The translations under genes were made by a program, and so were the position numbers. The notes under the pieces were generated by a model. It saw only the letters and a list, made by a program, of their open reading frames with translations. It was not told where the DNA came from and did not search any database. From assembly GCA_016744475.1 (NCBI GenBank), contig JADGEH010000016.1, positions 1 through 64,000 on the forward strand: a DNA stretch of 64,000 nt, given 5' to 3'. Position 1 is the first letter of the stretch, and the number at the start of each line of letters is the position of its first letter. Shown piece after piece: positions 1-64,000 of this stretch. This DNA is from Thiotrichales bacterium. GTDB taxonomy: Bacteria; Pseudomonadota; Gammaproteobacteria; Beggiatoales; Beggiatoaceae.

Positions 1-129
1 ACTGCTCGTATACAGTCTGCTTTTAGGGGCTTTTTCTGAAATATCCATACTTCAGAACTTTAACATAATAGATATCAAATGGGTTCTATAGGCTCTTAAT
101 CCAGTAGCACTGAAATATTATCCCTATCG

Positions 130-453
130 GTACTGACCGCAACGCGGTCAAGATGGCATTCCCATGCGGCGTATGGGAACGAGTTAAAGGGTTTTTAGCC
201 CCAACGGGGCGGCATCCCTATAGCCCAGGGCAACGCCCTGGGTTCGGTCGATGATACCGACCCAGCCCTGAAAGGGCGCAATAAAAGGTGGTATGGCTTT
301 TTATGTCGCCCTTTCAGGGCTGAGTCTCTTCTATCCGTTTAACCCAGGGCGTTGCCCTAGGCTATAGAGATGACGCCCCTTTGGGGCTTCACTGAATGGC
401 AGTGATGCGCCGCATGGGAATGCCGTCTTGACCACGTTGCGGTCAATACCACT
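130..453. repeat. compound inverted-repeat element of stacked palindromes
   Basis: The left part (about 130-171) and right part (about 408-453) are near-perfect reverse complements over roughly 42 bases. Between them, smaller palindromes occur in mirrored order: gccccaacggggc on the left against gcccctttggggc on the right, cccagggcaacgccctggg against cccagggcgttgcccta, and agccctgaaagggcg against cgccctttcagggct. The centre of symmetry is near 290. No convincing coding frame crosses it. Such GC-rich palindromes resemble dispersed REP-like repeats of environmental bacteria. The element lies just downstream of pilR. Confidence 0.85.
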
Positions 454-464
454 TAAAACGAACG

Positions 465-500
465 CATAAAAAAACCGAGCCTAGGCTCGGTTTTTTTATG
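465..500. terminator. bidirectional intrinsic terminator downstream of pilR
   Basis: This is a perfect 16-bp inverted repeat with a four-base loop (ctag). Its arms end in runs of seven A or T on either side, so it can act as a Rho-independent terminator in both directions. It lies 11 bases past the pilR stop codon on the minus strand. Confidence 0.9.
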
Positions 501-511
501 TGCTTTATCTC

Positions 512-1879
512 TCATTCCTCGTCATGCGGCGGTTTTTCCAAATTAAGTTTTTTTAGACGATAGCGCAGGGTGCTAAACGTCAGTCCCAATAACTTGGCAG
601 CACGGGTCTTGTTCCATTGGGTTTTTTCTAATGCCTGCAAGATGGTTTCTTTTTCTACATTGTCTAGCAAGGGGTCTAACGAGGCGGGAACGGTGCTGTT
701 GTGGAGTTGCATTTTGATCGCACCTTGGCTGGGTAGTTGTAAGTCATCGCACAGAATGCGTCGGTCTTCGCACAAGGTCATGGCGCGTTCTAAGATGTTT
801 TCGAGTTCTCGCACATTGCCAGGAAAATGATAAGTTTTCAGCATATCCATTGCTTCGCGGCTCACTTCAGGCATTTGGCTGCCGGGCAGCGGAGCGCTTT
901 GTTGGTATAACTGGATGAGAATGTGTTTAACCAAGGCAGGAATGTCTTCTTCTCGTTCACGTAAAGGCGGCACGCGGACTTCAATCACATTGATCCGGTA
1001 AAACAAATCTTGACGGAATTTACCTTCATCCACCAAGCGCCCTAAGTCTTTGTGGGTGGCACTTAAAATACGCACATCGACATGACTTTCTTTATGCGAA
1101 CCCACAGGGCGAATGCGTTTTTCTTGAATCGCACGTAGCAGCTTCACTTGCATGTCTAAGGGAAGATCGGCAATTTCATCTAAAAATAGAGTGCCGCCTT
1201 GTGCGGCTTGAAACAAACCGAGCTTATCGCTAATAGCTCCCGTAAAACTGCCTTTTTTGTGTCCAAAAAACTCACTTTCCATGAGTTCTCGCGGGATAGC
1301 CCCACAGTTGACAGGCACAAAGGCTTTATCGGTGCGCGCACCTTGGGCGTGAATCATTCGAGCCACCAGTTCTTTACCCGTGCCCGATTCGCCACTGATG
1401 TAAGCCGGGGCTTGGCTGCGTGCGAGTTTTTGAATGGTCTTGCGTAGCTCCAGCATGGGCGGGGATTGCCCGATCATGTTGGGTTCATGGCTATTTTTTT
1501 GTGTGGGAATACGTAGCGCACTGCTGACGATATTGCGCAAATGTTGCAGGTCTACAGGTTTGGATATGAAGTCAAAAGCGCCGCTTTTCAGGGCGTTGAT
1601 GGCTGAATCCATATTGCCGTAAGCGGTGATCATGGCCACGGGGACATCGGGATGATGGCGTTGAATATATTGAATCAGTTCCATGCCATCCCCATCCGGC
1701 AAGCGCATATCGGTCAAGCAAATGTCGATGCGGTGTTCTTGAAAACGCGCCCGCGCTTGTTTTAAGTTTTCCGCCACCACGCATTTGAACGGCGGGTTCA
1801 TGCGTTCTAAGCTCATGCTTAAGGTGGCTAGAATCGCAGGTTCATCATCGACGATTAAACAACAATGTGAAGTCATCAT
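512..1879 (-). CDS. pilR: PilR-type sigma-54-dependent response regulator
   Basis: NtrC-family regulator that activates RNA polymerase sigma-54 promoters, classically that of the type IV pilin gene, on phosphorylation by PilS. The receiver domain (residues about 5-120) carries the acidic pair D11-D12 and phosphoacceptor D57 (LTDMRLPDGDG). The central AAA+ domain has Walker A GESGTGKE and the sigma-54 contact loop as GSFTGA, where the usual form is GAFTGA. The C-terminal Fis-type helix-turn-helix reads NKTRAAKLLGLTFSTLRYRL. Length, 455 residues, is normal. Two adjacent ATG codons open the frame and either may be used. pilS lies 90 bases upstream on the same strand, which supports PilR over other NtrC relatives. 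Confidence 0.9.
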   Translation of the reverse strand: MMTSHCCLIVDDEPAILATLSMSLERMNPPFKCVVAENLKQARARFQEHRIDICLTDMRLPDGDGMELIQYIQRHHPDVPVAMITAYGNMDSAINALKSGAFDFISKPVDLQHLRNIVSSALRIPTQKNSHEPNMIGQSPPMLELRKTIQKLARSQAPAYISGESGTGKELVARMIHAQGARTDKAFVPVNCGAIPRELMESEFFGHKKGSFTGAISDKLGLFQAAQGGTLFLDEIADLPLDMQVKLLRAIQEKRIRPVGSHKESHVDVRILSATHKDLGRLVDEGKFRQDLFYRINVIEVRVPPLREREEDIPALVKHILIQLYQQSAPLPGSQMPEVSREAMDMLKTYHFPGNVRELENILERAMTLCEDRRILCDDLQLPSQGAIKMQLHNSTVPASLDPLLDNVEKETILQALEKTQWNKTRAAKLLGLTFSTLRYRLKKLNLEKPPHDEE

Positions 1880-1969
1880 AATTATCCATTTAACTCACGT
1901 TACGCGGTCTGCGCGAAACGAACAACAATGTCTCGCCTTTGCAGCCGATGAATATCTCTACCCGTCTAC

Positions 1970-3604
1970 TTAATGGTCTTTATCAGGCACACTAAAATGT
2001 AGGCGAAAACAACAACCTTCAGGACTGTTACGCAATAAATGCAGGGTGGCTCGGTTATTTGCACACATTTCTCGTGCGAGATATAAGCCTAAACCTGTGC
2101 CTTGTGGATCCGTCGTGAAAAACGGCTCAAACACTTGTTTGAATACCTCTTCACTCATGCCTAGCCCATAATCTTGAATATCTAAAAAAGGCCGCAGAGA
2201 TTCTGCGTGCATTCCAATAATTAAACGTAAGGCGGGCTGTCCAGTGCTGTAACGCAAAGCATTCTCACATACATTCCAGACACATTGGTGTAATTGTGTG
2301 GGATCAAAACAGATTTTGATGTTTTGTTGTTGGGGTTCGATGAGAATATGTGTCGCGTCTAAGCCACGTTGCAATAATAATTCTTCTACAAAGGTCTCTA
2401 CCCACGGATGTAACTCTAAGACTTGCAAGTTAGGTTCGCGTTGCCGACTGAGTTGCAACACGTTTTCTACAATGCTGTTCACTCGTTGGCAATGATCCAC
2501 CACAATAGTGGCTAGATGTGCGTCATTGGGCTGTAATTCTGGAGATTCTTGTAGCAATTGTCCCGCTTGGCTGATGGCGGCTAAAGGGTTGCGTATTTCA
2601 TGCGCAATACTGGCGGTTAAGCGCCCCAGCGATTCTAATTTAAGCCGCTGTGCGCGTTGTGTGGTCAGGGTGGCATCTTCTAATAAAATTAACAGGCTCA
2701 TGGAATAACCACGGTGCAAACGCGAGAAACTCGCCATGACATCGACTTCGCCGTGTTCTGGGCGAAACAAGTGAGAGGGTGAGTGCCGCCCGCGTTTCCA
2801 TTCATTCATGGGCGAGAGTAATTCTGGCAGCAGGGCTTGCAAGGATGACTCGCGCTCGGTGGTTTGGGTTTTTCCAATCAAACGCAAAGCCGATTCATTA
2901 CAGAGTTGGATTTGATGAAAGGCATCCACCACGAGAATGCCTGAACGAATATGTTGCACAATTTGTTCATTGAGTTGCGACAAATATTCAACATGCACCC
3001 CACGTTGTTGCGCCAAGGCTTCATTGGCGCGAATACGTTGTGCCAAAGTATGCGCTAAAAAAGCAGTGGTAAAGAAAGTCGCTCCGAGTAAACCCGCTTG
3101 TGTGTAATTGGTGGAGAAAAACAAACTATTCATATCCGCCAATATACTTTCCATCAACACGGCAAGACTGGCGACGGCGGCGAAGAAAAAAGCCGTGCGG
3201 CCTTCAGTGAGCAGACTACTTCCCGCAATCGCCACTATCAACAACATGCCTAAGCCACTCTCCACTCCACCACTGGCGTGCATTAATAAGGTGATAGCGA
3301 GAATATCCGTCATACCTTGGCTTAAGACCTGTACATTTAAGGGCCACGAACGGTGATAAATGATGAGGCTAATAAACAGTGCAAAGCTCAGATAGATAAT
3401 GGCGATACCAATGTATAACTTGGGATCATAGATGCCAAAAAAATTGGGCGCGACATCCGTCATGTAAGTGATTAAAAAAACAGCGGATAAGACAATGCGG
3501 TATAGATTGAAAAACCACAGGGTTTTCCATTCTTGTTGTTCCACCGATAGGGGCTGGTGGGGTTCTGTGGGATGTAGATAAGGCGGGGAAGAAAAATGTT
3601 GCAT
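1970..3604 (-). CDS. pilS: PilS-type membrane sensor histidine kinase
   Basis: Partner kinase of the adjacent response regulator. The N-terminal region (residues about 28-190) contains about six hydrophobic segments, the usual PilS membrane domain. A PAS-like region follows (about 210-310), then the dimerisation/phosphotransfer helix with H335 in ASIAHEIRNPLAAI, and an ATPase domain with N box (CVWNVCENALRYS), G1 (DYGLGM) and G2 (GTGLGLYLAREM). All catalytic boxes look intact. It is upstream of pilR and probably cotranscribed. A hairpin repeat begins nine bases before its start codon, so its promoter must lie within or beyond that repeat. Confidence 0.9.
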   Translation of the reverse strand: MQHFSSPPYLHPTEPHQPLSVEQQEWKTLWFFNLYRIVLSAVFLITYMTDVAPNFFGIYDPKLYIGIAIIYLSFALFISLIIYHRSWPLNVQVLSQGMTDILAITLLMHASGGVESGLGMLLIVAIAGSSLLTEGRTAFFFAAVASLAVLMESILADMNSLFFSTNYTQAGLLGATFFTTAFLAHTLAQRIRANEALAQQRGVHVEYLSQLNEQIVQHIRSGILVVDAFHQIQLCNESALRLIGKTQTTERESSLQALLPELLSPMNEWKRGRHSPSHLFRPEHGEVDVMASFSRLHRGYSMSLLILLEDATLTTQRAQRLKLESLGRLTASIAHEIRNPLAAISQAGQLLQESPELQPNDAHLATIVVDHCQRVNSIVENVLQLSRQREPNLQVLELHPWVETFVEELLLQRGLDATHILIEPQQQNIKICFDPTQLHQCVWNVCENALRYSTGQPALRLIIGMHAESLRPFLDIQDYGLGMSEEVFKQVFEPFFTTDPQGTGLGLYLAREMCANNRATLHLLRNSPEGCCFRLHFSVPDKDH

Positions 3605-3612
3605 GAGCGTTT

Positions 3613-3773
3613 AGAGCCTATACGAAGATGGGGAATCGAAGCGAAAATTCGCCATTTTGAGGCAGGTTTTTCGGTTTTTTAAGGCGAATAGCGGGTTATT
3701 TAACGAAAAAAAGCGGAAAACCTGACCAAAAGGGCGGGTTTGCAGCCGATTATCCCGTTTTTGTATAGGCTCT
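3613..3773 (+). repeat. family-1 ~161-bp hairpin repeat, copy A
   Basis: Ends in agagcctatacgaa and its inverse ttcgtataggctct (here ttgtataggctct). The whole element folds back on itself as an imperfect hairpin whose apex is aatagc/gttatt, with one G-U pair. It lies between pilS and the small downstream membrane-protein gene. About 161 bp long and non-coding. Confidence 0.9.
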
Positions 3774-3781
3774 TAAGGCCC

Positions 3782-4015
3782 CTATTGCTGCGCAGCTTTT
3801 TGATGTGCGGTGCAACAATACACTTTATTGTTGTGATGCACGGCTTCAGAAGCGGGTAAATGCACGCCACAATATTCACATTGCTGCATTAACTCAGTTT
3901 TTTTCGGCGGTTTATCTAATACTTTGCGACTATTTTTTTCGGCTTGCCAACGTTTGAATAAAAACCAGGCAATCCAGATCGTCGTACCGAGAATAATTAA
4001 ACGCAATAAATTCAT
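3782..4015 (-). CDS. PP0621-family small membrane/zinc-ribbon-like protein
   Basis: A 77-residue protein with one N-terminal membrane helix (residues about 3-21) and a basic linker. The C-terminal Cys/His cluster is CEYCGVHLPASEAVHH followed by YCC and H, and could bind a metal ion. This layout matches the PP0621 family of uncharacterised gammaproteobacterial proteins, which often lie near pilS or amidase genes. Function is unknown. The family assignment is from memory of its pattern, not a search. Confidence 0.7.
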   Translation of the reverse strand: MNLLRLIILGTTIWIAWFLFKRWQAEKNSRKVLDKPPKKTELMQQCEYCGVHLPASEAVHHNNKVYCCTAHQKAAQQ

Positions 4016-4133
4016 GCTGCTTTCCTGGTGGACTGTCTGACGGAGTATTGAGCCGTAGAAGATACAGAAAATAGCGGTTGATGCGGATAAACATCAACCC
4101 GACGGTTTGGAGTGCAAGCACTCCAAACTGCCG

Positions 4134-4574
4134 TTATCTTTTCACTCGATCCGCACGCTGAGCGGCGGCTTTATCCAAAATGCCATTAATATATTTGTGA
4201 CTTTGTTCCGCACCAAAACGCTTGGCGAGTTCCACGGCTTCATTAATCACCACTTTCCACGGCACGTCTAAGCATGATTGTAGTTCATATAAACCGATGT
4301 GAAGGGCAGCATGTTCGACGGGATCAAGACGTGTTAGATCACGGTCTAGCAAAGGTTCTAAGATTGCATCGAGTTCTTTGGCTTGCTTGGGGATTTGATG
4401 CAACAATTGCAGAAAATATTCACTATCCACCCCCTGCATATCTTCTTCCTCAAAAAACTGTTGTTCGATCAAGCCTAAAGGCTGAGAACCCATGCGCCAT
4501 TGATACAAGCCCTGCAAAGCCCGTTGGCGTGCTAGGGTGCGAGGATTGGGCTTACGTGGTTTGTGTTGTGCCAC
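4134..4574 (-). CDS. nusB: transcription antitermination factor NusB
   Basis: All-helical RNA-binding protein that pairs with NusE (S10) on boxA RNA to allow antitermination on rRNA operons. Family signatures include the N-terminal ARQRALQGLYQWRMG and the C-terminal VVINEAVELAKRFGAEQSHKYINGILDK. At 146 residues it has normal length. It starts two bases after the ribH stop codon on the same strand, the widespread gammaproteobacterial ribH-nusB arrangement. Confidence 0.95.
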   Translation of the reverse strand: MAQHKPRKPNPRTLARQRALQGLYQWRMGSQPLGLIEQQFFEEEDMQGVDSEYFLQLLHQIPKQAKELDAILEPLLDRDLTRLDPVEHAALHIGLYELQSCLDVPWKVVINEAVELAKRFGAEQSHKYINGILDKAAAQRADRVKR

Positions 4575-4576
4575 GA

Positions 4577-5062
4577 TTAATTCAACTTACCTAGCAAGCT
4601 CACCATTTCCAGCGCTGATTTTGCTGCTTCTTCACCTTTATTACCTGCTTTGGTGCCCGCACGCTCAATCGCTTGGTCAATACTATCCACCGTTAAGACT
4701 CCAAACGCTACGGGTAAATCATACTGCAAACCTACCATCGCTAAGCCTTTTGCACATTCGCCTGCGACGTAATCAAAATGCGGCGTACCACCGCGAATCA
4801 CTGCCCCCACCGCAATCACGGCTGCGTATTTTTTAGAAGCCCCCAAACGTTGCGCAATCAAAGGCATTTCATAGGCTCCGGGTGCCCAAATCACGGTGAT
4901 GTTGTTCTGACTCACACCATGACGCAACAAAGTATCCATCGCGCCTTTTAGCAGGCTTTCCGTAATAAAACTATTAAAACGCCCCACGATGATAGCGAAT
5001 TGAGCATTGTTCTGAGGAGGGAGAAAATCACCTTCCAGGGTGACGTAATCAGTCATTGTCAT
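4577..5062 (-). CDS. ribH: 6,7-dimethyl-8-ribityllumazine synthase
   Basis: Condenses 5-amino-6-ribitylaminouracil with 3,4-dihydroxy-2-butanone 4-phosphate, the penultimate step of riboflavin synthesis. Recognisable motifs are [48 protein letters not shown] and [27 protein letters not shown], which together line the active site. Length 161. It is separated from ribB by 141 bases without a gene and directly precedes nusB. Confidence 0.95.
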
Positions 5063-5203
5063 TCCTTAAAAAAATCATCACTCACATCATCTTAAGCGTC
5101 TATACACACTCAGTGCATAAACGCCAAGAGACGTACAGTAAACTAAAACAAGCAGTAAATACTGCGCTGATATTTAAACTTGAAATATCAACCACATCAT
5201 CCA

Positions 5204-6316
5204 CTACTTATCAACGTATTCCACCACCTCCAGCCCAAAGCCAGAAATAGCATGAATTTTCTTCGGTGCGCTTAACACGCGCATTTTACGCACACCCAAA
5301 TCCGATAAAATTTGTGCGCCCAAACCAAAGGTGCGCAAATCCCAATTATGCGATTGAGAGGGCGTATCTTTACCTGCATCCTGCTGTGCATAGTGCAGAA
5401 TACGCGATACTAACTGGCGCGGCCGCTCGCGCTGATGCAGAACCACCGCCACGCCGCTGTCCGCTTTAGCAATGCGACTCAGCACATCATTTAACGGCCA
5501 GCCACAATCCCCGCGTAAGCTACTGGTCAAATCGCATAAAGTGTTTTGCAAATGCACCCGCACTAAAGTGGGTTCATCACCACGAATATCCCCTTTCACC
5601 AAAGCCAGATGCACCGCATCTTCAATCGCATCCTGATAAGCGTGTAAAGTAAATTCACCAAATTCTGTTGACAATTGACAACTAGCGACTTGCTCTACGG
5701 CTTTTTCATTATTAATCCGAAAATGAATTAAATCTGCAATCGTACCGATTTTAATGTTGTGTTCTTCAGCGAACTTTTCCAAATCAGCACGACGCGCCAT
5801 CGTGCCATCGTCATTGAGGATTTCGACAATCACCGAAGCCGGTTCTAAACCCGCTAATCGAGCCAGATCACAGCCTGCTTCAGTGTGCCCAGCACGACGT
5901 AACACGCCACCCGGTTGCGCCATTAAAGGAAAAATATGTCCGGGCTGGACTAAATCCGAAGGCTTCGCATTCGCCGCCACCGCTGCACGCACCGTGATGG
6001 CACGATCTGCTGCGGAAATCCCCGTGGTCACGCCCTCAGCCGCCTCAATAGACACCGTAAAATTAGTCGAATGAGAACTATTGTTATCATTCACCATCAG
6101 CGGCAATTGCAACTGCTTACAACGCGAAGGGGTCAGTGTTAAACAAATCAATCCACGCCCATAACGCGCCATAAAGTTAATGTCTTCAGGGCGCACTTGT
6201 GAGGCCGCCATGATCAAATCGCCTTCGTTTTCACGGTCTTCATCATCCATGATGATAACCATCTTACCCTGGCGAATATCGTTAATAATGTCTTCAGTTG
6301 TGTTTAATGTCATCAC
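5204..6316 (-). CDS. ribB: 3,4-dihydroxy-2-butanone 4-phosphate synthase with degenerate GTP cyclohydrolase II-like domain
   Basis: The N-terminal half (residues 1-200) is a complete DHBP synthase, with the metal and substrate loop [15 protein letters not shown] and [17 protein letters not shown]. The C-terminal half (about 210-370) has the GTP cyclohydrolase II fold but lacks key zinc ligands. In the segment aligning with the canonical H-S-E-C motif and the C-D-C-G motif, the three cysteines are N258, G269 and C271. Only one of three remains, so cyclohydrolase activity is unlikely. This matches the RibBX class of proteobacterial fusions. Its start overlaps the end of ribE by four bases. A separate ribA would have to lie elsewhere. 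Confidence 0.9.
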
Positions 6317-6978
6317 AAAAAACCATGTTTAGCCAAAAAGGCTTCTGTAATACTGGGCGCGGGTTTGTTTTCATTATCAACACCTAACAAACGTTCCAGA
6401 TACCGCGCCACCAAGTCCACCTCTAGATTGACAGACTGCCCAACTTGAGCCGCTGCCAAAGTGGTCTCTTGTAAAGTATGGGGTACAATGTTTAATTCAA
6501 ACAAACAGGCCGAATTTTCATCACGTAAAGCATTGACCGTCAAACTGATGCCATCGACACAAATAGACCCTTTACGTGAAATATACCGCGCCAATGCTTG
6601 CGGTGCTTGCACTGTCAATTGAATCGAACGCCCCACTGTACGCTTATCCTGAATCACGCCCAAGCCATCCACATGACCACTAACCAAATGTCCGCCTAAG
6701 CGCGTGCTCAGGGTGAGGGCTTTTTCCAAGTTGACCACACCGCCTACATCCAGTTGACCCAAAGTGGTATGTGCCAGAGTTTCTGCCGACACATCCGCTT
6801 TAAAGCCATCACCTGGCAATTCAACTGCCGTCAAACACACCCCATTCACCGCAATGCTATCGCCTAACTGCACATCGTCTAAATCCAGTGGTCCCGTGTG
6901 TACGTACAAGCGAACATCACTAGCGCTCTGGTTAAATGCCGCGACATGACCAACGGCTTGAATAATACCTGTAAACAT
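6313..6978 (-). CDS. ribE: riboflavin synthase, alpha subunit
   Basis: Dismutates two 6,7-dimethyl-8-ribityllumazine molecules to riboflavin. It has the start [10 protein letters not shown] and two homologous lumazine-binding barrels, each with a VNGVCLT or VDGISLTVN-type motif and a [11 protein letters not shown] or equivalent turn. Length 221 is usual. First gene of the ribE-ribB-ribH-nusB run. I looked upstream for an FMN riboswitch and saw none. Confidence 0.95.
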
Positions 6979-7339
6979 ATGGGTCTCTCATTTTTTGCTG
7001 TGCCACGCCTGTCAATAGACTTGTTGCAACAAGTCTAATATCAACACAGACCGTTTAAACCGACCGTCTTTATAACGCTTCCCTCTATATTTTGCCTATC
7101 CAAATGATGAATACCCTAAATATTTTTTAGGGTCTTAGACTAAGTTTTATTAATTTGGGTATAATCTGCGGTTTTGCTGCAACGCAACACGCTGTTGCAG
7201 TGTTTATCATAAATATAAGGTGTTTGAGTCGTTCTACCGTCAGAAGAAGCAAAGCCCCATCGGCTATCACCTCTGTTTTTCAACAACCCGTGATGCTTTT
7301 TCAGGCCAAGACATGTCCCACACAGCTTATAACCACAAT
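6979..7339. other. gene-free stretch upstream of ribE with short palindromes
   Basis: No coding frame looks real here. The stretch holds the 20-bp palindrome at 7017-7036 and a hairpin ctgcaac/gttgcag near 7176-7200. Divergent promoters for ribE (minus) and the ndk side (plus) may lie here, but none is clear. Confidence 0.5.
7017..7036. repeat. minimal palindrome: two family-2 ends joined
   Basis: A perfect 20-bp palindrome made of the 10-base end of the family-2 repeat (agacttgttg) joined directly to its reverse complement, with no internal sequence. A near-identical relic lies at 28558-28577. Confidence 0.8.
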
Positions 7340-7500
7340 AGACTTGTTGCGAGGGGTCAACATCGTAGCGAAAAGGTGTGGTTTTGAGGCGATTTTTTCG
7401 GTTTTTTGAGGCGAATAACGGGTTATTTGTTGAGAAAAAGCGGAAAAACAGGCCAAAATCCACGCTTTTGCAGTCGATGAATGCCCCTTGCAACAAGTCT
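7340..7500 (+). repeat. family-2 161-bp hairpin repeat, full copy
   Basis: Bounded by agacttgttgc and gcaacaagtct. Its interior shares the family-1 plan: gcgaaaa, a T-rich arm, gaggcgaataac-gg-gttatt at the apex, an A-rich arm and tttgcagtcgat. The apical stem has A-T where family 1 has G-C, a compensatory change. It abuts a family-1 copy with a single intervening base. Confidence 0.9.
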
Positions 7501-7501
7501 A

Positions 7502-7662
7502 AGAGCCTATACGAAGATGGGGAATCGAAGCGAAAATTCGCCATTTTGAGGCGGGTTTTTCGGTTTTTTAAGGCGAATAGCACGCTATTTAACGAAAAAA
7601 AGCGGAAAACCTGACCAAAAGGGCGGATTTGCAGCCGATTATCCCATTTTCGTATAGGCTCT
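7502..7662 (+). repeat. family-1 161-bp hairpin repeat, copy B
   Basis: Complete copy with both agagcctatacga termini and apical stem aatagc-ac-gctatt. Its right end stops 24 bases before the ndk start codon, so the ndk promoter probably lies inside the repeat. Confidence 0.9.
7629..7658 (+). promoter_or_regulatory. possible repeat-borne sigma-70-type promoter for ndk
   Basis: ttgcag and tataGG-type hexamers separated by 18 bases lie in the right end of repeat copy B, about 30 bases before the ndk ATG. The same spacing recurs in other copies. The -10 match is imperfect, so this is a prediction from pattern only. Confidence 0.4.
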
Positions 7663-7686
7663 AATACTCAATAAAGGAGTTTTTTG

Positions 7687-8118
7687 ATGTCTGTTGAACG
7701 TACCCTGTCCATTATTAAACCTGATGCTGTGGCTCAAAATGTCATTGGCGAGATTTATAGCCGTTTTGAAAATGCGGGTTTAAAAGTGATTGCAGCCAAA
7801 ATGTTACATTTAAGCCGTGAAAAAGCCGAAGGTTTTTATGCCGTACACAAAGAACGCCCGTTTTTTAATGATTTAGTTGAATTCATGATGTCAGGGCCTG
7901 TCATGGTACAAGCTTTAGAAGGCACTGATGCTATTGCAAAAAACCGCGAATTGATGGGAGCCACTAACCCCAAAGAGGCTGAATTAGGTACGATCCGTTC
8001 TGATTTTGCAGAAGCAGTGGATGAAAATGCAGTACATGGCTCAGATGCCCCTGAGACCGCAAAAGTTGAAATAGCTTATTTCTTCACTGAAGAAGAATTG
8101 TGTCCACGTACTCGCTAA
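7687..8118 (+). CDS. ndk: nucleoside diphosphate kinase
   Basis: Transfers the gamma phosphate of ATP to nucleoside diphosphates through a phosphohistidine. The active-site motif [12 protein letters not shown] contains the catalytic histidine, and the start [14 protein letters not shown] is classic. The ATG at 7687 is preferred over a TTG three bases earlier because it follows aaggag at a good distance and gives the standard 143-residue length. Monocistronic, with a hairpin terminator after it. Confidence 0.97.
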
Positions 8119-8181
8119 GCGTTCAAGTTTCAAATACTCAAGTGGAATGATACCTATACAATGCGTATCTAACTTGAACTG

Positions 8182-8220
8182 TGGAGAACAAGCCCATGAA
8201 GCCTGTTCTCCAGTTTATTT
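8182..8220 (+). terminator. intrinsic terminator after ndk
   Basis: tggagaacaagc (8182-8193) pairs with gcctgttctcca (8201-8212) with one mismatch, followed by gtttattt. It lies about 60 bases after the ndk stop codon. Confidence 0.8.
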
Positions 8221-8463
8221 GAATTCGTGTATAAGTAGGCTGTAGTTATCCACAAAAACCATCAGTACTTTATTTTGCCCATTTTTTGCAGTTATACTGC
8301 GAACGCCTTTCAGGCACGCCCAGTTTTACTGAGGCTCAAACCGAAACATTGACGTACATACCGCCCTTCAAGTGTCTTCTGCATTCGCCCAACGCTGACA
8401 CTCGTACAAGTTTTAGTGAGTCATATACTTATTTTCTAAAATGAGTATGTTCTAAACAATCAC
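8221..8463. other. gene-free stretch upstream of the M23 peptidase
   Basis: No plausible gene, RNA gene or known repeat was seen. One short palindrome, gcagt-tat-actgc, lies near 8289-8301. Confidence 0.4.
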
Positions 8464-8492
8464 TTGTCAAATATAAGCGTTTCGGGTATTTT
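8464..8492 (+). promoter_or_regulatory. predicted sigma-70-type promoter of the M23 peptidase gene
   Basis: ttgtca (8464-8469) and tatttt (8487-8492) are separated by the optimal 17 bases. A start site near 8499 would begin the transcript exactly at the hairpin that covers the ribosome-binding site. Confidence 0.5.
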
Positions 8493-8499
8493 AGCGCCT

Positions 8500-8534
8500 C
8501 TCCAAATTGATTTGCATTTTAGGAAAATTTGGAG
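8500..8534 (+). promoter_or_regulatory. 5' UTR hairpin that pairs with the ribosome-binding site
   Basis: ctccaaatt (8500-8508) is complementary to aatttggag (8526-8534). The right arm contains most of the ggagg ribosome-binding site (8531-8535) of the gene starting at 8540. In the folded form the site is occluded, so translation may be controlled by melting or by a ligand. Confidence 0.55.
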
Positions 8535-8539
8535 GAACA

Positions 8540-10255
8540 ATGACTTACAATAACGAAGCAAGGCACTACTTTAAGTTGAAAAATGGAATCATCAAGTCTT
8601 GCCCGCATACCATCAGCTATACACAAGGATTGAAAGGACTATTCAGAGGCTTTTTTATGGGACACAAGGCACGTCGCTCGTCATTTTCTACCCCCGTTAT
8701 TTATTATGACCATTCTGCTCAACATCAGGCTCTCAAATTAGTCCATCCTCATCAGCATCATTCCCGCTGGTTCACGGCGGGTATCTCTATTGTGGGTTTA
8801 TCTTTAGCTTGGTGGCTAAGCCAATCTAATGCGTCTTATGATGACACTAAAGTCCCGGAATATCGTATTTCTGGTTTTGACGCGAGCAGTGCTGTGGTGC
8901 CTGCCATCATTCAAAGCACCATGTCTTCTTCTGATTCTCATGAACGCCTTCAGCAGAAGAACGAGCCAGCACAACAGGATTTACTCGATTCAGCGACCTC
9001 TCCACAGGTTTTAGCCTCTTCACCAGTTTTAACCACTCCCATCGTACAGCCGCTAAAGGCTTCCGCTGTCTCTATTCCGGTTGTCGATAGTTCAACGACA
9101 CCTGTCAGCATACCTTCAGCTATTTCCCAATCTTCACCTGAAATCAGCACGACTTGGCAAGTATTAACCGTACAAAAAGGCGATACGCTATCCAAACTGT
9201 TTAGCCGCCATAATATTCGTCGCGCTGATTTATATCGTTTATTAAAGCTCAAAGCCCACAAAAGAACATTGACTCGTTTACGTCCTGGTCAGAACATTCA
9301 AGTTAAAGTGACTCCTGAAGGTGATTTGCTGGGTTTTCAAACAAAATTAAATTATCGCCAAGACTTGCTCATTGAAGTGGCTGAAAATGACATCGGTTTT
9401 AGTGCGCAAATACAAGAGCGTGAATTAGAAACCCGTATACTCAGTAAAGCGGGGGACATTCAGCATTCTTTGTTTGTAGATGCCAGAGAAGCGGGCATCA
9501 GCAGTAAAAAAATCAAAGAAATGATGAAGATATTCAATTGGGATATTGATTTTTCTCAAGATTTACATAAAGGCGATACCTTTAGTTTGGTCTATGAAAG
9601 TCTGTATTGTGATGGTGAGCATGTCAAAGATGAGGCGATTTTAGCTGCTGAATTCGTCAATCGTGGTTTAAGTTATCAAATCGTGCGCTACACAGACCCT
9701 TCAGGTTATACCGCTTATTATGATCCTGACGGGCATAGCTTACAAAAAGCCTTTATTCGTAATCCGGTTAAAATAGGACAGATCACTTCCGGCTTTAGCT
9801 TAAAACGGCATCATCCAGTTTTAAATAAAATACGTGCGCACAAAGGTGTGGATTATGGCGCACCCGCAGGCACTGCCATTTATGCGGCAGGCAATGGTAA
9901 AGTCGCTTTTGTTGGACGCAAAAACGGCTACGGGAATACAGTGATATTAGAGCACGGGGATAAATACAGTACCTTGTATGCGCACATGTCGGGCTTTGCC
10001 AAAGACTTAAGCCTAGGTCAAAAAGTCAAACAAGAGCAAGTCATTGGTTATGTGGGGCAAACAGGATTAGCTTCTGGCCCTCATCTACATTATGAATTCC
10101 GTATTGATGGTGAGCACAAAAACCCGCTGACGGTTAAATTGCCTAAAGCCACGCCTATTGCAGCGGAATATAAACAAGATTTTCTGGCTAAAACTCAAGT
10201 GTTAATGACGGCATTACGTGCTTCTGCTACCCAAGTGGCTTTAGTTAAAGAATAA
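8540..10255 (+). CDS. M23 (LytM-type) peptidoglycan DD-metallopeptidase, MepM-like
   Basis: Probable murein endopeptidase that cuts peptide cross-links during cell-wall growth. After a cytoplasmic basic segment there is one membrane anchor (WFTAGISIVGLSLAWWLS). A Ser/Thr/Pro-rich linker follows, then a LysM-like or OapA-like region (VLTVQKGDTLSKLF...LRPGQNIQV). The C-terminal zinc peptidase domain carries HKGVDYGAPAGT, YAHM and GPHLHYEFR, the HxxxD and HxH zinc ligands. ATG 8540 is preceded by ggagg and preferred over TTG 8507. Length 571. Such genes are commonly next to anmK in gammaproteobacteria, as here. Confidence 0.88.
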   Translation: MTYNNEARHYFKLKNGIIKSCPHTISYTQGLKGLFRGFFMGHKARRSSFSTPVIYYDHSAQHQALKLVHPHQHHSRWFTAGISIVGLSLAWWLSQSNASYDDTKVPEYRISGFDASSAVVPAIIQSTMSSSDSHERLQQKNEPAQQDLLDSATSPQVLASSPVLTTPIVQPLKASAVSIPVVDSSTTPVSIPSAISQSSPEISTTWQVLTVQKGDTLSKLFSRHNIRRADLYRLLKLKAHKRTLTRLRPGQNIQVKVTPEGDLLGFQTKLNYRQDLLIEVAENDIGFSAQIQERELETRILSKAGDIQHSLFVDAREAGISSKKIKEMMKIFNWDIDFSQDLHKGDTFSLVYESLYCDGEHVKDEAILAAEFVNRGLSYQIVRYTDPSGYTAYYDPDGHSLQKAFIRNPVKIGQITSGFSLKRHHPVLNKIRAHKGVDYGAPAGTAIYAAGNGKVAFVGRKNGYGNTVILEHGDKYSTLYAHMSGFAKDLSLGQKVKQEQVIGYVGQTGLASGPHLHYEFRIDGEHKNPLTVKLPKATPIAAEYKQDFLAKTQVLMTALRASATQVALVKE

Positions 10256-10264
10256 CGGGAATGC

Positions 10265-10299
10265 AAATGCCATTGCTTCAACTCGATGGCATTTTTTAT
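10265..10299 (+). terminator. intrinsic terminator that overlaps the start of anmK
   Basis: aaatgccat (10265-10273) pairs perfectly with atggcattt (10286-10294), followed by a T run. It begins nine bases after the M23 peptidase stop codon. The second arm contains a possible ATG (10286) of anmK, and the T run precedes the next ATG (10298). Confidence 0.75.
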
Positions 10300-11419
10300 G
10301 TCTAATCATTACATCGGTTTAATCTCAGGGACGAGCGCCGATGCTATTGATGCCGTTTTGGTCAATGCCTCTTCTGAAGGCTTTCAGCTTCTTGCCTCAC
10401 ATGCCCATCCTCTCCCTGACGATTATCATCAAACGGTGTTAGATTTAAGCCAAAGCGCTCAGCCTGTATATCCTTGGCAAATAGCGCGTTTAGATCAAGA
10501 GACTGCCGAATTATTCGCTCAAGCCGTTCAGGCTTTGCTACAAAAAGCTGAGATGTCCGCGACGCAGATTCAAGCCATTGGTAGCCACGGACAAACGCTT
10601 TATCATCTCGCCCCTCAACAAACTCAAGCTGGGCAAGTGCCTTTTACTTGGCAAATAGGTGATCCCAATCGCCTAGCTTACCGCACGGGTATTCCCGTCG
10701 TGGCTGATTTTCGCCGTAAAGATATGGCAGCCGGAGGGCAAGGTGCCCCCTTAGTGCCCGCTTTTCATTATGCCCAATTTAGACATCCCAAAGAAAACCG
10801 TATTGTGCTCAACACAGGCGGTATCGCTAACATCACTGTTTTACCCGCAGATACACAACAAGCGGTGTTAGGTTTTGATACGGGCCCTGCTAACTGTCTC
10901 ATGGATGCCTGGATATTGCGCCACAAAGCCTTGTCTATGGATGAAAACGGGGCTTGGGCGGCTACGGGACAAGTGCTCCCTGTCTTACTAGAGCGCTGTT
11001 TAAATGATCCCTACTTTGCTTTAGCCCCGCCTAAAAGTACGGGACGTGATTATTTTAATTTGTCCTGGTTAGCGCCGCATTTAGAAGGATTGGAATGGAC
11101 ACCCCAGAATGTGCAAGCGACTTTATTGCAACTGACTATTGAGACGGTTATCCAAGCGATACAGCCTTATTCAGCGCATCGCTTATTGGTGTGTGGCGGC
11201 GGGGCTTATAACGCGCATTTTATGCAGCAATTGCAAACACAGCTCCCGCACCTGAGCGTAGAGTCCACAGAGCATCAAGGGCTGTCTCCCGCTTGGGTGG
11301 AAGCCTGCTGTTTTGCATGGTTGGCTCAGCAACGTCTGCAAGCACAACCGGGCAACCTCCCCAGCGTGACGGGGGCTGCACAAGCGCTGGTATTAGGCGG
11401 ACTTTATCTTCCTGCTTAA
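10298..11419 (+). CDS. anmK: anhydro-N-acetylmuramic acid kinase
   Basis: Opens the anhydro ring and phosphorylates anhMurNAc to MurNAc-6-phosphate, a step of cell-wall recycling. It has the phosphate loop GLISGTSADAIDAVLV, the SHGQTLYH motif, VVADFRRKDMAAGGQGAPLVPAFH and LNTGGIANIT, all typical. Length 373 is normal. ATG 10298 gives the usual N-terminus. ATG 10286 is in frame but lies inside a terminator hairpin. No Shine-Dalgarno sequence is evident before either. Its partner in wall turnover is the hydrolase just upstream. Confidence 0.93.
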   Translation: MSNHYIGLISGTSADAIDAVLVNASSEGFQLLASHAHPLPDDYHQTVLDLSQSAQPVYPWQIARLDQETAELFAQAVQALLQKAEMSATQIQAIGSHGQTLYHLAPQQTQAGQVPFTWQIGDPNRLAYRTGIPVVADFRRKDMAAGGQGAPLVPAFHYAQFRHPKENRIVLNTGGIANITVLPADTQQAVLGFDTGPANCLMDAWILRHKALSMDENGAWAATGQVLPVLLERCLNDPYFALAPPKSTGRDYFNLSWLAPHLEGLEWTPQNVQATLLQLTIETVIQAIQPYSAHRLLVCGGGAYNAHFMQQLQTQLPHLSVESTEHQGLSPAWVEACCFAWLAQQRLQAQPGNLPSVTGAAQALVLGGLYLPA

Positions 11420-11449
11420 AAAGCCAATCAGCCTCAAATATCAACAGAC

Positions 11450-12760
11450 CTAACGTCCTTGCCAATGCTCGCTTAACGCAGGTAGCCATAAGGTGATCTC
11501 AGGCCAACTGACAATCAAAACAAGCGCTATGATTTGTAGCAAAACAAAGGGCCAGACACCACGATAAATCGTCTGTATATGAATCTCAGGCGGTGCCACC
11601 GCTTTAAGATAAAATAACGAAAAGCCAAAAGGCGGTGTGAGAAAAGAGGTTTGTAAATTGACGGCAATCAACACTGCAAACCACAGCAAATCAATGCCAA
11701 AGTAATTAGCAATGGGCGCGAGAATGGGCACCACCACAAAGCAAATTTCAATAAAATCCAGAAAAAAGCCCAACGCAAAAATCAGCGCCATGCTGAAGAA
11801 GAGAAAGCCCCATTGTCCGCCCGGTAAATTCGTGAATAAATCATGTACGATTTGATCCCCGCCCATCACGCGAAACACCATGCCAAAAGCAGTAGCCCCC
11901 ATCAAAATTAAAAAGACCATACTGGTTAAGCGCAAGCTTTGACGCATCGCATCATTCAAGCCTTGCCAGTTTAAGCGTCGATGCAATAAGGCCAGTAATA
12001 AGGCTCCCATGGCTCCTACCGCCGCTGATTCTGTGGGCGTAGCAATGCCGAAAAAAATCGATCCTAAGACTAAAAAAATCAGCAATAAAGGCGGGAATAA
12101 ACTCCTCAAAATACGCCAGAGACTTAAAGGTGTGTTGGCAGGCATGGCGGGCGCACTGTCGGGTTCACGCCAAGCTTTCCAGCCAATATAAAGCAAAAAT
12201 AAACTAACAATCAGTAACCCAGGCATGATAGCGCCCATAAACAATTGCCCCACTGGCACACCAATCACATCACCCAGTAAAATCAAAACAATACTGGGTG
12301 GGATAATTTGTCCCAATGTGCCGGACGCGGCAATGGTGCCTGTCGCCAATGTCGGGGAGTAATGGTGTTTCAGCAGCGTGGGTAAAGCAATGACCCCCAT
12401 AGTGACAACCGTCGCACCCACCACACCGGTGGCAGCCGCCAAAAAAGCTCCCACTATCACAATGGCTATGGCTAATCCACCGCGCATTCTGCCAAATAAT
12501 TGCCCCATGGTTTCTAGCAGGTCTTCAGCCAAGCCTGACTTCTCTAATATCAAGCCCATAAAAATAAATAACGGCACCGCCAACAAGGTGAAGTTGCTCA
12601 TAATGCCCCAGATACGCATGGGCAATAGCTCGAAGACCTCTAACCCGACAAAAATTCCGCCAAATAGCAGAGCCACAGCCGACAGGGTGAGCGCGACTGG
12701 GTAGCCCAATAGCAGCAAAAACATGAGTACCGCAAACATGATTAAGGCCCAAATGTCCAT
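11450..12760 (-). CDS. dctM: TRAP transporter large permease (DctM-type)
   Basis: About twelve hydrophobic helices make up the 436-residue inner-membrane subunit of a tripartite ATP-independent periplasmic transporter, which takes up organic acids or similar solutes with Na+. Typical DctM stretches include GVVGATVVTMGVIALPTLLK, GTIAASGTLGQIIPPSIVLI and LQTSFLTPPFGFSLFYLK. It begins on the base where the dctQ stop codon ends. The substrate cannot be told because the binding protein is not nearby. Confidence 0.92.
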   Translation of the reverse strand: MDIWALIMFAVLMFLLLLGYPVALTLSAVALLFGGIFVGLEVFELLPMRIWGIMSNFTLLAVPLFIFMGLILEKSGLAEDLLETMGQLFGRMRGGLAIAIVIVGAFLAAATGVVGATVVTMGVIALPTLLKHHYSPTLATGTIAASGTLGQIIPPSIVLILLGDVIGVPVGQLFMGAIMPGLLIVSLFLLYIGWKAWREPDSAPAMPANTPLSLWRILRSLFPPLLLIFLVLGSIFFGIATPTESAAVGAMGALLLALLHRRLNWQGLNDAMRQSLRLTSMVFLILMGATAFGMVFRVMGGDQIVHDLFTNLPGGQWGFLFFSMALIFALGFFLDFIEICFVVVPILAPIANYFGIDLLWFAVLIAVNLQTSFLTPPFGFSLFYLKAVAPPEIHIQTIYRGVWPFVLLQIIALVLIVSWPEITLWLPALSEHWQGR

Positions 12761-13335
12761 TAATACAAATCCTCCTTAGACACATCATGCTCTAAATCTT
12801 CAGCCGGTGGCGGTGCTTTACCCCATAAAAATAAAGCTTCCTGAATGGCTTGCGAGAGAGCTTGCAAAAATAACAAGCCAAAGCCCCACAGCATGGCTGA
12901 TTTTAATATCCAGCGTTGCGGTAAACCGCCCGGATCAGGAGAGCCTTCGGCTTGCCAGTAAGCATTGCTCACAAAAGGCCAAGCGCTGTAGATCATCAGT
13001 AAACAAAAAGGCATAAGAAACAAGAGACTGCCGAAGAGATTCACCCAGGCGCGACGCACGGGTGTCATCAAACGACTTTGATAAAGAATATCCACCCGAA
13101 CATGCTGATCATGCTTGAGCGTATAAGCTGCGCCTAATAAAAAACTCATAGCAAACAGATGCCATTCGAGTTCTTGTAGTCCGACCCAGCTGTGATTAAA
13201 AACATAACGCTGTATCACGTTGTGAGTGATCAACAGCGTCATAGCCAGAATAAGCCAAGCGCTGAGTCTCCCCACCCATTCATTCAGCGTATCAATGCTT
13301 TGAGCGAGTTGGGTGAGCCATTTTATTGAAATCAT
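12760..13335 (-). CDS. dctQ: TRAP transporter small permease (DctQ-type)
   Basis: A 191-residue four-helix membrane protein with the usual DctQ features: a Trp-rich N-terminal helix, QRYVFNHSWVGLQELEWHLFAMSFLLGAAYTLKHDQHVRVDI, and a short acidic C-terminus. It precedes and touches dctM. No gene for the periplasmic binding protein DctP is present in the 600 bases upstream or anywhere in the window. Confidence 0.88.
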   Translation of the reverse strand: MISIKWLTQLAQSIDTLNEWVGRLSAWLILAMTLLITHNVIQRYVFNHSWVGLQELEWHLFAMSFLLGAAYTLKHDQHVRVDILYQSRLMTPVRRAWVNLFGSLLFLMPFCLLMIYSAWPFVSNAYWQAEGSPDPGGLPQRWILKSAMLWGFGLLFLQALSQAIQEALFLWGKAPPPAEDLEHDVSKEDLY

Positions 13336-13401
13336 GAGGTTTTAGTCATTAATAGAAGTTTTTTTAGTATCACGTTGCTTGCCGTTGGAATGCCAACAGA
13401 G

Positions 13402-13482
13402 CCTAGCGTGGATGTGAGAATATTGTTTTGGAAAAACCGCATATTGTAACGGTTTTTTATCTTATCAGCGGTAAACGCTAGG
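13402..13482. promoter_or_regulatory. nested inverted repeats upstream of dctQ
   Basis: An outer pair cctagcgt (13402-13409) and acgctagg (13475-13482) encloses an inner pair aaaaaccg (13432-13439) and cggttttt (13450-13457). The inner hairpin is followed by T on either strand and could act as a terminator or attenuator in the dctQM leader. Confidence 0.5.
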
Positions 13483-13702
13483 TAGTTTTAGTGGTTATCG
13501 AGCAGATAGGCCATATATTGTTTTTAGAGCCTGCTTGAATTGTCATTTTTTGTTATATTTGTCCGTTTTGAAAATACTTTGCCCGCATTATGCAGGCACC
13601 CAATGTGGTGTGATGGCGACTGGACGGTGTTTTCAAGCGTAAAAAACAAGCCTTTACCTCACATCATTCACACCTATTTGATAGATACGTCGCCATTGAC
13701 TA

Positions 13703-13862
13703 GGAGCCTATACGAAAACGGGATAATCGGCTGCAAACCCGCCCTTTTGGTCAGGTTTTCCGTTTTTTTCGTTAAATAGCGCGCTATTCGCCTTAAAAAA
13801 CCGAAAAACCTGCCTCAAAATGGCGAATTTTCGCTTCGATTCCCCATCCTCGTATAGGTTCT
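13703..13862 (-). repeat. family-1 hairpin repeat, copy C (inverted)
   Basis: Complete copy in the opposite orientation, with termini ggagcctatacga and cgtataggttct and a perfect apical stem aatagc-gc-gctatt. It lies 40 bases upstream of the glnD -10 element. Confidence 0.9.
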
Positions 13863-13902
13863 AATCTTGAAGATTTGCACACTTAAACCACTGTCTTCAG
13901 GC

Positions 13903-13908
13903 TATAAT
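13903..13908 (+). promoter_or_regulatory. -10 element of the likely glnD promoter
   Basis: A consensus tataat lies 36 bases before the glnD ATG. The best upstream hexamer, ttgcac at 13875-13880, is 22 bases away, too far for a normal -35, so an activator or extended contacts may be needed. Confidence 0.45.
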
Positions 13909-13944
13909 GCCTGACTCCACTTCTCTCCTGGCTGCCTGACATCC

Positions 13945-16626
13945 ATGTATTACGACGACGCTTATATTGATCCCCAATTGTTTGATGCGAAAGCCTTTCA
14001 ACAAACACTGAACCAAACACAATCGCCCATTCCGGTGTTTCGTAATGCCTTAAAACAAGGCGATGAAATATTAAATGAACGTTTTGAGGCGCATTCTTCA
14101 GCGCGTGAAGTGGTGCCACAACGGGCTTGGTTAATGGATCGTATTTTAGAACAGGCTTGGCAGCTTCACGCTTGGTCGCAGCCGACGCAACTGGCTCTCA
14201 TCGCCGTGGGTGGTTATGGACGACAAGAATTACATCCCGCCTCAGATATCGATTTACTCTTGCTGGCAAACTCCGATTTAGATCCCGAAACCCAAAGCAG
14301 CGTAGAAAATTTTCTCATGTTTTTGTGGGACATCGGTTTAGAAGTGGGGCACAGTGTACGCACCTTGAATGAATGCCAAGAAGCTGCTAAAGCAGACATC
14401 ACCGTGATTACCAATTTGATGGAATCTCGATTATTAATGGGCGAACAATATTTATTTGAGGCCATGCAAAGTTTAACGCTGCCAGAAAATATCTGGGCAG
14501 ACCGAGATTTCTTTGAAGGAAAAGCAGAAGAACAATGCCAACGACATCATAAATTTTATGACACCGCTTATAACCTAGAACCGAATATTAAAGATGGCCC
14601 AGGTGGTTTACGAGATATTCAAACCATCGCTTGGGTCGCCAAACGACATTTCAATGCCAACCAATTGCATGATTTAATTCGCTATGGATTCTTAACAGAA
14701 GAAGAATATAAAACTTTAATTAAAGCACAAGAGTTTCTTTGGCGTATTCGGTATATGCTGCATCAATTAACAGGTCGTCATGAAGACCGTTTAGGCTTTG
14801 ATTATCAACGCACCTTAGCCAAGAAATTTGGTTTTGAAGATGGAGAAAAACGTCTGGGTGTTGAAGCCTTCATGAAGCAATATTATCGCACGGCTTGGGA
14901 AGTCAACAGTCTGAATGAAATTTTATTACAACTGTTTGAAGAAGCCATTCTTTATTCGGGCCCTACTCACATCAAACCTCTGAGCAGTCGATTTCAAGTA
15001 TGTAATGGTTTTATTGAAATCACCCATGACAAAGTATTTGCCGATTACCCTTTCTCTTTGCTAGAAATCTTTTTAATGCTTCAGCATCATCCAGAAATCA
15101 AAGGGATTCGTGCCAGCACAGCACGTTTATTGCGCTATTACACCTATTTAATTGATACCGCTTTCCATAAAGATTTACGTGCACGTAGTTTATTCTTTGA
15201 AATCATTCGTCAGCCCAATGGTATTACTCGTGCTTTACGCATGATGGCACGTTATGGCGTATTGGCTTCTTATTTACCCGCATTTGGTGCTGTCACAGGA
15301 CAAATGCAATATGATTTGTTCCATGTGTATACCGTGGATCAACACACCTTATTTCTCATTCGCAATTTGCGCCGCTTTACGATTAAAGCCTTTCGTCAAG
15401 AATTTCCATTATGTTCTGATGTGATGGCGGATTTACCCAAACCCGAATTACTCTACTTGGCAGGTTTATTTCATGACATCGCCAAAGGACGTGGCGGCGA
15501 TCATTCCGCTTTAGGGCAACCTGAAGCGTTGGAATTTTGCAAAGCCCATGGCTTAAGTGATTTTGATAGCCGCTTTGTCGCTTGGCTGGTGAAAAGTCAT
15601 CTTCTGATGTCCACCACCGCACAGCGCCAAGATATTACCGATCCCGATGTCATCAATGCTTTTGCGCAACGCATGGGCGATAAAAACCATCTGGATTACC
15701 TGTATTTACTGACAGTCGCTGACATTCGTGCCACCAATCCGACACTGTGGAATAGTTGGAAAGGCTCATTGCTAGAAAGCCTATACCATAAAACCAAATA
15801 CGCACTGATCAAGGGCTTACAAAATCCCATTGATAAAAATGTGCGAGTACGAGACATCCAAGTTGAAGCCAGACGCTTATTGCAAGAGCACGCACAAGAT
15901 GCAGTGAATAACCTTTGGCAAGCCATACACCGTGATTACTTCCTACGCACTTCACCGTCGGATATAGCGCAAGAAACCCACGCCATGTTGGATAAACCCG
16001 CGAATCAGCCCTTAGTTATGATTCGAGATGGAATGCAGGGCTGTACAGAATTCATGATCTATTCAGAAAATACAGACTCTTTGTTTGTGGATACCACACT
16101 CTACTTAGAACAACAAAACGTCACCATTGTCGATGCCTATTTAGTCGGTACCGCCAGTGGGCATTGCACCTTGCTCAATTACACCGTCTTGGAAGAAGAA
16201 GGGCAACCGATTGAAAGCCGAGAACGTGCTGAAACCATTTGTCGAGGACTCATGGAGACCCTGCTATCAGATTCTCGCTTTGCCCCGATTAATCGCCGCC
16301 AACCGCCACAGGTGAAACACTTTCCAGTGCCGACGCGGGTGGTATTCAAGGTAGATTACGTCAATCAGCATACCGTGATGGAAATTGTTACAACTGATCG
16401 TCCTGGCGTGTTATCTCGTATAGCGCAGGCGATGATGAAATGTGATGTGCGTATTAAAAATGCTAAAATTGCTACCTTTGGCACAAGAGTTGAAGATACT
16501 TTTCATATTACAGACAGCCACAACCGCCCGCTTAATCTACCCGATCAACTTGATAAATTGCAGGAACAGTTATCTCTTTTATTAGATGAAACTCAACTTG
16601 AATCTCCTGCATCTATTGCCATCTAG
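13945..16626 (+). CDS. glnD: bifunctional uridylyltransferase/uridylyl-removing enzyme
   Basis: Senses glutamine and adds or removes UMP on PII proteins, thereby controlling nitrogen assimilation. The nucleotidyltransferase domain has GGYGRQELHPASDIDLLLL (about residue 90). A helical PII-UTase domain follows (NIKDGPGGLRDIQTIAWVAKRHF), then the HD hydrolase domain with LFHDIAKGRGGDHS (about 512-525) and two C-terminal ACT domains, the second with EIVTTDRPGVLSRIAQAM. All catalytic residues appear intact. At 893 residues it has full length. Stands alone, with no PII gene nearby. Confidence 0.96.
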   Translation: MYYDDAYIDPQLFDAKAFQQTLNQTQSPIPVFRNALKQGDEILNERFEAHSSAREVVPQRAWLMDRILEQAWQLHAWSQPTQLALIAVGGYGRQELHPASDIDLLLLANSDLDPETQSSVENFLMFLWDIGLEVGHSVRTLNECQEAAKADITVITNLMESRLLMGEQYLFEAMQSLTLPENIWADRDFFEGKAEEQCQRHHKFYDTAYNLEPNIKDGPGGLRDIQTIAWVAKRHFNANQLHDLIRYGFLTEEEYKTLIKAQEFLWRIRYMLHQLTGRHEDRLGFDYQRTLAKKFGFEDGEKRLGVEAFMKQYYRTAWEVNSLNEILLQLFEEAILYSGPTHIKPLSSRFQVCNGFIEITHDKVFADYPFSLLEIFLMLQHHPEIKGIRASTARLLRYYTYLIDTAFHKDLRARSLFFEIIRQPNGITRALRMMARYGVLASYLPAFGAVTGQMQYDLFHVYTVDQHTLFLIRNLRRFTIKAFRQEFPLCSDVMADLPKPELLYLAGLFHDIAKGRGGDHSALGQPEALEFCKAHGLSDFDSRFVAWLVKSHLLMSTTAQRQDITDPDVINAFAQRMGDKNHLDYLYLLTVADIRATNPTLWNSWKGSLLESLYHKTKYALIKGLQNPIDKNVRVRDIQVEARRLLQEHAQDAVNNLWQAIHRDYFLRTSPSDIAQETHAMLDKPANQPLVMIRDGMQGCTEFMIYSENTDSLFVDTTLYLEQQNVTIVDAYLVGTASGHCTLLNYTVLEEEGQPIESRERAETICRGLMETLLSDSRFAPINRRQPPQVKHFPVPTRVVFKVDYVNQHTVMEIVTTDRPGVLSRIAQAMMKCDVRIKNAKIATFGTRVEDTFHITDSHNRPLNLPDQLDKLQEQLSLLLDETQLESPASIAI

Positions 16627-16657
16627 TCTTAAGAACATCAAATATTACGTATTAAAC

Positions 16658-16679
16658 ATTAATAAATAACATTATTAAT
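16658..16679. promoter_or_regulatory. AT-rich palindrome upstream of the roadblock gene
   Basis: attaataa and ttattaat form perfect 8-base arms around a 6-base spacer, 32 bases after glnD and about 85 before the roadblock ATG. This could be a dimeric operator. As a hairpin it would be weak. Confidence 0.35.
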
Positions 16680-16762
16680 TATATGGAAAACAACATCGTA
16701 TTACTATATTCTTTATATCGAATCACCCTATTGACTTTAAATGAATCGCAAGGAGACCCTTC

Positions 16763-17125
16763 ATGCGTGATGATATGATCGCTGCTACATTAAATGAACT
16801 CAATGGCAGTTCTGCTGAAATTGAAGCTTCCGCTGTTATTTCTACTGATGGATTGGTAATTTCTTCATTATTACCACAAACCATGGATGAAGATCGTGTG
16901 GGAGCGATGGCCGCAGCCATGCTTTCATTAGGTGAGCGTACTGCACAAGAGCTTGAACGAGGAGAATTAGAGCAAGTGCTGATTAAAGGTAACAAAGGCT
17001 ATGTATTAATGACCCATGCAGGCCCTAATACTGTAGTCAGCGTAGTGGCCAAAGCCTCAGCTAAATTAGGTTTGATTTTCTTAGATATAAAACGTGCCGC
17101 AGAAGCCATTGAAAAACTCATCTAA
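16763..17125 (+). CDS. roadblock/LC7 domain protein (MglB-like)
   Basis: A single roadblock/LC7 domain of 120 residues. The pattern is an N-terminal helix (LNELNGSSAEIEASAVISTDGLVISSLLP), the central helix DRVGAMAAAMLSLGERTAQELERG, and strands QVLIKGNKGYVLMTHAG and VVSVVAKASAKLGLIFLDIKRAA. Roadblock proteins dimerise and commonly act as GTPase-activating or scaffold partners of MglA-like small GTPases. Such a GTPase lies 2 kb downstream. Strong site aaggag before ATG 16763. Cotranscribed with the CZB gene 60 bases downstream. Confidence 0.85.
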   Translation: MRDDMIAATLNELNGSSAEIEASAVISTDGLVISSLLPQTMDEDRVGAMAAAMLSLGERTAQELERGELEQVLIKGNKGYVLMTHAGPNTVVSVVAKASAKLGLIFLDIKRAAEAIEKLI

Positions 17126-17185
17126 TATTGACCCATTGCGTTATCGCAACAAACAATGACAAAGAATATCAGGAGGTAACTGAAA

Positions 17186-17545
17186 ATGGCAGGCAAGGCA
17201 TTCTTCTTAATGCGCTTGAATGATCATGTGCAATATCTGAAACATGTCACTGACACCTTAGATGGGAAACACAGCTTTACTGGTACATCACATACGGATT
17301 GTAAACTAGGCCAGTGGATTTATGGTGAAGGTGAAGCAGAAATTCAAACATTGACTCATCCTCAAGCAAAAGACATCTTTGATAGTATCAAAGAACCTCA
17401 TGAAAAATTTCATACCATCAGTAAACAAGCATTAGAGATGTACGCCAATGGTGATACGGATGGCGCTAAAAAAACAACCACCCAAATGCATGTGTTATCT
17501 ACCCAAATTTATAATAAATTATTGGACTTAGATGGCATGAGTTAA
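17186..17545 (+). CDS. stand-alone CZB (chemoreceptor zinc-binding) domain protein
   Basis: 119 residues that match one CZB domain. The zinc ligands expected for the 3His/1Cys site are H14, C39 (in the CxLGxW signature CKLGQW), H72 and H76 (HEKFH). CZB domains regulate chemoreceptors or diguanylate cyclases in response to zinc or hypochlorous acid. As a free-standing protein it may regulate a partner in trans. Its ribosome-binding site aggaggtaactg is near perfect, which suggests high expression. A terminator follows, so roadblock and CZB form one transcription unit. Confidence 0.85.
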   Translation: MAGKAFFLMRLNDHVQYLKHVTDTLDGKHSFTGTSHTDCKLGQWIYGEGEAEIQTLTHPQAKDIFDSIKEPHEKFHTISKQALEMYANGDTDGAKKTTTQMHVLSTQIYNKLLDLDGMS

Positions 17546-17602
17546 GCATTTAATGCTATGCCGTTTGTAGGGTATAACAGGCTTAAACTGACTTTGTAAT
17601 TC

Positions 17603-17655
17603 AAGCGTGTCGTTTTCTCAGCAATCAGTCTGTAGAAAAACGTACACGCTTTTTT
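17603..17655 (+). terminator. intrinsic terminator after the roadblock-CZB pair
   Basis: aagcgtgt (17603-17610) pairs with acacgctt (17644-17651), extended inward by cgttttct against agaaaa plus cg with small bulges, and followed by a T run. Confidence 0.8.
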
Positions 17656-17665
17656 AATGTATTGA

Positions 17666-17727
17666 TTCACCTTACGTTACGCACGCTGCGTGAAGTGAAT
17701 GAAAACATCTGGTTTTTCCCACGTTAT
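17666..17727 (+). repeat. short dispersed repeat, copy 1
   Basis: Starts ttcacctta, then gaagtgaatgaaaacatc and tttttcccacg. A second copy with the same order of blocks lies at 24847-24902. The segment between the blocks (acgcacgctgcgtg) is palindromic here. Confidence 0.6.
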
Positions 17728-17825
17728 CTCCACTTAAATGTGCTGCAACGGTGATTTATCAGCATTTTAATGTGTTTTCAAGTGCTGAAACCAAGCCTTT
17801 GCTCAACGTCAAGCATTTACTTTTA

Positions 17826-19061
17826 ATGAAGCATTACAACACGCACATCATGCAGAACTCAATAAAACCCATTCGTATTGGCATTATGGGCATGGATGAA
17901 CATGCTCGTAACATGTATGACCTTGTATTATCAAAACATGCCACTGATCAATACATCTTAGCTGATTTAAATCAAGCAGAAGCTTGTCTTTTTGATCTTG
18001 ATAGCTACGGTGCACAAAAACTATGGGATGATTTTCGTCATAAATACCCTAGCTTACCCGCTTTGGTTTTATCCTTAAGAGAAAAACAATTCGATAATAG
18101 CTATTTTGTTAAAAAACCGATTAATATTAAACAATTTCTACAGACTTTAGACAGCGTAAAAAAAGCGGTTGAAGAACAAAGACAATATCATCACCCTACC
18201 CATGCCACGTCTCAGCCAATAAGCTCACCTGCTAAACCGACATTACCTTCAACAAATGCCAAGAAACCCACTAAAACCCATCATGCCGGGCATTTAATGG
18301 CGGATCGTCAAGCAGAATCAAGCCGCTATGCGAGTAAAGTTGAATATGGACAATTACCCGATATTGATCCACACAAACCAGAGCAAGTTGAGAAAATCTA
18401 TTATGATATGAAACAACATTTTCAAAACTTATTTGAACAAGCACTGCTTTTGGCTAAAGAAAAAAAATCCTGTGTTTTATTAGAAGGTTTTATTGGGAAA
18501 ATCATTATTCACCCACAACAAAACCAAGTGCTGTGCACCAGTACAGAAGATACCTTGCATAGTTTAATGTTATTACCCATGCAACACCATAATATAGAAG
18601 TTCAGCGTTTTGATTGTGTTGAACTGTCTTATCATATTCAAAGTACAGTATTACCTTTTAATTATAATTACCTTGATCAATTTCGTTGGAAATTGGCTAT
18701 TTGGGCTGCACACGGGCGCATTCCCATCGGTACAGCTTTAGAAACACCCATCATCTTATTACATTGGCCTAATTTAACTCGCTTATTGCTTACGCCTTAT
18801 GCACTACAAATCGCTGCATTATGGATTGAACGGCCTTTTTCTTTAATTGATACGGCTAAACATTTAAACATTCCGCAGAAATATGTATTTACCTTCTATA
18901 GTGCTGTGCATACTTTGGGACTGGCTTTTCCTGAAAGACGTGGAGAGCAAAGAGAAAAAGATGAGCGATATGACATCACCCCAGAAAACATTTTTGATGA
19001 ACATAAACACAAACGTAATTTATTTAAACGGATTCTATCGCGCTTAAGTTTTTCCCACTAA
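17826..19061 (+). CDS. receiver-like signalling protein of unknown function
   Basis: The N-terminal ~125 residues resemble a response-regulator receiver: strand IRIGIMGMD, an Asp-containing turn FDLDSYG, and VKKPINIKQFLQTL in the place of the conserved Lys-Pro. The usual N-terminal acidic pair is not evident, so phosphorylation is doubtful. A Ser/Thr/Pro/Lys-rich linker follows. The C-terminal ~230-residue domain is unrecognised and ends in a helix-turn-helix-like segment (LIDTAKHLNIPQKYVFTFYSAVHTLGLA). The tail is basic. Start uncertain: ATG 17826 or 17850, neither with a clear ribosome-binding site. It lies 33 bases upstream of the GTPase gene, so the two probably act together. Confidence 0.7.
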   Translation: MKHYNTHIMQNSIKPIRIGIMGMDEHARNMYDLVLSKHATDQYILADLNQAEACLFDLDSYGAQKLWDDFRHKYPSLPALVLSLREKQFDNSYFVKKPINIKQFLQTLDSVKKAVEEQRQYHHPTHATSQPISSPAKPTLPSTNAKKPTKTHHAGHLMADRQAESSRYASKVEYGQLPDIDPHKPEQVEKIYYDMKQHFQNLFEQALLLAKEKKSCVLLEGFIGKIIIHPQQNQVLCTSTEDTLHSLMLLPMQHHNIEVQRFDCVELSYHIQSTVLPFNYNYLDQFRWKLAIWAAHGRIPIGTALETPIILLHWPNLTRLLLTPYALQIAALWIERPFSLIDTAKHLNIPQKYVFTFYSAVHTLGLAFPERRGEQREKDERYDITPENIFDEHKHKRNLFKRILSRLSFSH

Positions 19062-19094
19062 ACAAGCCATAAAATAGGGATTAAAACACCACTC

Positions 19095-19637
19095 ATGAGC
19101 CAGTATAAAATCATTTTCACAGGGCCCTCTGGGGCCGGTAAAACCACGGCTATCGGTGCTATCAGCGATATTCCTCCGGTTAAAACCGATGAAGCATCAG
19201 TAGAAACCGCAGGCTATGTGGGGAAGAAAGGCATTACCGTGGCTTTGGATTACGGCATGATGCGCTTAAGCAGTGAAGATAAAGTGCATTTGTTTGGTAC
19301 GCCGGGACAAGAGCGCTTTGATTTTATGTGGGAGATTTTGGTGCAAGGTGGGTTAGGCTTGGTGTTGTTAATTGACAATACCAGTGACACGCCTTTTGAA
19401 GATATGCATTTTTTCTTAAATGCTTTTAAGCACTTCATTCATGACACACGGGTAGCCATTGGTGTCACTCGTATGGATCTGAACCCTTCTCCATCTATTG
19501 AAGATTATTATGCAGAAATTCAAAAAGCGGATTTACGCCCACCTATTTTTGAAGTGGATGCCCGTTCTAAAGAAGACGTCTCTTTGTTATTACAAGCCCT
19601 CATGTATTCCTTAGACCCCGGCATGGGTAGCGATTAG
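19095..19637 (+). CDS. MglA-like small GTPase
   Basis: 180-residue Ras-like GTPase. G1 is GPSGAGKTT (residues 10-18). G3 reads FGTPGQERF, with G68 where Ras proteins have Asp, a deviation shared by the bacterial MglA group. G4 is TRMD (125-128) and G5 VDARSKED. MglA-type GTPases cooperate with roadblock partners to set polarity of pili and gliding machinery. The roadblock gene 2 kb upstream is the obvious partner. The TAG stop codon coincides with the first bases of a family-1 hairpin repeat. Confidence 0.85.
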   Translation: MSQYKIIFTGPSGAGKTTAIGAISDIPPVKTDEASVETAGYVGKKGITVALDYGMMRLSSEDKVHLFGTPGQERFDFMWEILVQGGLGLVLLIDNTSDTPFEDMHFFLNAFKHFIHDTRVAIGVTRMDLNPSPSIEDYYAEIQKADLRPPIFEVDARSKEDVSLLLQALMYSLDPGMGSD

Positions 19638-19796
19638 AGCCTATACGAAGATGGGGAATCGAAGCGAAAATGCGCTATTTTGAGGCAGGTTTTTTGGTTT
19701 TTTAAGGCGAATAGCGGGCTATTTAATGAAAAAAAGCGGAAAACCTGACCAAAAGGGCGGATTTGCAGCCGATTATCCCGTTTTCGTATAGGCTCT
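19636..19796 (+). repeat. family-1 161-bp hairpin repeat, copy D
   Basis: Complete copy between two convergent genes. Its first bases overlap the TAG stop of the GTPase gene and its last base forms part of the TAA stop of speE. Apical stem aatagc-gg-gctatt. It probably serves as the shared terminator. Confidence 0.9.
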
Positions 19797-20650
19797 TAGG
19801 CTAATAGCTGTTGTAAAAAACGTGGCAATGCAAAACTAGCTTGATGAATATCTGCTGTGTAATAACGAGTATCAAACGAGGCTTGCCGTGCTTGTTCTTC
19901 TCGAAAAGTAGGAAACTTTTTTTCTTTACCTCCCAATGTTGCCGTCCACCAACCGCTAGGATAAGTACACAGTGGAAACTGTAACGTGCGAGTCGCTTCA
20001 AATCCTGCCGTGCGCAGGGCTTGATGCATGGGTTTGATGATGCTGTCTGCATGTAACAAAGGGGATTCGCTTTGCTGCACTAAAATCCCACCATCATCCA
20101 GTGCTCGATAACAATCACGATAAAAATCTGCGGTAAATAAACCTTCCCCTGGGCCTACCGGATCAGTGCTATCCACGATAATCACATCAATACTCTTAGC
20201 GGCTGCTTCGCGCATCCAGCGCAACCCATCAATAAACAATAATGTGGCTCGCGGATCATTATTATGCGTACATAATTCAGGAAAAAATTGTTCTGATACA
20301 CGGGTCACGCGCTCATCAATATCAATTTGAGTGGCTTGTTTAACCTCCTCATGCTGCAACACTTGTTGCAATGTACCGCCATCACCACCGCCAATAATCA
20401 CCACTCGTTGCGGATTTGGGTGAGTGAATAAGGCGGGATGCGACATCATTTCGTGATAAATAAAATTATCACGACTGGTCAGCATGACATAACCATCGAG
20501 CACCAATAAATGACCAAAAGTCTGGGTCGCATACACTTCTATTTTTTGATACGAGCTTTGTTCTTCATGCAGCTTGTGTTGAATTTCTAAACCAATAGCA
20601 CTGCCTTGATGAGGCTCGAAAAACCAGTTTTTTGGATCAATCTGTATCAT
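19796..20650 (-). CDS. speE: spermidine synthase (polyamine aminopropyltransferase)
   Basis: Transfers an aminopropyl group from decarboxylated SAM to putrescine. The nucleotide-binding motif VVIIGGGDGGTLQQVLQHE, the catalytic DSTDPVGPGEGLFT and the QSESPLLHAD segment are present. Length 284 is usual. No speD or other polyamine genes adjoin it. The gene ends inside the terminal base of a hairpin repeat. Confidence 0.94.
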   Translation of the reverse strand: MIQIDPKNWFFEPHQGSAIGLEIQHKLHEEQSSYQKIEVYATQTFGHLLVLDGYVMLTSRDNFIYHEMMSHPALFTHPNPQRVVIIGGGDGGTLQQVLQHEEVKQATQIDIDERVTRVSEQFFPELCTHNNDPRATLLFIDGLRWMREAAAKSIDVIIVDSTDPVGPGEGLFTADFYRDCYRALDDGGILVQQSESPLLHADSIIKPMHQALRTAGFEATRTLQFPLCTYPSGWWTATLGGKEKKFPTFREEQARQASFDTRYYTADIHQASFALPRFLQQLLA

Positions 20651-20707
20651 AAGTGTTATTCATTGTGGAAAAGAGGGAAGAGAATAAAAACAGAGCCTAA
20701 ACAACGT

Positions 20708-22795
20708 CTAATGCTCAAACACTACCACGCTATGTGCTTGCAGGGTATAGCGTGCTGATGGTAAAACCGTCATGGATTCTGGCGGATGAATATCTTGTGG
20801 CGTGGCTTGTCCCGTGTCCACCGCCAAACGCCAAGGCGACTCATGATGAGTGGGCAAATGGATGTCTAGCGCCCCTTCGCACATATTCATCAGCACATGT
20901 AAATCGGTTTCATTGTCATCGACACCTTGCAGCGTAAAGCCTAGTATCCGTGCGGTGGGATCATCCCATAACGGTTCATCTAGCTTTTTTCCATGCCATA
21001 CAATGTCGGCTTGTGCTTGATCGGGTTGTTGCTGTCCGGTTAAAAACCGCCGCCGCATTAAACTGGGATGGCGTTTGCGCAGCGCGATCATTTCACGGGT
21101 AAAACGCAGCATATCCTGATTTTTTTCGATTAAATCCCAATCAAACCAGTTCAGCTCATTATCCTGGCAATAAGCGTTATTGTTGCCTTGCTGGCTACGT
21201 AACACTTCATCGCCAGCCCACAGCATCGGCACCCCTTGGCTGAGCAGCAAAATAGCCATGAAGTTTTTCGCTTGTTGAGCACGTAAGCGCAAGATGTTGG
21301 CATCCGGCGTGTCACCTTCTTCGCCACAATTCCAAGTGAGATTGTCATTATGACCATCGCGGTTGTCTTCACCATTGGCTTGGTTATTTTTGTGGTGGTA
21401 ACTCACCGTGTCATATAGGGTAAAACCGTCGTGGCAGGTGATGAAGTTAATACTGTTGATCGGCAAGCGTCCCGCAGGCTGATATAAATCACTGCTTCCA
21501 CTTAAGCGAGTCGCCACCTCGCCGATAATGCCAGGATCACCGCGTACAAAACGTCGCATCACATCTCGATAACGCCCATTCCATTCCGCCCAGCGAAAGC
21601 CTGGAAAGCCGCCGACTTGGTACAAACCGCCCGCATCCCAAGCTTCAGCGATTAAATGCGTTTGACTTAAGGCGCTAGAAAACTCTATCGCCCAGGTGAC
21701 AGGCGCATGGTGCATGGGTTTTCCATCTTCCCCGCGCACCAAAGCGCTGGCTAAATCAAAGCGAAAACCATCAACGTGCATGTCGTTGACCCAATATTCC
21801 AGGCAATCAACGATGAAATGCGTCACCAGCGGGTGATTGCAATTAAAGGTGTTACCACAGCCTGTGTAATCGCGGTAAAGGCTGCGATCATCTCCTTCCA
21901 AATGATAATAAATCGCGTTGCCCATGCCTTTGAAATTAATCACTGGCCCATCCGCACCGCCCTCAGCGGTATGGTTAAACACCACATCCAAAATCACACA
22001 AATACCCGCTTGATGCAGAGCTTTAACCATATCGCGGAATTCGTCTTTATGCGTGCCCTCTAAAGGCGTGACACAATAATGTGGATGCGGGCTAAAAAAG
22101 CTGTGCGTGCTGTAACCCCAATAATTATCCAAGCCACGCTGTGCCACACCTTCTGGAACATCTTGAACATCGAAAGCCATGATCGGCATTAACTCCACCG
22201 CCGTCACGCCCAAGGATTGTAAATAAGGAATTTTTTCAATCATTCCCGCAAAGGTGCCAGGATGCGTCACCTGTGACGAAGCATGTCGGGTAAAGCCGCC
22301 AACGTGTAGTTCATAAATAATATTGTGTTCTGATAGATGATGCGCCTGTACATCTTCTGCCCAGTCATAATCATCCAGTTCTTGCAGCACAATACCGCGC
22401 ATTCCTGGGGTGATGTCGGGTGTCGCGCAACTGCTTTTGCGATCCCACAAGCTGTCTGTGACTGCACGCGCCCAAGGATCAATTAACTCTTTATTGGGAT
22501 TAAAACGCTCACCGCTGTCTTCAGTATCCGAAGGGCCATCCATGCGCCAGGTGTAATGCACGCCAGCAGGCAAATCCTCCACAAAGACATGCCAGAAAAA
22601 GAACGTGCGGTGATGCCCTGGATCAAGTTCAAAAATCTGGAAGGGTTCAAGGCTGTCCGCACTGGCATACAACACCAGTGTGACTGCCGTGGCTTGCTGG
22701 CTAAAAACACAAAAATTAATACCATCAGAGTGAACCTGCGTGCCCGGTGGATAACGCTTACCAGGTTGAGTTGAATAAGGGGGATTCAATGTCAT
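20708..22795 (-). CDS. glgX: glycogen debranching enzyme GlgX
   Basis: GH13 alpha-1,6-glucosidase that trims limit-dextrin branches during glycogen breakdown. An N-terminal CBM48-like domain (GTQVHSDGINFCVFSQQA) precedes the barrel, with catalytic motifs VDGFRFDLASALVRG (nucleophile Asp), LIAEAWDAGG (acid/base Glu) and NFITCHDGFTLYD. Length is 695 residues from ATG 22795. A TTG at 22840 would add 15 residues, but that codon is part of a mobile hairpin repeat, so I place the start at 22795. The rest of the glycogen pathway is not in this window. Confidence 0.93.
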   Translation of the reverse strand: MTLNPPYSTQPGKRYPPGTQVHSDGINFCVFSQQATAVTLVLYASADSLEPFQIFELDPGHHRTFFFWHVFVEDLPAGVHYTWRMDGPSDTEDSGERFNPNKELIDPWARAVTDSLWDRKSSCATPDITPGMRGIVLQELDDYDWAEDVQAHHLSEHNIIYELHVGGFTRHASSQVTHPGTFAGMIEKIPYLQSLGVTAVELMPIMAFDVQDVPEGVAQRGLDNYWGYSTHSFFSPHPHYCVTPLEGTHKDEFRDMVKALHQAGICVILDVVFNHTAEGGADGPVINFKGMGNAIYYHLEGDDRSLYRDYTGCGNTFNCNHPLVTHFIVDCLEYWVNDMHVDGFRFDLASALVRGEDGKPMHHAPVTWAIEFSSALSQTHLIAEAWDAGGLYQVGGFPGFRWAEWNGRYRDVMRRFVRGDPGIIGEVATRLSGSSDLYQPAGRLPINSINFITCHDGFTLYDTVSYHHKNNQANGEDNRDGHNDNLTWNCGEEGDTPDANILRLRAQQAKNFMAILLLSQGVPMLWAGDEVLRSQQGNNNAYCQDNELNWFDWDLIEKNQDMLRFTREMIALRKRHPSLMRRRFLTGQQQPDQAQADIVWHGKKLDEPLWDDPTARILGFTLQGVDDNETDLHVLMNMCEGALDIHLPTHHESPWRLAVDTGQATPQDIHPPESMTVLPSARYTLQAHSVVVFEH

Positions 22796-22827
22796 GTTAT
22801 AAGGTTGCTCTGATTGATGAGGTAAAT

Positions 22828-22988
22828 AGACTTGTTGCAAGGGGTATTCATCGACTGCAAAGGCGTGGATTTTGGCCTGTTTTTCCGCTTTTTCTCAACC
22901 AATAGCCCGCTATTCGTCTCAAAAAACCGAAAAAACCGCCTCAAAACCACACCTTTTCGCTATGATGCCTACCCCTCGCAACAAGTCT
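22828..22988 (-). repeat. family-2 161-bp hairpin repeat, inverted copy
   Basis: Complete copy in the opposite orientation with agacttgttgc/gcaacaagtct ends and apical stem aatagc-cc-gctatt. It fills the gap between dapC and glgX and lies 33 bases upstream of the glgX ATG. Confidence 0.9.
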
Positions 22989-23005
22989 AATGAAGCCGTG
23001 TTTTA

Positions 23006-24193
23006 TTAGGCCAGTAAATCAGCAATGCGTTGAGCGGCTGTCACGCATTCTTTCAATTCCGCCACCAAAGCCATGCGCACATGCTGGCTGCCTGGATTGC
23101 CTTGTTCTGTGTCCCGCGATAAATAGCTACCGGGGAGCACGGTGATGTGGGCTTTGGCAAATAATTCACGGGTAAAGTCGGTGTCTGACATCGCTGTTTC
23201 AGGCCAAAGAAAAAAGCCCGCAGGCGGCAAAGACAGCTTTAACACCGGATTTAAAATCTCATACACGGCGGTAAATTTTTCTCGATATAAGCCACGATTT
23301 TCAACGACATGGGCTTCATCCTGCCAAGCTGCTGCACTGGCGGCCTGTACGGGCAAAGACATGGCACAGCCATGATAAGTGCGATACAACAAAAATTGTT
23401 GCAACACCTTCGCATCTCCCGCCACAAAACCAGAGCGCAAACCAGGCACATTAGAGCGTTTTGACAAGCTATTAAAACTCACGCAATGCTGAAAACCGGT
23501 GCGCCCCATTTCATGCGCCACCTGCAATAAACCGGGCGGCGGTTGCTGTTCATCCCGATAAATTTCTGAATAGCATTCATCAGCGGCAATCACAAAATCA
23601 TATTGCTCAGCCAGGTTTATCAAACGCTGCAAACGCGCTGTATCCATCACCGCTCCGGTGGGATTGCCGGGAGAACAAATATAGAACAGTTGACAGCGCT
23701 GCCAGATGGCGGCGGGCACGGCATCAAGGTCGGGTAAAAAATCATTCTCTGCGGTACAGTTTAAAAAATACGGTTGTGCGCCTGCCAACAATGCACCGCC
23801 TTCATAAATCTGATAAAACGGATTGGGCATACACACCAAGGCATCAGCTTGAGAGCGATCCACCACGGCTTGCGCGATGGCAAACAAGGCTTCGCGAGTG
23901 CCATTGACGGGCAAGATTTGCTGCGCAGCATCAATAGCAGGCAAGCCATAACGCTGACATAACCAAGCCGCTATCGCCTCTCGCAAGCTGTCGCTGCCCT
24001 TCGTCAACGGATAACGCCCCAGCCCGCTTAAATGCTCAATCAAGGTGTGCTGAATGAATTCAGGCACTGAATGCTTAGGCTCACCGATGGATAAAAAAAT
24101 CGGTTCTAAATCAGCAGGGGCTTGAATATCGGCTTTGAGATGACGGAGTTTTTCAAAAGGATAGGCTTGGAGTGAATTCAGATCAGGATTCAT
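23006..24193 (-). CDS. dapC: succinyldiaminopimelate transaminase DapC
   Basis: PLP-dependent class I/II aminotransferase of lysine and peptidoglycan precursor synthesis. It starts MNPDLNSLQAYPFEKLRHL, the typical DapC N-terminus, and contains SIGEPKH, the PGNPTGA loop, AADECYSEIY with the PLP-contact Asp/Tyr, and SFNSLSKRSNVPGLRSGF with the Schiff-base Lys. An upstream in-frame ATG (24226) lies inside a terminator hairpin and is rejected as a start. Length 395. Confidence 0.9.
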   Translation of the reverse strand: MNPDLNSLQAYPFEKLRHLKADIQAPADLEPIFLSIGEPKHSVPEFIQHTLIEHLSGLGRYPLTKGSDSLREAIAAWLCQRYGLPAIDAAQQILPVNGTREALFAIAQAVVDRSQADALVCMPNPFYQIYEGGALLAGAQPYFLNCTAENDFLPDLDAVPAAIWQRCQLFYICSPGNPTGAVMDTARLQRLINLAEQYDFVIAADECYSEIYRDEQQPPPGLLQVAHEMGRTGFQHCVSFNSLSKRSNVPGLRSGFVAGDAKVLQQFLLYRTYHGCAMSLPVQAASAAAWQDEAHVVENRGLYREKFTAVYEILNPVLKLSLPPAGFFLWPETAMSDTDFTRELFAKAHITVLPGSYLSRDTEQGNPGSQHVRMALVAELKECVTAAQRIADLLA

Positions 24194-24215
24194 GAGGATA
24201 GGCTCTAAAACCAAC

Positions 24216-24251
24216 AAAGCCGACATAATGATAATGAATCATGTCGGCTTT
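24216..24251 (-). terminator. intrinsic terminator between the hemerythrin-like gene and dapC
   Basis: aaagccgacat (24216-24226) and atgtcggcttt (24241-24251) form a perfect 11-bp stem with a 14-base loop. It follows the hemerythrin-like gene on the minus strand. Reading on, a weak T-rich stretch comes after the stem. Confidence 0.65.
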
Positions 24252-24288
24252 AATGATGAAAATAAAAGAAAAATGTATGCAAGACGGC

Positions 24289-24732
24289 TTAAGCAGCTTT
24301 ATCCATACCCCAAATATTACGCAGCACGGGATACAGTTTTTCATGTTCGTCTTGAATGCGTTTTAACACCGATTCAAACATTTCTTCTGTGTCTTGAATG
24401 AACACAGCATGATCTTTGATCTTCAATGTGGTTTGTTTATGGTTGCACCATTTACGCAAATATTGCTTAAACACTCGTTTGATTTCACTGGTGCCATTCA
24501 TGAAATTAGACGCGATATTCACCATTTGTTGATCTGAGTGGGTGAGTAAGTCTTTGTAAAACACTTGTTCACCCAAGTCGAGATGTGCGTTTACTTTTTC
24601 TACGTATTGAAAAAATAATTGACAAGTGACTTCTGTATCACAAATCAGACGATCTTGAATTAGGTACGATAAAACTCTGGATAATTCCGAAATTTTATGG
24701 GTGTTATTGGCTAGTTGGTTGAGATCATACAT
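24289..24732 (-). CDS. hemerythrin-like (HHE-type) helical protein
   Basis: 147 residues, nearly all predicted helix. The pattern H50-xxx-LGEQVFYKDLLTH65 and later histidines, including DEHEKLYP near the C-terminus, resembles HHE hemerythrin domains, which bind oxygen or nitric oxide at a di-iron centre. Ligand spacing does not match the classic bacteriohemerythrin set, unlike the gene at 59830, so this is a resemblance only. Could be a structural or signalling helical protein. Monocistronic, with a terminator behind it. Confidence 0.55.
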   Translation of the reverse strand: MYDLNQLANNTHKISELSRVLSYLIQDRLICDTEVTCQLFFQYVEKVNAHLDLGEQVFYKDLLTHSDQQMVNIASNFMNGTSEIKRVFKQYLRKWCNHKQTTLKIKDHAVFIQDTEEMFESVLKRIQDEHEKLYPVLRNIWGMDKAA

Positions 24733-24846
24733 GGTTATACCTCCGCATTAGTCACCTCAGTACTGTTGGGTTTTGATTTTATTATCTACGAAAAAGGCTT
24801 AATTTCAAAATAGATTTGCGCAAAGAATGCAGGGACATCCATTTAA

Positions 24847-24902
24847 CTCACCTTAAGCACACCGTGGGAAGTGAACGAAAACATCCATTTTTCCCACGCT
24901 AT
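24847..24902 (+). repeat. short dispersed repeat, copy 2
   Basis: Same block order as 17666-17727: ctcacctta, gaagtgaacgaaaacatc, tttttcccacg. It lies upstream of the hemerythrin-like gene, next to a family-2 fragment. Confidence 0.6.
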
Positions 24903-24913
24903 ACCCAAAAGAA

Positions 24914-24962
24914 GCCTCAAAACCATACCGTTTCTACGATGCCCACCCCTCGCAACAAGTCT
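24914..24962 (-). repeat. family-2 repeat, truncated end fragment
   Basis: About 49 bases corresponding to one end of the family-2 repeat, finishing with cgcaacaagtct. The other end and the apex are missing. Confidence 0.7.
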
Positions 24963-24970
24963 ATGAGCGG

Positions 24971-27900
24971 TTAATTTAAGGGTTCAAACAGGGCTTCTAA
25001 GTCGGTCGAGGATAAACTATTACCGTTGTTGCCTTCATTAAATAAAGCATCTGCGAGTTTTTGTTTATGCGCTTGTAATTCTTGAATTTTTTCTTCTACC
25101 GTGCCTTCGGTTAATAACTTATACACAAAGACTTTTTTATCTTGCCCAATGCGATGGGCGCGGTCAGTGGCTTGGTTTTCAACCGCTGGGTTCCACCAAG
25201 GATCGTAGTGAATCACTGTGTCGGCTGCGGTCAAATTCAGTCCTGTGCCACCTGCTTTGAGGCTGATTAAAAATAAAGACACTTCTCCGGCTTGAAAACG
25301 TTCCACTACTTCGCCGCGATTTTTGGTGCGTCCGGTCAATTTCACATAATCGAGTTTAAGCTTTTTGCACTCACCTTCTATCAAGGTCAACATACTCGTA
25401 AATTGTGAAAATAACAGCACGCGGCGGCCTTCTTCGAGCATTTCCGGTAATAAGTCCATCAACATGTCGAGTTTGGCAGATTGCTTGACTTGATGAGCTG
25501 TATCGAGCTTTAACAAACGTGGATCGCAGCAAATTTGTCGCAATTTTAGCAGCGCGTCTAAAATCACAATCTGGCTGCGCCCAATACCTTTTTGCGCAAT
25601 TTCGCGGCGGATTTTGTTGTGCATGGTCAGGCGAATGGTTTCATAAAGATCACGCTGTGCGCCGTCGAGTTCTACGCTACGGATGATTTCATTTTTCTCG
25701 GGTAATTCTTTAACGACTTCTTCTTTGGTGCGGCGAAGCATGAAAGGGGCTATGCGTTTGGCGAGAATATCGCGGCGCACCAAATCGCCGTCGCGTTCAA
25801 TCGGGCCGCGAAACAAATGACGAAAGCTTTGAATGTCGCCGAGCAGTCCCGGCATGAGAAAATGAAACAGTGACCACAATTCGCCCAAATGGTTTTCCAT
25901 CGGCGTGCCGGTTAAACACAGACGATGATCCGCTTGTAATTGATGCACCAGTTGCGTGACTTTGGCTTTGGGGTTTTTGATGTTTTGCGCTTCATCCAAA
26001 ATCAGCAAGGAATAGGTGAGCGTCATCAGTGTGTCTCGATCACGCGGTAATAAGGGATAGGTGGTGAGTATCACGTCGTAGTGTTCAAGCTGTTCAAAAT
26101 GCTGGCGACGTTCTGGGCCGTGCAGGATGAGCACGCGCAGACTCGGCGTAAAACGCTGGCTTTCGCGCTTCCAGTTCACCATCAAGCTGGTAGGCGCAAT
26201 CACCAATGCGGGTTTATCTAAGCGTCCGGCCTGTTTTTCTACCAGTAAATGCGCCAGGGTTTGTACGGTTTTGCCTAAGCCCATATCATCAGCGAGTATC
26301 CCCGCGAGCTTGTATTCGCGCAAAAACTGTAACCAATTTAAACCGTCTTGCTGATAAGGACGTAACTCGGTGTGAAAATCGTCGGGAATGGGCACAGCTT
26401 GTATGCCATTAAAATGTTGCAGTTGGCGACCGAGTTTCATTAATTGTTCGCCGCCCATCCAACGGTGGCGAGCGATATTCATGGCAGATTCTAGCTCCAC
26501 CAATTGCGCGGCGCGTAATGTTAGCAAGCGCAAACGGCCTTCTTCATCCAGCGGATTAGAATCCAACAATTCAATCAATACCAACAAAATATCGCGGATG
26601 CGTCCCACGGGCAGCGGCAAAATACGTCCATCGCCTAAACGCGGCGTGAGCAGCGTATTGTCAGGCAGTTCGGCAAGCCGTTGTAGCTCGCTGCCGTCGG
26701 GCAAGTTATGCAGCAAATCCACCAATAAAGGCAGCAGGTTAATGCGTTCCTCATTGATCATGACTCCCAGTTCTAAACCAAACCAATCAATGCCGCTGTT
26801 TTCTTCAATTTCTGCATACCAATCTTCTAGTAGCAAGGGATCGACGGTTTGAAATAAATAATCCGCCGCCATGTCGATTTTCCAGCCTTCATTCCGCAGC
26901 TTGGGCAATTGGTGCAGGCTGAAATCTAATAAGGTTTGTTCTGAAATGGGATCGCGGGGATGGTCGCTGGCAGCAATGATGAGATCAGCCTGAGCTGTGT
27001 CGGGCAATAAGAAATGTTCCATCAGTGTGTGGTTGAGCAAAGGAATGAATTGCAAATCGCGCAGCCGTTGTTTGGCTTGTTTTTCTTGCTCAAAATCACG
27101 CGGCACTTGTATCAGCGCTTGTTGTTGGGTGTCATAAAAATTCAGAGATTCAGGTTCATCGCTGTAAGCATTGATGAGGGCTTGTCCGTAGCGAAAAGAC
27201 AATCGCAACAGAGGAAACACCTGGGTTTCATTGGCACGTTGCGAGGAGGGCACAGGCACCGTTAAAGGCTTAATGCCATGGTTGCCGATATGCACGCCTT
27301 GGCGTGTAAAACCCGCTTCAAATAATTGGTTATATAAATACAGCTCACATTGCAGAGGATGTTTTTCTTCGCACAAATATCCTAAAGGTTGTGGCTTGGG
27401 TAAATCCGGCGCTTGTTCTTCCAATGTTTTGCGTACTTGTTCGGCTTGTTCTGGCGGCAACACGGGCGCATTAAACAAGGCTTCAGCCAAAGCAGTGGGC
27501 AAGCCTGTATCCAATAAACCGCACATAAAGCTTTGCAGGTTGACATACCAAGGCGGACTGAGGTTTAACACTTCACAATGGCCTGCATCGTCTTCCACGG
27601 TATACATCAAGCGCTGTTGCCCGTCTTGTTCAACATGCCAGCCTGCTTGTGCTTTTCGAGGTGCGTCCAGTTGCAACGCGGGATGGCTTTTATTACGCCA
27701 ATGACAACGCTCTGTAGAGAGTAAGCGTTGTAATACATCGGTGGCTTCTACGCCATGTAGCGCATAATGCCCGGGGGGTAATGGATGCTGCGAGGAGCGC
27801 ATCACGTTCAACCACTTTAATAAGACTTTATCCAGCGGGCGAATATAGGCTGCACTGGTATCACGAAACGGATGCGCCACGCTGTAGCCACCATTTTTCA

Positions 27901-28474
27901 GCAAGCGGGCGGAGACCAATTCAACCACTAGGTTTTTTGATCCTTGGTGTCCTGGTGGATGCAGAATGTATAGCAAGCGCTGGCGCAAGTGTTCGGGATA
28001 AGCATTGGGTTCAGGCGTTTGGGTCGCGTTTTTAAGATTTAACAACCATTGATGAATGTTGGAATCCAGCGCTTTTTCGGCAGATAAAGGTACTTGAGGC
28101 AAATGTGAAGAGGCTTTGCGTAGGCGTTTTTTATGGGCGCTGGCTTCGGGTTCTGCGACAGGAATGCCGTTTTCTAAGATGTCCATCAACACCGCTGCCA
28201 CATGTTTGCAATGATAGCCGACAGGGCAAGTGCAACTGGCATCAAAACGAAAACCGTTTTTAGTATTGGCGTAGAGGGTAATGTTTTGTTGATAAGCGTT
28301 GTGTCCTGAGCCTTTCACGCTGGCGTAGACCCGCATATCGCCATTTTTTTGTAGCTCACATTTAACGCTTTTGACGTGATGTTCCAGCCAATAATGCATG
28401 CCGCGTTTATAAGCCGCTGTCGGGATAATGCGACGTAAATCATCTCTGCTAAAAGGAATCAAAGTGCAGTCCAA
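24971..28474 (-). CDS. SNF2-family helicase with N-terminal SWIM zinc finger
   Basis: 1167-residue Swi2/Snf2 ATPase, likely a DNA translocase acting on chromosomal protein-DNA complexes. The SWIM finger is C81-x-C83 with C89-x-H91. The ATPase core has motif I DDMGLGKTVQT, motif II DEAQ, motif III LTGTPMENHLGELWSLF, and motifs V-VI LISLKAGGTGLNLTAAD and ATDRAHRIGQ. The middle region (about 110-690) is the helicase-associated segment of this bacterial class. Stands alone. Biological role unknown: repair, RNA polymerase recycling and defence have all been suggested for relatives. Confidence 0.9.
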   Translation of the reverse strand: MDCTLIPFSRDDLRRIIPTAAYKRGMHYWLEHHVKSVKCELQKNGDMRVYASVKGSGHNAYQQNITLYANTKNGFRFDASCTCPVGYHCKHVAAVLMDILENGIPVAEPEASAHKKRLRKASSHLPQVPLSAEKALDSNIHQWLLNLKNATQTPEPNAYPEHLRQRLLYILHPPGHQGSKNLVVELVSARLLKNGGYSVAHPFRDTSAAYIRPLDKVLLKWLNVMRSSQHPLPPGHYALHGVEATDVLQRLLSTERCHWRNKSHPALQLDAPRKAQAGWHVEQDGQQRLMYTVEDDAGHCEVLNLSPPWYVNLQSFMCGLLDTGLPTALAEALFNAPVLPPEQAEQVRKTLEEQAPDLPKPQPLGYLCEEKHPLQCELYLYNQLFEAGFTRQGVHIGNHGIKPLTVPVPSSQRANETQVFPLLRLSFRYGQALINAYSDEPESLNFYDTQQQALIQVPRDFEQEKQAKQRLRDLQFIPLLNHTLMEHFLLPDTAQADLIIAASDHPRDPISEQTLLDFSLHQLPKLRNEGWKIDMAADYLFQTVDPLLLEDWYAEIEENSGIDWFGLELGVMINEERINLLPLLVDLLHNLPDGSELQRLAELPDNTLLTPRLGDGRILPLPVGRIRDILLVLIELLDSNPLDEEGRLRLLTLRAAQLVELESAMNIARHRWMGGEQLMKLGRQLQHFNGIQAVPIPDDFHTELRPYQQDGLNWLQFLREYKLAGILADDMGLGKTVQTLAHLLVEKQAGRLDKPALVIAPTSLMVNWKRESQRFTPSLRVLILHGPERRQHFEQLEHYDVILTTYPLLPRDRDTLMTLTYSLLILDEAQNIKNPKAKVTQLVHQLQADHRLCLTGTPMENHLGELWSLFHFLMPGLLGDIQSFRHLFRGPIERDGDLVRRDILAKRIAPFMLRRTKEEVVKELPEKNEIIRSVELDGAQRDLYETIRLTMHNKIRREIAQKGIGRSQIVILDALLKLRQICCDPRLLKLDTAHQVKQSAKLDMLMDLLPEMLEEGRRVLLFSQFTSMLTLIEGECKKLKLDYVKLTGRTKNRGEVVERFQAGEVSLFLISLKAGGTGLNLTAADTVIHYDPWWNPAVENQATDRAHRIGQDKKVFVYKLLTEGTVEEKIQELQAHKQKLADALFNEGNNGNSLSSTDLEALFEPLN

Positions 28475-28557
28475 TCATGTTTTAAGGTGACGCCATGCGT
28501 GCTAAAAAATAGATTGATGCACCTCAAACAGTGCTCATCCATCGGTCAACGCTCATT

Positions 28558-28577
28558 AGACTTGTTGCAATCAGTCT
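28558..28577. repeat. minimal palindrome, second copy (imperfect)
   Basis: agacttgttgcaatcagtct, two family-2 ends joined head to head with one altered step. Compare the perfect version at 7017-7036. Confidence 0.7.
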
Positions 28578-28693
28578 ATTATAAGAATTTCGAAACAACG
28601 CAGCATTTTACTACAGACTGGCTCAGTCTGGCGGAATTTGCAGGAGTAGAGGCCGGAAGTGGCTGATAGTCTATGCAAAGACGTTGAATCATT

Positions 28694-28852
28694 AGACTTG
28701 CCCAGGCTTAAGCGCCGTAGCGAAAAGCAGTGGGATTGAGCGATTTTTTTCGTTCATTTGAGGCGAATAGTCATTCTATTTAACGAAAAGGAACGGAGAA
28801 AATCGCCAATATCCGCTGTTTTGCAGTCGGTGTCTTAAGCCTGGACAAGTCT
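28694..28852 (+). repeat. family-3 159-bp hairpin repeat
   Basis: Ends agacttgcccaggcttaag and cttaagcctggacaagtct, a third terminal type. The interior keeps the shared plan: gtagcgaaaag, an arm gcgatttt pairing with aaaatcgc, gaggcgaatag-tcatt-ctatt at the apex, and tttgcagtcg. It lies in the 446-base gap between the SNF2 gene and nnrS. The rest of that gap shows no gene. Confidence 0.85.
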
Positions 28853-28920
28853 ATCTCCCTATATCAGTATTTCTTAGGGAAAACCTAGCCGAACCTCTTT
28901 TCAGGGAATAAGGGCATTAA

Positions 28921-30141
28921 ATGATGACTATTATCAACATAGAACAACCCACCGTCCAAGGCCGCTATGCGCTTTGGCATCTAGGCTTTCGTCCTTTTTT
29001 TCTGGCTGCTGGTGTGTTTGCAGCGATGGCCATGCTGCTGTGGACAGGCATGTATCATGAGGGATGGACGCTGTTGCATCCCGATTACCCAGCGCTAAAC
29101 TGGCATTCGCATGAAATGATTTATGCCTATAGCGTCGCTGTGATCATCGGCTTTTTACTCACCGCCACTAAAAACTGGACAGGGCAACAAACGCTACACG
29201 GCAAGCCCTTGTCTATGCTGCTAGGACTGTGGATATTAGCGCGTGTTTTGCCCTTTTTAACAACAGTGCCCCTATGGGGCTTAGCCGTCATAGACACCTT
29301 ATTCTTAACAGGTGCCGCCATAGCCATCGCTCATCCCATTGTGCAAGGACGGCATTGGCAGCATCTAGCGATTATTGCCAAAGTAGCTCTGTTAGTGCCT
29401 GCTAACATCATCTTTTATCTAGGTTTGTTAGGCTATTGGCCAGCGGGCATCAGCGTTGGTTTATACCTAGGGTTTTACACCATCGTCACCTTGGTGTTCA
29501 ACATGGGGCGGCGAGTGATTCCCTTTTTCATCGAAAAGGGGGTGGGATGTCCATTTGAAGTGCGCCATTTCGGCTGGGTGGATAAAGGCAGTCTGCTGCT
29601 CTTTCTGGCCTTCATGATCGCAGACATTTGGGCGGTCACTAGTCATCACACCTTAGCCAGCCAGCTTTCCGCCTTTTTAGCCTTATTACAAGTGCCGCTA
29701 CATAGCTTACGCCTATGGGGATGGCATCACCCAAATATCTGGCGAAAACCATTATTGTGGGTGCTTTATGTGGCCTATATCGGCTTTATTGTGGGGTTTT
29801 TCTTAAAAGCGCTCAGCCTTTTCATACCCGTTTCGCCTTTTCTGGCATTACACGCTTTTGCTGTCGGTGGCATCACTCTGATGACCGTCGGCATGATGAC
29901 CCGCGTGACCTTGGGGCATACCGGGCGCAATGTGTTTTCCCCGCCCGCCGGACTGTCCTTGTTATTTGGTTTGCTGTTGATCACAGCTCTTGTACGGGTG
30001 TTCGCCGTGTGGGTATTGCCAGCGCAATATAGCTTATGGATTCTGATCGCGCAGTTCACCTGGATAGCCGCATTTACGCTGTTTCTTTGGCAATATGCGT
30101 TGATCTTAATTAAACCTAGAACTGATCAGCGTTATGGATGA
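28921..30141 (+). CDS. nnrS: NnrS family membrane protein
   Basis: 406-residue protein with about twelve membrane helices. Family hallmarks are LGFRPFFLAAG at the N-terminus, LNWHSHEMIYAYSVAVIIGFLLTA and NMGRRVIPFFIEKGVG, with conserved His likely to bind heme or copper. NnrS proteins relieve nitric oxide stress, reportedly by limiting formation of iron-nitrosyl complexes. No denitrification genes and no clear FNR/Dnr box were seen alongside. Confidence 0.9.
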   Translation: MMTIINIEQPTVQGRYALWHLGFRPFFLAAGVFAAMAMLLWTGMYHEGWTLLHPDYPALNWHSHEMIYAYSVAVIIGFLLTATKNWTGQQTLHGKPLSMLLGLWILARVLPFLTTVPLWGLAVIDTLFLTGAAIAIAHPIVQGRHWQHLAIIAKVALLVPANIIFYLGLLGYWPAGISVGLYLGFYTIVTLVFNMGRRVIPFFIEKGVGCPFEVRHFGWVDKGSLLLFLAFMIADIWAVTSHHTLASQLSAFLALLQVPLHSLRLWGWHHPNIWRKPLLWVLYVAYIGFIVGFFLKALSLFIPVSPFLALHAFAVGGITLMTVGMMTRVTLGHTGRNVFSPPAGLSLLFGLLLITALVRVFAVWVLPAQYSLWILIAQFTWIAAFTLFLWQYALILIKPRTDQRYG

Positions 30142-30157
30142 GGGGGGTTAGTTAAAA

Positions 30158-30192
30158 TAGGGATAACACCACATGGCGTGGTGCTATCCCTA
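30158..30192. terminator. strong hairpin between nnrS and the tusE/dsrC-like gene
   Basis: tagggata-a-caccac and gtggtg-c-tatccct-a pair with one mismatch around loop atggc. On the minus strand it is followed by tattttaac, so it suits termination of the gene at 30254. It may also stop nnrS transcripts. Confidence 0.75.
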
Positions 30193-30253
30193 ACAGACTA
30201 CGTGGATATTTTTGTGATAAAGAAGAAGTCTTTGTGTCACCTCAGACCCTTTA

Positions 30254-30589
30254 TTATGAACATCCTTTTGGTCGTGGCAAGCCTGCCACTTTATTGGTAC
30301 ATTTAATTAAGCCTTGCGGAAACAACGAATAAATATATTGCTGGCTGCTGCGATCTGCACCGTATTTAGCTTTCAGCAATTTAGAAAATTTACGAGGCTC
30401 GCAGACCATGCCGTTTTCATGGAAATACTCACGAGCTAAATGGATCAGATTCCAATGCTCCTCGGTGAGGGCTTCAATCTGCTCGTTTGTAGCGATTTGC
30501 TCGGCGAGCGCTTCACTCCATTCATCCAGGTTTTCTAGCCAACCTGCCTCACTTAACTGAATGCTCACGCCGTCAACAATTGCTTCCAT
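30254..30589 (-). CDS. TusE/DsrC/DsvC family sulfur-relay protein
   Basis: 111-residue small sulfur carrier. The C-terminal arm ends LPRPKGCS with the conserved penultimate cysteine C110, which carries persulfide sulfur. DsrC proteins of dissimilatory sulfur metabolism have a second cysteine 11 residues earlier. Here that position is N99, with a cysteine at C97 instead. It is therefore closer to TusE (tRNA thiolation relay) or a DsrC paralogue than to canonical DsrC. Start placed at ATG 30589 because aggag lies eight bases before it and the length fits the family. Confidence 0.85.
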   Translation of the reverse strand: MEAIVDGVSIQLSEAGWLENLDEWSEALAEQIATNEQIEALTEEHWNLIHLAREYFHENGMVCEPRKFSKLLKAKYGADRSSQQYIYSLFPQGLIKCTNKVAGLPRPKGCS

Positions 30590-30797
30590 TGTGTTTGCTC
30601 CTAAATCTAAAGGTAAATGTTTTGTGTACTCAGCAGATTGGGAGAAAGTCAATGCTTTTCAAGGTTTGATCGCTTGATTCCCGTGCGGTGATAGACTGAT
30701 GCGCGTTGTGATGTCCGCAACGTGAACCTATTTTTATATATTCCGTCATGATGAACCTTAGCCACACATAAAGACCACAAGGAAGCAGGCCATTAAT

Positions 30798-31133
30798 ATG
30801 GATAATCAGGATTCTTATCAGCACATGCTGGCAGCCGTGCAGCAGTTTCATGATAAACACGATTTTAAACAGACGGGGGGTGAAGAGTTAATTTACCGTA
30901 TCGCTTTAATGGCGGAAGAACTGGGCGAAATGTCAGCTTGTGTGACCAAAGGTAAACCTGCGAGCGAATTGGCAGAAGAAACCGCAGATGTGCTGATATT
31001 GTTGATGGGAACTGCCATTGCGGCTGATTTTGATCTTAAGCAGGCTTTTTGGGACAAAATGAAAAAATTAGACCAACGCGAATCAAGAATCATTGATGGG
31101 CGTATTCGTGTATCAGAATTTCGTAATATTTGA
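30798..31133 (+). CDS. MazG-like nucleotide pyrophosphohydrolase
   Basis: 111 residues with the all-alpha NTP-PPase signature: MAEELGEMSACVTKG then ELAEETADVLILLMG, giving the EExxE and ExxD Mg-binding acidic residues. Enzymes of this group hydrolyse NTPs, often non-canonical ones, to NMP and pyrophosphate. Only a single domain is present, so it is a MazG-like or iMazG-type protein, not full MazG. An aaggaag site precedes ATG 30798. It lies 42 bases upstream of gmhB. Confidence 0.8.
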   Translation: MDNQDSYQHMLAAVQQFHDKHDFKQTGGEELIYRIALMAEELGEMSACVTKGKPASELAEETADVLILLMGTAIAADFDLKQAFWDKMKKLDQRESRIIDGRIRVSEFRNI

Positions 31134-31175
31134 TAAACTCCCTCCACTTTAGTGACGCAAGTAGTGCTTAAACCT

Positions 31176-31721
31176 ATGAAATTAGTGATTTTGGATCGTG
31201 ATGGTGTGATTAATGAGGATTCAGATGATTTTATTAAATCTCCTGATGAATGGAAGCCTATTCCAGGCAGCCTAGAAGCCATTACCCGTCTAACACAAGC
31301 GAAATACCGTGTTGTGATTGCCACTAATCAATCAGGATTGGCGCGTGGCTTATTAGATATTAATACTCTTAATAAAATTCACGACAAAATGCATCGAGGT
31401 TTGATGGAATTAGGTGGCGATATTGAGGCCATCTTTTTTTGCCCACATGCGCCTAAAGCCGCTTGTACCTGCCGTAAACCTAAACCGGGCTTATTTTGGG
31501 ATATCGCCAATCGTTGTGGTATCCATTTAACGGGTATTCCTGCGGTAGGCGATTCATTACGCGATTTACAAGCCGCCAGCAGTGCAGGGGCTCGGCCTAT
31601 TTTGGTACGCACGGGCAAAGGCAAGAAAACCGAAAAAGGTTTGCCCGAAGAATTAGAGCATGTCCCTATTTATGATGATTTGCAGGCTTTTGTTGAAGCT
31701 TTTTTACAACCGGAAGCTTAA
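31176..31721 (+). CDS. gmhB: D-glycero-beta-D-manno-heptose 1,7-bisphosphate 7-phosphatase
   Basis: HAD-family phosphatase of ADP-heptose synthesis for lipopolysaccharide inner core. DRDGVINED holds the catalytic Asp pair, ATNQSGLARG motif II, and the zinc loop CPHAPKAACTCRKPKPG is diagnostic of GmhB. VGDSLRDLQAA closes the active site. ATG 31176 is chosen over GTG 31152 because the protein then begins MKLVILDRDG, as in homologues. 181 residues. Confidence 0.92.
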   Translation: MKLVILDRDGVINEDSDDFIKSPDEWKPIPGSLEAITRLTQAKYRVVIATNQSGLARGLLDINTLNKIHDKMHRGLMELGGDIEAIFFCPHAPKAACTCRKPKPGLFWDIANRCGIHLTGIPAVGDSLRDLQAASSAGARPILVRTGKGKKTEKGLPEELEHVPIYDDLQAFVEAFLQPEA

Positions 31722-31890
31722 CGAGGACCAGTGATTTCTAGTGTTCTCATCATCAACATCTGTACTAACCTTACGGGTAACGGTAAACTTTCACCGCCGC
31801 ACCAAAGATGACGTAGTAGTATGGGTGCGATTATAAAATGAGGTAAGCATAGGCTTACCCTTGTTCAATAGACAAAAGGAGACCCAATTC

Positions 31891-32292
31891 ATGGCTGATT
31901 TATTTTCTGATGAGTGGATGAAGGCTTTTATGGAGGAATGGAATAAAGAGCCAGAATTAGCCGCAGAGCTAGAAAAAATAGGCTTTAATAGTGTGATTGC
32001 GTATGGCTTTGCGGGTGATGCTACCCCCATTGGTGTGATGACCGTTGAAAATGGTTTTGCGGTATCTGCGGGTGCTTATAATGGCGAAACGCTGAACTGG
32101 GATTTGCGTGCTTCACAAGATAATTGGCAAAAATGGATAGCAAAAGGTTTAGGTATGATGGGTTTAGGCACTGCTTACACTTTGGGCAAACTAAAATTCC
32201 AAGTAGGTGATTACAGCGCAATGATAAAAGACCCACGTATGGCCGGACCTTTTATTAAAAGCTTTAACGTGATGGGACGTGTAGCAAGCTGA
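31891..32292 (+). CDS. SCP2 sterol-binding-like domain protein
   Basis: 133-residue single-domain protein resembling SCP-2 lipid carriers: FSDEWMKAFMEEWNKEPELAAELEKIGF, then strands, then LNWDLRASQDNWQKWIAKG and a C-terminal GPFIKSFNVMGRVAS. Such stand-alone bacterial proteins may bind lipids or acyl-CoA. The ligand is unknown. ATG 31891 is preceded by aaggag. A hairpin follows (32303-32340). Confidence 0.65.
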   Translation: MADLFSDEWMKAFMEEWNKEPELAAELEKIGFNSVIAYGFAGDATPIGVMTVENGFAVSAGAYNGETLNWDLRASQDNWQKWIAKGLGMMGLGTAYTLGKLKFQVGDYSAMIKDPRMAGPFIKSFNVMGRVAS

Positions 32293-32302
32293 TTTCACAA
32301 CG

Positions 32303-32340
32303 GCCTTACCTCATATTTTGAACCTTTTATGAGGTGAGGC
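32303..32340 (+). terminator. hairpin downstream of the SCP2-like gene
   Basis: gccttacctcat and atgaggtgaggc form a 12-bp stem with one G-U pair and a 14-base loop. No T run follows, so it may act in RNA stability or processing and not as a terminator. Confidence 0.5.
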
Positions 32341-32408
32341 ATTGGATAATGGATTTTATTATTACAACTGCCAGACTTAAACAGCATTTACCTTGGGACA
32401 TAACAACT

Positions 32409-33587
32409 ATGCAACACCGCTATGGACAATTACGAAAATTCAATTTCATGGTTTTCATGACTGCTGCAATGCTCTCTATTTGGTCTGGCAGCAGTTTTTC
32501 TGCACAACCAGGAAGCACTGGAGACTATGTGGTGCAGGAACGTCCTATTTTAACGGCTGTCACCTTGGGGGGGACGGTTATTCCCACCCGAGAAATCACC
32601 TTATCTGCACAATCACCGGGGCGAGTTGAACAAATAGCCGGAGAAGAAGGTGATGCTTTTGAAAAAGATACTGTTTTAGTCAAATTAAATAATGAAGGAT
32701 TGTTAGCACAACGGCGAGCCGCAATGGCTGAATGGGCTAATGCTGATGCGACTTTGCGTCAAGCTGGAGTGGAATATCAACGTGAAGTATATTCTCCTAA
32801 CTCTTTAAAAAGTAAAGCGCCCGGAGGGATGGGACTGCCGTTCATGTTTGATGATATGTTTACTGAGCCGATGGCTGACATGATGGGTAAAGCAGATTCT
32901 CGCCTGGATAGAAATGCGGTATTACATAATTATTCGATTCAAATTGAGCAAGCACGGAATGCATTAGTTGGAGCACGTTCTCAAATTGAGGCGTTAGACG
33001 CTAAGTTGCGTGATACTAAAGGCCAAGCACCATTTAATGGTGTCATTATTAAAAAATTAGTCGAAGTCGGTGACACTGTACAGCCCGGACAACACTTATT
33101 AAAATTTGCCGATACCAATACATTACAGATACAGGTGGAAGTGCCTGCTCGTTTAGTGCCGGGTTTACAAGTCGGTATGGTGGTGCCTTCTAAATTAGAT
33201 GTGGGTGGGTGGGTGCAAGTACGTGTGGCACAAATTTTCCCTATTGCTGACCCTTCGCGCCATACCGTCACCGTGAAATTTGATTTGCCCGCCAATACCC
33301 TCACAGGCGCAGGACAATATGCACAAGTTGAAATTCAAGATGTGAATTCCCCCGCTAAATATCTACCTGTGATTCCTCGTGCAGCCATAGTCTGGCGCGG
33401 CAGTCTTCCTGGTGTCTATGTATTGAACAATAACCGTCGTGAATTGCGCTTGCTACGTTTGGGCAACACTTATGGTTCAGAAGTCACTGTATTAAGTGGC
33501 TTGAAAGGAGGGGAAACCATCGAATTAAACCCTCAACCCGGTATGAGTTCTGGTTGGATTAATCCACCACGCAGTCAAAATAAATAA
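32409..33587 (+). CDS. RND efflux periplasmic adaptor (membrane fusion protein)
   Basis: About 392 residues. It has an N-terminal signal or anchor (FNFMVFMTAAMLSIWSGSSFSA), a lipoyl-type half-motif (SAQSPGRVEQIAGEEGDAFEKDTVLVKLN), a helical hairpin, the second half-motif (GQAPFNGVIIKKLVEVGDTVQPGQ), and a beta-barrel and membrane-proximal domain. The helical hairpin holds an unusual Met-rich segment (GGMGLPFMFDDMFTEPMADMM), which might bind a soft metal. It would connect the RND pump encoded 81 bases downstream to an outer-membrane channel. Start 32409 is preferred over 32334, which lies in a hairpin. Confidence 0.85.
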   Translation: MQHRYGQLRKFNFMVFMTAAMLSIWSGSSFSAQPGSTGDYVVQERPILTAVTLGGTVIPTREITLSAQSPGRVEQIAGEEGDAFEKDTVLVKLNNEGLLAQRRAAMAEWANADATLRQAGVEYQREVYSPNSLKSKAPGGMGLPFMFDDMFTEPMADMMGKADSRLDRNAVLHNYSIQIEQARNALVGARSQIEALDAKLRDTKGQAPFNGVIIKKLVEVGDTVQPGQHLLKFADTNTLQIQVEVPARLVPGLQVGMVVPSKLDVGGWVQVRVAQIFPIADPSRHTVTVKFDLPANTLTGAGQYAQVEIQDVNSPAKYLPVIPRAAIVWRGSLPGVYVLNNNRRELRLLRLGNTYGSEVTVLSGLKGGETIELNPQPGMSSGWINPPRSQNK

Positions 33588-33668
33588 CACTCAATTGAAG
33601 AAATTTTACTGTTTCTCCCGGTTTAGTCATACACTTCTTTCAACCCTTCGACAGCGCGAACCTTAGCA

Positions 33669-36600
33669 ATGGCAGAAGAAAAGAACACCCCTGTAATATC
33701 TCTTGAGAAGGATGCACCTGCCTTAGGTGTTGCTGGCAACATGGCTAAAGCCTTTGTCCATTCCCCCTTATCTCCTTTGTTTTTTATTGCCATGCTGGCA
33801 ACCGGAATCATTGGGTTAATTCTCACTCCCCGTCAAGAAGACCCGCAAATATCAGTGCCTATGGCTGATATTTTTGTTAGCTATCCCGGTGCATCTGCCG
33901 AAGAAGTGGGGAGTTTAGCGATTGAACCCCTGCAACGTATTATGAGTGAAATTCCAGCGGTCAAGCACGTTTATGCTGCGGTTGAACGTGGGCGTGGCAT
34001 GGTCACTGTGCGCTTTAAGGTAGGGGAAGAATTAGAAAAATCTATTTTCAAAGTGCATGACAAACTGGCAGCGTATCGAGATGTGACACCACCAGGCGTT
34101 TCAAACCCTATCGTCAAGCCCAAAGGGATTGATGATGTGCCTGTTGTGACTTTAACGCTGTGGTCAGATGATGTAGATGATGGCAATTTAAGAACGCTGG
34201 CCTTTGATGTTTTACAGGATTTGAAAGAAATTCCCAACACAGGACAAGGTTTTGTGGTGGGAGGGCGCACAGAGCAAATGCGCGTTGAAATTATGCCTGA
34301 GCGTTTATCGGGTTTTGGTATCGGTCTAGATCAGGTGGCTAATACTATTCGCACCGCAAATAATGAAATTAATGCGGGTAATATAGAAAGTGGTGATACG
34401 CATTTTACAGTTTACAGTGGCACATTTCTTCATAACGCCAATGATTTAGGACGCTTAGTGGTCGGTTTACATAACAATATGCCTGTATATGTCAGGGATG
34501 TTGCCAAAGTATTCCAAGGCCCTGAAGAAGTGAAGCAAATCACCTCGTACTACACAGGGGCGGCCTATCGCTATAAAGAACAGGAGGAAACGGGTGAAGT
34601 ATCAGATGTTGTGGCTGCGGCAGCACCCGCTGTCACGATTGCATTGGCGAAAAAAATTGGCACCAATGGTGTCACTGTGGCTAATGCGATTTTAAGCAAG
34701 TTAGAACAACTGAAAGGGCGTGTCATTCCTGATAATGTTCATGTTGAAATCACCCGTAATTATGGACAAACAGCCAACGATAAAGTGAATGATTTAATCA
34801 AAAAATTGTTGATTGCTACAGGTGCTGTTACCGTGTTGGTCTGGTTTTTCTTAGGTTGGCGTCCAGCTTTTGTAGTGACTCTAGTCATTCCCGTTGTACT
34901 ACTGATCACAGTATTTTCAGCATTTATTATGGGTTTTACGATTGACCGCGTCAGTTTATTTGCCTTGATTTTTGCCATCGGTATCTTAGTTGATGATGCC
35001 ATTGTGGTGATTGAAAATATCTATCGCCGCTGGCTATTGAATGCACAAATTGATACGGAAACCGTGATTGATGCTGTCCGTGAAGTGGGTAATCCCACCA
35101 TTCTCGCCACCTTTACGGTGGTGGCAGCGTTGCTCCCAATGGGTTTTGTCCGAGGCATGATGGGACCTTACATGATGCCTATTCCTGTACTGGGTTCAAT
35201 CGCCATGGTCTTTTCTCTATTTGCCGCTTTTGTGTTTACCCCTTGGCTGGCGATGCGGGGCTTCTTGCAACCTTCAATGGAAGTGTTACATAAAGCAGAG
35301 AAAAAAGAGCACGAAACCAATGAATGGCTGGAAAGGATGTTTCGTAAAATTCTGACTCCTTTATTATTAAATAGGATCAGTGGCAGCTTATTTTTTATTG
35401 GTTTAGTGATTGCATTTTTTGTTGCTATTTCAATGTTTTACTTTCGTGTGGTTGAAGTCAAAATGTTGCCGCTGGATAACAAGCCTGAATTTAACGTTTT
35501 CATTAATATGCCAGAAGGAACCGCATTGCCTGTCACTGCCAATATGGCGCATCAAATTGCAGAAAAGCTACGGACAGTACCTGAAGTCACAGCTTTGCAA
35601 AGTTATGTAGGCACCTCTCAACCTTTTGATTTTAACGGTATGGTTCGGCACTATTATCTGCGCGGAAAACCTTGGGAAGCGGATATTCATATCCAACTAA
35701 AACACAAGAAACATCGTGAACGCAGTAGTCATCAAGTGGCGACAGAAGCTCGCCGGATGATCAAAGAGATATTAGGTGACTCGCCTGCCAAAATCACTGT
35801 AGTGGAAATGCCGCCAGGCCCCCCTGTATTGCAATCGATAGTGGCTGAAGTGTATGGGCCCGATGATAAAACACGCCGAGCTGTCGCACAAAAACTGACC
35901 ACCTTATTTGAGCAAGCAGAGATCGTTGATGATGTTGACAATTACATGGCTCAACCTCACGCATTGTGGCATTTTGAAGTAGATACAGAAAAAGCCGTGC
36001 GACGCAGTATTTCCGTAGATAGCATTAACCGCAATCTATCTATGGCTATGGGCGGTTATCGCTTAGGCGATGTGAAACATGGCAAAGTCCTTGAGCCTAC
36101 TTTCATTGTTATACAAGCCCCCTTAGAAGTGCGTTCTCAACTCAGTCGCTTATATGATTTGCCCATCCCTACCATGGATGGTCGCAGCACGGTGCCTTTA
36201 GCTGAACTAGGACGTTTTGTGAGCAAATCCAGTGATCAAATGATTTTCTATAAAGATTTGCGCCGCATTGAATATGTAGTAGGTGATCCTGTCGGGATAT
36301 ACTTAGGCGACAACGAATATCAATTAGCTTCCCCCATTTACGGCATGTTAGAAATCACTGACTTATTAAAAGGTTATACAACACCTGATGGCGTAATATT
36401 AACGGGCAACTATCTAGAACCCCCAGAAGCCAATGGTAAATCAGGTTTTGAATGGACAGGAGAATGGACAGTCACTTATGAAACCTTCCGAGATATGGGA
36501 TTGGCATTTGCTGTAGCTTTAGTGTTGATCTATTTATTGGTGGTTTGGTTGTTTGGTAACTTTTTAATTCCCGCGATCATCATGGCACCTATCCCATTAA

Positions 36601-37505
36601 CACTATTAGGTATTGTGCCTGGACATTGGTTATTTAATGCCGAGTTTACCGCCACTTCCATGATTGGTTGGATTGCTTTAGCTGGCATTATTGTGCGTAA
36701 CTCGATTTTATTAGTGGATTACTCCATTCATGAAGTGAGTCGTGGCACCCCTATTGAAGATGCCGTCATATTGGCCTGTAAAACCCGAACCCGCCCCATT
36801 ATGATTACTGCTTTGGCTTTGGTAGGGGGTTCTAGTGTGATTTTATATGACCCTATTTTCCAAGGTATGGCTATTTCTCTATTATTCGGTGTCTTAGTCT
36901 CCACCATATTAACCTTAATCGTGATTCCTCTAGGCTGTATGACAGCGGGCCCTAAAGCGCTATTAAGTGGTAGTCAACCACCGGACGATCCTGATAATGG
37001 CGGCAGTGGTGGTCATTCAGATCGTGCGAACAAGCCTTCAAGTTCAGATGCAAATGCAACAGCATCAGCGCCTGTTCAAGCCAGTGGGAGTTCTAGCTAT
37101 CTCACTCAAATGCTAAGCAAAGTTCAAGAATTTGCCACCTTATTGTTTTATCTCATACGAGCTATGTTGATGATGTCATTGATGGGAATAAAAGCTTTAT
37201 GGAAAAAATCAGTGACTTATATGACAGCCGACGCGCCTTTACCAGCCTCTGAAACGGTCAATGTGAGCACAAAACCTGCTACACCTGAGCCAGCTAAGCC
37301 TGTGGCTGTTGCAGTGGAGCCATCAGCTAAAACCCCTTCCCAAGAAGAAGCTGAAGTGGCTACGGTGCCCCTTGACTCGACTGAGGCTAATACGCCCAAA
37401 CCCATTAAAACAAGAATTAAACGAACCCATTCAGTGGGACATCGAGGTACTCGCGGAATGCGTGTAGATAACCATCAAAATGGTTCTTCTGTTCCCCCTG
37501 TTTAG
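33669..37505 (+). CDS. RND-family efflux pump, inner-membrane permease with C-terminal extension
   Basis: Proton-driven exporter of the AcrB superfamily with two repeats of six helices and large periplasmic loops. Transmembrane helix 4 contains GILVDDAIVVIENIYRR with the proton-relay Asp pair. The second half has WIALAGIIVRNSILLVDY. The fold ends near residue 1100. The remaining ~180 residues are extra: Gly/Ser/Ala/Pro-rich sequence, one amphipathic or membrane segment (LLFYLIRAMLMMSLMGIKALW) and a basic tail. At 1278 residues it is about 200 longer than usual. Substrate unknown. Confidence 0.9.
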   Translation: MAEEKNTPVISLEKDAPALGVAGNMAKAFVHSPLSPLFFIAMLATGIIGLILTPRQEDPQISVPMADIFVSYPGASAEEVGSLAIEPLQRIMSEIPAVKHVYAAVERGRGMVTVRFKVGEELEKSIFKVHDKLAAYRDVTPPGVSNPIVKPKGIDDVPVVTLTLWSDDVDDGNLRTLAFDVLQDLKEIPNTGQGFVVGGRTEQMRVEIMPERLSGFGIGLDQVANTIRTANNEINAGNIESGDTHFTVYSGTFLHNANDLGRLVVGLHNNMPVYVRDVAKVFQGPEEVKQITSYYTGAAYRYKEQEETGEVSDVVAAAAPAVTIALAKKIGTNGVTVANAILSKLEQLKGRVIPDNVHVEITRNYGQTANDKVNDLIKKLLIATGAVTVLVWFFLGWRPAFVVTLVIPVVLLITVFSAFIMGFTIDRVSLFALIFAIGILVDDAIVVIENIYRRWLLNAQIDTETVIDAVREVGNPTILATFTVVAALLPMGFVRGMMGPYMMPIPVLGSIAMVFSLFAAFVFTPWLAMRGFLQPSMEVLHKAEKKEHETNEWLERMFRKILTPLLLNRISGSLFFIGLVIAFFVAISMFYFRVVEVKMLPLDNKPEFNVFINMPEGTALPVTANMAHQIAEKLRTVPEVTALQSYVGTSQPFDFNGMVRHYYLRGKPWEADIHIQLKHKKHRERSSHQVATEARRMIKEILGDSPAKITVVEMPPGPPVLQSIVAEVYGPDDKTRRAVAQKLTTLFEQAEIVDDVDNYMAQPHALWHFEVDTEKAVRRSISVDSINRNLSMAMGGYRLGDVKHGKVLEPTFIVIQAPLEVRSQLSRLYDLPIPTMDGRSTVPLAELGRFVSKSSDQMIFYKDLRRIEYVVGDPVGIYLGDNEYQLASPIYGMLEITDLLKGYTTPDGVILTGNYLEPPEANGKSGFEWTGEWTVTYETFRDMGLAFAVALVLIYLLVVWLFGNFLIPAIIMAPIPLTLLGIVPGHWLFNAEFTATSMIGWIALAGIIVRNSILLVDYSIHEVSRGTPIEDAVILACKTRTRPIMITALALVGGSSVILYDPIFQGMAISLLFGVLVSTILTLIVIPLGCMTAGPKALLSGSQPPDDPDNGGSGGHSDRANKPSSSDANATASAPVQASGSSSYLTQMLSKVQEFATLLFYLIRAMLMMSLMGIKALWKKSVTYMTADAPLPASETVNVSTKPATPEPAKPVAVAVEPSAKTPSQEEAEVATVPLDSTEANTPKPIKTRIKRTHSVGHRGTRGMRVDNHQNGSSVPPV

Positions 37506-37602
37506 AGAGCGGTAAAAATTCTTATGCTTAAGGCACTTGCCTATTTGTTAGTAACTGCTAAAATCATCGGCCTATTTTTTCGCCGTATTGGAGATTGATC
37601 TA

Positions 37603-37929
37603 ATGAGTGAAGCTATCGTCTATGTAACAGACGAAAATTTTGAGACTGAGGTCTTAAATTCAAGCGTACCCGTATTGGTTGATTATTGGGCTGAATGGTG
37701 TGGGCCTTGTAAAATGATTGCACCTGTTCTGGATGAAATTGCACCAGAATATGCAGGGAAATTAAAAATCACTAAATTAAACATTGATGACAATCCTAAT
37801 ACCCCCCCAAAATACGGTATTCGGGGCATTCCCACGCTCATGCTATTTAAAGGTGGGCAAGTTGAAGCCACTAAAGTGGGAGCTGTTTCAAAATCCCAAT
37901 TAACTGCTTTTATTGATAGTAATATTTGA
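37603..37929 (+). CDS. trxA: thioredoxin
   Basis: Cytoplasmic dithiol reductase with the WCGPCKM active site, cis-proline segment [15 protein letters not shown], and normal length (108 residues). ATG 37603 follows ggag at a good distance, and TTG 37588 is rejected. It precedes rho, the conserved gammaproteobacterial trxA-rho order. Confidence 0.97.
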
Positions 37930-37978
37930 CAGTTATTCCAAGCTGTTATCTAATACCCCCTTGTTTCCTGCATTACAG

Positions 37979-38006
37979 CAAATTTCCAGAAAATTCTGGA
38001 AATTTG
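37979..38006 (+). terminator. hairpin between trxA and rho
   Basis: caaatttccaga and tctggaaatttg form a perfect 12-bp stem with a four-base loop, 50 bases after trxA. No strong T run follows, so termination could be partial. The rho leader continues to 38202 with no other clear feature. Confidence 0.55.
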
Positions 38007-38202
38007 TGTAAATCAAATTACAAACAACACAACCAATTCCCATTAGCCAACAGTCTCTCAGTTGCTTTCCACAAGCAAAATACTGACTGCCTTTGTCTTT
38101 AAGGCATCTAAATCTAAAGCCTCCAACATTCTTCATCATCCTAGCATTCCTCTAACATAGTCTGCTTTTTGCCTATCGCGTTATATCGCGCCGGAAGTCC
38201 TC

Positions 38203-39459
38203 ATGAATCTCACAGAACTGAAAAAACGCAACGCCACTGAACTTAATCAATTGGCTCAACAACTTAATCTTGAAGGCACCGCCCGTTCACGTAAACAAGA
38301 CATTATCTTCGCCTTATTAAAAGCACATGCAAAAAAAGGTGAAGACATTTTTGGTGATGGGGTTTTAGAAATTCTCCAAGATGGCTTTGGTTTTTTGCGT
38401 TCTAGTGATAGTTCCTACCTAGCAGGGCCCGATGATATTTATGTCTCTCCCAGTCAAATTCGACGTTTTAATTTACGCACGGGCGATACCATCGCCGGAA
38501 AAATTCGCCCTCCTAAAGAAGGCGAACGTTATTTTGCATTATTAAAAGTCAGCGAAATCAACTTTGATATTCCTGAAAATGCAAAAAACAAAGTGCTATT
38601 TGAAAACCTCACTCCATTATTTGCCAATCAACGTTTTCAATTAGAAATGGGCAATGGTTCTACTGAAGATTTAACCCCGCGCATTATTGATTTAGCCGCA
38701 CCTATAGGGAAAGGCCAACGTGGTTTAATTGTCTCCCCCCCTAAATCCGGTAAAACCATGATGTTGCAAAACATCGCACAATCTATAGCCGCTAACCATC
38801 CTGAATGCTATTTAATTGTCTTATTAATTGATGAACGTCCTGAAGAAGTGACAGAAATGGCGCGTTCAGTGCGCGGAGAAGTGGTGTCTAGCACCTTTGA
38901 TGAACCCGCCACCCGTCATGTACAAGTGGCTGAAATGGTGATAGAAAAAGCCAAGCGACTGGTTGAGCATAAAATGGATGTGGTGATATTACTGGATTCA
39001 ATCACTCGCTTAGCACGCGCCTATAACACCGTCGTTCCTTCTTCTGGAAAAGTATTAACAGGGGGTGTAGATGCCAATGCGTTGCATCGACCTAAGCGCT
39101 TTTTTGGTGCAGCGAGAAATGTTGAAGAAGGCGGCAGCTTAACCATTATGGCTACGGCTTTAATTGATACAGGTTCCCGAATGGACGATGTGATTTATGA
39201 AGAATTCAAAGGCACAGGCAATAATGAAATTCATCTAGATCGCAAAATTGCAGAAAAACGTATTTACCCCGCCATCAATATCAACCGTTCCGGTACACGT
39301 CGAGAAGAATTACTCATCGGTGCAGAAGAACTACAAAAAACCTGGATTCTACGTAAACTGCTACACCCTATGGATGAACTAGCCGCAATGGAATTTATTC
39401 TCGAACGTCTCAAAGTCACAAAAACCAATGTTGAGTTCTTCCAAGCTATGAAACGCTAA
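38203..39459 (+). CDS. rho: transcription termination factor Rho
   Basis: Hexameric RNA-dependent ATPase that releases transcripts. It begins [19 protein letters not shown]. The cold-shock RNA-binding domain has [30 protein letters not shown], Walker A is [12 protein letters not shown], Walker B region [16 protein letters not shown], and the C-terminus [12 protein letters not shown] and MEFILERL is typical. 418 residues, full length. Confidence 0.98.
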
Positions 39460-39462
39460 TGG

Positions 39463-40545
39463 ATGAAAAAAGTCATGCCACATCTGTTGGTGACTATTTC
39501 TCCGCATGGTTACGGGCACGCCATGCAAACCTGTCTAGTGTTAAACGCATTACACCAATGCCGTCCTGATTTACGCATTACCCTGCAAACCACTGTTTCC
39601 AGAGACTTCTTAAGCAGCCGTTTAAATCTGCTCTATACCCTCTTGCCCATAAACCATGATTTTGGCATGTTGATGAATTCTGCGGTGGATATTGATGTCC
39701 CTGCCAGCCATCAAGCCTATCAACAGGCACATGAAAATTGGCCGACTCGTGTGACACAGACCAGCCAAGACTTACAACATCTGCAAGCTGATGTCATTTT
39801 AGCTGACGTACCTTATCTCACCTTAGCCGCAGCCGCACAAATAGGTGTTCCCACTATCGCCTTATGCTCTCTCAATTGGTTTGATATTTATAAACATTAT
39901 TGCCACGATCTCCCGCAAGCCGATAAAATTCAACAACAAATGCTTGACGCTTACCAATCAGCCGCCGTGTTTCTTCAGCCTCAACCCAGTATGCCCATGC
40001 CTGAGCTGCACAATACCCAGTCCATTGGCTGCTTGGCAGAATTAGGTGAAAATCAGCGCGAAAGCCTTTTGCAACAACTTCAACTCCCTGAAAATACTCG
40101 CCTCATCCTCGTCGCCTTGGGCGGTATCAACATGCCATGCCCCGTCCATCGTTGGCCCGTATTGAAAAACACCTGTTGGCTCATTCCCTCTGCTTGGCAC
40201 ACTGAACGCAGCGATATGCGGGTTTTCAATACACTCGCATTGTCCTTTATCGACACATTGTGCAGTTGTGATTTAATCCTGACCAAACCCGGTTATGGTA
40301 GCTTCACCGAAGCCGCTTGCAACGGCATACCCACACTCTATTTACGCCGAGAAGACTGGCCCGAAACCCCGTATTTAACCGACTGGCTACATCAACACAC
40401 CGCCGCCCAAGCTATCACCCGTGAACAACTGCACCACGGAGACCTGCAAAACAGTATTGAACAAGTCTTAGCGTTGCCACGCCCTTCCCCGCCTGCACCT
40501 ACCGGCGCTGAGCAAGCCGCTCAGATGATTAACGATTATTTATAA
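39463..40545 (+). CDS. MurG-like GT-B glycosyltransferase-type protein
   Basis: 360 residues. The N-terminal domain begins with a glycine-rich loop typical of GT-B enzymes (LLVTISPHGYGHAMQTCLVLNAL). The C-terminal domain has the sugar-nucleotide-type motif LILTKPGYGSFTEAACNGIPTLYLRRED. Overall it resembles MurG or the glycosyltransferase-like N-part of arabinokinase-type proteins, but donor and acceptor are unknown. The ATG is three bases after the rho stop codon, so the gene is probably cotranscribed with rho. Confidence 0.7.
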   Translation: MKKVMPHLLVTISPHGYGHAMQTCLVLNALHQCRPDLRITLQTTVSRDFLSSRLNLLYTLLPINHDFGMLMNSAVDIDVPASHQAYQQAHENWPTRVTQTSQDLQHLQADVILADVPYLTLAAAAQIGVPTIALCSLNWFDIYKHYCHDLPQADKIQQQMLDAYQSAAVFLQPQPSMPMPELHNTQSIGCLAELGENQRESLLQQLQLPENTRLILVALGGINMPCPVHRWPVLKNTCWLIPSAWHTERSDMRVFNTLALSFIDTLCSCDLILTKPGYGSFTEAACNGIPTLYLRREDWPETPYLTDWLHQHTAAQAITREQLHHGDLQNSIEQVLALPRPSPPAPTGAEQAAQMINDYL

Positions 40546-40783
40546 CTAGCGCGGTAAGTTGTGCTAAGCCTCTTTTTGTGAAGTCCAACATTTCAATTCC
40601 GAATTTAATGCCTACTTTATGGCTGCGATTCACAGGAACTGAGGAAAAACCTTTCGCGTTCTGCGCAGGTGAAGTGCTTGCAGCTTAAGGTGACGCGGGC
40701 TTACTGGATGAGATCGGGTAAATCCTGGAAAGCAGGCCATAGGCGGGCGGTGTTGTCATTAAATTCTGAAAAAACCTTTGTCT
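40546..40783. other. gene-free stretch
   Basis: No plausible gene or repeat was seen between the glycosyltransferase gene and the broken PIN toxin gene. Confidence 0.4.
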
Positions 40784-41189
40784 TTACGCTTTTAACTGCC
40801 CAAATCCAGCTTGGGTGAAATGCCGATCAAACGTCAGCGCATCCGTCACATCCATCTCGCGCATCACCACATAAAGAGACACAATCGACCAAGCCCCAAG
40901 TTTTGTCGCTATAGTTTTCGTAAAGTGCTAAACCACGATTAAACAGCACAGGATTCAAACGCACCATAGTCACATCTGATGAATCCTGAAAATAATGAAT
41001 AATCTGCGCCCCTTCGTTCTTAAAATTCTTTGCCAAGGCATTGCCGACTTCCAACAAAATCGCATCGGTGGTGATGAAGGGGGAATTTTCGTAGCGGTCT
41101 GACAAGATTTGGGCTTCTGCATGATGATCGTCGTCTTCATTAATCAAAGCGATGACAAAACCCGTATCCACAAACACAGGCTTAAGCAT
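40784..41189 (-). pseudogene. PIN-domain toxin (VapC-like), frameshifted
   Basis: Ribonuclease toxin of a type II system. The N-terminus is good: VFVDTGFVIALINEDD with the first catalytic Asp, and TTDAILLEVGNALAKNF with the conserved Glu. After GLVDCVS the frame runs into a short unrelated tail and stops at 40827. One base removed from the tcttta run near 40872-40877 restores Y-V-V-M-R-E-M-D-V-T-D-A-L-T-F-D-R-H-F-T, then QAGFGQL, the normal VapC C-terminus with its last catalytic Asp. The restored frame ends at 40784. The single extra T is either a true inactivating frameshift or a sequencing error. GTG 41198 is an alternative start. Confidence 0.85.
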
Positions 41190-41394
41190 TTTTTTCACCG
41201 TTCAAATAGGCATCAATATTTTCTGCAAAATCTTTGGGGGCAGAAATCTTCACAGTTTTCAGCTTTGCCATCAGCCCTTGCGGTGGCGGCACTGTGCTTT
41301 GTTGTTGTAAAGATTTAATGATGCGATACAAAGTATCCAGATATTGTGTATCCACCTCATCAATTTCTGATTTCAATAATTCTTTAGTGCTCAT
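41182..41394 (-). CDS. antitoxin of the PIN-toxin pair
   Basis: 70-residue protein, MSTKELLKSEIDEVDTQYLD and onward, with an N-terminal helical part and a charged C-terminus. It overlaps the start of the PIN toxin gene by eight bases, the standard layout for vapBC-like pairs. ggaggttgtc precedes ATG 41394. It is intact although the toxin is broken. Its DNA-binding fold is not clear from sequence. Confidence 0.75.
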   Translation of the reverse strand: MSTKELLKSEIDEVDTQYLDTLYRIIKSLQQQSTVPPPQGLMAKLKTVKISAPKDFAENIDAYLNGEKNA

Positions 41395-41476
41395 GACAAC
41401 CTCCAATTCCGTTGTTTATTGATTATTCGCGGTGAGCAAGGTTTTGCCATTGAGACTGAATACTGCCCAGTTATTT

Positions 41477-41573
41477 GGAGTGTCAAACCGTAGTTTGACA
41501 CAGAAAAAGCGAAGCTAGCGCTTCGTATGCAGACCCTTCGACAGACTCAGGGCGAGTCTACGGTTTGGCCTCC
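41477..41573. repeat. REP (BIME-like) pair, downstream of the RAYT remnant
   Basis: ggagtgtcaaaccgtagtttgacac, whose gtgtcaaac-cgta-gtttgacac stem is perfect, then the small hairpin cgaagc-tagc-gcttcg, and at the far end tacggtttggcctcc in inverse orientation. It matches the pairs at 42148-42222 and 42845-42901. Confidence 0.85.
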
Positions 41574-41577
41574 AGTG

Positions 41578-42113
41578 TTAAAAATTATCTTCCTCAACTA
41601 ACAAGTATCGATATTCCTTATATTCCTGAAACTGTCTTGCCAGTGTCTCCCGCTCTTGAGTTTCCAACAAACGTTGAAAACTGGAAAAGTGATAGTCTTT
41701 CAAATCCGTGACATAGCCATGTTTGAAAGGATTATTGAACAAATAATTTTGACGCACGGTGTAATCATGCTCATTGCGGGGGCAATAATCCCAATAATTC
41801 CACCACACAGGCAAGGCACAGTCGGTCACCTCGCGGATAGGGTCGCAGAATGACTGTGGATACGCGCCATCAATTTAGCCAAATCTGCGCCTTTAGCACT
41901 TCTGCCCAACAAATGATAATGGTTATCTAAAATCACCCATTCATGTCATTGCCAATTAAACTTAGCAAAACTCTCTTGAATCAAGGCTAACAATTGTTGT
42001 TTAAGACTGTCTTGTGCCAGCAAGCGGCGTTTTTCATAGATAGCAGCGGTTAAAAAATAATCGGTTTCATCCAACATCAGATGCGCTGGTGTATGCAAAC
42101 TGCGCTTAAACAT
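41578..42113 (-). pseudogene. REP-associated tyrosine transposase (RAYT, TnpA-REP), decayed
   Basis: The 5' part reads M-F-K-R-S-L-H-T-P-A-H-L, then the HUH-type motif DNHYHLL. The 3' part reads VWWNYWDYCPRNEHDY and NYLFNNPFKHGYV, the Y1-transposase tail. Two lesions separate the parts: an in-frame TGA at 41946-41948 (WQ-stop-HEW) and a frameshift between about 41829 and 41850. Y1/RAYT enzymes cut and join single-stranded REP hairpins. Here the remnant is bracketed by REP pairs on both sides, the usual architecture for this class. Confidence 0.85.
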
Positions 42114-42147
42114 AGACTTTGCTTGTATTTTCAGGAGTATATTTCTC

Positions 42148-42222
42148 GGAGTGTCAAACCGTAGTTTGACACAGAAAAAGCGAAGCTACCGCTTCGTGTG
42201 CCAAACTACGGTTTGGCACTCC
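42148..42222. repeat. REP (BIME-like) pair, upstream of the RAYT remnant
   Basis: ggagtgtcaaaccgtagtttgacac, spacer with cgaagc-tacc-gcttcg, then gccaaactacggtttggcactcc. The two halves are inverted REPs. A further ggcactcc follows to about 42240. Confidence 0.9.
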
Positions 42223-42316
42223 AACTGGGTTCGGCACTCCGATTAGATTCGGATGAGATTGGGTAAATCGTGGAAAGCCGTCATAGATGGGCGGTGTTAG
42301 CAGCAGAGGCAGAGCA

Positions 42317-43531
42317 TCAACCCTGCCGCGATATATACGGAAAAGCATCAACCAACGCATCCAACGTCTGTTTACTATTCGCTTCAAACACAAAAATCCA
42401 ACTATCATTCATCCAGCCAAACCAGCGAGCACCCGACGCATCATCGCTTCCTTTCGCAATCCACCGAGCCTGCAAAATCCCTTTACTATGCGTTGGATAA
42501 CTTTTCACAATCGGCACTAATACGGTTTTAAAATACTCGCTGCCAACTTCCATAGAAACGGCTTTGATAACAGTCATTGTGGCAGAACTGCCATAACGCG
42601 CTTTAACGCCGCGATACTGTGTTTCATCAAGCGCCAGCACTTCAAGTTGCGCGGTTTGCCCCTGAAACTCGGCCAATATAACCTGCTCCACCACGCTCTG
42701 ATTATTGGCAGGAGGCGCAAGGTAAGTGTTATAGCCGTGGCTTTTCAACCAAAACACCGCCAAGGCAACTAACACAAACAGACCTAAAAACACGCCCAAC
42801 AAAATTTTCAACGCTTGCAATGGCTTTTCTCCTAAAATGAGTTTTGGAGTGTCAAACCGTAGTTTGACACCTGCATCTGCCAAACTACGGTTTGGCACTC
42901 CACTAAGGTTTTGTTTGCTATCCCAGACTTCAATCAGCGTCGGCAGCTTGGTGGCTCCCGTGGGTAATTCCTTGAGCAGTCGCTCAAGGAATTGGTCTTC
43001 ACGCTCAGTCTCATCGACACGCAAGGGCAACAAGGCTTTTGCTAAATATTTGAAGGCATTATCTTTGGGACGACATTCAATCACTTGCCAATGCGCAGGC
43101 AGATTGGGCACCAGCCCCGCGAACACCGCAGAAGATTTACCGCTACCGCTGACACCCACCAGCGCAATGAAATTCTGCTTGGCAAGCAGTTTCAGCAATT
43201 CGTGGGTTTCGTTTTCACGCCCATAAAACAGTTTATTTTTAGCATCTTCCGCACGAAAGGTGGCTAAACCTTTGTAGGGGTTGCTGAATTGGGTGGGAGT
43301 TTCTCTGGCAAGCTGCGGTGCAACTTGGCGGATGATGTTGAGCAGATGATCGAGTTCATTGCGGTTTTCTGCGTGTTGAATCAACAGTGTGGCTTGTTCA
43401 ACTTGAGATACTTTTTGCGGCAAGTAGGCGTTCTGCATCTGGAAACGGTGCAGCACTTCGGCAAATTCGCCCTCATTGAGGCGTTTGAGCCAATCCAGGG
43501 CTTGGTTGTGAGCAGACGGTGTTGGGTTCAT
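42317..43531 (-). CDS. STAND-like NTPase fragment fused to a membrane-anchored domain through a REP pair
   Basis: 404 residues. Residues 1-75 form a small helical domain (ALDWLKRLNEGEFAEVLHRF) resembling effector-associated or death-like adaptors of bacterial conflict systems. Residues 83-200 match the start of an STAND-type P-loop ATPase: NPYKGLATF, LFYGREN, Walker A GVSGSGKSS (126-134). The domain stops before any Walker B or sensor motif. Residues ~208-231 (SGVPNRSLADAGVKLRFDT) are the translation of a REP pair. One membrane helix (~242-262) and an unrecognised ~140-residue domain follow. The ATPase is probably non-functional. Whether the fusion is expressed is unknown. Confidence 0.75.
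   Translation of the reverse strand: MNPTPSAHNQALDWLKRLNEGEFAEVLHRFQMQNAYLPQKVSQVEQATLLIQHAENRNELDHLLNIIRQVAPQLARETPTQFSNPYKGLATFRAEDAKNKLFYGRENETHELLKLLAKQNFIALVGVSGSGKSSAVFAGLVPNLPAHWQVIECRPKDNAFKYLAKALLPLRVDETEREDQFLERLLKELPTGATKLPTLIEVWDSKQNLSGVPNRSLADAGVKLRFDTPKLILGEKPLQALKILLGVFLGLFVLVALAVFWLKSHGYNTYLAPPANNQSVVEQVILAEFQGQTAQLEVLALDETQYRGVKARYGSSATMTVIKAVSMEVGSEYFKTVLVPIVKSYPTHSKGILQARWIAKGSDDASGARWFGWMNDSWIFVFEANSKQTLDALVDAFPYISRQG
42845..42901. repeat. REP pair inserted in frame within the STAND-like gene
   Basis: ggagtgtcaaaccgtagtttgacac and gccaaactacggtttggcactcc with a 9-10-base spacer, read through in frame by the 404-residue gene. It lies exactly at the junction of the ATPase-like and membrane parts. 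Confidence 0.9.
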
Positions 43532-43597
43532 GAGCTGTTTTTAAGGGGGGTACTACATTTGCGGATGGGTGCTAGTGACGCTACCTGAAGAATGCAA

Positions 43598-44014
43598 CTA
43601 TCGGTCAGGTTCATAAGCTTCGTATTGAGGCACATCGCCACTGATGTTTTCCCAATTGGCTTTAGAAGTGACAAAAATATGCGCCGAAGGTCTTTCTTCA
43701 ATATCTGATTCAATGGTGCCCAAACGAATTCTCACCGTATCAGGCTGCGAGTCTTTTTTGCTAAAAATAGGCGAACCACAATGCTTGCAAAAATACTTGG
43801 TTTGATCAGCATTGGCTGAATAGCCCGTGAGTTCATGTTCACCTGAAACAAATCTAAAATCATCCGCATTCACATTACCATTGGTGGCAAATGCACTGCC
43901 CTGTGCTTTACGGCATAGAGAACAATGGCAATAAATAATGTTTTGAATAGCCCCAGTGATTTCAAATTGCACTTTCCCACATAAACAACCGCCTTTATAA
44001 ATATGTTCTTTCAT
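43598..44014 (-). CDS. GFA family (Mss4-like zinc) protein
   Basis: 138 residues with the zinc-binding pattern of the glutathione-dependent formaldehyde-activating family: CLCGKVQFE, CHCSLCRKAQGSAF and FCKHCGSPIF. Most members have no proven enzymatic activity, and this one is probably a small metal-binding protein. An agggg site precedes ATG 44014. It lies 27 bases downstream of the large SNF2 gene on the same strand and may be cotranscribed. Confidence 0.85.
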   Translation of the reverse strand: MKEHIYKGGCLCGKVQFEITGAIQNIIYCHCSLCRKAQGSAFATNGNVNADDFRFVSGEHELTGYSANADQTKYFCKHCGSPIFSKKDSQPDTVRIRLGTIESDIEERPSAHIFVTSKANWENISGDVPQYEAYEPDR

Positions 44015-44041
44015 ATTGACCCCTCATGTGATGCAAAGAAT

Positions 44042-47000
44042 TTATTCTTCACGCAACAAATTCAATAAATCCTTGGCGGATAATTTGCCACTCATATCAC
44101 TGCCATCTAATAAGCTATCGGCTAAATCTCGCTTTTGATGATGTAATGCAACAATCTTTTCTTCAATGGTATTTTGCGCGACCAAGCGATAAATTGTTAC
44201 AGGGCGCTGCTGTCCAATACGGTGCGCTCGGTCAGAGGCTTGATCTTCTACTGCGGGGTTCCACCAAGGGTCCATGTGAATCACATAATCAGCCGCTGTT
44301 AGATTGAGTCCCACCCCGCCCGCTTTAAGACTAATCAAAAAGACATCGCCTTCTCCCGCTTGAAACGCTTGAACCCGTGTTTGACGAGCTTTCGCGGGCG
44401 TGCTGCCATCCAGATATTGATAACTAATATTTTTGCTGTCTAAGTATTCGCGCAGAATATTTAAATGATCAACGAATTGACTAAACACCAGTGCTTTATG
44501 TTGATTATCGAGTAGTTCTTCTACCACTTCGGCAAAGACTTTCAACTTACTACTGGATAATTGAATATCTTTCTTCACCAAACGCGGGTGGCAACAAGCA
44601 CGGCGCAGACGCATGATTTCCGCTAGAATTTGTAATTGCTTATGTCCTTCAGGGGCATCCATCATGCTCAAAGTTTGTACCGCTTTTTGACGCAAGGCTT
44701 CATAAAAGGCCAGTTCTTCTTTAGATAATTCAATTTGCAGCATGATTTCTGTGCGTTCAGGTAGTTCACTTAAGACTTGTGATTTAGTCCGGCGCAGAAT
44801 AAAGGGTTGAATTAAACGTTTGAGGCGATGGCGTGCATCCCGATCATGATCGCGCTCAATAGGAATGGCAAAGCGGCTATTGAATTTTTCTAATGAACCT
44901 AGCAATCCAGGATTAATAAAACGAAATAAATTCCATAGTTCTCCCAAATGATTTTCAATGGGCGTGCCTGTGGTAATGCATTTAAACCCCGCTTGTAACT
45001 GCATGGCGGCTTGAGAACGTTTGGTGGCGGCATTTTTAATGGCTTGTGCTTCATCCAGAATAATGGTTTGAAATTCTATTTTAGCCAGTTTTTCAGCCAC
45101 TTCTTCTTGTTGCAATAAACCGTAACTGCACACCAGTAAATCAAAGGCTTGCAATTCATCTAGCATTTTTTGACGATCCCCACTGCCTAATGATAAAGGA
45201 CGTAAAGTGGGTGCAAATTGATGCGCTTCCATTAACCAGTTCATGCACACGGATGTGGGAGCTACCACAAGACTAGGGCCTTTGGGAGCACGACTTAAGA
45301 TCACGCTTAAGCCTTGCAGCGTTTTACCCAAGCCCATATCGTCTGCCAAGCAGGCACCCACCCCCCAATGAGCTAAACGCGCTAACCAATTAAATCCTTC
45401 TAGTTGATAATCGCGTAATTCTGCTTGCAAGGTACTGGGCAGTTGCGGTTTGAAATCTTCCATCTCGCGCAAGCTTTGAATATGTGCTTGCCAATGTTGA
45501 TCCACTTGAAGCTCTCCAACATGAGCAAAGAAATCTTCTAATACAGGAGCAGCCAAGGGATGAATGCGTGTGCCTTGACCGTGGATGTCAGAAAAACCAC
45601 GTAAATCATTTAAACGTTGGCGAAACTCATCGGTTAAAGCCATGAATTCATTGTCACCCACTTTAATAAAACGTCCAGGAGAATGATCCAGTAGTTCTAA
45701 TAAACTGCGCATATCCATGACTTCATCTGCGCTTAAATTAAGTTCACCTTGCAAGCTAAACCAGTCATTTTCTCGGTGAATACTGAGCTTAAATTGTTCT
45801 ATACCCACTTGATGTTTGAGTTTAAACTTTTCACCTTCAGGCCATTCAATTTGAACGTCATCTTGAATATGCTGTAATTGAATGAGTAATTCTAGGCATT
45901 GTTCTGGATCATTGATTAAACATTCTCCATCCAACTGCTCAACTTCATGAATAACAGGGCAAGTATTATCAATGATTTCAGCCTGTTGTTTTTCTAATAA
46001 TAAATCTCGTGAAGTTTGAACCCGTTGTCCATTAATGTCGGCAATGATGCTTTTAGCCCCTTCCCCAGGGACATAATAAGGCCCGCCTCCCGTGCTACTA
46101 AAGGGTTGAACTAATACCATCATTTTCAAACCCTCACCAAAAGGGAGCAAATGCAGATGTGGCATAGCATCCGCTTCAACACGAGTCGCATTAGATAAGT
46201 TTTCATCGATGTCGGAATGAATCGTCACCATTGACGAGACTTGAGAAACCGCTTTAATGACGGTTTGTTTTGCTGAAACAGGAACGCTTAAGCCTTTTTC
46301 ACCAATAATATTCATCAATTGATGAAATTGCGGAGAGAGTTTTATGACGTTTAATCGTGTGGGGGTTTCTTTTTTAATAATCAGAGATTGCGCTGAATTT
46401 TTGGGTAAGGGTTCAACTTGAATATCTAATGTATTTTCGCCATTTTTTTTGACTAAAAGCTGCGGTTCAGATTTGACAATTTCAACATTGATATTGTTCA
46501 TCCCTTCCCAGAAAGCTAAGGGATGCCCTACCATATCGAGCATGACATTATCATCAAATTTATATTGAGTTTGTCCATAATAGCCATCTTCAAATTCACG
46601 TATATGTTGACAAATGCTTAAATCTTGTGGCGTTAAATAACTTAACTCATTGTCAGAAGGGTTTACTAAACGTTTCAAAGCCACTGAACGACCCTTTGTC
46701 CAGCCACCTTTTGCCGTCTGTTTTTGTTCTTTAGGTGAAATCGTGTAATGAAAATGAGTCTCTTTAATAAACCACACCAGACGTAATGCTGTTTCAGTGG
46801 TTTTTTGTTGACCTGAAGCTGGAGTATTTAAATCAAGTAATGCCTGTAAAGCATGTTCCCAAGGTGCTTTAGTGGTGATTAAATCTGCCAAGGCTAGAAT
46901 TTGATGCTTTTCTCTGAACTGAGCCGCTACTTGAAGATGAGATGGACTATCAAATACGCGGCCTAAGATTTCAGCCACCTCTGCGGCTAACCATAAATAA

Positions 47001-48271
47001 GCATGGTGATTAAGGTTTTCATAGAATTGATGTAGCGGTGCGCTATGAGCGCGTAGACTATCCACATCGGTCCAATATAAACATAACATTTGAACTAATT
47101 GTCCTAGAGCATCTTTGGGCATCGCCTTAAAGGTATTATTGTGCTTGAAATAGTCTAACTCTTGAGGTTGTCCTTGCAGCATGTCCACTAAAGCATTTAA
47201 TCCACGAGCAGTGTCTATAGCCCCGGCTTTAGATAAGGCATCAATATGTGATTTAAGGTGTTTTTGATGTTTGCTGGGGTGATCTTGTAATCCTGATAAC
47301 ACTAAAAAAATTCCGTCAACACCTTTGAGAAACACTTTACGGCTACCCGATGATTGACGAATGAGTTTCAAACTCTCTTCATATGAAAGGCGGGATTGTT
47401 CAAAATGCCCTTGCAACATAGCAATATGCGCTTGCAAAATTTTGCTACCCACACTGACATGCCCGATGACCTCGTGAGTCAATGCTATTTTTTGTTCTAG
47501 GCTTTGAATATCTCCTTGCAATAAATCTAAACGTGCTAAAGATAATTGCAGACTTAACCATAATATATGTTCATCTTTATTGATTGAAGTATGAGTATTC
47601 ATCCGTTGCCGGGTTAATAAAACACAATCATTTATCGGTGTTAATGATTGCAAAGATAGATTGACTTCATCCACCATTAAATAGGCAAAGATATTGAAAG
47701 GTAATTGCTCAAACCAGTTTTTATCAAAAGGATTTTGATAAATACGGCTTAATGCTTCTTGAACTGACACCACGGTAGCTAACTGTTGGCTCTGATAAAT
47801 GTCAACTTGTTTTTTAATAAATGTATCGTCGTTTTGATACAGACCCAAGCGTAATTCTCGGATGAATTGCTCAACCGTTTCAAATCTTCCTTTAGAACCC
47901 CAATACTGAGAAAGAGGCAGTAAGTCTTGTACTATTTTAGCCCGTGATGTAAATGACTCTTGTTTAACCAGAGTGCGGGCTATCAGTTCTACAATCAAAT
48001 AAGAACAACGTAGCCCTCTACCTCTCACCTCTTCAACCAGTTCGGCTTTTTCCAAATGCTCAATGAAAGGTTTTAAATAACTCACGCTCAAAGCACGGCC
48101 TTGAGGCGTTTGCATCCCGGTTTTATTAAGACAATTAACTATTTTGGTGCGTGACACAGGTTCATAAATAACCGCCATCATGTGCATGATAGCTTGTTCA
48201 GTGTCAGCCAAGGCTTGATAGGCTGCCCAGTATTTTTTACGTTTTTGTGCCAAAGTGATGTCAACATCCAT
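44042..48271 (-). CDS. large SNF2-family helicase with N-terminal winged-helix-like and helical region
   Basis: 1409 residues. The C-terminal ~480 residues form a complete Snf2 ATPase: motif I ADDMGLGKTLQG, II DEAQ, III TTGTPIENHLGELWNLF, V LISLKAGGVGLNLTAAD, VI ASDRAHRIGQ. The first ~110 residues look like winged-helix repeats (SRTKIVNCLNK, VSYLKPFIEHLEKAELVEE). Residues ~120-520 are mostly helical, perhaps TPR-like. There is no SWIM finger, unlike the helicase at 24971. It is AT-richer than its neighbours by eye and lies in the accessory part of the window, next to conflict-type genes. Function unknown. Confidence 0.88.
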   Translation of the reverse strand: MDVDITLAQKRKKYWAAYQALADTEQAIMHMMAVIYEPVSRTKIVNCLNKTGMQTPQGRALSVSYLKPFIEHLEKAELVEEVRGRGLRCSYLIVELIARTLVKQESFTSRAKIVQDLLPLSQYWGSKGRFETVEQFIRELRLGLYQNDDTFIKKQVDIYQSQQLATVVSVQEALSRIYQNPFDKNWFEQLPFNIFAYLMVDEVNLSLQSLTPINDCVLLTRQRMNTHTSINKDEHILWLSLQLSLARLDLLQGDIQSLEQKIALTHEVIGHVSVGSKILQAHIAMLQGHFEQSRLSYEESLKLIRQSSGSRKVFLKGVDGIFLVLSGLQDHPSKHQKHLKSHIDALSKAGAIDTARGLNALVDMLQGQPQELDYFKHNNTFKAMPKDALGQLVQMLCLYWTDVDSLRAHSAPLHQFYENLNHHAYLWLAAEVAEILGRVFDSPSHLQVAAQFREKHQILALADLITTKAPWEHALQALLDLNTPASGQQKTTETALRLVWFIKETHFHYTISPKEQKQTAKGGWTKGRSVALKRLVNPSDNELSYLTPQDLSICQHIREFEDGYYGQTQYKFDDNVMLDMVGHPLAFWEGMNNINVEIVKSEPQLLVKKNGENTLDIQVEPLPKNSAQSLIIKKETPTRLNVIKLSPQFHQLMNIIGEKGLSVPVSAKQTVIKAVSQVSSMVTIHSDIDENLSNATRVEADAMPHLHLLPFGEGLKMMVLVQPFSSTGGGPYYVPGEGAKSIIADINGQRVQTSRDLLLEKQQAEIIDNTCPVIHEVEQLDGECLINDPEQCLELLIQLQHIQDDVQIEWPEGEKFKLKHQVGIEQFKLSIHRENDWFSLQGELNLSADEVMDMRSLLELLDHSPGRFIKVGDNEFMALTDEFRQRLNDLRGFSDIHGQGTRIHPLAAPVLEDFFAHVGELQVDQHWQAHIQSLREMEDFKPQLPSTLQAELRDYQLEGFNWLARLAHWGVGACLADDMGLGKTLQGLSVILSRAPKGPSLVVAPTSVCMNWLMEAHQFAPTLRPLSLGSGDRQKMLDELQAFDLLVCSYGLLQQEEVAEKLAKIEFQTIILDEAQAIKNAATKRSQAAMQLQAGFKCITTGTPIENHLGELWNLFRFINPGLLGSLEKFNSRFAIPIERDHDRDARHRLKRLIQPFILRRTKSQVLSELPERTEIMLQIELSKEELAFYEALRQKAVQTLSMMDAPEGHKQLQILAEIMRLRRACCHPRLVKKDIQLSSSKLKVFAEVVEELLDNQHKALVFSQFVDHLNILREYLDSKNISYQYLDGSTPAKARQTRVQAFQAGEGDVFLISLKAGGVGLNLTAADYVIHMDPWWNPAVEDQASDRAHRIGQQRPVTIYRLVAQNTIEEKIVALHHQKRDLADSLLDGSDMSGKLSAKDLLNLLREE

Positions 48272-48305
48272 GATTACGGGTTCTCGCGTCAGAATATTAA
48301 ATTCA

Positions 48306-48620
48306 ATGAAAACAGCTATCCATTACCACAAGATGACTGCCTGCGTCAACTACCAGGCTTATCAATTTGATTTCCCCTCGCATTTTTCCCAGACAGCGTA
48401 TCAAATACTGCGTCAGTCGATTGAAAACGAAGGTGAAAATATAAACCCTCCAGAACTAGGCGTGCTACATATTTGTCATCCATTATTTTTTATTCAGTTT
48501 CCTGCTTATGGTTTTCCTTATTTCAAAATTAATTTTTATGTCCATGTGGCAGGATTTGAAGTTCAACACTATTTACGTTTATTTAATAATCAACTAGATT
48601 ATGCCTATACACAGTATTGA
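48306..48620 (+). CDS. hypothetical protein
   Basis: A 104-residue frame from ATG 48306, aromatic-rich (FPAYGFPYFKINFYVHVAGFEVQHY), with no membrane helix and no family I recognise. It is divergent from the SNF2 gene, only 34 bases away, which leaves little room for separate promoters. The composition looks coding but no clear ribosome-binding site is visible, so its reality is uncertain. Confidence 0.45.
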   Translation: MKTAIHYHKMTACVNYQAYQFDFPSHFSQTAYQILRQSIENEGENINPPELGVLHICHPLFFIQFPAYGFPYFKINFYVHVAGFEVQHYLRLFNNQLDYAYTQY

Positions 48621-48777
48621 AAATATAATAAAACACGGCAAAACATTATATTATAAATTGCTGATATTTTAATACCTCATGTTACGCAGACACTTCTTTT
48701 TTTAAGGCATAAAATCCATTGCACTGCAAAAGAGTTGTTTTTATAGATTTTGTTTTATGAAGGCTCTAAAAATAAAA

Positions 48778-48809
48778 TCTATATTGACTGCGTAAAAGTC
48801 TATATCGAC
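48778..48809 (+). promoter_or_regulatory. two direct repeats 21 bp apart, upstream of an unknown operon
   Basis: tctatattgac (48778-48788) and tctatatcgac (48799-48809) are 21 bp apart, two helical turns, as expected for side-by-side regulator binding. They lie about 90 bases before the TTG start at 48896. Confidence 0.45.
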
Positions 48810-48822
48810 AGTAGGCTTAAGC

Positions 48823-48852
48823 ATCTATACACAAGCAAGACAGTGTATAGAT
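48823..48852 (+). promoter_or_regulatory. perfect inverted repeat upstream of the unknown pair
   Basis: atctatacac and gtgtatagat form 10-base arms around a 10-base spacer, 43 bases before the start codon. Either an operator or a leader hairpin. Its ctata core echoes the direct repeats just upstream. Confidence 0.5.
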
Positions 48853-48895
48853 TCTAAGGTACGTTCATCATCACCTCAACAAGGAGGGAAAGGTT

Positions 48896-49294
48896 TTGGA
48901 AAACAATACCTTTAATAAAATGCCCACAGCTTTGTTATTTGACAGTGTGAATAACAAACGCCAGGCCACTCAGCAGTCTGTACTTGAAAATGCATTGTTG
49001 GCGAGTAAGCTGGGTATTTTGATGGCTGTTAAAACGGATAAGTACATTAATTTCAGGCATGACATTGTTGAATTAACTGGACGGCAAGTGATTGCTTTAA
49101 CCTCCATTCTGGATGAGTATTTTAATGTCAACATGCAGCAAGAAGTTCGAGATTTGCTGATTGAACCCAATATGCCTGATACCGTGTCAAACGACTCAGC
49201 ATTGCTTGATGGATTAAATAAGCAGACACAGAATGAAAATAACCAGGGTTTATTTAAACGCATTAAGCGTTTTTTTGGTAGACAACGCGCATAG
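48896..49294 (+). CDS. hypothetical protein, first gene of an unknown pair
   Basis: 132 residues starting at TTG, supported by aaggaggg eight bases before it. The next ATG (48920) has no such site. Predicted mostly helical (VLENALLASKLGILMAVKTDKYINFRHDIVELTGRQVIALTSILDEYF), then a Gln/Asn-rich linker and a basic amphipathic C-terminus (GLFKRIKRFFGRQRA), which could bind membrane or nucleic acid. No family recognised. It ends 12 bases before the next gene. Confidence 0.75.
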   Translation: MENNTFNKMPTALLFDSVNNKRQATQQSVLENALLASKLGILMAVKTDKYINFRHDIVELTGRQVIALTSILDEYFNVNMQQEVRDLLIEPNMPDTVSNDSALLDGLNKQTQNENNQGLFKRIKRFFGRQRA

Positions 49295-49306
49295 GGAGGC
49301 AGTCTG

Positions 49307-50494
49307 ATGGGGAAAATCGCCCATAAAGGTGGACAAACATTTATTGGTGGACTGAATCGCGTCTTTCATTGCAATCATTACAATGCGCATTTGCAAATGA
49401 GCATTTTAATGTCAGAAGGTATTAGCGGGCATGTTCCAGAACGTTTATTAGTGGATGCTGTCAGTCCGTTAATTAAATACTTAATGAAGGAAGGTTATAC
49501 TGAGACTGAATTATTATATGAGTTTTCTTTTTGTGGTTTTGGTAAGTTAAAGCAATTAAATGAAGAATATTGGGTCACGCCTTTTTCTCATTATGGAGAC
49601 TCAACTTATACGCATGGCAAACCAGGAAAAGTGGCTTATTTTAATGCGGGTTATGTACAAGGCATTACCCAATTTTTTACAGAACAAAGCCATAGTAAAT
49701 TAATGGATGATGACAATGACCAATATCATGTTAATACCGAGCAAGCAAACAACAGTGAAAGCTATTTTGCTTATGACGTTGAACTGAGTGAACCGCCGCC
49801 GCGTTTTGAGTTTAAAGATTGTATTCCTTGTCGCACAGGTATTGATGAAAATGCGGTGATTCAAGCGGTCAGTTCATTACCTTTATTTGGTCGTTTAGGC
49901 AAAAATGACACGGGTTTAATTAATGCGTTTGGCGTTGTTTTAACCAACCATTTTGCTGATTATTATAATCGCATTTCGTATCAAACCTATTTTGCTATGA
50001 CTCAAGCGGGTATTCCTGAAGAAGATGTGAAAGAAATCTTCATTCAATCCGGTCATGTATGCGCCTTTAATACTTTTGGCGGCATTATGAGTAGTCCTGA
50101 ATGGCACGCTGTAGTAGAACCTATGTGTAAAGGCCGAGAAGATTGGTTTCATGGCATGATTGCTGTGATTAATGCATTAGGTTGGGGGCTGTATCGGATT
50201 GAGAAAATAGACATTGAAAAAGAATTCATTGTGCGTATTTATAATTCTTATGAAGGTGTCGGGTATCGTCGCATGTACCCTATAACGGAGGATAAAAGTC
50301 TATCGTTTTTAGCCATGGGTGCTATGCTGGGTTTAGTGCATTTATTATGGAAAGTGGATATTCGTGATAAGCCCTCATTAGATCATGATTTTTATGTGAG
50401 CCAGTTTAATAACCCTGAAAATAGTTATGGCGTAGAACAAACCGATGCTATTGCGGCTGGAGATGATTATGATCGCATTGTGGTTTATCGATGA
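49307..50494 (+). CDS. hypothetical protein with two-part layout, second gene of an unknown pair
   Basis: 395 residues, soluble, unrecognised. The first part (GLNRVFHCNHYNAHLQMSILMSEG) and the second part (GVVLTNHFADYYNRISYQTYF) may be distant repeats of one fold, and each ends in an aromatic beta-rich stretch. The link contains DCIPCRTG, a CxxC pair that could hold a metal or disulfide. The second half has GMIAVINALGWGLYRIEKID and VRIYNSYEG, somewhat like small-ligand (V4R-like) domains, but this is weak. agggaggc precedes ATG. It is 22 bases upstream of ubiG. Confidence 0.75.
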   Translation: MGKIAHKGGQTFIGGLNRVFHCNHYNAHLQMSILMSEGISGHVPERLLVDAVSPLIKYLMKEGYTETELLYEFSFCGFGKLKQLNEEYWVTPFSHYGDSTYTHGKPGKVAYFNAGYVQGITQFFTEQSHSKLMDDDNDQYHVNTEQANNSESYFAYDVELSEPPPRFEFKDCIPCRTGIDENAVIQAVSSLPLFGRLGKNDTGLINAFGVVLTNHFADYYNRISYQTYFAMTQAGIPEEDVKEIFIQSGHVCAFNTFGGIMSSPEWHAVVEPMCKGREDWFHGMIAVINALGWGLYRIEKIDIEKEFIVRIYNSYEGVGYRRMYPITEDKSLSFLAMGAMLGLVHLLWKVDIRDKPSLDHDFYVSQFNNPENSYGVEQTDAIAAGDDYDRIVVYR

Positions 50495-50516
50495 TTAAGA
50501 GCCTAAAGGATAAGAT

Positions 50517-51230
50517 ATGAACGCAACTCAAACCGCTAATGCTGATCCGCATGAATTGGCTAAATTTAACGCTTTAGCCAGTCGTTGGTGGGACCCTAAT
50601 AGTGAATTTAAACCGCTGCATGAGATTAACCCTCTGCGCTTAGATTTTATTGATGAACGTGTCGGTTTAGCGGGCAAAGTGGTGTTAGATGTGGGTTGTG
50701 GCGGCGGCATTTTGGCGGAAAGCATGGCACAACGTGGAGCCGAGGTGACGGGCATTGATATGGGGGAAGCCGCGCTTAATGTGGCTAAACTGCATTTGTT
50801 TGAATCTAATGTTGAAGTAGATTATCAACACGGCAGTGCTGAAGAATGGGCGCAACGTTATCCTGCACAGTTTGATGTGGTGACGTGTTTGGAAATGTTG
50901 GAGCATGTGCCTGATCCGGCTTCGGTGATTCAAGCTTGTCAAACACTGGTGAAACCCGGCGGTCAGGTGTTTTTTTCCACCATTAATCGGAATCCAAAAG
51001 CGTATTTATTGGCGATTATTGGGGCGGAATATGTGTTGAACTTATTACCCAAAGGCACTCATGAATACGGCAAGTTTATTCGCCCTTCTGAACTCGGCGA
51101 GTGGGCGCGTGCGGCGGGATTGAATATTAAAGAATTAGTCGGCATGAGCTATCACCCTTTTTCGCAAACCTATAGCTTGGGTCAGGATGTAGACGTGAAT
51201 TATCTACTTCAAACTCAACGCGAAGCCTAA
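50517..51230 (+). CDS. ubiG: ubiquinone biosynthesis O-methyltransferase UbiG
   Basis: SAM-dependent methyltransferase acting at both O-methylation steps of ubiquinone synthesis. It has the start [37 protein letters not shown] motif [28 protein letters not shown], and [10 protein letters not shown]. Length 237. aaagga precedes the ATG. It sits between unknown genes and hypE, not next to its usual neighbours gph or gyrA. Confidence 0.95.
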
Positions 51231-51249
51231 CCCTTAGCGCCGACTCCTA

Positions 51250-52254
51250 ATGCAAGATACTCATATTTCTCTCGCCCACGGTAATGGTGGACGTTTTATG
51301 CGCGAACTCATTGAAGAATTATTCGCGCGTTATTTACGCAATCCTCTCTTAGATGTACAAACGGACGCGGCTTGTCTACCTTGGTCAGCCCATGAAATCG
51401 TGATGAGCACGGACGGTTTTACTGTGCAACCGCTGGAATTTCCAGGTGGGGATATTGGTTCATTGGCGGTGCATGGTACGGTCAATGATTTGGCGGTATC
51501 GGGTGCTATCCCTCGTTATCTCTCATTAAATGCTTTTATTGAAGAAGGTTTAGAGGTCGCGTTGCTAGAACGTATTGTGCAAAGTCTGGCTCAAGCGGCA
51601 CAAGACGCAGGTGTGGCGGTGGTGGCAGGCGATACAAAGGTGTTGCGCCGAGGTGAAGGTGGCGGTATTTATCTGGCGACCACGGGTGTGGGGGTGAAAA
51701 CTGCGCAAGTAGAACTCGGCTTATCCAGTATTCATGCAGGGGATAAGGTGCTGGTCAGTGGTTCTGTGGGCGACCACGGTATTGCGGTGATGCTGGCGCG
51801 GGAACAATTTGGTTTACGTGGCGATTTAGCTTCGGATAGCGCCTGTGTATTGCCGTTATGCAAAGCCATATGGGATATGCCAGGGGTGCATTTTATGCGT
51901 GATCCCACACGCGGCGGTCTCGCTACTGTGCTTCATGAAGTAGCGCAATCCACAGGTTTTGGGGTGCGTTTGCAGCAAACGGCGATTCCCATCCATGATC
52001 CAGTTCAATCCGTATGCGATATGCTGGGTTATGACCCCTTATTTTTAGCCTGCGAAGGGCGAGTATTAGCCGTGGTGGCGGCTGAGCAAGCAGAAGCCGC
52101 ATTAGACGCTTGGCGTACCCTGCCGCAAGGAAAAGAGGCGGCTTTAGTCGGCGAAGTGATCAATACGCAAACGCAGGTCAGCCTAGTCACGGCACTTGGC
52201 GGCGAGCGTTTATTAGAAGAATTGGAAGACGAACCATTACCTAGAATTTGTTGA
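51250..52254 (+). CDS. hypE: hydrogenase maturation carbamoyl dehydratase HypE
   Basis: Converts the thiocarboxamide on its C-terminal cysteine to thiocyanate for the cyanide ligands of [NiFe]-hydrogenase. The N-terminus ISLAHGNGGRFMRELI and the metal-binding DPTRGGLATVLHEVA are typical, and the protein ends PLPRIC with the essential C-terminal Cys. 334 residues. No hydrogenase or other hyp genes are in the window. Confidence 0.94.
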   Translation: MQDTHISLAHGNGGRFMRELIEELFARYLRNPLLDVQTDAACLPWSAHEIVMSTDGFTVQPLEFPGGDIGSLAVHGTVNDLAVSGAIPRYLSLNAFIEEGLEVALLERIVQSLAQAAQDAGVAVVAGDTKVLRRGEGGGIYLATTGVGVKTAQVELGLSSIHAGDKVLVSGSVGDHGIAVMLAREQFGLRGDLASDSACVLPLCKAIWDMPGVHFMRDPTRGGLATVLHEVAQSTGFGVRLQQTAIPIHDPVQSVCDMLGYDPLFLACEGRVLAVVAAEQAEAALDAWRTLPQGKEAALVGEVINTQTQVSLVTALGGERLLEELEDEPLPRIC

Positions 52255-52312
52255 GTGCAAACAGCGTTAGCACGACAGCTTCTAAGGTGGATTTAGCTTA
52301 GTGAGGTTTGAC

Positions 52313-53101
52313 ATGTCTAACATTCGTCCAGCCATAGTCGCGGGGAGTTTTTATCCTGTTCAAGCTTCCGCGCTGCAACAACAAGTAAAGACCTTTCTTC
52401 AGGCTGTGCCTATTGAGGACTGGCCCGCCCCTAAAGCGTTGGTTGTCCCCCATGCGGGATATATTTATTCAGGAGCGATTGCTGCGACGGCTTATGCTCG
52501 CTTGGGTTCGGTGGCTGAGCGCCTTCAGCGTGTGGTCTTACTGGGCCCTTCACACCGTGTTTTTTTTCAAGGTTTGGCTCTCAGCAGTGCAAAGGCTTTT
52601 GCATCGCCTTTGGGTGATGTGCCTTTAGATGAAAAGGCCAGCGCTGCATTATTATCTTTTCCACAGGTACGAATATTGGATCAAGCCCATGCACAAGAGC
52701 ATAGTTTGGAAGTGCATTTGCCTTTTTTACAATATCTGTTGCCCCATTTTCAGCTTATCCCCATCGTAGTCGGGCAAGCCAATCCTACGAGTGTGGCGCA
52801 AGTATTAGAATTTTTATGGGGTGGAGAGGAGACCTTAATAGTGGTCAGTTCTGACTTGAGTCATTATCATGACTATGTAAATGCTCAACAGCGTGATGCC
52901 GCGACTTCTCAGGTGATCGAATCTTTGTGTGACAATGTATTACAAGGTGATGATGCTTGCGGTCATTATCCGTTAAATGGCTTGTTAAGAGTGGCAAAAA
53001 GAAAAGGGATGCAGGTCACCACCGTGGATGTACGTAATTCTGGTGATACGGCAGGTTCTCAACAAACAGTGGTGGGGTATGGGGCTTATGTCTTTCACTG
53101 A
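52313..53101 (+). CDS. amrB: AmmeMemoRadiSam system protein B (MEMO1 family)
   Basis: MEMO-like dioxygenase-fold protein with VAGSFYPV at the start, VPHAGYIYSGAIAATAYARL (with its conserved His), and LLGPSHRVFFQGLALS, EHSLEVHLPFLQYL and VVSSDLSHYHDY (metal-site residues). ATG 52313 follows gtgagg at good distance. It overlaps the next gene by 14 bases. The A, B and radical-SAM proteins form a conserved trio of undefined function. The radical-SAM member is not here. Confidence 0.9.
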   Translation: MSNIRPAIVAGSFYPVQASALQQQVKTFLQAVPIEDWPAPKALVVPHAGYIYSGAIAATAYARLGSVAERLQRVVLLGPSHRVFFQGLALSSAKAFASPLGDVPLDEKASAALLSFPQVRILDQAHAQEHSLEVHLPFLQYLLPHFQLIPIVVGQANPTSVAQVLEFLWGGEETLIVVSSDLSHYHDYVNAQQRDAATSQVIESLCDNVLQGDDACGHYPLNGLLRVAKRKGMQVTTVDVRNSGDTAGSQQTVVGYGAYVFH

Positions 53102-53642
53102 ACAAGAAAAAAACATCTTACGTCAAATTGCGCTAGATTCAATTCTGCATGGTCTGCATTCTGGTACGCCGCTCGGCGTTGATTCGACAGACTATTCTCT
53201 TGCGCTTCAGCATCAACGCGCGACCTTTGTCACTTTGCACCGTCAGCAAGTATTACGGGGTTGCATTGGCACTTTGACTGCCAGTCATCCTCTGGTGCTG
53301 GATGTGGCTTATCATGCTCATGCTGCGGCTTTTTCTGATCCCCGTTTTTCGCCGCTGCGTGAGGCAGAATTGGATGATTTATCCATTCATATTTCTGTAT
53401 TGAGTGAAGCTCAAGCGATGGATTTTAGTTCTGAAGCGGATTTGTTGGCTCAATTGCATCCGGGGATTGATGGACTTATTTTGCAGGAGGTAGGACACAC
53501 GGCGACATTTTTACCTTCCGTGTGGGAGCATTTGCCGCAACCAGAAGACTTTTGGCTGCATTTGAAACGTAAAGCCGGTTTGTCTAGCGAGCATTGGTCT
53601 AATACTCTGAAAGTATTACGTTATCAAGCTGAGTCGATTTAG
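53088..53642 (+). CDS. amrA: AmmeMemoRadiSam system protein A (AMMECR1 domain)
   Basis: 184-residue AMMECR1 domain with LRGCIGTLTASHPLVLDVAYHAHAAAFSDPRFSPL, the family signature, and LEVHISVL-like ISVLSEA. ATG 53088 lies inside the end of the MEMO gene, so translation is coupled. Function is undefined in bacteria. Confidence 0.9.
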   Translation: MSFTEQEKNILRQIALDSILHGLHSGTPLGVDSTDYSLALQHQRATFVTLHRQQVLRGCIGTLTASHPLVLDVAYHAHAAAFSDPRFSPLREAELDDLSIHISVLSEAQAMDFSSEADLLAQLHPGIDGLILQEVGHTATFLPSVWEHLPQPEDFWLHLKRKAGLSSEHWSNTLKVLRYQAESI

Positions 53643-53654
53643 CGTATCAGCGAC

Positions 53655-54776
53655 TCATTTAAATAGCGTCAGCACTCCGGTATAACCGTAGAGTCGATTA
53701 TGTGACACCTCTCCATTGGCGAAAAAGCCCACTAATGGAAAATCCCCTAACGTATCTTGGATAATTTTTAATTCTTGCGAATCTTTTCCAAATAAGTTCT
53801 CTCCCCGACCCAGACAACTGAAATACAACCCACCTCGTGGTGGTTGCTCTAAGTCTTTTTGAATCGACTCAAGCATACGTTGCATGTCTTCACGAGCCGT
53901 TTCAGCATCGCGGCGGGTGAATAATATAGACATCCCCGGTTTGATATTTTCCCCAATCGCCAGCAGACTACGTTCTGGATCAGCGCCGACTAAATTGCGC
54001 ACTAAATAATCACCCGTATCAGAACCCGTGATGGGAAAAGCAGCAAAAATATAGCCCGCCGCTTTATTAATATCACGCGCCAGCACTTCACCAATATCGC
54101 GCTTAAAGACTTCTAAAGCGGGTTCATCATCTAATTTAGCGATCACATTGTGATGGCCTTCGGTGATTTCATGACGAGCACCAATAGGAGAGCAACCTTG
54201 GGTTAAGCGCGTAGAAACGCCAATGGAGGGATCAAATAAAACACCGGATAAACCGCCTTCAACAATATCGTCGGCAATTTGTACATAACGAGTGCGAGAA
54301 CTGGACAATCCTCCGACTAAAAAAGCAGAATCTAGCGTTTCAGACAATTGTTCAATGATTTCGGGGACTTCATTGTTACGCGCATCACCATGCACAACTG
54401 AAAACACGGCTAATTTATCTCGGTACCAGCTTTCATGCTGTGTGCAAAAATTATCCAGTTGTTGACTACTAATCGTAGAAAAAACTTCAAAACTGCCTGC
54501 TGGAAATTCGCCCAACATCACCACCACAGCCGAGGTATCAAAATATTCTGTGCCTGTACTGCATACGCCCACGCCCACACTGCCTGTCCAATGCGGGACG
54601 CTCGTATTATTTTGAAAAAAATGCAAAATATCCTGGGCTTTGCTGGATAACACATCACTGATATAAAGAAACCCCAAATTGGCATCAGGAGACACTTCGC
54701 CCAGTTGTTCTAAACAATCAGCGACAATATGTTCCCAAGCATCTCCTTGAGCATGAGCATAAGCAAAAGCTGTCAT
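53655..54776 (-). CDS. FIST domain signal-transduction protein
   Basis: 373 residues with FIST_N (ANLGFLYISDVLS, AFLVGGLSSSR) followed by FIST_C (TFAGADPERS-like LVGADPERSLLAIGE, FFANGEVSHNRLYGYTGVLTLF). FIST proteins are thought to sense small ligands such as amino acids and feed into two-component or diguanylate signalling. No kinase adjoins it. aaggaaga precedes the ATG. It converges with amrA with only 12 bases between the stops. Confidence 0.88.
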   Translation of the reverse strand: MTAFAYAHAQGDAWEHIVADCLEQLGEVSPDANLGFLYISDVLSSKAQDILHFFQNNTSVPHWTGSVGVGVCSTGTEYFDTSAVVVMLGEFPAGSFEVFSTISSQQLDNFCTQHESWYRDKLAVFSVVHGDARNNEVPEIIEQLSETLDSAFLVGGLSSSRTRYVQIADDIVEGGLSGVLFDPSIGVSTRLTQGCSPIGARHEITEGHHNVIAKLDDEPALEVFKRDIGEVLARDINKAAGYIFAAFPITGSDTGDYLVRNLVGADPERSLLAIGENIKPGMSILFTRRDAETAREDMQRMLESIQKDLEQPPRGGLYFSCLGRGENLFGKDSQELKIIQDTLGDFPLVGFFANGEVSHNRLYGYTGVLTLFK

Positions 54777-54826
54777 GAAATCTTCCTTGGGAATCGAGTA
54801 AAGCAGTCTGCTGCTTTAGGGACATT

Positions 54827-54915
54827 AGAGCCTATACGAAAACGGGATAATCGGCTGCAAACTTGCCTCAAAATGGCGAATTTTCGCTTCGATTCCCCAT
54901 CTTCGTATAGGCTCT
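54827..54915 (-). repeat. family-1 89-bp deletion-form hairpin repeat, copy E
   Basis: Both termini are intact but the central ~72 bases, including the apex, are missing. The join falls at the same place as in copy F (59692-59780). Its last base is part of the secF TAA stop codon. Confidence 0.9.
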
Positions 54916-55871
54916 TAGCGATAAGGTTGTTCTTCAATCTCATCTTTATCTTTAACCACGGGCATCAAGTCTGCTTTGCTCACACCGAGAGCTAGAGTCG
55001 TTGCGCTGGCGACATAAATGGAGGAATACGTCCCTACGATAACCCCAATAATTAAGGCAGTGGCAAAACCATGAATCATTTCTCCCCCTAGGACAAACAG
55101 GGATAGCACCACTAATAAAGTCGTAATAGACGTCATCAAGGTACGAACCAAGGTTTGGTTCAAAGAAGTATTCATCACTTCAACCGGTTTACCTTTACGC
55201 ATTTTCAAAAAATTATCACGAATGCGGTCAAATACCACGATGGTATCATTCAAAGAATAACCAATCACAGCTAATAAAGCCGCCAATACGGTTAAATCAA
55301 ATTCAAATTGAAACAATGCAAAGGCTCCTAATGTAATGAGCGCATCATGCACCAAAGCTAGGACTGAACCTAATGCAAAACGTTTTTCAAAACGAAAGGT
55401 GACATAAATCAAAATGCCAATCAGTGTATACAGTAAAGCCAGTCCTCCATTTTCTATTAATTCTTTGCCTACTTGTGGACCGACAAATTCCACTCGACGC
55501 ATATTGACGGTATCACCATCATGATTTAATAGTTTTAATATTTCATTGCTCAGGGTTTCATTGTTTTTATCTTCATGTAGACCCAAACGAATTAAGACAT
55601 CTTTATCCGTACCAAAATGCTGTACCACTGCATCATCATATCCGCCTTTACTCAGCGTGCTACGGATTGATGAAAGATCAGCGGTTTCTTGATAGCCAAC
55701 TTCCACCAAAGTACCGCCAGTGAAATCAATACCGAAATTCAAACCACGCACCGCTAAACTACCCACGGATAACAGCAACATAATGCCGGAAATTAAAGCG
55801 GCAATACGGATGTGTTTGTTTTCCAGAAAATGAAAATTGAAGTGTTGATCATTAAAATCAAGGAGTGCCAT
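54915..55871 (-). CDS. secF: protein translocase subunit SecF
   Basis: 318-residue six-helix membrane protein of the SecDF proton-driven export motor. NFGIDFTGGTLVEV, ALVHDALITLGAF, AVIGYSLNDTIVVFDRIRDNF and the RTLMTSITTLLVVLSLF segment are characteristic. It follows secD after 111 bases. The gene ends at a hairpin repeat that may be its terminator. Confidence 0.97.
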   Translation of the reverse strand: MALLDFNDQHFNFHFLENKHIRIAALISGIMLLLSVGSLAVRGLNFGIDFTGGTLVEVGYQETADLSSIRSTLSKGGYDDAVVQHFGTDKDVLIRLGLHEDKNNETLSNEILKLLNHDGDTVNMRRVEFVGPQVGKELIENGGLALLYTLIGILIYVTFRFEKRFALGSVLALVHDALITLGAFALFQFEFDLTVLAALLAVIGYSLNDTIVVFDRIRDNFLKMRKGKPVEVMNTSLNQTLVRTLMTSITTLLVVLSLFVLGGEMIHGFATALIIGVIVGTYSSIYVASATTLALGVSKADLMPVVKDKDEIEEQPYR

Positions 55872-55982
55872 CAGCTATTCATCTCCAAGTGAGTTAAGTG
55901 ACTCTGCTTGCATGAAGCAGAGGTGATTTTTGTATGAAGCCAGCCCTATTGGTGATAGCTGCCCTCTATGTCAGTGACCTGT

Positions 55983-57815
55983 TTACAAAGGCAGTTGTTT
56001 GAGTTTTTTATTGCCATACCGCCAGTTGATGATACTGCGACTCACCATGATGGCAGTAAACATTGAAGTGATAATGCCTAAAGATAAAGTCACCGCAAAA
56101 CCTTTCACAGGGCCGGTACCAAAACTAAACAACACCATACCTGCTATCAAAGTGGTGACATTGGCATCTAAAATAGTACCAAAGGCTTTTTCAAAACCAG
56201 AGTGAATACTGGCTTGAGGACTATTGCCATTACGTACTTCTTCACGAATACGCTCATAAATCAATACATTGGCATCAATCGCCATACCAATAGTCAGAAG
56301 AATACCCGCAATCCCTGGTAACGTGAGCGTGGCTTGTAGCATGGATAGCAAAGCAATCACAATCACCACATTCAATAACATGGCAATATTAGCGACTATG
56401 CCAAAAACGCTGTAGCGCAGCACCATGAATACCAAGACCAAAGCAAAACCCATCATGATAGACATCATGCCTTGTTGAATGTTTTCAGCTCCAAGGCTTG
56501 GGCCGATGGTGCGTTCTTCAATAATTTCAACCGGAGCTTTCAAAGCCCCTGCGCGTAATAAGAGAGCCAGATTAACTGCTTCATTTTGTTCTAAACCCGT
56601 GATTTGAAAATTTTTCCCAAAGGGTTCTTGAATCGTCGCTACATTAATGACTTCTTCGATTTTTTTGCGTTTTTTGATGGTTTTACCATCGACTACTTTG
56701 TTTTCCACCTTATGTTCAATAAAGACCACAGCCATGGGCTTTTGCACATTTTTCTTCGTGGTATCAAACATTTTTTTCGCACCCTTGCCATCTAAACGCA
56801 CCACGGCTGCGGGCTGTGCTGTACGTTGATCAATGGTAGAAGCGGCGTGGTTAATTTGATCGCCGGTGACAATCACGCTGCGTTTTAGCCATACGGAATG
56901 ACCTTCACGATGCTTGTATTCACGAGAATTAGGCCCTTGTTCTCCGACCAAACGAAATTCTAAAGTGGCAGTGGCACCGAGAATTTCTTTAGCACGCGCA
57001 GTATCTTGCACACCGGGCAATTGCACCACAATACGCTCATCACCTTGCCGTTGAATGACGGGTTCAGCCACGCCTAACTCATTGACACGATTACGTAAAG
57101 TAGTGATATTTTGTTCTATCGCGGTACTTTTAGCTTCTTTCAACGCGACAGTTGTATATTTAAACACCATGCTGAAAGTATCTGTGCCATCAAATATTTT
57201 TCCGAGCAATTCAGGATAATTTGTAGTCACCAGTTGCAAGGCTTGATCACGCGCTTCCAGCGCTGTAAAGGCGACTTCTACCCCACCTTGTGGCAAGCGA
57301 CGCACTGTTTTATAGCGCAATTTATTTTCACGCAATAAAGCACGAAACTCCTGCACAAAACGCTCTTCGTCTTGCTTAATGGCGGTGTCCATATCAATAG
57401 CCATTAAGAAATGTACCCCACCACGTAAATCCAAACCTAAATACATGGGCTGCGCTCCGATGGCTGCGAGCCAACCGGGAGTGCTAGGGGCAAGGTTTTG
57501 AGCCACCACGTAGCGGCGCAAAACTTCAGCATCCTTGAGGGCTGAATAGGCTTGTAACTGGACATCACCACTATCAAAGCGCAGCAATAGTTGATGATTG
57601 TTACGTTCTATGCGTTTGGCTTTGATATTTGCAGCTTGCAATAAGTCTGTCACCTGATTCTCAAGGGCTTCAGTGACTTGCATATCACTGGTGTATCCCG
57701 GAGAAATTTGTACAGCGGGATCAGCAATAAATAGATTAGGCAGTGCGTACAATGCGGAAATGACTAACACCACAGCAATAATGGCGTATTTCCAGGGAGA
57801 ATAGTGATTCATCAT
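55983..57815 (-). CDS. secD: protein translocase subunit SecD
   Basis: 610 residues with an N-terminal helix, periplasmic P1 head (GLDLRGGVHFLMAIDMD) and five C-terminal helices with GIAGILLTIGMAIDANVLIYERIREE, including the Asp needed for proton flow. Assists late steps of preprotein export with SecF and YajC. ATG 57815 or the adjacent ATG 57812 may be the start. Confidence 0.97.
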   Translation of the reverse strand: MMNHYSPWKYAIIAVVLVISALYALPNLFIADPAVQISPGYTSDMQVTEALENQVTDLLQAANIKAKRIERNNHQLLLRFDSGDVQLQAYSALKDAEVLRRYVVAQNLAPSTPGWLAAIGAQPMYLGLDLRGGVHFLMAIDMDTAIKQDEERFVQEFRALLRENKLRYKTVRRLPQGGVEVAFTALEARDQALQLVTTNYPELLGKIFDGTDTFSMVFKYTTVALKEAKSTAIEQNITTLRNRVNELGVAEPVIQRQGDERIVVQLPGVQDTARAKEILGATATLEFRLVGEQGPNSREYKHREGHSVWLKRSVIVTGDQINHAASTIDQRTAQPAAVVRLDGKGAKKMFDTTKKNVQKPMAVVFIEHKVENKVVDGKTIKKRKKIEEVINVATIQEPFGKNFQITGLEQNEAVNLALLLRAGALKAPVEIIEERTIGPSLGAENIQQGMMSIMMGFALVLVFMVLRYSVFGIVANIAMLLNVVIVIALLSMLQATLTLPGIAGILLTIGMAIDANVLIYERIREEVRNGNSPQASIHSGFEKAFGTILDANVTTLIAGMVLFSFGTGPVKGFAVTLSLGIITSMFTAIMVSRSIINWRYGNKKLKQLPL

Positions 57816-57901
57816 GGTTAGTAGTCAGTTAAATGGAATAGAGGAGGGTACTGCGCTTAGCGTCAAAACATCTAAAGCGCAGCAACAAGGAGGGGAAGCG
57901 G

Positions 57902-58234
57902 TTACAGAGAATTGGAAGTGCCTTTAGGCATCACCGCTGAAATCGCATCTTTTTGGATTTTAACCTGCGTATTTTCAGCAATTTGTAGTTGTACAAAATT
58001 GTCGCCTAAATCGGTGATTTTACCGAGAAGACCACCGTTGGTGACAATTTCATCACCTTTTGCCAAGCTATCCACCATTTTTTTATGTTCTTTAACGCGC
58101 TTGGTTTGTGGACGAATTAACAAAAAATAAAAGACTGCAAATAAAATAACCAAGGGTAAAAAATCGGTTAAACCAGGGGTGCTCGCAACCGCTCCAGCAC
58201 CCTCAGCATGGGCTGCTTGAATCAAAAAATCCAT
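57902..58234 (-). CDS. yajC: preprotein translocase subunit YajC
   Basis: 110 residues, one N-terminal membrane helix (LPLVILFAVFYFLLIRPQ) followed by TKRVKEHKKMVDSLAKGDEIVTNGGLLGKI, the standard YajC sequence. Same strand and order as yajC-secD-secF in most gammaproteobacteria. taggag precedes the ATG. No tgt/queA is found upstream. Confidence 0.95.
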   Translation of the reverse strand: MDFLIQAAHAEGAGAVASTPGLTDFLPLVILFAVFYFLLIRPQTKRVKEHKKMVDSLAKGDEIVTNGGLLGKITDLGDNFVQLQIAENTQVKIQKDAISAVMPKGTSNSL

Positions 58235-58436
58235 GTTGGCTCCTAAAGTTCACTTATTTGGGGATGCAGGCGATATAAGGCCACACCTGTTAATTTCTAT
58301 AGCACACCGCTTAAATATATGCGGTGTAAACAGACAAGCGCGGCATTATGCCACTGCACTGATAGAGATGCTATCTCTGTTTCATACGGCTGTATTTAGG
58401 CTGTTTATCCAATGCATAAGCCTAAACCCTATCGGC

Positions 58437-58634
58437 TTATTTTGCCTTATCAAGCAAAAAATATTCGGTGCCGCAATAAGGACATTTGGCTTGTCCTGTT
58501 TCTTCTACGGATAAATAGACTTTGGGATGGGAGTTCCATTGACTCATATCAGACATAGGGCAATGCAAAGGCACATCATCATGAGTAATGTCATAACGAT
58601 TCTGTGCATTCGGGGTCATTTCTTGTGTGGCCAT
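58437..58634 (-). CDS. CHCC-type zinc-finger protein
   Basis: 65-residue protein with LHCPMSDMSQWNSHPKVYLSVEETGQAKCPYCGTEYFL, fitting the zf-CHCC pattern (C, H, CxxC) related to the NDUFS6 zinc domain of complex I. Commonly next to ilvE in gammaproteobacteria. It lies 12 bases downstream of ilvE here. Function unknown. Confidence 0.88.
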   Translation of the reverse strand: MATQEMTPNAQNRYDITHDDVPLHCPMSDMSQWNSHPKVYLSVEETGQAKCPYCGTEYFLLDKAK

Positions 58635-58646
58635 GTTTACAATCCT

Positions 58647-59570
58647 TTAAGCAACATAATTCAACCAGTTCTGGTGTTCGATACTGCGACCGTGCACCAC
58701 ATCAAAATATTGAGTTTGTAGCTGCTCAGTGATAGGGCCTCGAACACCATCTCCTATCATGCGATTATCTAATTCTCGAATGGGTGTCACTTCCGCCGCA
58801 GAACCAGTAAAAAAGGCTTCATCTGCAATGTACACTTCGTCGCGGGTGATGTGCTTTTCTTGCACCTGATAACCATTGGCTTGTGCCAGTTGGATGATGG
58901 TGTTGCGAGTAATGCCATCCAGTGCTGAGGTCAAGAAAGGCGTATAAATAATGCCGTCACGCACGATAAAAATGTTTTCTCCGCTGCCTTCCGCTACATA
59001 GCCTTCCGCATCCAACAACAACGCTTCATCGTAACCACAGGCTAGAGCTTCCTGTAAAGCCAGCATGGAGTTCATATAGTTCCCGGTCGCCTTGGCCTTA
59101 CACATGGTGATATTAACGTGGTGACGGGTATAGGATGAGGTACGAATCCGAATGCCTTTTTCGATACCTTCTTGTCCTAGATACGCGCCCCAAGTCCAAG
59201 CAGCGATGGCCACATTCACTTTTAAATTATCCGCGCGTAAGCCCATGCCTTCGGAACCATAAAACACGAGGGGGCGAATGTAGGCGCTATCTAATTGATT
59301 ATCGCGCACCACCACCCGGCAAGCCTCATTAATCGTGGCCTGATCATAGGGTATAGGCATATTTAAAATATGGGCAGAATCAAATAAGCGGCGGGTATGT
59401 TCAGGCAGGCGAAAAATGGCGGTACCTTGCTCTGCGTGATAAGCACGTAAACCTTCAAACACGCCCATGCCATAGTGCAAGCTGTGGGTTAAAACGTGTA
59501 TACGTGCATCGCGCCAGGGCACTAATTCGCCATTGAACCAGATGACACCATCGCGGTCATCCATAGACAT
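58647..59570 (-). CDS. ilvE: branched-chain amino acid aminotransferase IlvE
   Basis: Class IV PLP aminotransferase that forms valine, leucine and isoleucine. Motifs are THSLHYGMGVFEGLRAY, YIRPLVFYGSEGMGL, KATGNYMNSMLALQEA with the catalytic Lys, EGYVAEGSGENIF and EAFFTGSAAEVTPI. 307 residues, full length. Cotranscribed with the zinc-finger gene. Confidence 0.96.
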   Translation of the reverse strand: MSMDDRDGVIWFNGELVPWRDARIHVLTHSLHYGMGVFEGLRAYHAEQGTAIFRLPEHTRRLFDSAHILNMPIPYDQATINEACRVVVRDNQLDSAYIRPLVFYGSEGMGLRADNLKVNVAIAAWTWGAYLGQEGIEKGIRIRTSSYTRHHVNITMCKAKATGNYMNSMLALQEALACGYDEALLLDAEGYVAEGSGENIFIVRDGIIYTPFLTSALDGITRNTIIQLAQANGYQVQEKHITRDEVYIADEAFFTGSAAEVTPIRELDNRMIGDGVRGPITEQLQTQYFDVVHGRSIEHQNWLNYVA

Positions 59571-59691
59571 TGCTGCATCTCCTCGTGTAGATGGGGGTTA
59601 ATCACTGACGTTATGCGGTGTGCTTAACGTCAGTCAATTCGTAGTATGGGGGACTAACACCGCTCTAAGCGGTATCATCCCTAAAATTCTG

Positions 59692-59780
59692 AGAGCCTAT
59701 ACAAAGATGGGGAATCGAAGCGAAAATTCGCCATTTTGAGGCAGGTTTGCAGCCGATTATCCCGTTTTCGTATAGGCTCT
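59692..59780 (+). repeat. family-1 89-bp deletion-form hairpin repeat, copy F
   Basis: Same length and join point as copy E but inverted. Termini agagcctatac and gtataggctct. Lies between ilvE and the hemerythrin gene. Confidence 0.9.
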
Positions 59781-59829
59781 GAAGCTTCAATTGTAACGAT
59801 AGCCAGAGTCATTGGATAGAGAAAAACGC

Positions 59830-60219
59830 TTACTGGGCTTTTAAGTGTGCGGCTAAGGCGCTATCCATCATTTTCAGATGTTGATCAAACCAACTGGGCA
59901 ATTGTTCTCGAAGATAAGCACGTCCCATCGCCGTGTTGCCTGCGGCGACTCGCGGGGCAAAACGGTTTAAGTCGCCTAAAATGCGTTGATGATCATCAAT
60001 ATGCTCACGGCTTGCCGGAAATTGACTGTCTTGCATCCAGCGTTCTTCGATGTTGAAATGGGCTTTTGTATGACTCAGTAAGGTGGGAAATAAGGTCATG
60101 AAAGTGTCTTTAGGTGCCGCATTGAGTTGGTTTAATAAAGCGACAAATTCACGATGCGTTTGATCCATCTCAGGCCAGTTGACGATATAGTCCTGTTCAA
60201 ATGAAGCGAGGAGAGTCAT
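59830..60219 (-). CDS. bacteriohemerythrin
   Basis: 129-residue oxygen-binding di-iron protein. The full ligand set is visible: H in MDQTHREF, H and E in HTKAHFNIEERWM, H in HIDDHQRIL, and H and D in WFDQHLKMMDSALAAHL. Probably delivers or senses oxygen. It begins two bases after the mtnP stop codon, an unusual association. Confidence 0.93.
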   Translation of the reverse strand: MTLLASFEQDYIVNWPEMDQTHREFVALLNQLNAAPKDTFMTLFPTLLSHTKAHFNIEERWMQDSQFPASREHIDDHQRILGDLNRFAPRVAAGNTAMGRAYLREQLPSWFDQHLKMMDSALAAHLKAQ

Positions 60220-60221
60220 AT

Positions 60222-60974
60222 CTATACCAATGGCAATAAAGCGGCTAACAACACACGCGCGTTATCCAAACCGATTTTCATGTTGCTTTCCACTTCATCC
60301 ATGCTGATTTCTCCGGTGCCACGCCCTGCGGCGGCATTGGCGACGACTGCACAGGTGGCGTAACACATGTTCAGTTCACGCGCTAATGAGGCTTCAGGCA
60401 TTCCGGTCATACCGACTAAATCACAACCATCGCGCTCAAAACGATCAATTTCTGCCGCCGTTTCCAGACGCGGCCCTTGCGTGGCGGCATAAACTCCTTG
60501 TTTATGGATACGGAGATCAGTGTTGTCTCCGGCTTTGAGTAAGCTATCCCGTAAACGTCCGCAGTAAGGCTCGGTAAAATCAATGTGAGCGACGCTTTCC
60601 GCTCTATCCCCTTGTCCTTGTTCAAAAAACGTATGCGAACGCCCCCAGGTATAATCAATCAGTTGATGTGGAATAACCAAATCACCGGGCTGCATGTCAG
60701 GATGAATAGAACCAACAGAAGCAAATGCCAGCACCGTATCAACGCCTAAATGTTCCAGACACCAAAGATTGGCGCGGTAGTTAATTTGATGCGGCGGAAT
60801 ATTATGCCCATAGCCGTGACGCGGTAAAAACATCATAGTGATGTCGCAGTATTGCCCATAAGTGACAGGCCCTGAAGGCTCGCCATAAGGCGTGTGTACT
60901 GCGCGTTTACGGTCGATTTGCATACCGGGCAGCGAGGTGATGCCCGTGCCGCCAATAATGGCTAGTTTTGCCAT
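60222..60974 (-). CDS. mtnP: S-methyl-5'-thioinosine (or thioadenosine) phosphorylase
   Basis: Purine nucleoside phosphorylase of the MTAP family: LAIIGGTGITSLPGM, FLPRHGYGHNIPPHQINYRANL, DLVGMTGMPEASLARELNMCYATCAVVANAA. Recycles the methylthio-purine left by polyamine synthesis. In Pseudomonas relatives this subgroup prefers methylthioinosine, so that specificity is possible here. ATG 60974 is preceded by aaagga. It lies two bases after hpt. Confidence 0.9.
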   Translation of the reverse strand: MAKLAIIGGTGITSLPGMQIDRKRAVHTPYGEPSGPVTYGQYCDITMMFLPRHGYGHNIPPHQINYRANLWCLEHLGVDTVLAFASVGSIHPDMQPGDLVIPHQLIDYTWGRSHTFFEQGQGDRAESVAHIDFTEPYCGRLRDSLLKAGDNTDLRIHKQGVYAATQGPRLETAAEIDRFERDGCDLVGMTGMPEASLARELNMCYATCAVVANAAAGRGTGEISMDEVESNMKIGLDNARVLLAALLPLV

Positions 60975-60976
60975 GT

Positions 60977-61543
60977 TTATAATCCTTTTACAGCGTAAAT
61001 GCCGCGTGCGTTGCGCCAATATTTATGATAATCCAAGCCATAACCAAACACATAGCGATTAGGAATGCTTAAGCCCGTAAAGTCAGCTTGTGCCAGCCCA
61101 TCAGGATGACGTGCGCCTTGTTTTTCCACCACCACCGCACTGAGAACTTCTTTAACCCCTTGTGCTTGGCAATAGTTGACCAAGGCTTGCATGGTCAGCC
61201 CTTCATCAAGAATATCGTCAATCAGCAACACACAGCGATCACGTAATTCAATATCGGGGTATTTTTTCCAATGTAACTCACTCCCCTGTGTGCTACCACG
61301 ATAACGGGAAGCGTGAATGCTATCGAGTTGTAATGGAAAATCTAATAATGGCAATAGATAACCGGTAGGAATAATACCGCCTGTCAGCACACTCAGGCAG
61401 ATAGGGTCGCTGTCTTTGAGTCGTGCGGTGATGGCATCAGCCATGTTTTGAAAAGCTTGTTCAACTTGAGCCGCATCACATAGGCATTCAGCCTCTCGAC
61501 GAGCGTCGGTGATAGACGGTAAATTTACATCATTCACTAGCAT
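60977..61543 (-). CDS. hpt: hypoxanthine-guanine phosphoribosyltransferase
   Basis: 188-residue PRTase. The PRPP loop VLLIDDILDEGLTMQALVNYC, the LSVLTGGIIPTGYLL P1 region and RYVFGYGLDYHKYWRNARGIYAV (Asp/Tyr-rich base site) identify a 6-oxopurine enzyme. It salvages the base released by the phosphorylase encoded immediately downstream, so the two form a functional salvage operon. Confidence 0.92.
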   Translation of the reverse strand: MLVNDVNLPSITDARREAECLCDAAQVEQAFQNMADAITARLKDSDPICLSVLTGGIIPTGYLLPLLDFPLQLDSIHASRYRGSTQGSELHWKKYPDIELRDRCVLLIDDILDEGLTMQALVNYCQAQGVKEVLSAVVVEKQGARHPDGLAQADFTGLSIPNRYVFGYGLDYHKYWRNARGIYAVKGL

Positions 61544-61574
61544 CTTTCCTTATAAAAACTTTGAATTCATCATT

Positions 61575-62660
61575 TCAATTGAGAGCGTTGCGTAAAGCAT
61601 CTAAAAAAGCTCGGTTTTCTTCTGGTTTACCCACTGTTACGCGCAAACAATGCTCTAACATGGGATGCGAACCATGCAGGTTTTTAATTAAAACCCCTGC
61701 TTGTTTCAAAGCATTAAATGTTTTAGGGGCATCGGGTACACGGAATAAAATAAAGTTGGCTTGACTAGGCCAAGCTTGTACTGCGGCTAGATTTTGCAAA
61801 CAACTCAACATTTGAGCACGAGAAGCACGGATTTTATCGGTTTGTTCCAATAATTGATCATAATGCTGTAGTGCAAACACGGCACTGGCTTGCGTCAATA
61901 CATTGATATTATACGGCAAACGGATTTTATCTAATTCATGCAACCAATCCGCAGAACCCACTAATAAACCTAAACGCAAACCCGCCAAACCGATTTTAGA
62001 CACCGTGCGCATCACTAACAAATTCTCATAATCATTTAATGCGTTGATAAAGCTATCATCAGCAAACGCGCAATAGGCTTCATCCACCACCACCAGTCCC
62101 GGAGCCGCTTTAATGATGCGCTCCACGGCTTCGCGTTCAAACAAATCCCCCGTGGGATTATTTGGATAAGCCAAAAAAATCAAGGCGGGTTGATGTTGTT
62201 CTATAGCTTCAAGCATGGCGGGTAAATCCAAACTGAAATCATCAGCCCGTAAAGGTACCGCTTGATATTGCAAGCCCGTCACCTGTGCCAGTAATTTATA
62301 CATCACAAAGCTGGGTTCTACGGAGAGCAAAGTACGCTGGCTACCCGTCACCGCTAACATCAGCATTTGAATCAATTCATCCGAACCATTGCCTAGAATT
62401 AACGCCATATTTTCTGGAATTTGCATGGCTTTGCGTAATTCATCTTTAACCGCTTGAGCACCGGGATCAGGATAGCGGTTAATATTGGCATTTTGCAGCC
62501 TCTCTAACCAGGACTGCTGCATCTCTTCATTCCAGGTATAGGGGTTTTCCATGGCATCCAGCTTAATGAGTTGACCCGGATCGGGGACGTGGTAAGCAGA
62601 CAATGCTCGAATATCTGGGCGAATCCAGGTGTTGATCAAGGTGTTTAATGTATCTGACAT
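61575..62660 (-). CDS. hisC: histidinol-phosphate aminotransferase
   Basis: Class I/II PLP enzyme, 361 residues: KLDAMENPYTWNEEMQ, RYPDPGAQAVKDEL, LGNGSDELIQMLMLA, AYPNNPTGDLF, VVDEAYCAF and RTVSKIGLAGLRLGLLVG with the Schiff-base Lys. It catalyses transamination of imidazole acetol phosphate in histidine synthesis. Other his genes are not nearby. 31 bases upstream of hpt on the same strand. Confidence 0.93.
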   Translation of the reverse strand: MSDTLNTLINTWIRPDIRALSAYHVPDPGQLIKLDAMENPYTWNEEMQQSWLERLQNANINRYPDPGAQAVKDELRKAMQIPENMALILGNGSDELIQMLMLAVTGSQRTLLSVEPSFVMYKLLAQVTGLQYQAVPLRADDFSLDLPAMLEAIEQHQPALIFLAYPNNPTGDLFEREAVERIIKAAPGLVVVDEAYCAFADDSFINALNDYENLLVMRTVSKIGLAGLRLGLLVGSADWLHELDKIRLPYNINVLTQASAVFALQHYDQLLEQTDKIRASRAQMLSCLQNLAAVQAWPSQANFILFRVPDAPKTFNALKQAGVLIKNLHGSHPMLEHCLRVTVGKPEENRAFLDALRNALN

Positions 62661-62706
62661 GGCGAATCTTCGTTAAAGTGACGTCTGAAAGAGGATGATG
62701 GGACTA

Positions 62707-62745
62707 AGAGCCTATACGAAAACGAAATCATCGGCTGCAAACCCA
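62707..62745 (-). repeat. family-1 repeat, terminal fragment
   Basis: About 39 bases of one end (agagcctatacgaaaacg, then atcggctgcaaaccc). The other end is absent. Lies between hisC and gspK. Confidence 0.75.
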
Positions 62746-62761
62746 TTTCTGATGGCTCGTG

Positions 62762-63916
62762 TTAAATGACCTTTTCTTCAGAAGTAGAAGGCAACATCGG
62801 ATGATTATTTCCTGGCAAACGTCCATAAGGTTCAATTTTCAACACTTTAGGCGGTGTGGCATAGCCTCGAACTTGTACCGTGGCAAGAAAAGCATATTGA
62901 GGCGTGTTTGACGAGTTTGTTGGATGGGCTGCATTGTTTTGCGGTTTATCCTTGGACGGTTCATCAGCTTCATCCTCTGCATGTTCCTCAGCATTGGGAT
63001 CAACTTGAATGGCAATGGTATAAACACCGCTGCCATTTCTACCAAATTCTAACCAACGTTGAATTTTATTCCGTGTATTGGGTTCCATTAAATCGTTGAA
63101 ATCAGAAATTTGTTTGATGTCTTGTTCTTCACGCAAACTGATGATTTGCGAGACGGCTTCGCCCGTCATGCCGGGAATTAAGCGCAACACTTCAGGCGGC
63201 GCAAAATTGGGGTTCACCCGATAAGTGCCGCCATAAATCGTGAATAAAGTATTCAAATCGAGGTTTTGAAGAAGCTCATCAAACCCTTTGATTAAACGGA
63301 TTTCTTCTAAGGTTTCAAATAAATTATTGCGGGGTTCATAGGGAGGATCGAGTTTTTCATAATAGGCTTTTTCTGCACCATTGAGGCGTTTTAAATCATC
63401 TCTATCTTTCCAATCTCGCCAAGCATCTAACAAGCTGCCTAAGCGTTCTGGATCATCTTCGCCAATGCGTTCACGTAACCACTCGCTTAAGAGGCTATCG
63501 TTAAGGTTGCGCACATTGATCTTTCCTGCATGATCATAAATGCGTACTGTCACGCCTTTTGGTGTGGGATTAGATAATGTCAGCACTTGTCCATTGAAGC
63601 GAGCCAAAGGGTTTACTCGCTCGCTTAAGGGTTTTTGTAGTTCTTCAGGCGGCAATGGCATCCGTTGAATCATGAGTTCCATTTCCGCTAAATGCAGTGC
63701 TTGCAGGGTTTTCGCCCAGACTTGTACATTGCCCTGATTATAAAACACGGCTTTGGCTGATAAGCGCACTTCAGAGGCTAAGGTGGCTATTAATAAGCTC
63801 ATTAAAGCCACCAACCAGAGCACTAAAATCAATATCGCGCCGGACTGATTTTTTTTATAAAAAAAACCTGACAGCGAGTAACCACCTGTCAGGCTATGAA
63901 GAGGCTTAGATGTCAT
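62762..63916 (-). CDS. gspK: type II secretion minor pseudopilin GspK
   Basis: 384 residues. A type IV-prepilin-like N-terminus ends in a Gly just before the hydrophobic helix (QSGAILILVLWLVALMSLLIATLASEVRL), and is followed by the GspK helical domain (LLDAWRDWKDRDDLKRLNGAEKAYYEKLDPPYEPRN). GspK sits at the pseudopilus tip with GspI and GspJ. An acidic Pro/Asn-rich insertion near the C-terminus is additional. The start codon overlaps the stop codon of the upstream gene (atga), so translation is coupled. Confidence 0.88.
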   Translation of the reverse strand: MTSKPLHSLTGGYSLSGFFYKKNQSGAILILVLWLVALMSLLIATLASEVRLSAKAVFYNQGNVQVWAKTLQALHLAEMELMIQRMPLPPEELQKPLSERVNPLARFNGQVLTLSNPTPKGVTVRIYDHAGKINVRNLNDSLLSEWLRERIGEDDPERLGSLLDAWRDWKDRDDLKRLNGAEKAYYEKLDPPYEPRNNLFETLEEIRLIKGFDELLQNLDLNTLFTIYGGTYRVNPNFAPPEVLRLIPGMTGEAVSQIISLREEQDIKQISDFNDLMEPNTRNKIQRWLEFGRNGSGVYTIAIQVDPNAEEHAEDEADEPSKDKPQNNAAHPTNSSNTPQYAFLATVQVRGYATPPKVLKIEPYGRLPGNNHPMLPSTSEEKVI

Positions 63917-64000
63917 ACGGGTTTACGGCGACTTAAACACACCGCTAAGGCTGTGTCCCAAGCGGGTAAACGTAAGCCAAAGGTGTCAGCCAACTTGTCG
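63913..64000 (-). CDS. 3' end of an unidentified gene upstream of gspK
   Basis: An open frame enters at the window edge and reads D-K-L-A-D-T-F-G-L-R-L-P-A-W-D-T-A-L-A-V, then CLSRRKPV and a TGA that overlaps the gspK ATG. The tight overlap suggests a gene of the same secretion operon. 28 residues are too few to name it. Confidence 0.7.
   Translation of the reverse strand, partial: DKLADTFGLRLPAWDTALAVCLSRRKPV

Follow-up and report, generated by a model that had tools for sequence, protein, structure and literature searches.

A family of 160-bp palindromic repeats in a Beggiatoaceae genome combines MITE-like mobility with a covarying, strand-specific central fold

Palindromic repeats in the window

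The window analysed here is the 64,000-nt stretch at positions 1–64,000 of contig JADGEH010000016.1, from a Thiotrichales bacterium of the family Beggiatoaceae. Seven full copies of a palindromic repeat, together with shortened derivatives and remnants of its ends, were located in it (Table 1). All seven had been placed by a preliminary description of this DNA, whose limits proved exact to 1–2 bases. With element limits given without the target duplication, the full copies in the window measured 157–159 nt. The core lay on the forward strand in five of the seven and was inverted in two (13704, 22829). The type 1 copy at 7503–7661 had inserted at a TAA abutting the type 2 element at 7341–7499. 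Both 87-bp derivatives and several end remnants were absent from the preliminary description; derivatives of exactly 87 bp occurred 18 times in the 2.04-Mb genome sample described below. The two end-only remnants (7018–7035 and 28559–28577) suggest that the hairpin can be lost precisely. The pilS-like neighbour of the first repeat had its best named protein relative in Thiomargarita sp. (75%), the next best being from Candidatus Venteria ishoeyi (58%).

Table 1 Repeat elements, derivatives and remnants in the window.
Feature	Position	Strand	Flanks	Remarks
Type 1 full element	3614–3772	+	TSD TTA on both sides (3611–3613, 3773–3775)	Directly upstream of a pilS-like gene
Type 2 end-only remnant	7018–7035		TA	Two ends fused without interior (GACTTGTTGCAACAAGTC)
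Type 2 full element	7341–7499	+	TA	Folded core 7362–7478
Type 1 full element	7503–7661	+	TSD TAA	Folded core 7524–7639; upstream of ndk
Type 1 full element	13704–13861	-	TAG/TAA	Inverted
Type 1 full element	19637–19795	+	TSD TTA	Flanked by the 3' ends of a convergent ORF pair
Type 2 full element	22829–22987	-	TA	Inverted
Type 2 half-element	24907–24961	-		Truncated
Type 2 end-only remnant	28559–28577		TA on both sides	Fused TIRs without interior (GACTTGTTGCAATCAGTC)
Type 3 full element	28695–28851	+	TA	Folded core 28714–28831
Type 1 internal-deletion derivative	54828–54914	-	TSD TTA	87 bp
Type 1 internal-deletion derivative	59693–59779	+	TSD TGA	87 bp
Type 1 end	62708–62745	-		Truncated

The elements had been described as self-complementary throughout, with arms that change in compensated pairs, and both statements held. 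The better strands of the seven full copies folded at −72.9 to −87.4 kcal/mol, compared with a mean of −36.8 kcal/mol (sd 8.7, minimum −68.9) for 300 random 159-nt segments of the window. The apical pair change (AATAGC/GCTATT at 7503 versus AATAAC/GTTATT at 7341) and the inner-arm pair change (CAGGTTTT/AAAACCTG at 3614 versus GCGATTTT/AAAATCGC at 28695) were both found in the sequence.

Copy number and mobility

The genome assembly comprises 5.34 Mb in 253 contigs, and the repeat census was performed on 2.04 Mb (38%) of it. It counted 130 elements of type 1, 54 of type 2, 32 of type 3 and 4 full-length ones of type 4, with 73 full cores in the first 851 kb. By extrapolation from the 2.04-Mb sample, the genome carries roughly 450–600 copies, or about 500. 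The repeats have the size and build of MITEs: they are 157–162 bp long, carry TIRs that pair along the whole length and encode no transposase. An identical 3-bp TNA flank, that is, a target duplication, bordered 114/130 type 1 copies. TA was found on both sides of 50/54 type 2 and 30/32 type 3 copies (together 80/86).

To detect empty sites, the two flanks of every element were fused and the same genome was queried with the resulting insertion-free sequence. For type 1, gapless joined sites keeping one copy of the TSD were recovered in 22/111 cases and a site keeping two copies in one. Two of the 22 were uninformative, as the match for the window copy at 7503 was another type 2 end and that in L328 was a self-match. 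About 20 type 1 empty sites were consequently identified in the same genome, located in repeats, in gene paralogues and even within an element of type 3. The same joined-flank search found no clean empty site for types 2 and 3 in this genome, and the TA of these types is taken as a target duplication by analogy.

An IS with matching ends was also found. The genome analysed here encodes a transposase of the IS5 family (DDE_Tnp_1; NCBIfam transpos_IS5_3) beside the end GAGTCTATACGAA, which is preceded by TAA; the contig stops within the IS, and a single end survives in the contigs of this genome. A relative (G010) holds a complete 966-bp copy with the end GAGTCTATGCG, in which the DUF4096 and DDE ORFs occupy different frames. 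The IS5-family assignment was made with Pfam and NCBIfam. The repeat and the resident IS match at 12 of 13 bp of their ends and share nothing of the IS interior. The MITE ends read TATGCG in G010 and TATACG in this genome, and the G010 IS end has the same G. This lineage-specific letter, common to both, is a good indication that the ends of IS and MITE evolve in concert.

The IS1031 group of the IS5 family is characterised by a TNA duplication and a transposase frameshifted across two ORFs (PMC12016507), and type 1, alone among the types, is associated with TNA, two overlapping IS5 frames and a shared TIR. ISLrh, a member of this group, likewise has a 3-bp TNA duplication and two overlapping ORFs, and its TIR starts GAACCTGTCTAG (PMC12016507), resembling the GAGCCTGTCCGAG ends that occur in relatives; the repeats differ from such IS in having no transposase. 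Mobilisation of type 1 is close to settled. For types 2–4, with ends GACTTGTTGC, GACTTGTCCGG and GGAGCCTGTCCGAGAA, searches for DDE_3, DDE_Tnp_1 and DDE_Tnp_1_2 revealed no partner transposase. The IS427 group, which also belongs to the IS5 family, typically duplicates 2 bp (PMC3281130), and by analogy a duplication of this kind would fit these types.

A covarying central fold

Across 21 divergent cores, 30/46 pairs had changed on both sides with pairing kept, and 95.3% of cells paired; these counts come from sequences that share ancestry and are not independent events, and the null used is not phylogeny-aware. None of 500 shuffles reached the observed values, and shifting the partner by one column lowered pairing to about 53%. 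A 101-copy alignment, which is fitted to the covariance model, gave the same picture. The stems varied, and the internal-loop columns (GA/GCA, a bulged A, and a tandem GA with AACGA) were invariant or nearly so. From these comparative data, selection on a central fold of about 117–118 nt appears well supported. The proposal that the fold is kept while its sequence drifts is therefore borne out by strong covariation, which survives shuffles and slides and is strand-specific. Lack of covariation, or copies derived by recent duplication of a single sequence, would have spoken against it; both were looked for and neither was found. The preliminary description had called the family 'MITE-like or RNA-structured', and it is both, the MITE part by virtue of its target duplications, its empty sites and an IS whose ends match.

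Strand specificity of the fold

A palindrome that is kept on either strand, or one that is decaying, should show G.T and A.C equally often. In the 21-core alignment, G.U outnumbered A.C by 116 to 7 on the favoured strand, and the consensus energy was −54.5 on that strand versus −23.8 on the other. For a six-sequence set, alifold gave −50.8 versus −26.3 for the opposite strand, and the structure optimised for the opposite strand held 13 A.C and 1 G.U. The favoured strand folded better in 170/170 full copies of types 1–4, by 21–24 kcal/mol on average, compared with an sd of 11 for the neutral strand difference in simulated decayed palindromes. The outer arms, which differ between types, showed the same strand preference. 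Two other palindrome families of this genome, type 5 and one of 101 bp, showed no strand difference above chance.

Mutation bias does not explain the G.U excess, because in unpaired columns changes towards G.U were not commoner than changes towards A.C. Within types, the wobble excess was mild among distinct variants (singletons 37:23, common variants 12:6). An MK-type contrast of wobble against A.C within types was not significant on distinct variants and was suggestive on copy counts. DNA folding parameters preferred the same strand, so the energies do not separate RNA from ssDNA. The fold is kept on one strand across many Pseudomonadota families, and the folded strand probably does something.

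Taxonomic distribution

A covariance model of the 117-position core (R1), built from six lineages of this bacterial family, matched 4/43 genomes within the family. Among 369 sampled Gammaproteobacteria genomes, 83 matched at E ≤ 1e−4 and 64, this one included, at E ≤ 1e−12; the latter represented about 41 families and reached 109 bits at full length. A phylum-wide sample added 35 genomes of another class at E ≤ 1e−6, with scores of up to 103 bits. The R1 E-values are rough, owing to a short calibration, and unrelated palindromes, type 5 for example, appear among the weak matches at around 30 bits; our conclusions rest on the strong matches. Those of the best matches in the class whose sequences were examined all retained TIRs and the fixed motifs CGTAGCGA, TTTTGAG, TTGAGGCGAATA, TATTTAACGA, GGCCAAAA and GCAGTAG with small changes. 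GTAG stood at the foot of the core in most lineages and was absent from type 1. An element specific to Beggiatoaceae had been considered, and this idea was overturned by the R1 matches across Gammaproteobacteria. The best explanation is that the repeats descend from one old hairpin element whose range takes in Gammaproteobacteria and one or more further classes of the phylum.

A blastn search with a window copy found no plasmid or phage relatives. With a relative's copy as the query, blastn returned one Pseudomonas plasmid and no match in E. coli or phages. Pseudomonas sp. MPC6 harbours an unannotated type 4 copy on a conjugative plasmid (L342:3001–3165; NZ_CP034782.1:140983–141147). Scans of IMG/VR with TIR patterns gave chance matches only; a core pattern located a divergent core copy on two IMG/VR contigs (L340:9546–9662; L341). 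Phages or prophages may thus be vehicles for the element.

Terminal types, chimeras and nesting

The preliminary description had recognised three terminal types with differing ends. The types exist, but their termini do not look unrelated, as across relatives they align as versions of a single TIR. Ends of copies in other families (TAGGAGCCTGTCCGAGAATAG, TAGGAGTCTGTCGGACTTAA, TAGGAAGCTGTCTGGTTAAA) link type 4 with type 3 (TAGACTTGTCCAGGCTTAA), type 2 and type 1 (GAGCCTATACGAA) in an alignment judged by eye, and total element length stays near 160 across distant families. The terminal types hence look like diverged versions of one drifting TIR. This comparison of ends among relatives weakened an earlier candidate explanation, in which unrelated ends were swapped onto one core.

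Exchange between types was also apparent. One element (L129:9956) joins a type 3 left half to a type 1 right half, and another (L137:18930) a type 2 left half to a type 1 right half; several type 1 copies have an apical right arm that resembles type 2. In L067, half of a type 1 element is nested within a type 3 element. The chimeras and the nested copy therefore indicate that types exchange through the palindrome.

What the fold may do

Only 3/166 full elements lay inside ORFs, though ORFs make up 83% of the sample. Between co-directional gene pairs, the folded strand was sense in 43 cases and antisense in 36 (P = 0.5), and orientation showed no bias relative to contig GC skew (57:54). A cis role in neighbouring transcripts would predict an orientation bias; as there was none, we infer that the fold serves the element itself. 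It most likely acts in the element's own propagation, as RNA or as ssDNA. Our leading guess leans modestly towards RNA, because wobble pairs are frequent and cheap in RNA.

We consider it likely that the repeats are MITEs mobilised in trans, with an old, selected one-strand core fold that acts for the element. Non-autonomous MITEs of ~160 bp would be mobilised by IS5-family DDE transposases, a step backed for type 1 by target duplication, empty sites and the resident IS, and suggested for types 2–4 by their TA/CTAG flanks. The ends would have drifted into lineage-specific types, with length and central fold kept. Selection would act on the central 118 nt to fold as one strand, such that stems covary, loop bases stay fixed and wobble is tolerated. 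As the leading guess, RNA transcribed across the element may be bound, via the conserved internal loops, by a host or transposition protein. We tentatively suggest, as a possibility that we hold with less than even confidence, that the core could be a structured, functional noncoding RNA found throughout Pseudomonadota, numbering up to hundreds of copies in a genome and aiding the element's transposition or tolerance through protein-bound internal loops.

The strongest alternative, which we regard as rather unlikely, is an ssDNA hairpin exposed in replication or transposition and bound or cut by a protein, in the manner of REP/RAYT or attC hairpins. Known ssDNA systems recognise bulged hairpins; the preference of DNA energy parameters for the same strand and the GTAG at the core foot in most lineages would both fit. 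However, the TSDs and TIRs are of the DDE type, orientation is independent of GC skew, and type 1 does without GTAG. Moreover, G.T is a true mismatch in DNA, and its frequency fits RNA better.

It is improbable that the core is mobile alone and that its ends were captured separately from unrelated IS families. Such true modularity could produce the chimeric and nested elements and the different flanks (TNA versus TA), but the ends of distant families line up with types 1–4 as one drifting TIR at a length near 160 and, fragments apart, no core was seen with unrelated ends or without ends.

Selection on the fold could be dispensed with if template switching in an imperfect palindrome copied arm onto arm, so that pairs changed together. 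The elements are long palindromes, and the two chimeras show exchange via the apex. Template switching would nevertheless erase internal mismatches, yet columns such as GA/CA and AACGA vary little or not at all. Nor would it enrich G.U on a single strand of the element irrespective of chromosomal orientation, and the type 5 palindromes of the same genome show only the strand difference expected by chance. We disfavour this account and judge it very improbable. A cis-regulatory RNA exapted by the host (mRNA stability, RNase III site, attenuator) and selected at each locus would suit the intergenic position of nearly all copies, and Correia and QMITE elements are transcribed or processed, but the lack of bias relative to co-directional genes and the close to neutral variation among copies of one type make it very unlikely too; a few exapted copies are possible.

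Relation to known elements

Rfam gave no match in the window and, otherwise, weak matches far below gathering scores, mostly to eukaryotic miRNA hairpins. No paper describing the repeat family was found in the literature searched, which lay outside subscription. An earlier description in a single species is possible, for example as the Shewanella SonMITE, which is named in the accessible part of a prokaryotic MITE review; that part lists no class-wide family.

Several known systems resemble the repeats in some respects. Correia elements/NEMIS of Neisseria are likewise short, palindromic, intergenic MITEs with a TA target and an RNA fold; they are known from Neisseria and, in the descriptions available in part and used for this comparison, no strand-specific core with fixed loops is reported. 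QMITE1 and QMITE2 of Coxiella burnetii are likewise long-hairpin MITEs and give rise to small RNAs, but QMITE1 measures 300–400 bp against 160 bp here and its authors found no relatives, and QMITE2 has direct repeats of 7–11 bp in place of TNA/TA (PMC5896051). Candidatus Thiomargarita nelsonii, of the same bacterial family, is described in the accessible part of its genome report as rich in unidentified palindromic repeats and MITEs; of those detailed there, a hupL MITE has a 10-bp direct repeat and a 19-bp IR and a dsrA intron MITE ends in TATAG, both unlike the repeats here (PMC4853749). REP/BIME with RAYT likewise form strand-specific hairpins with conserved unpaired bases and, in many copies, a GTAG foot. 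The repeats here, by contrast, have TIRs, target duplications and a fixed 160-nt length, and type 1 lacks GTAG.

Bacterial MITEs are usually seen as inert IS relics of one species or genus. To our knowledge, the conservation, strand specificity and taxonomic reach of the core are beyond what is known for bacterial MITEs. Covarying stems, fixed loops and one-strand wobble over ~40 families are a signature that normally marks functional RNA. If our reading is true, selection acts on a folded molecule carried by a non-autonomous transposon, and cultured relatives could be used to test whether MITE hairpins are anything beyond by-products of inverted repeats. A covariance model is now available for this repeat family, which is unannotated in the one named record examined.

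Other palindromic repeats

Further palindromic repeats were noticed alongside this family. A fifth palindromic MITE family of ~158 bp, with the TIR GGCTCTGTTGACATTT and TA on both sides in 21/26 cases (L297, L303, L315, L117 and others), has no complete copy in the window. An end similar to its TIR precedes an intact ORF for an IS630-family transposase (L067:991–2013) by 128 bp. A 101-bp palindromic repeat with the ends CGAGGCTGTAAAAGAAC sits in the loop of GC-rich hairpin repeats (L126:228, L145:12663, L279:1683, L308:8255, L310:14602 and L324:1671). The palindromic repeats CCCAGGGCGTTGCCCTGGG and GCCCCGTTGGGGC occur in dozens of copies (L115, L298, L304 and many others) and are insertion targets of type 1. 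Within the window, the palindrome TTTGGAGTGTCAAACCGTAGTTTGACAC is present in three copies at 41474–42902, around an nSTAND1-type ATPase ORF (42317–43531), with one copy inside the ORF.
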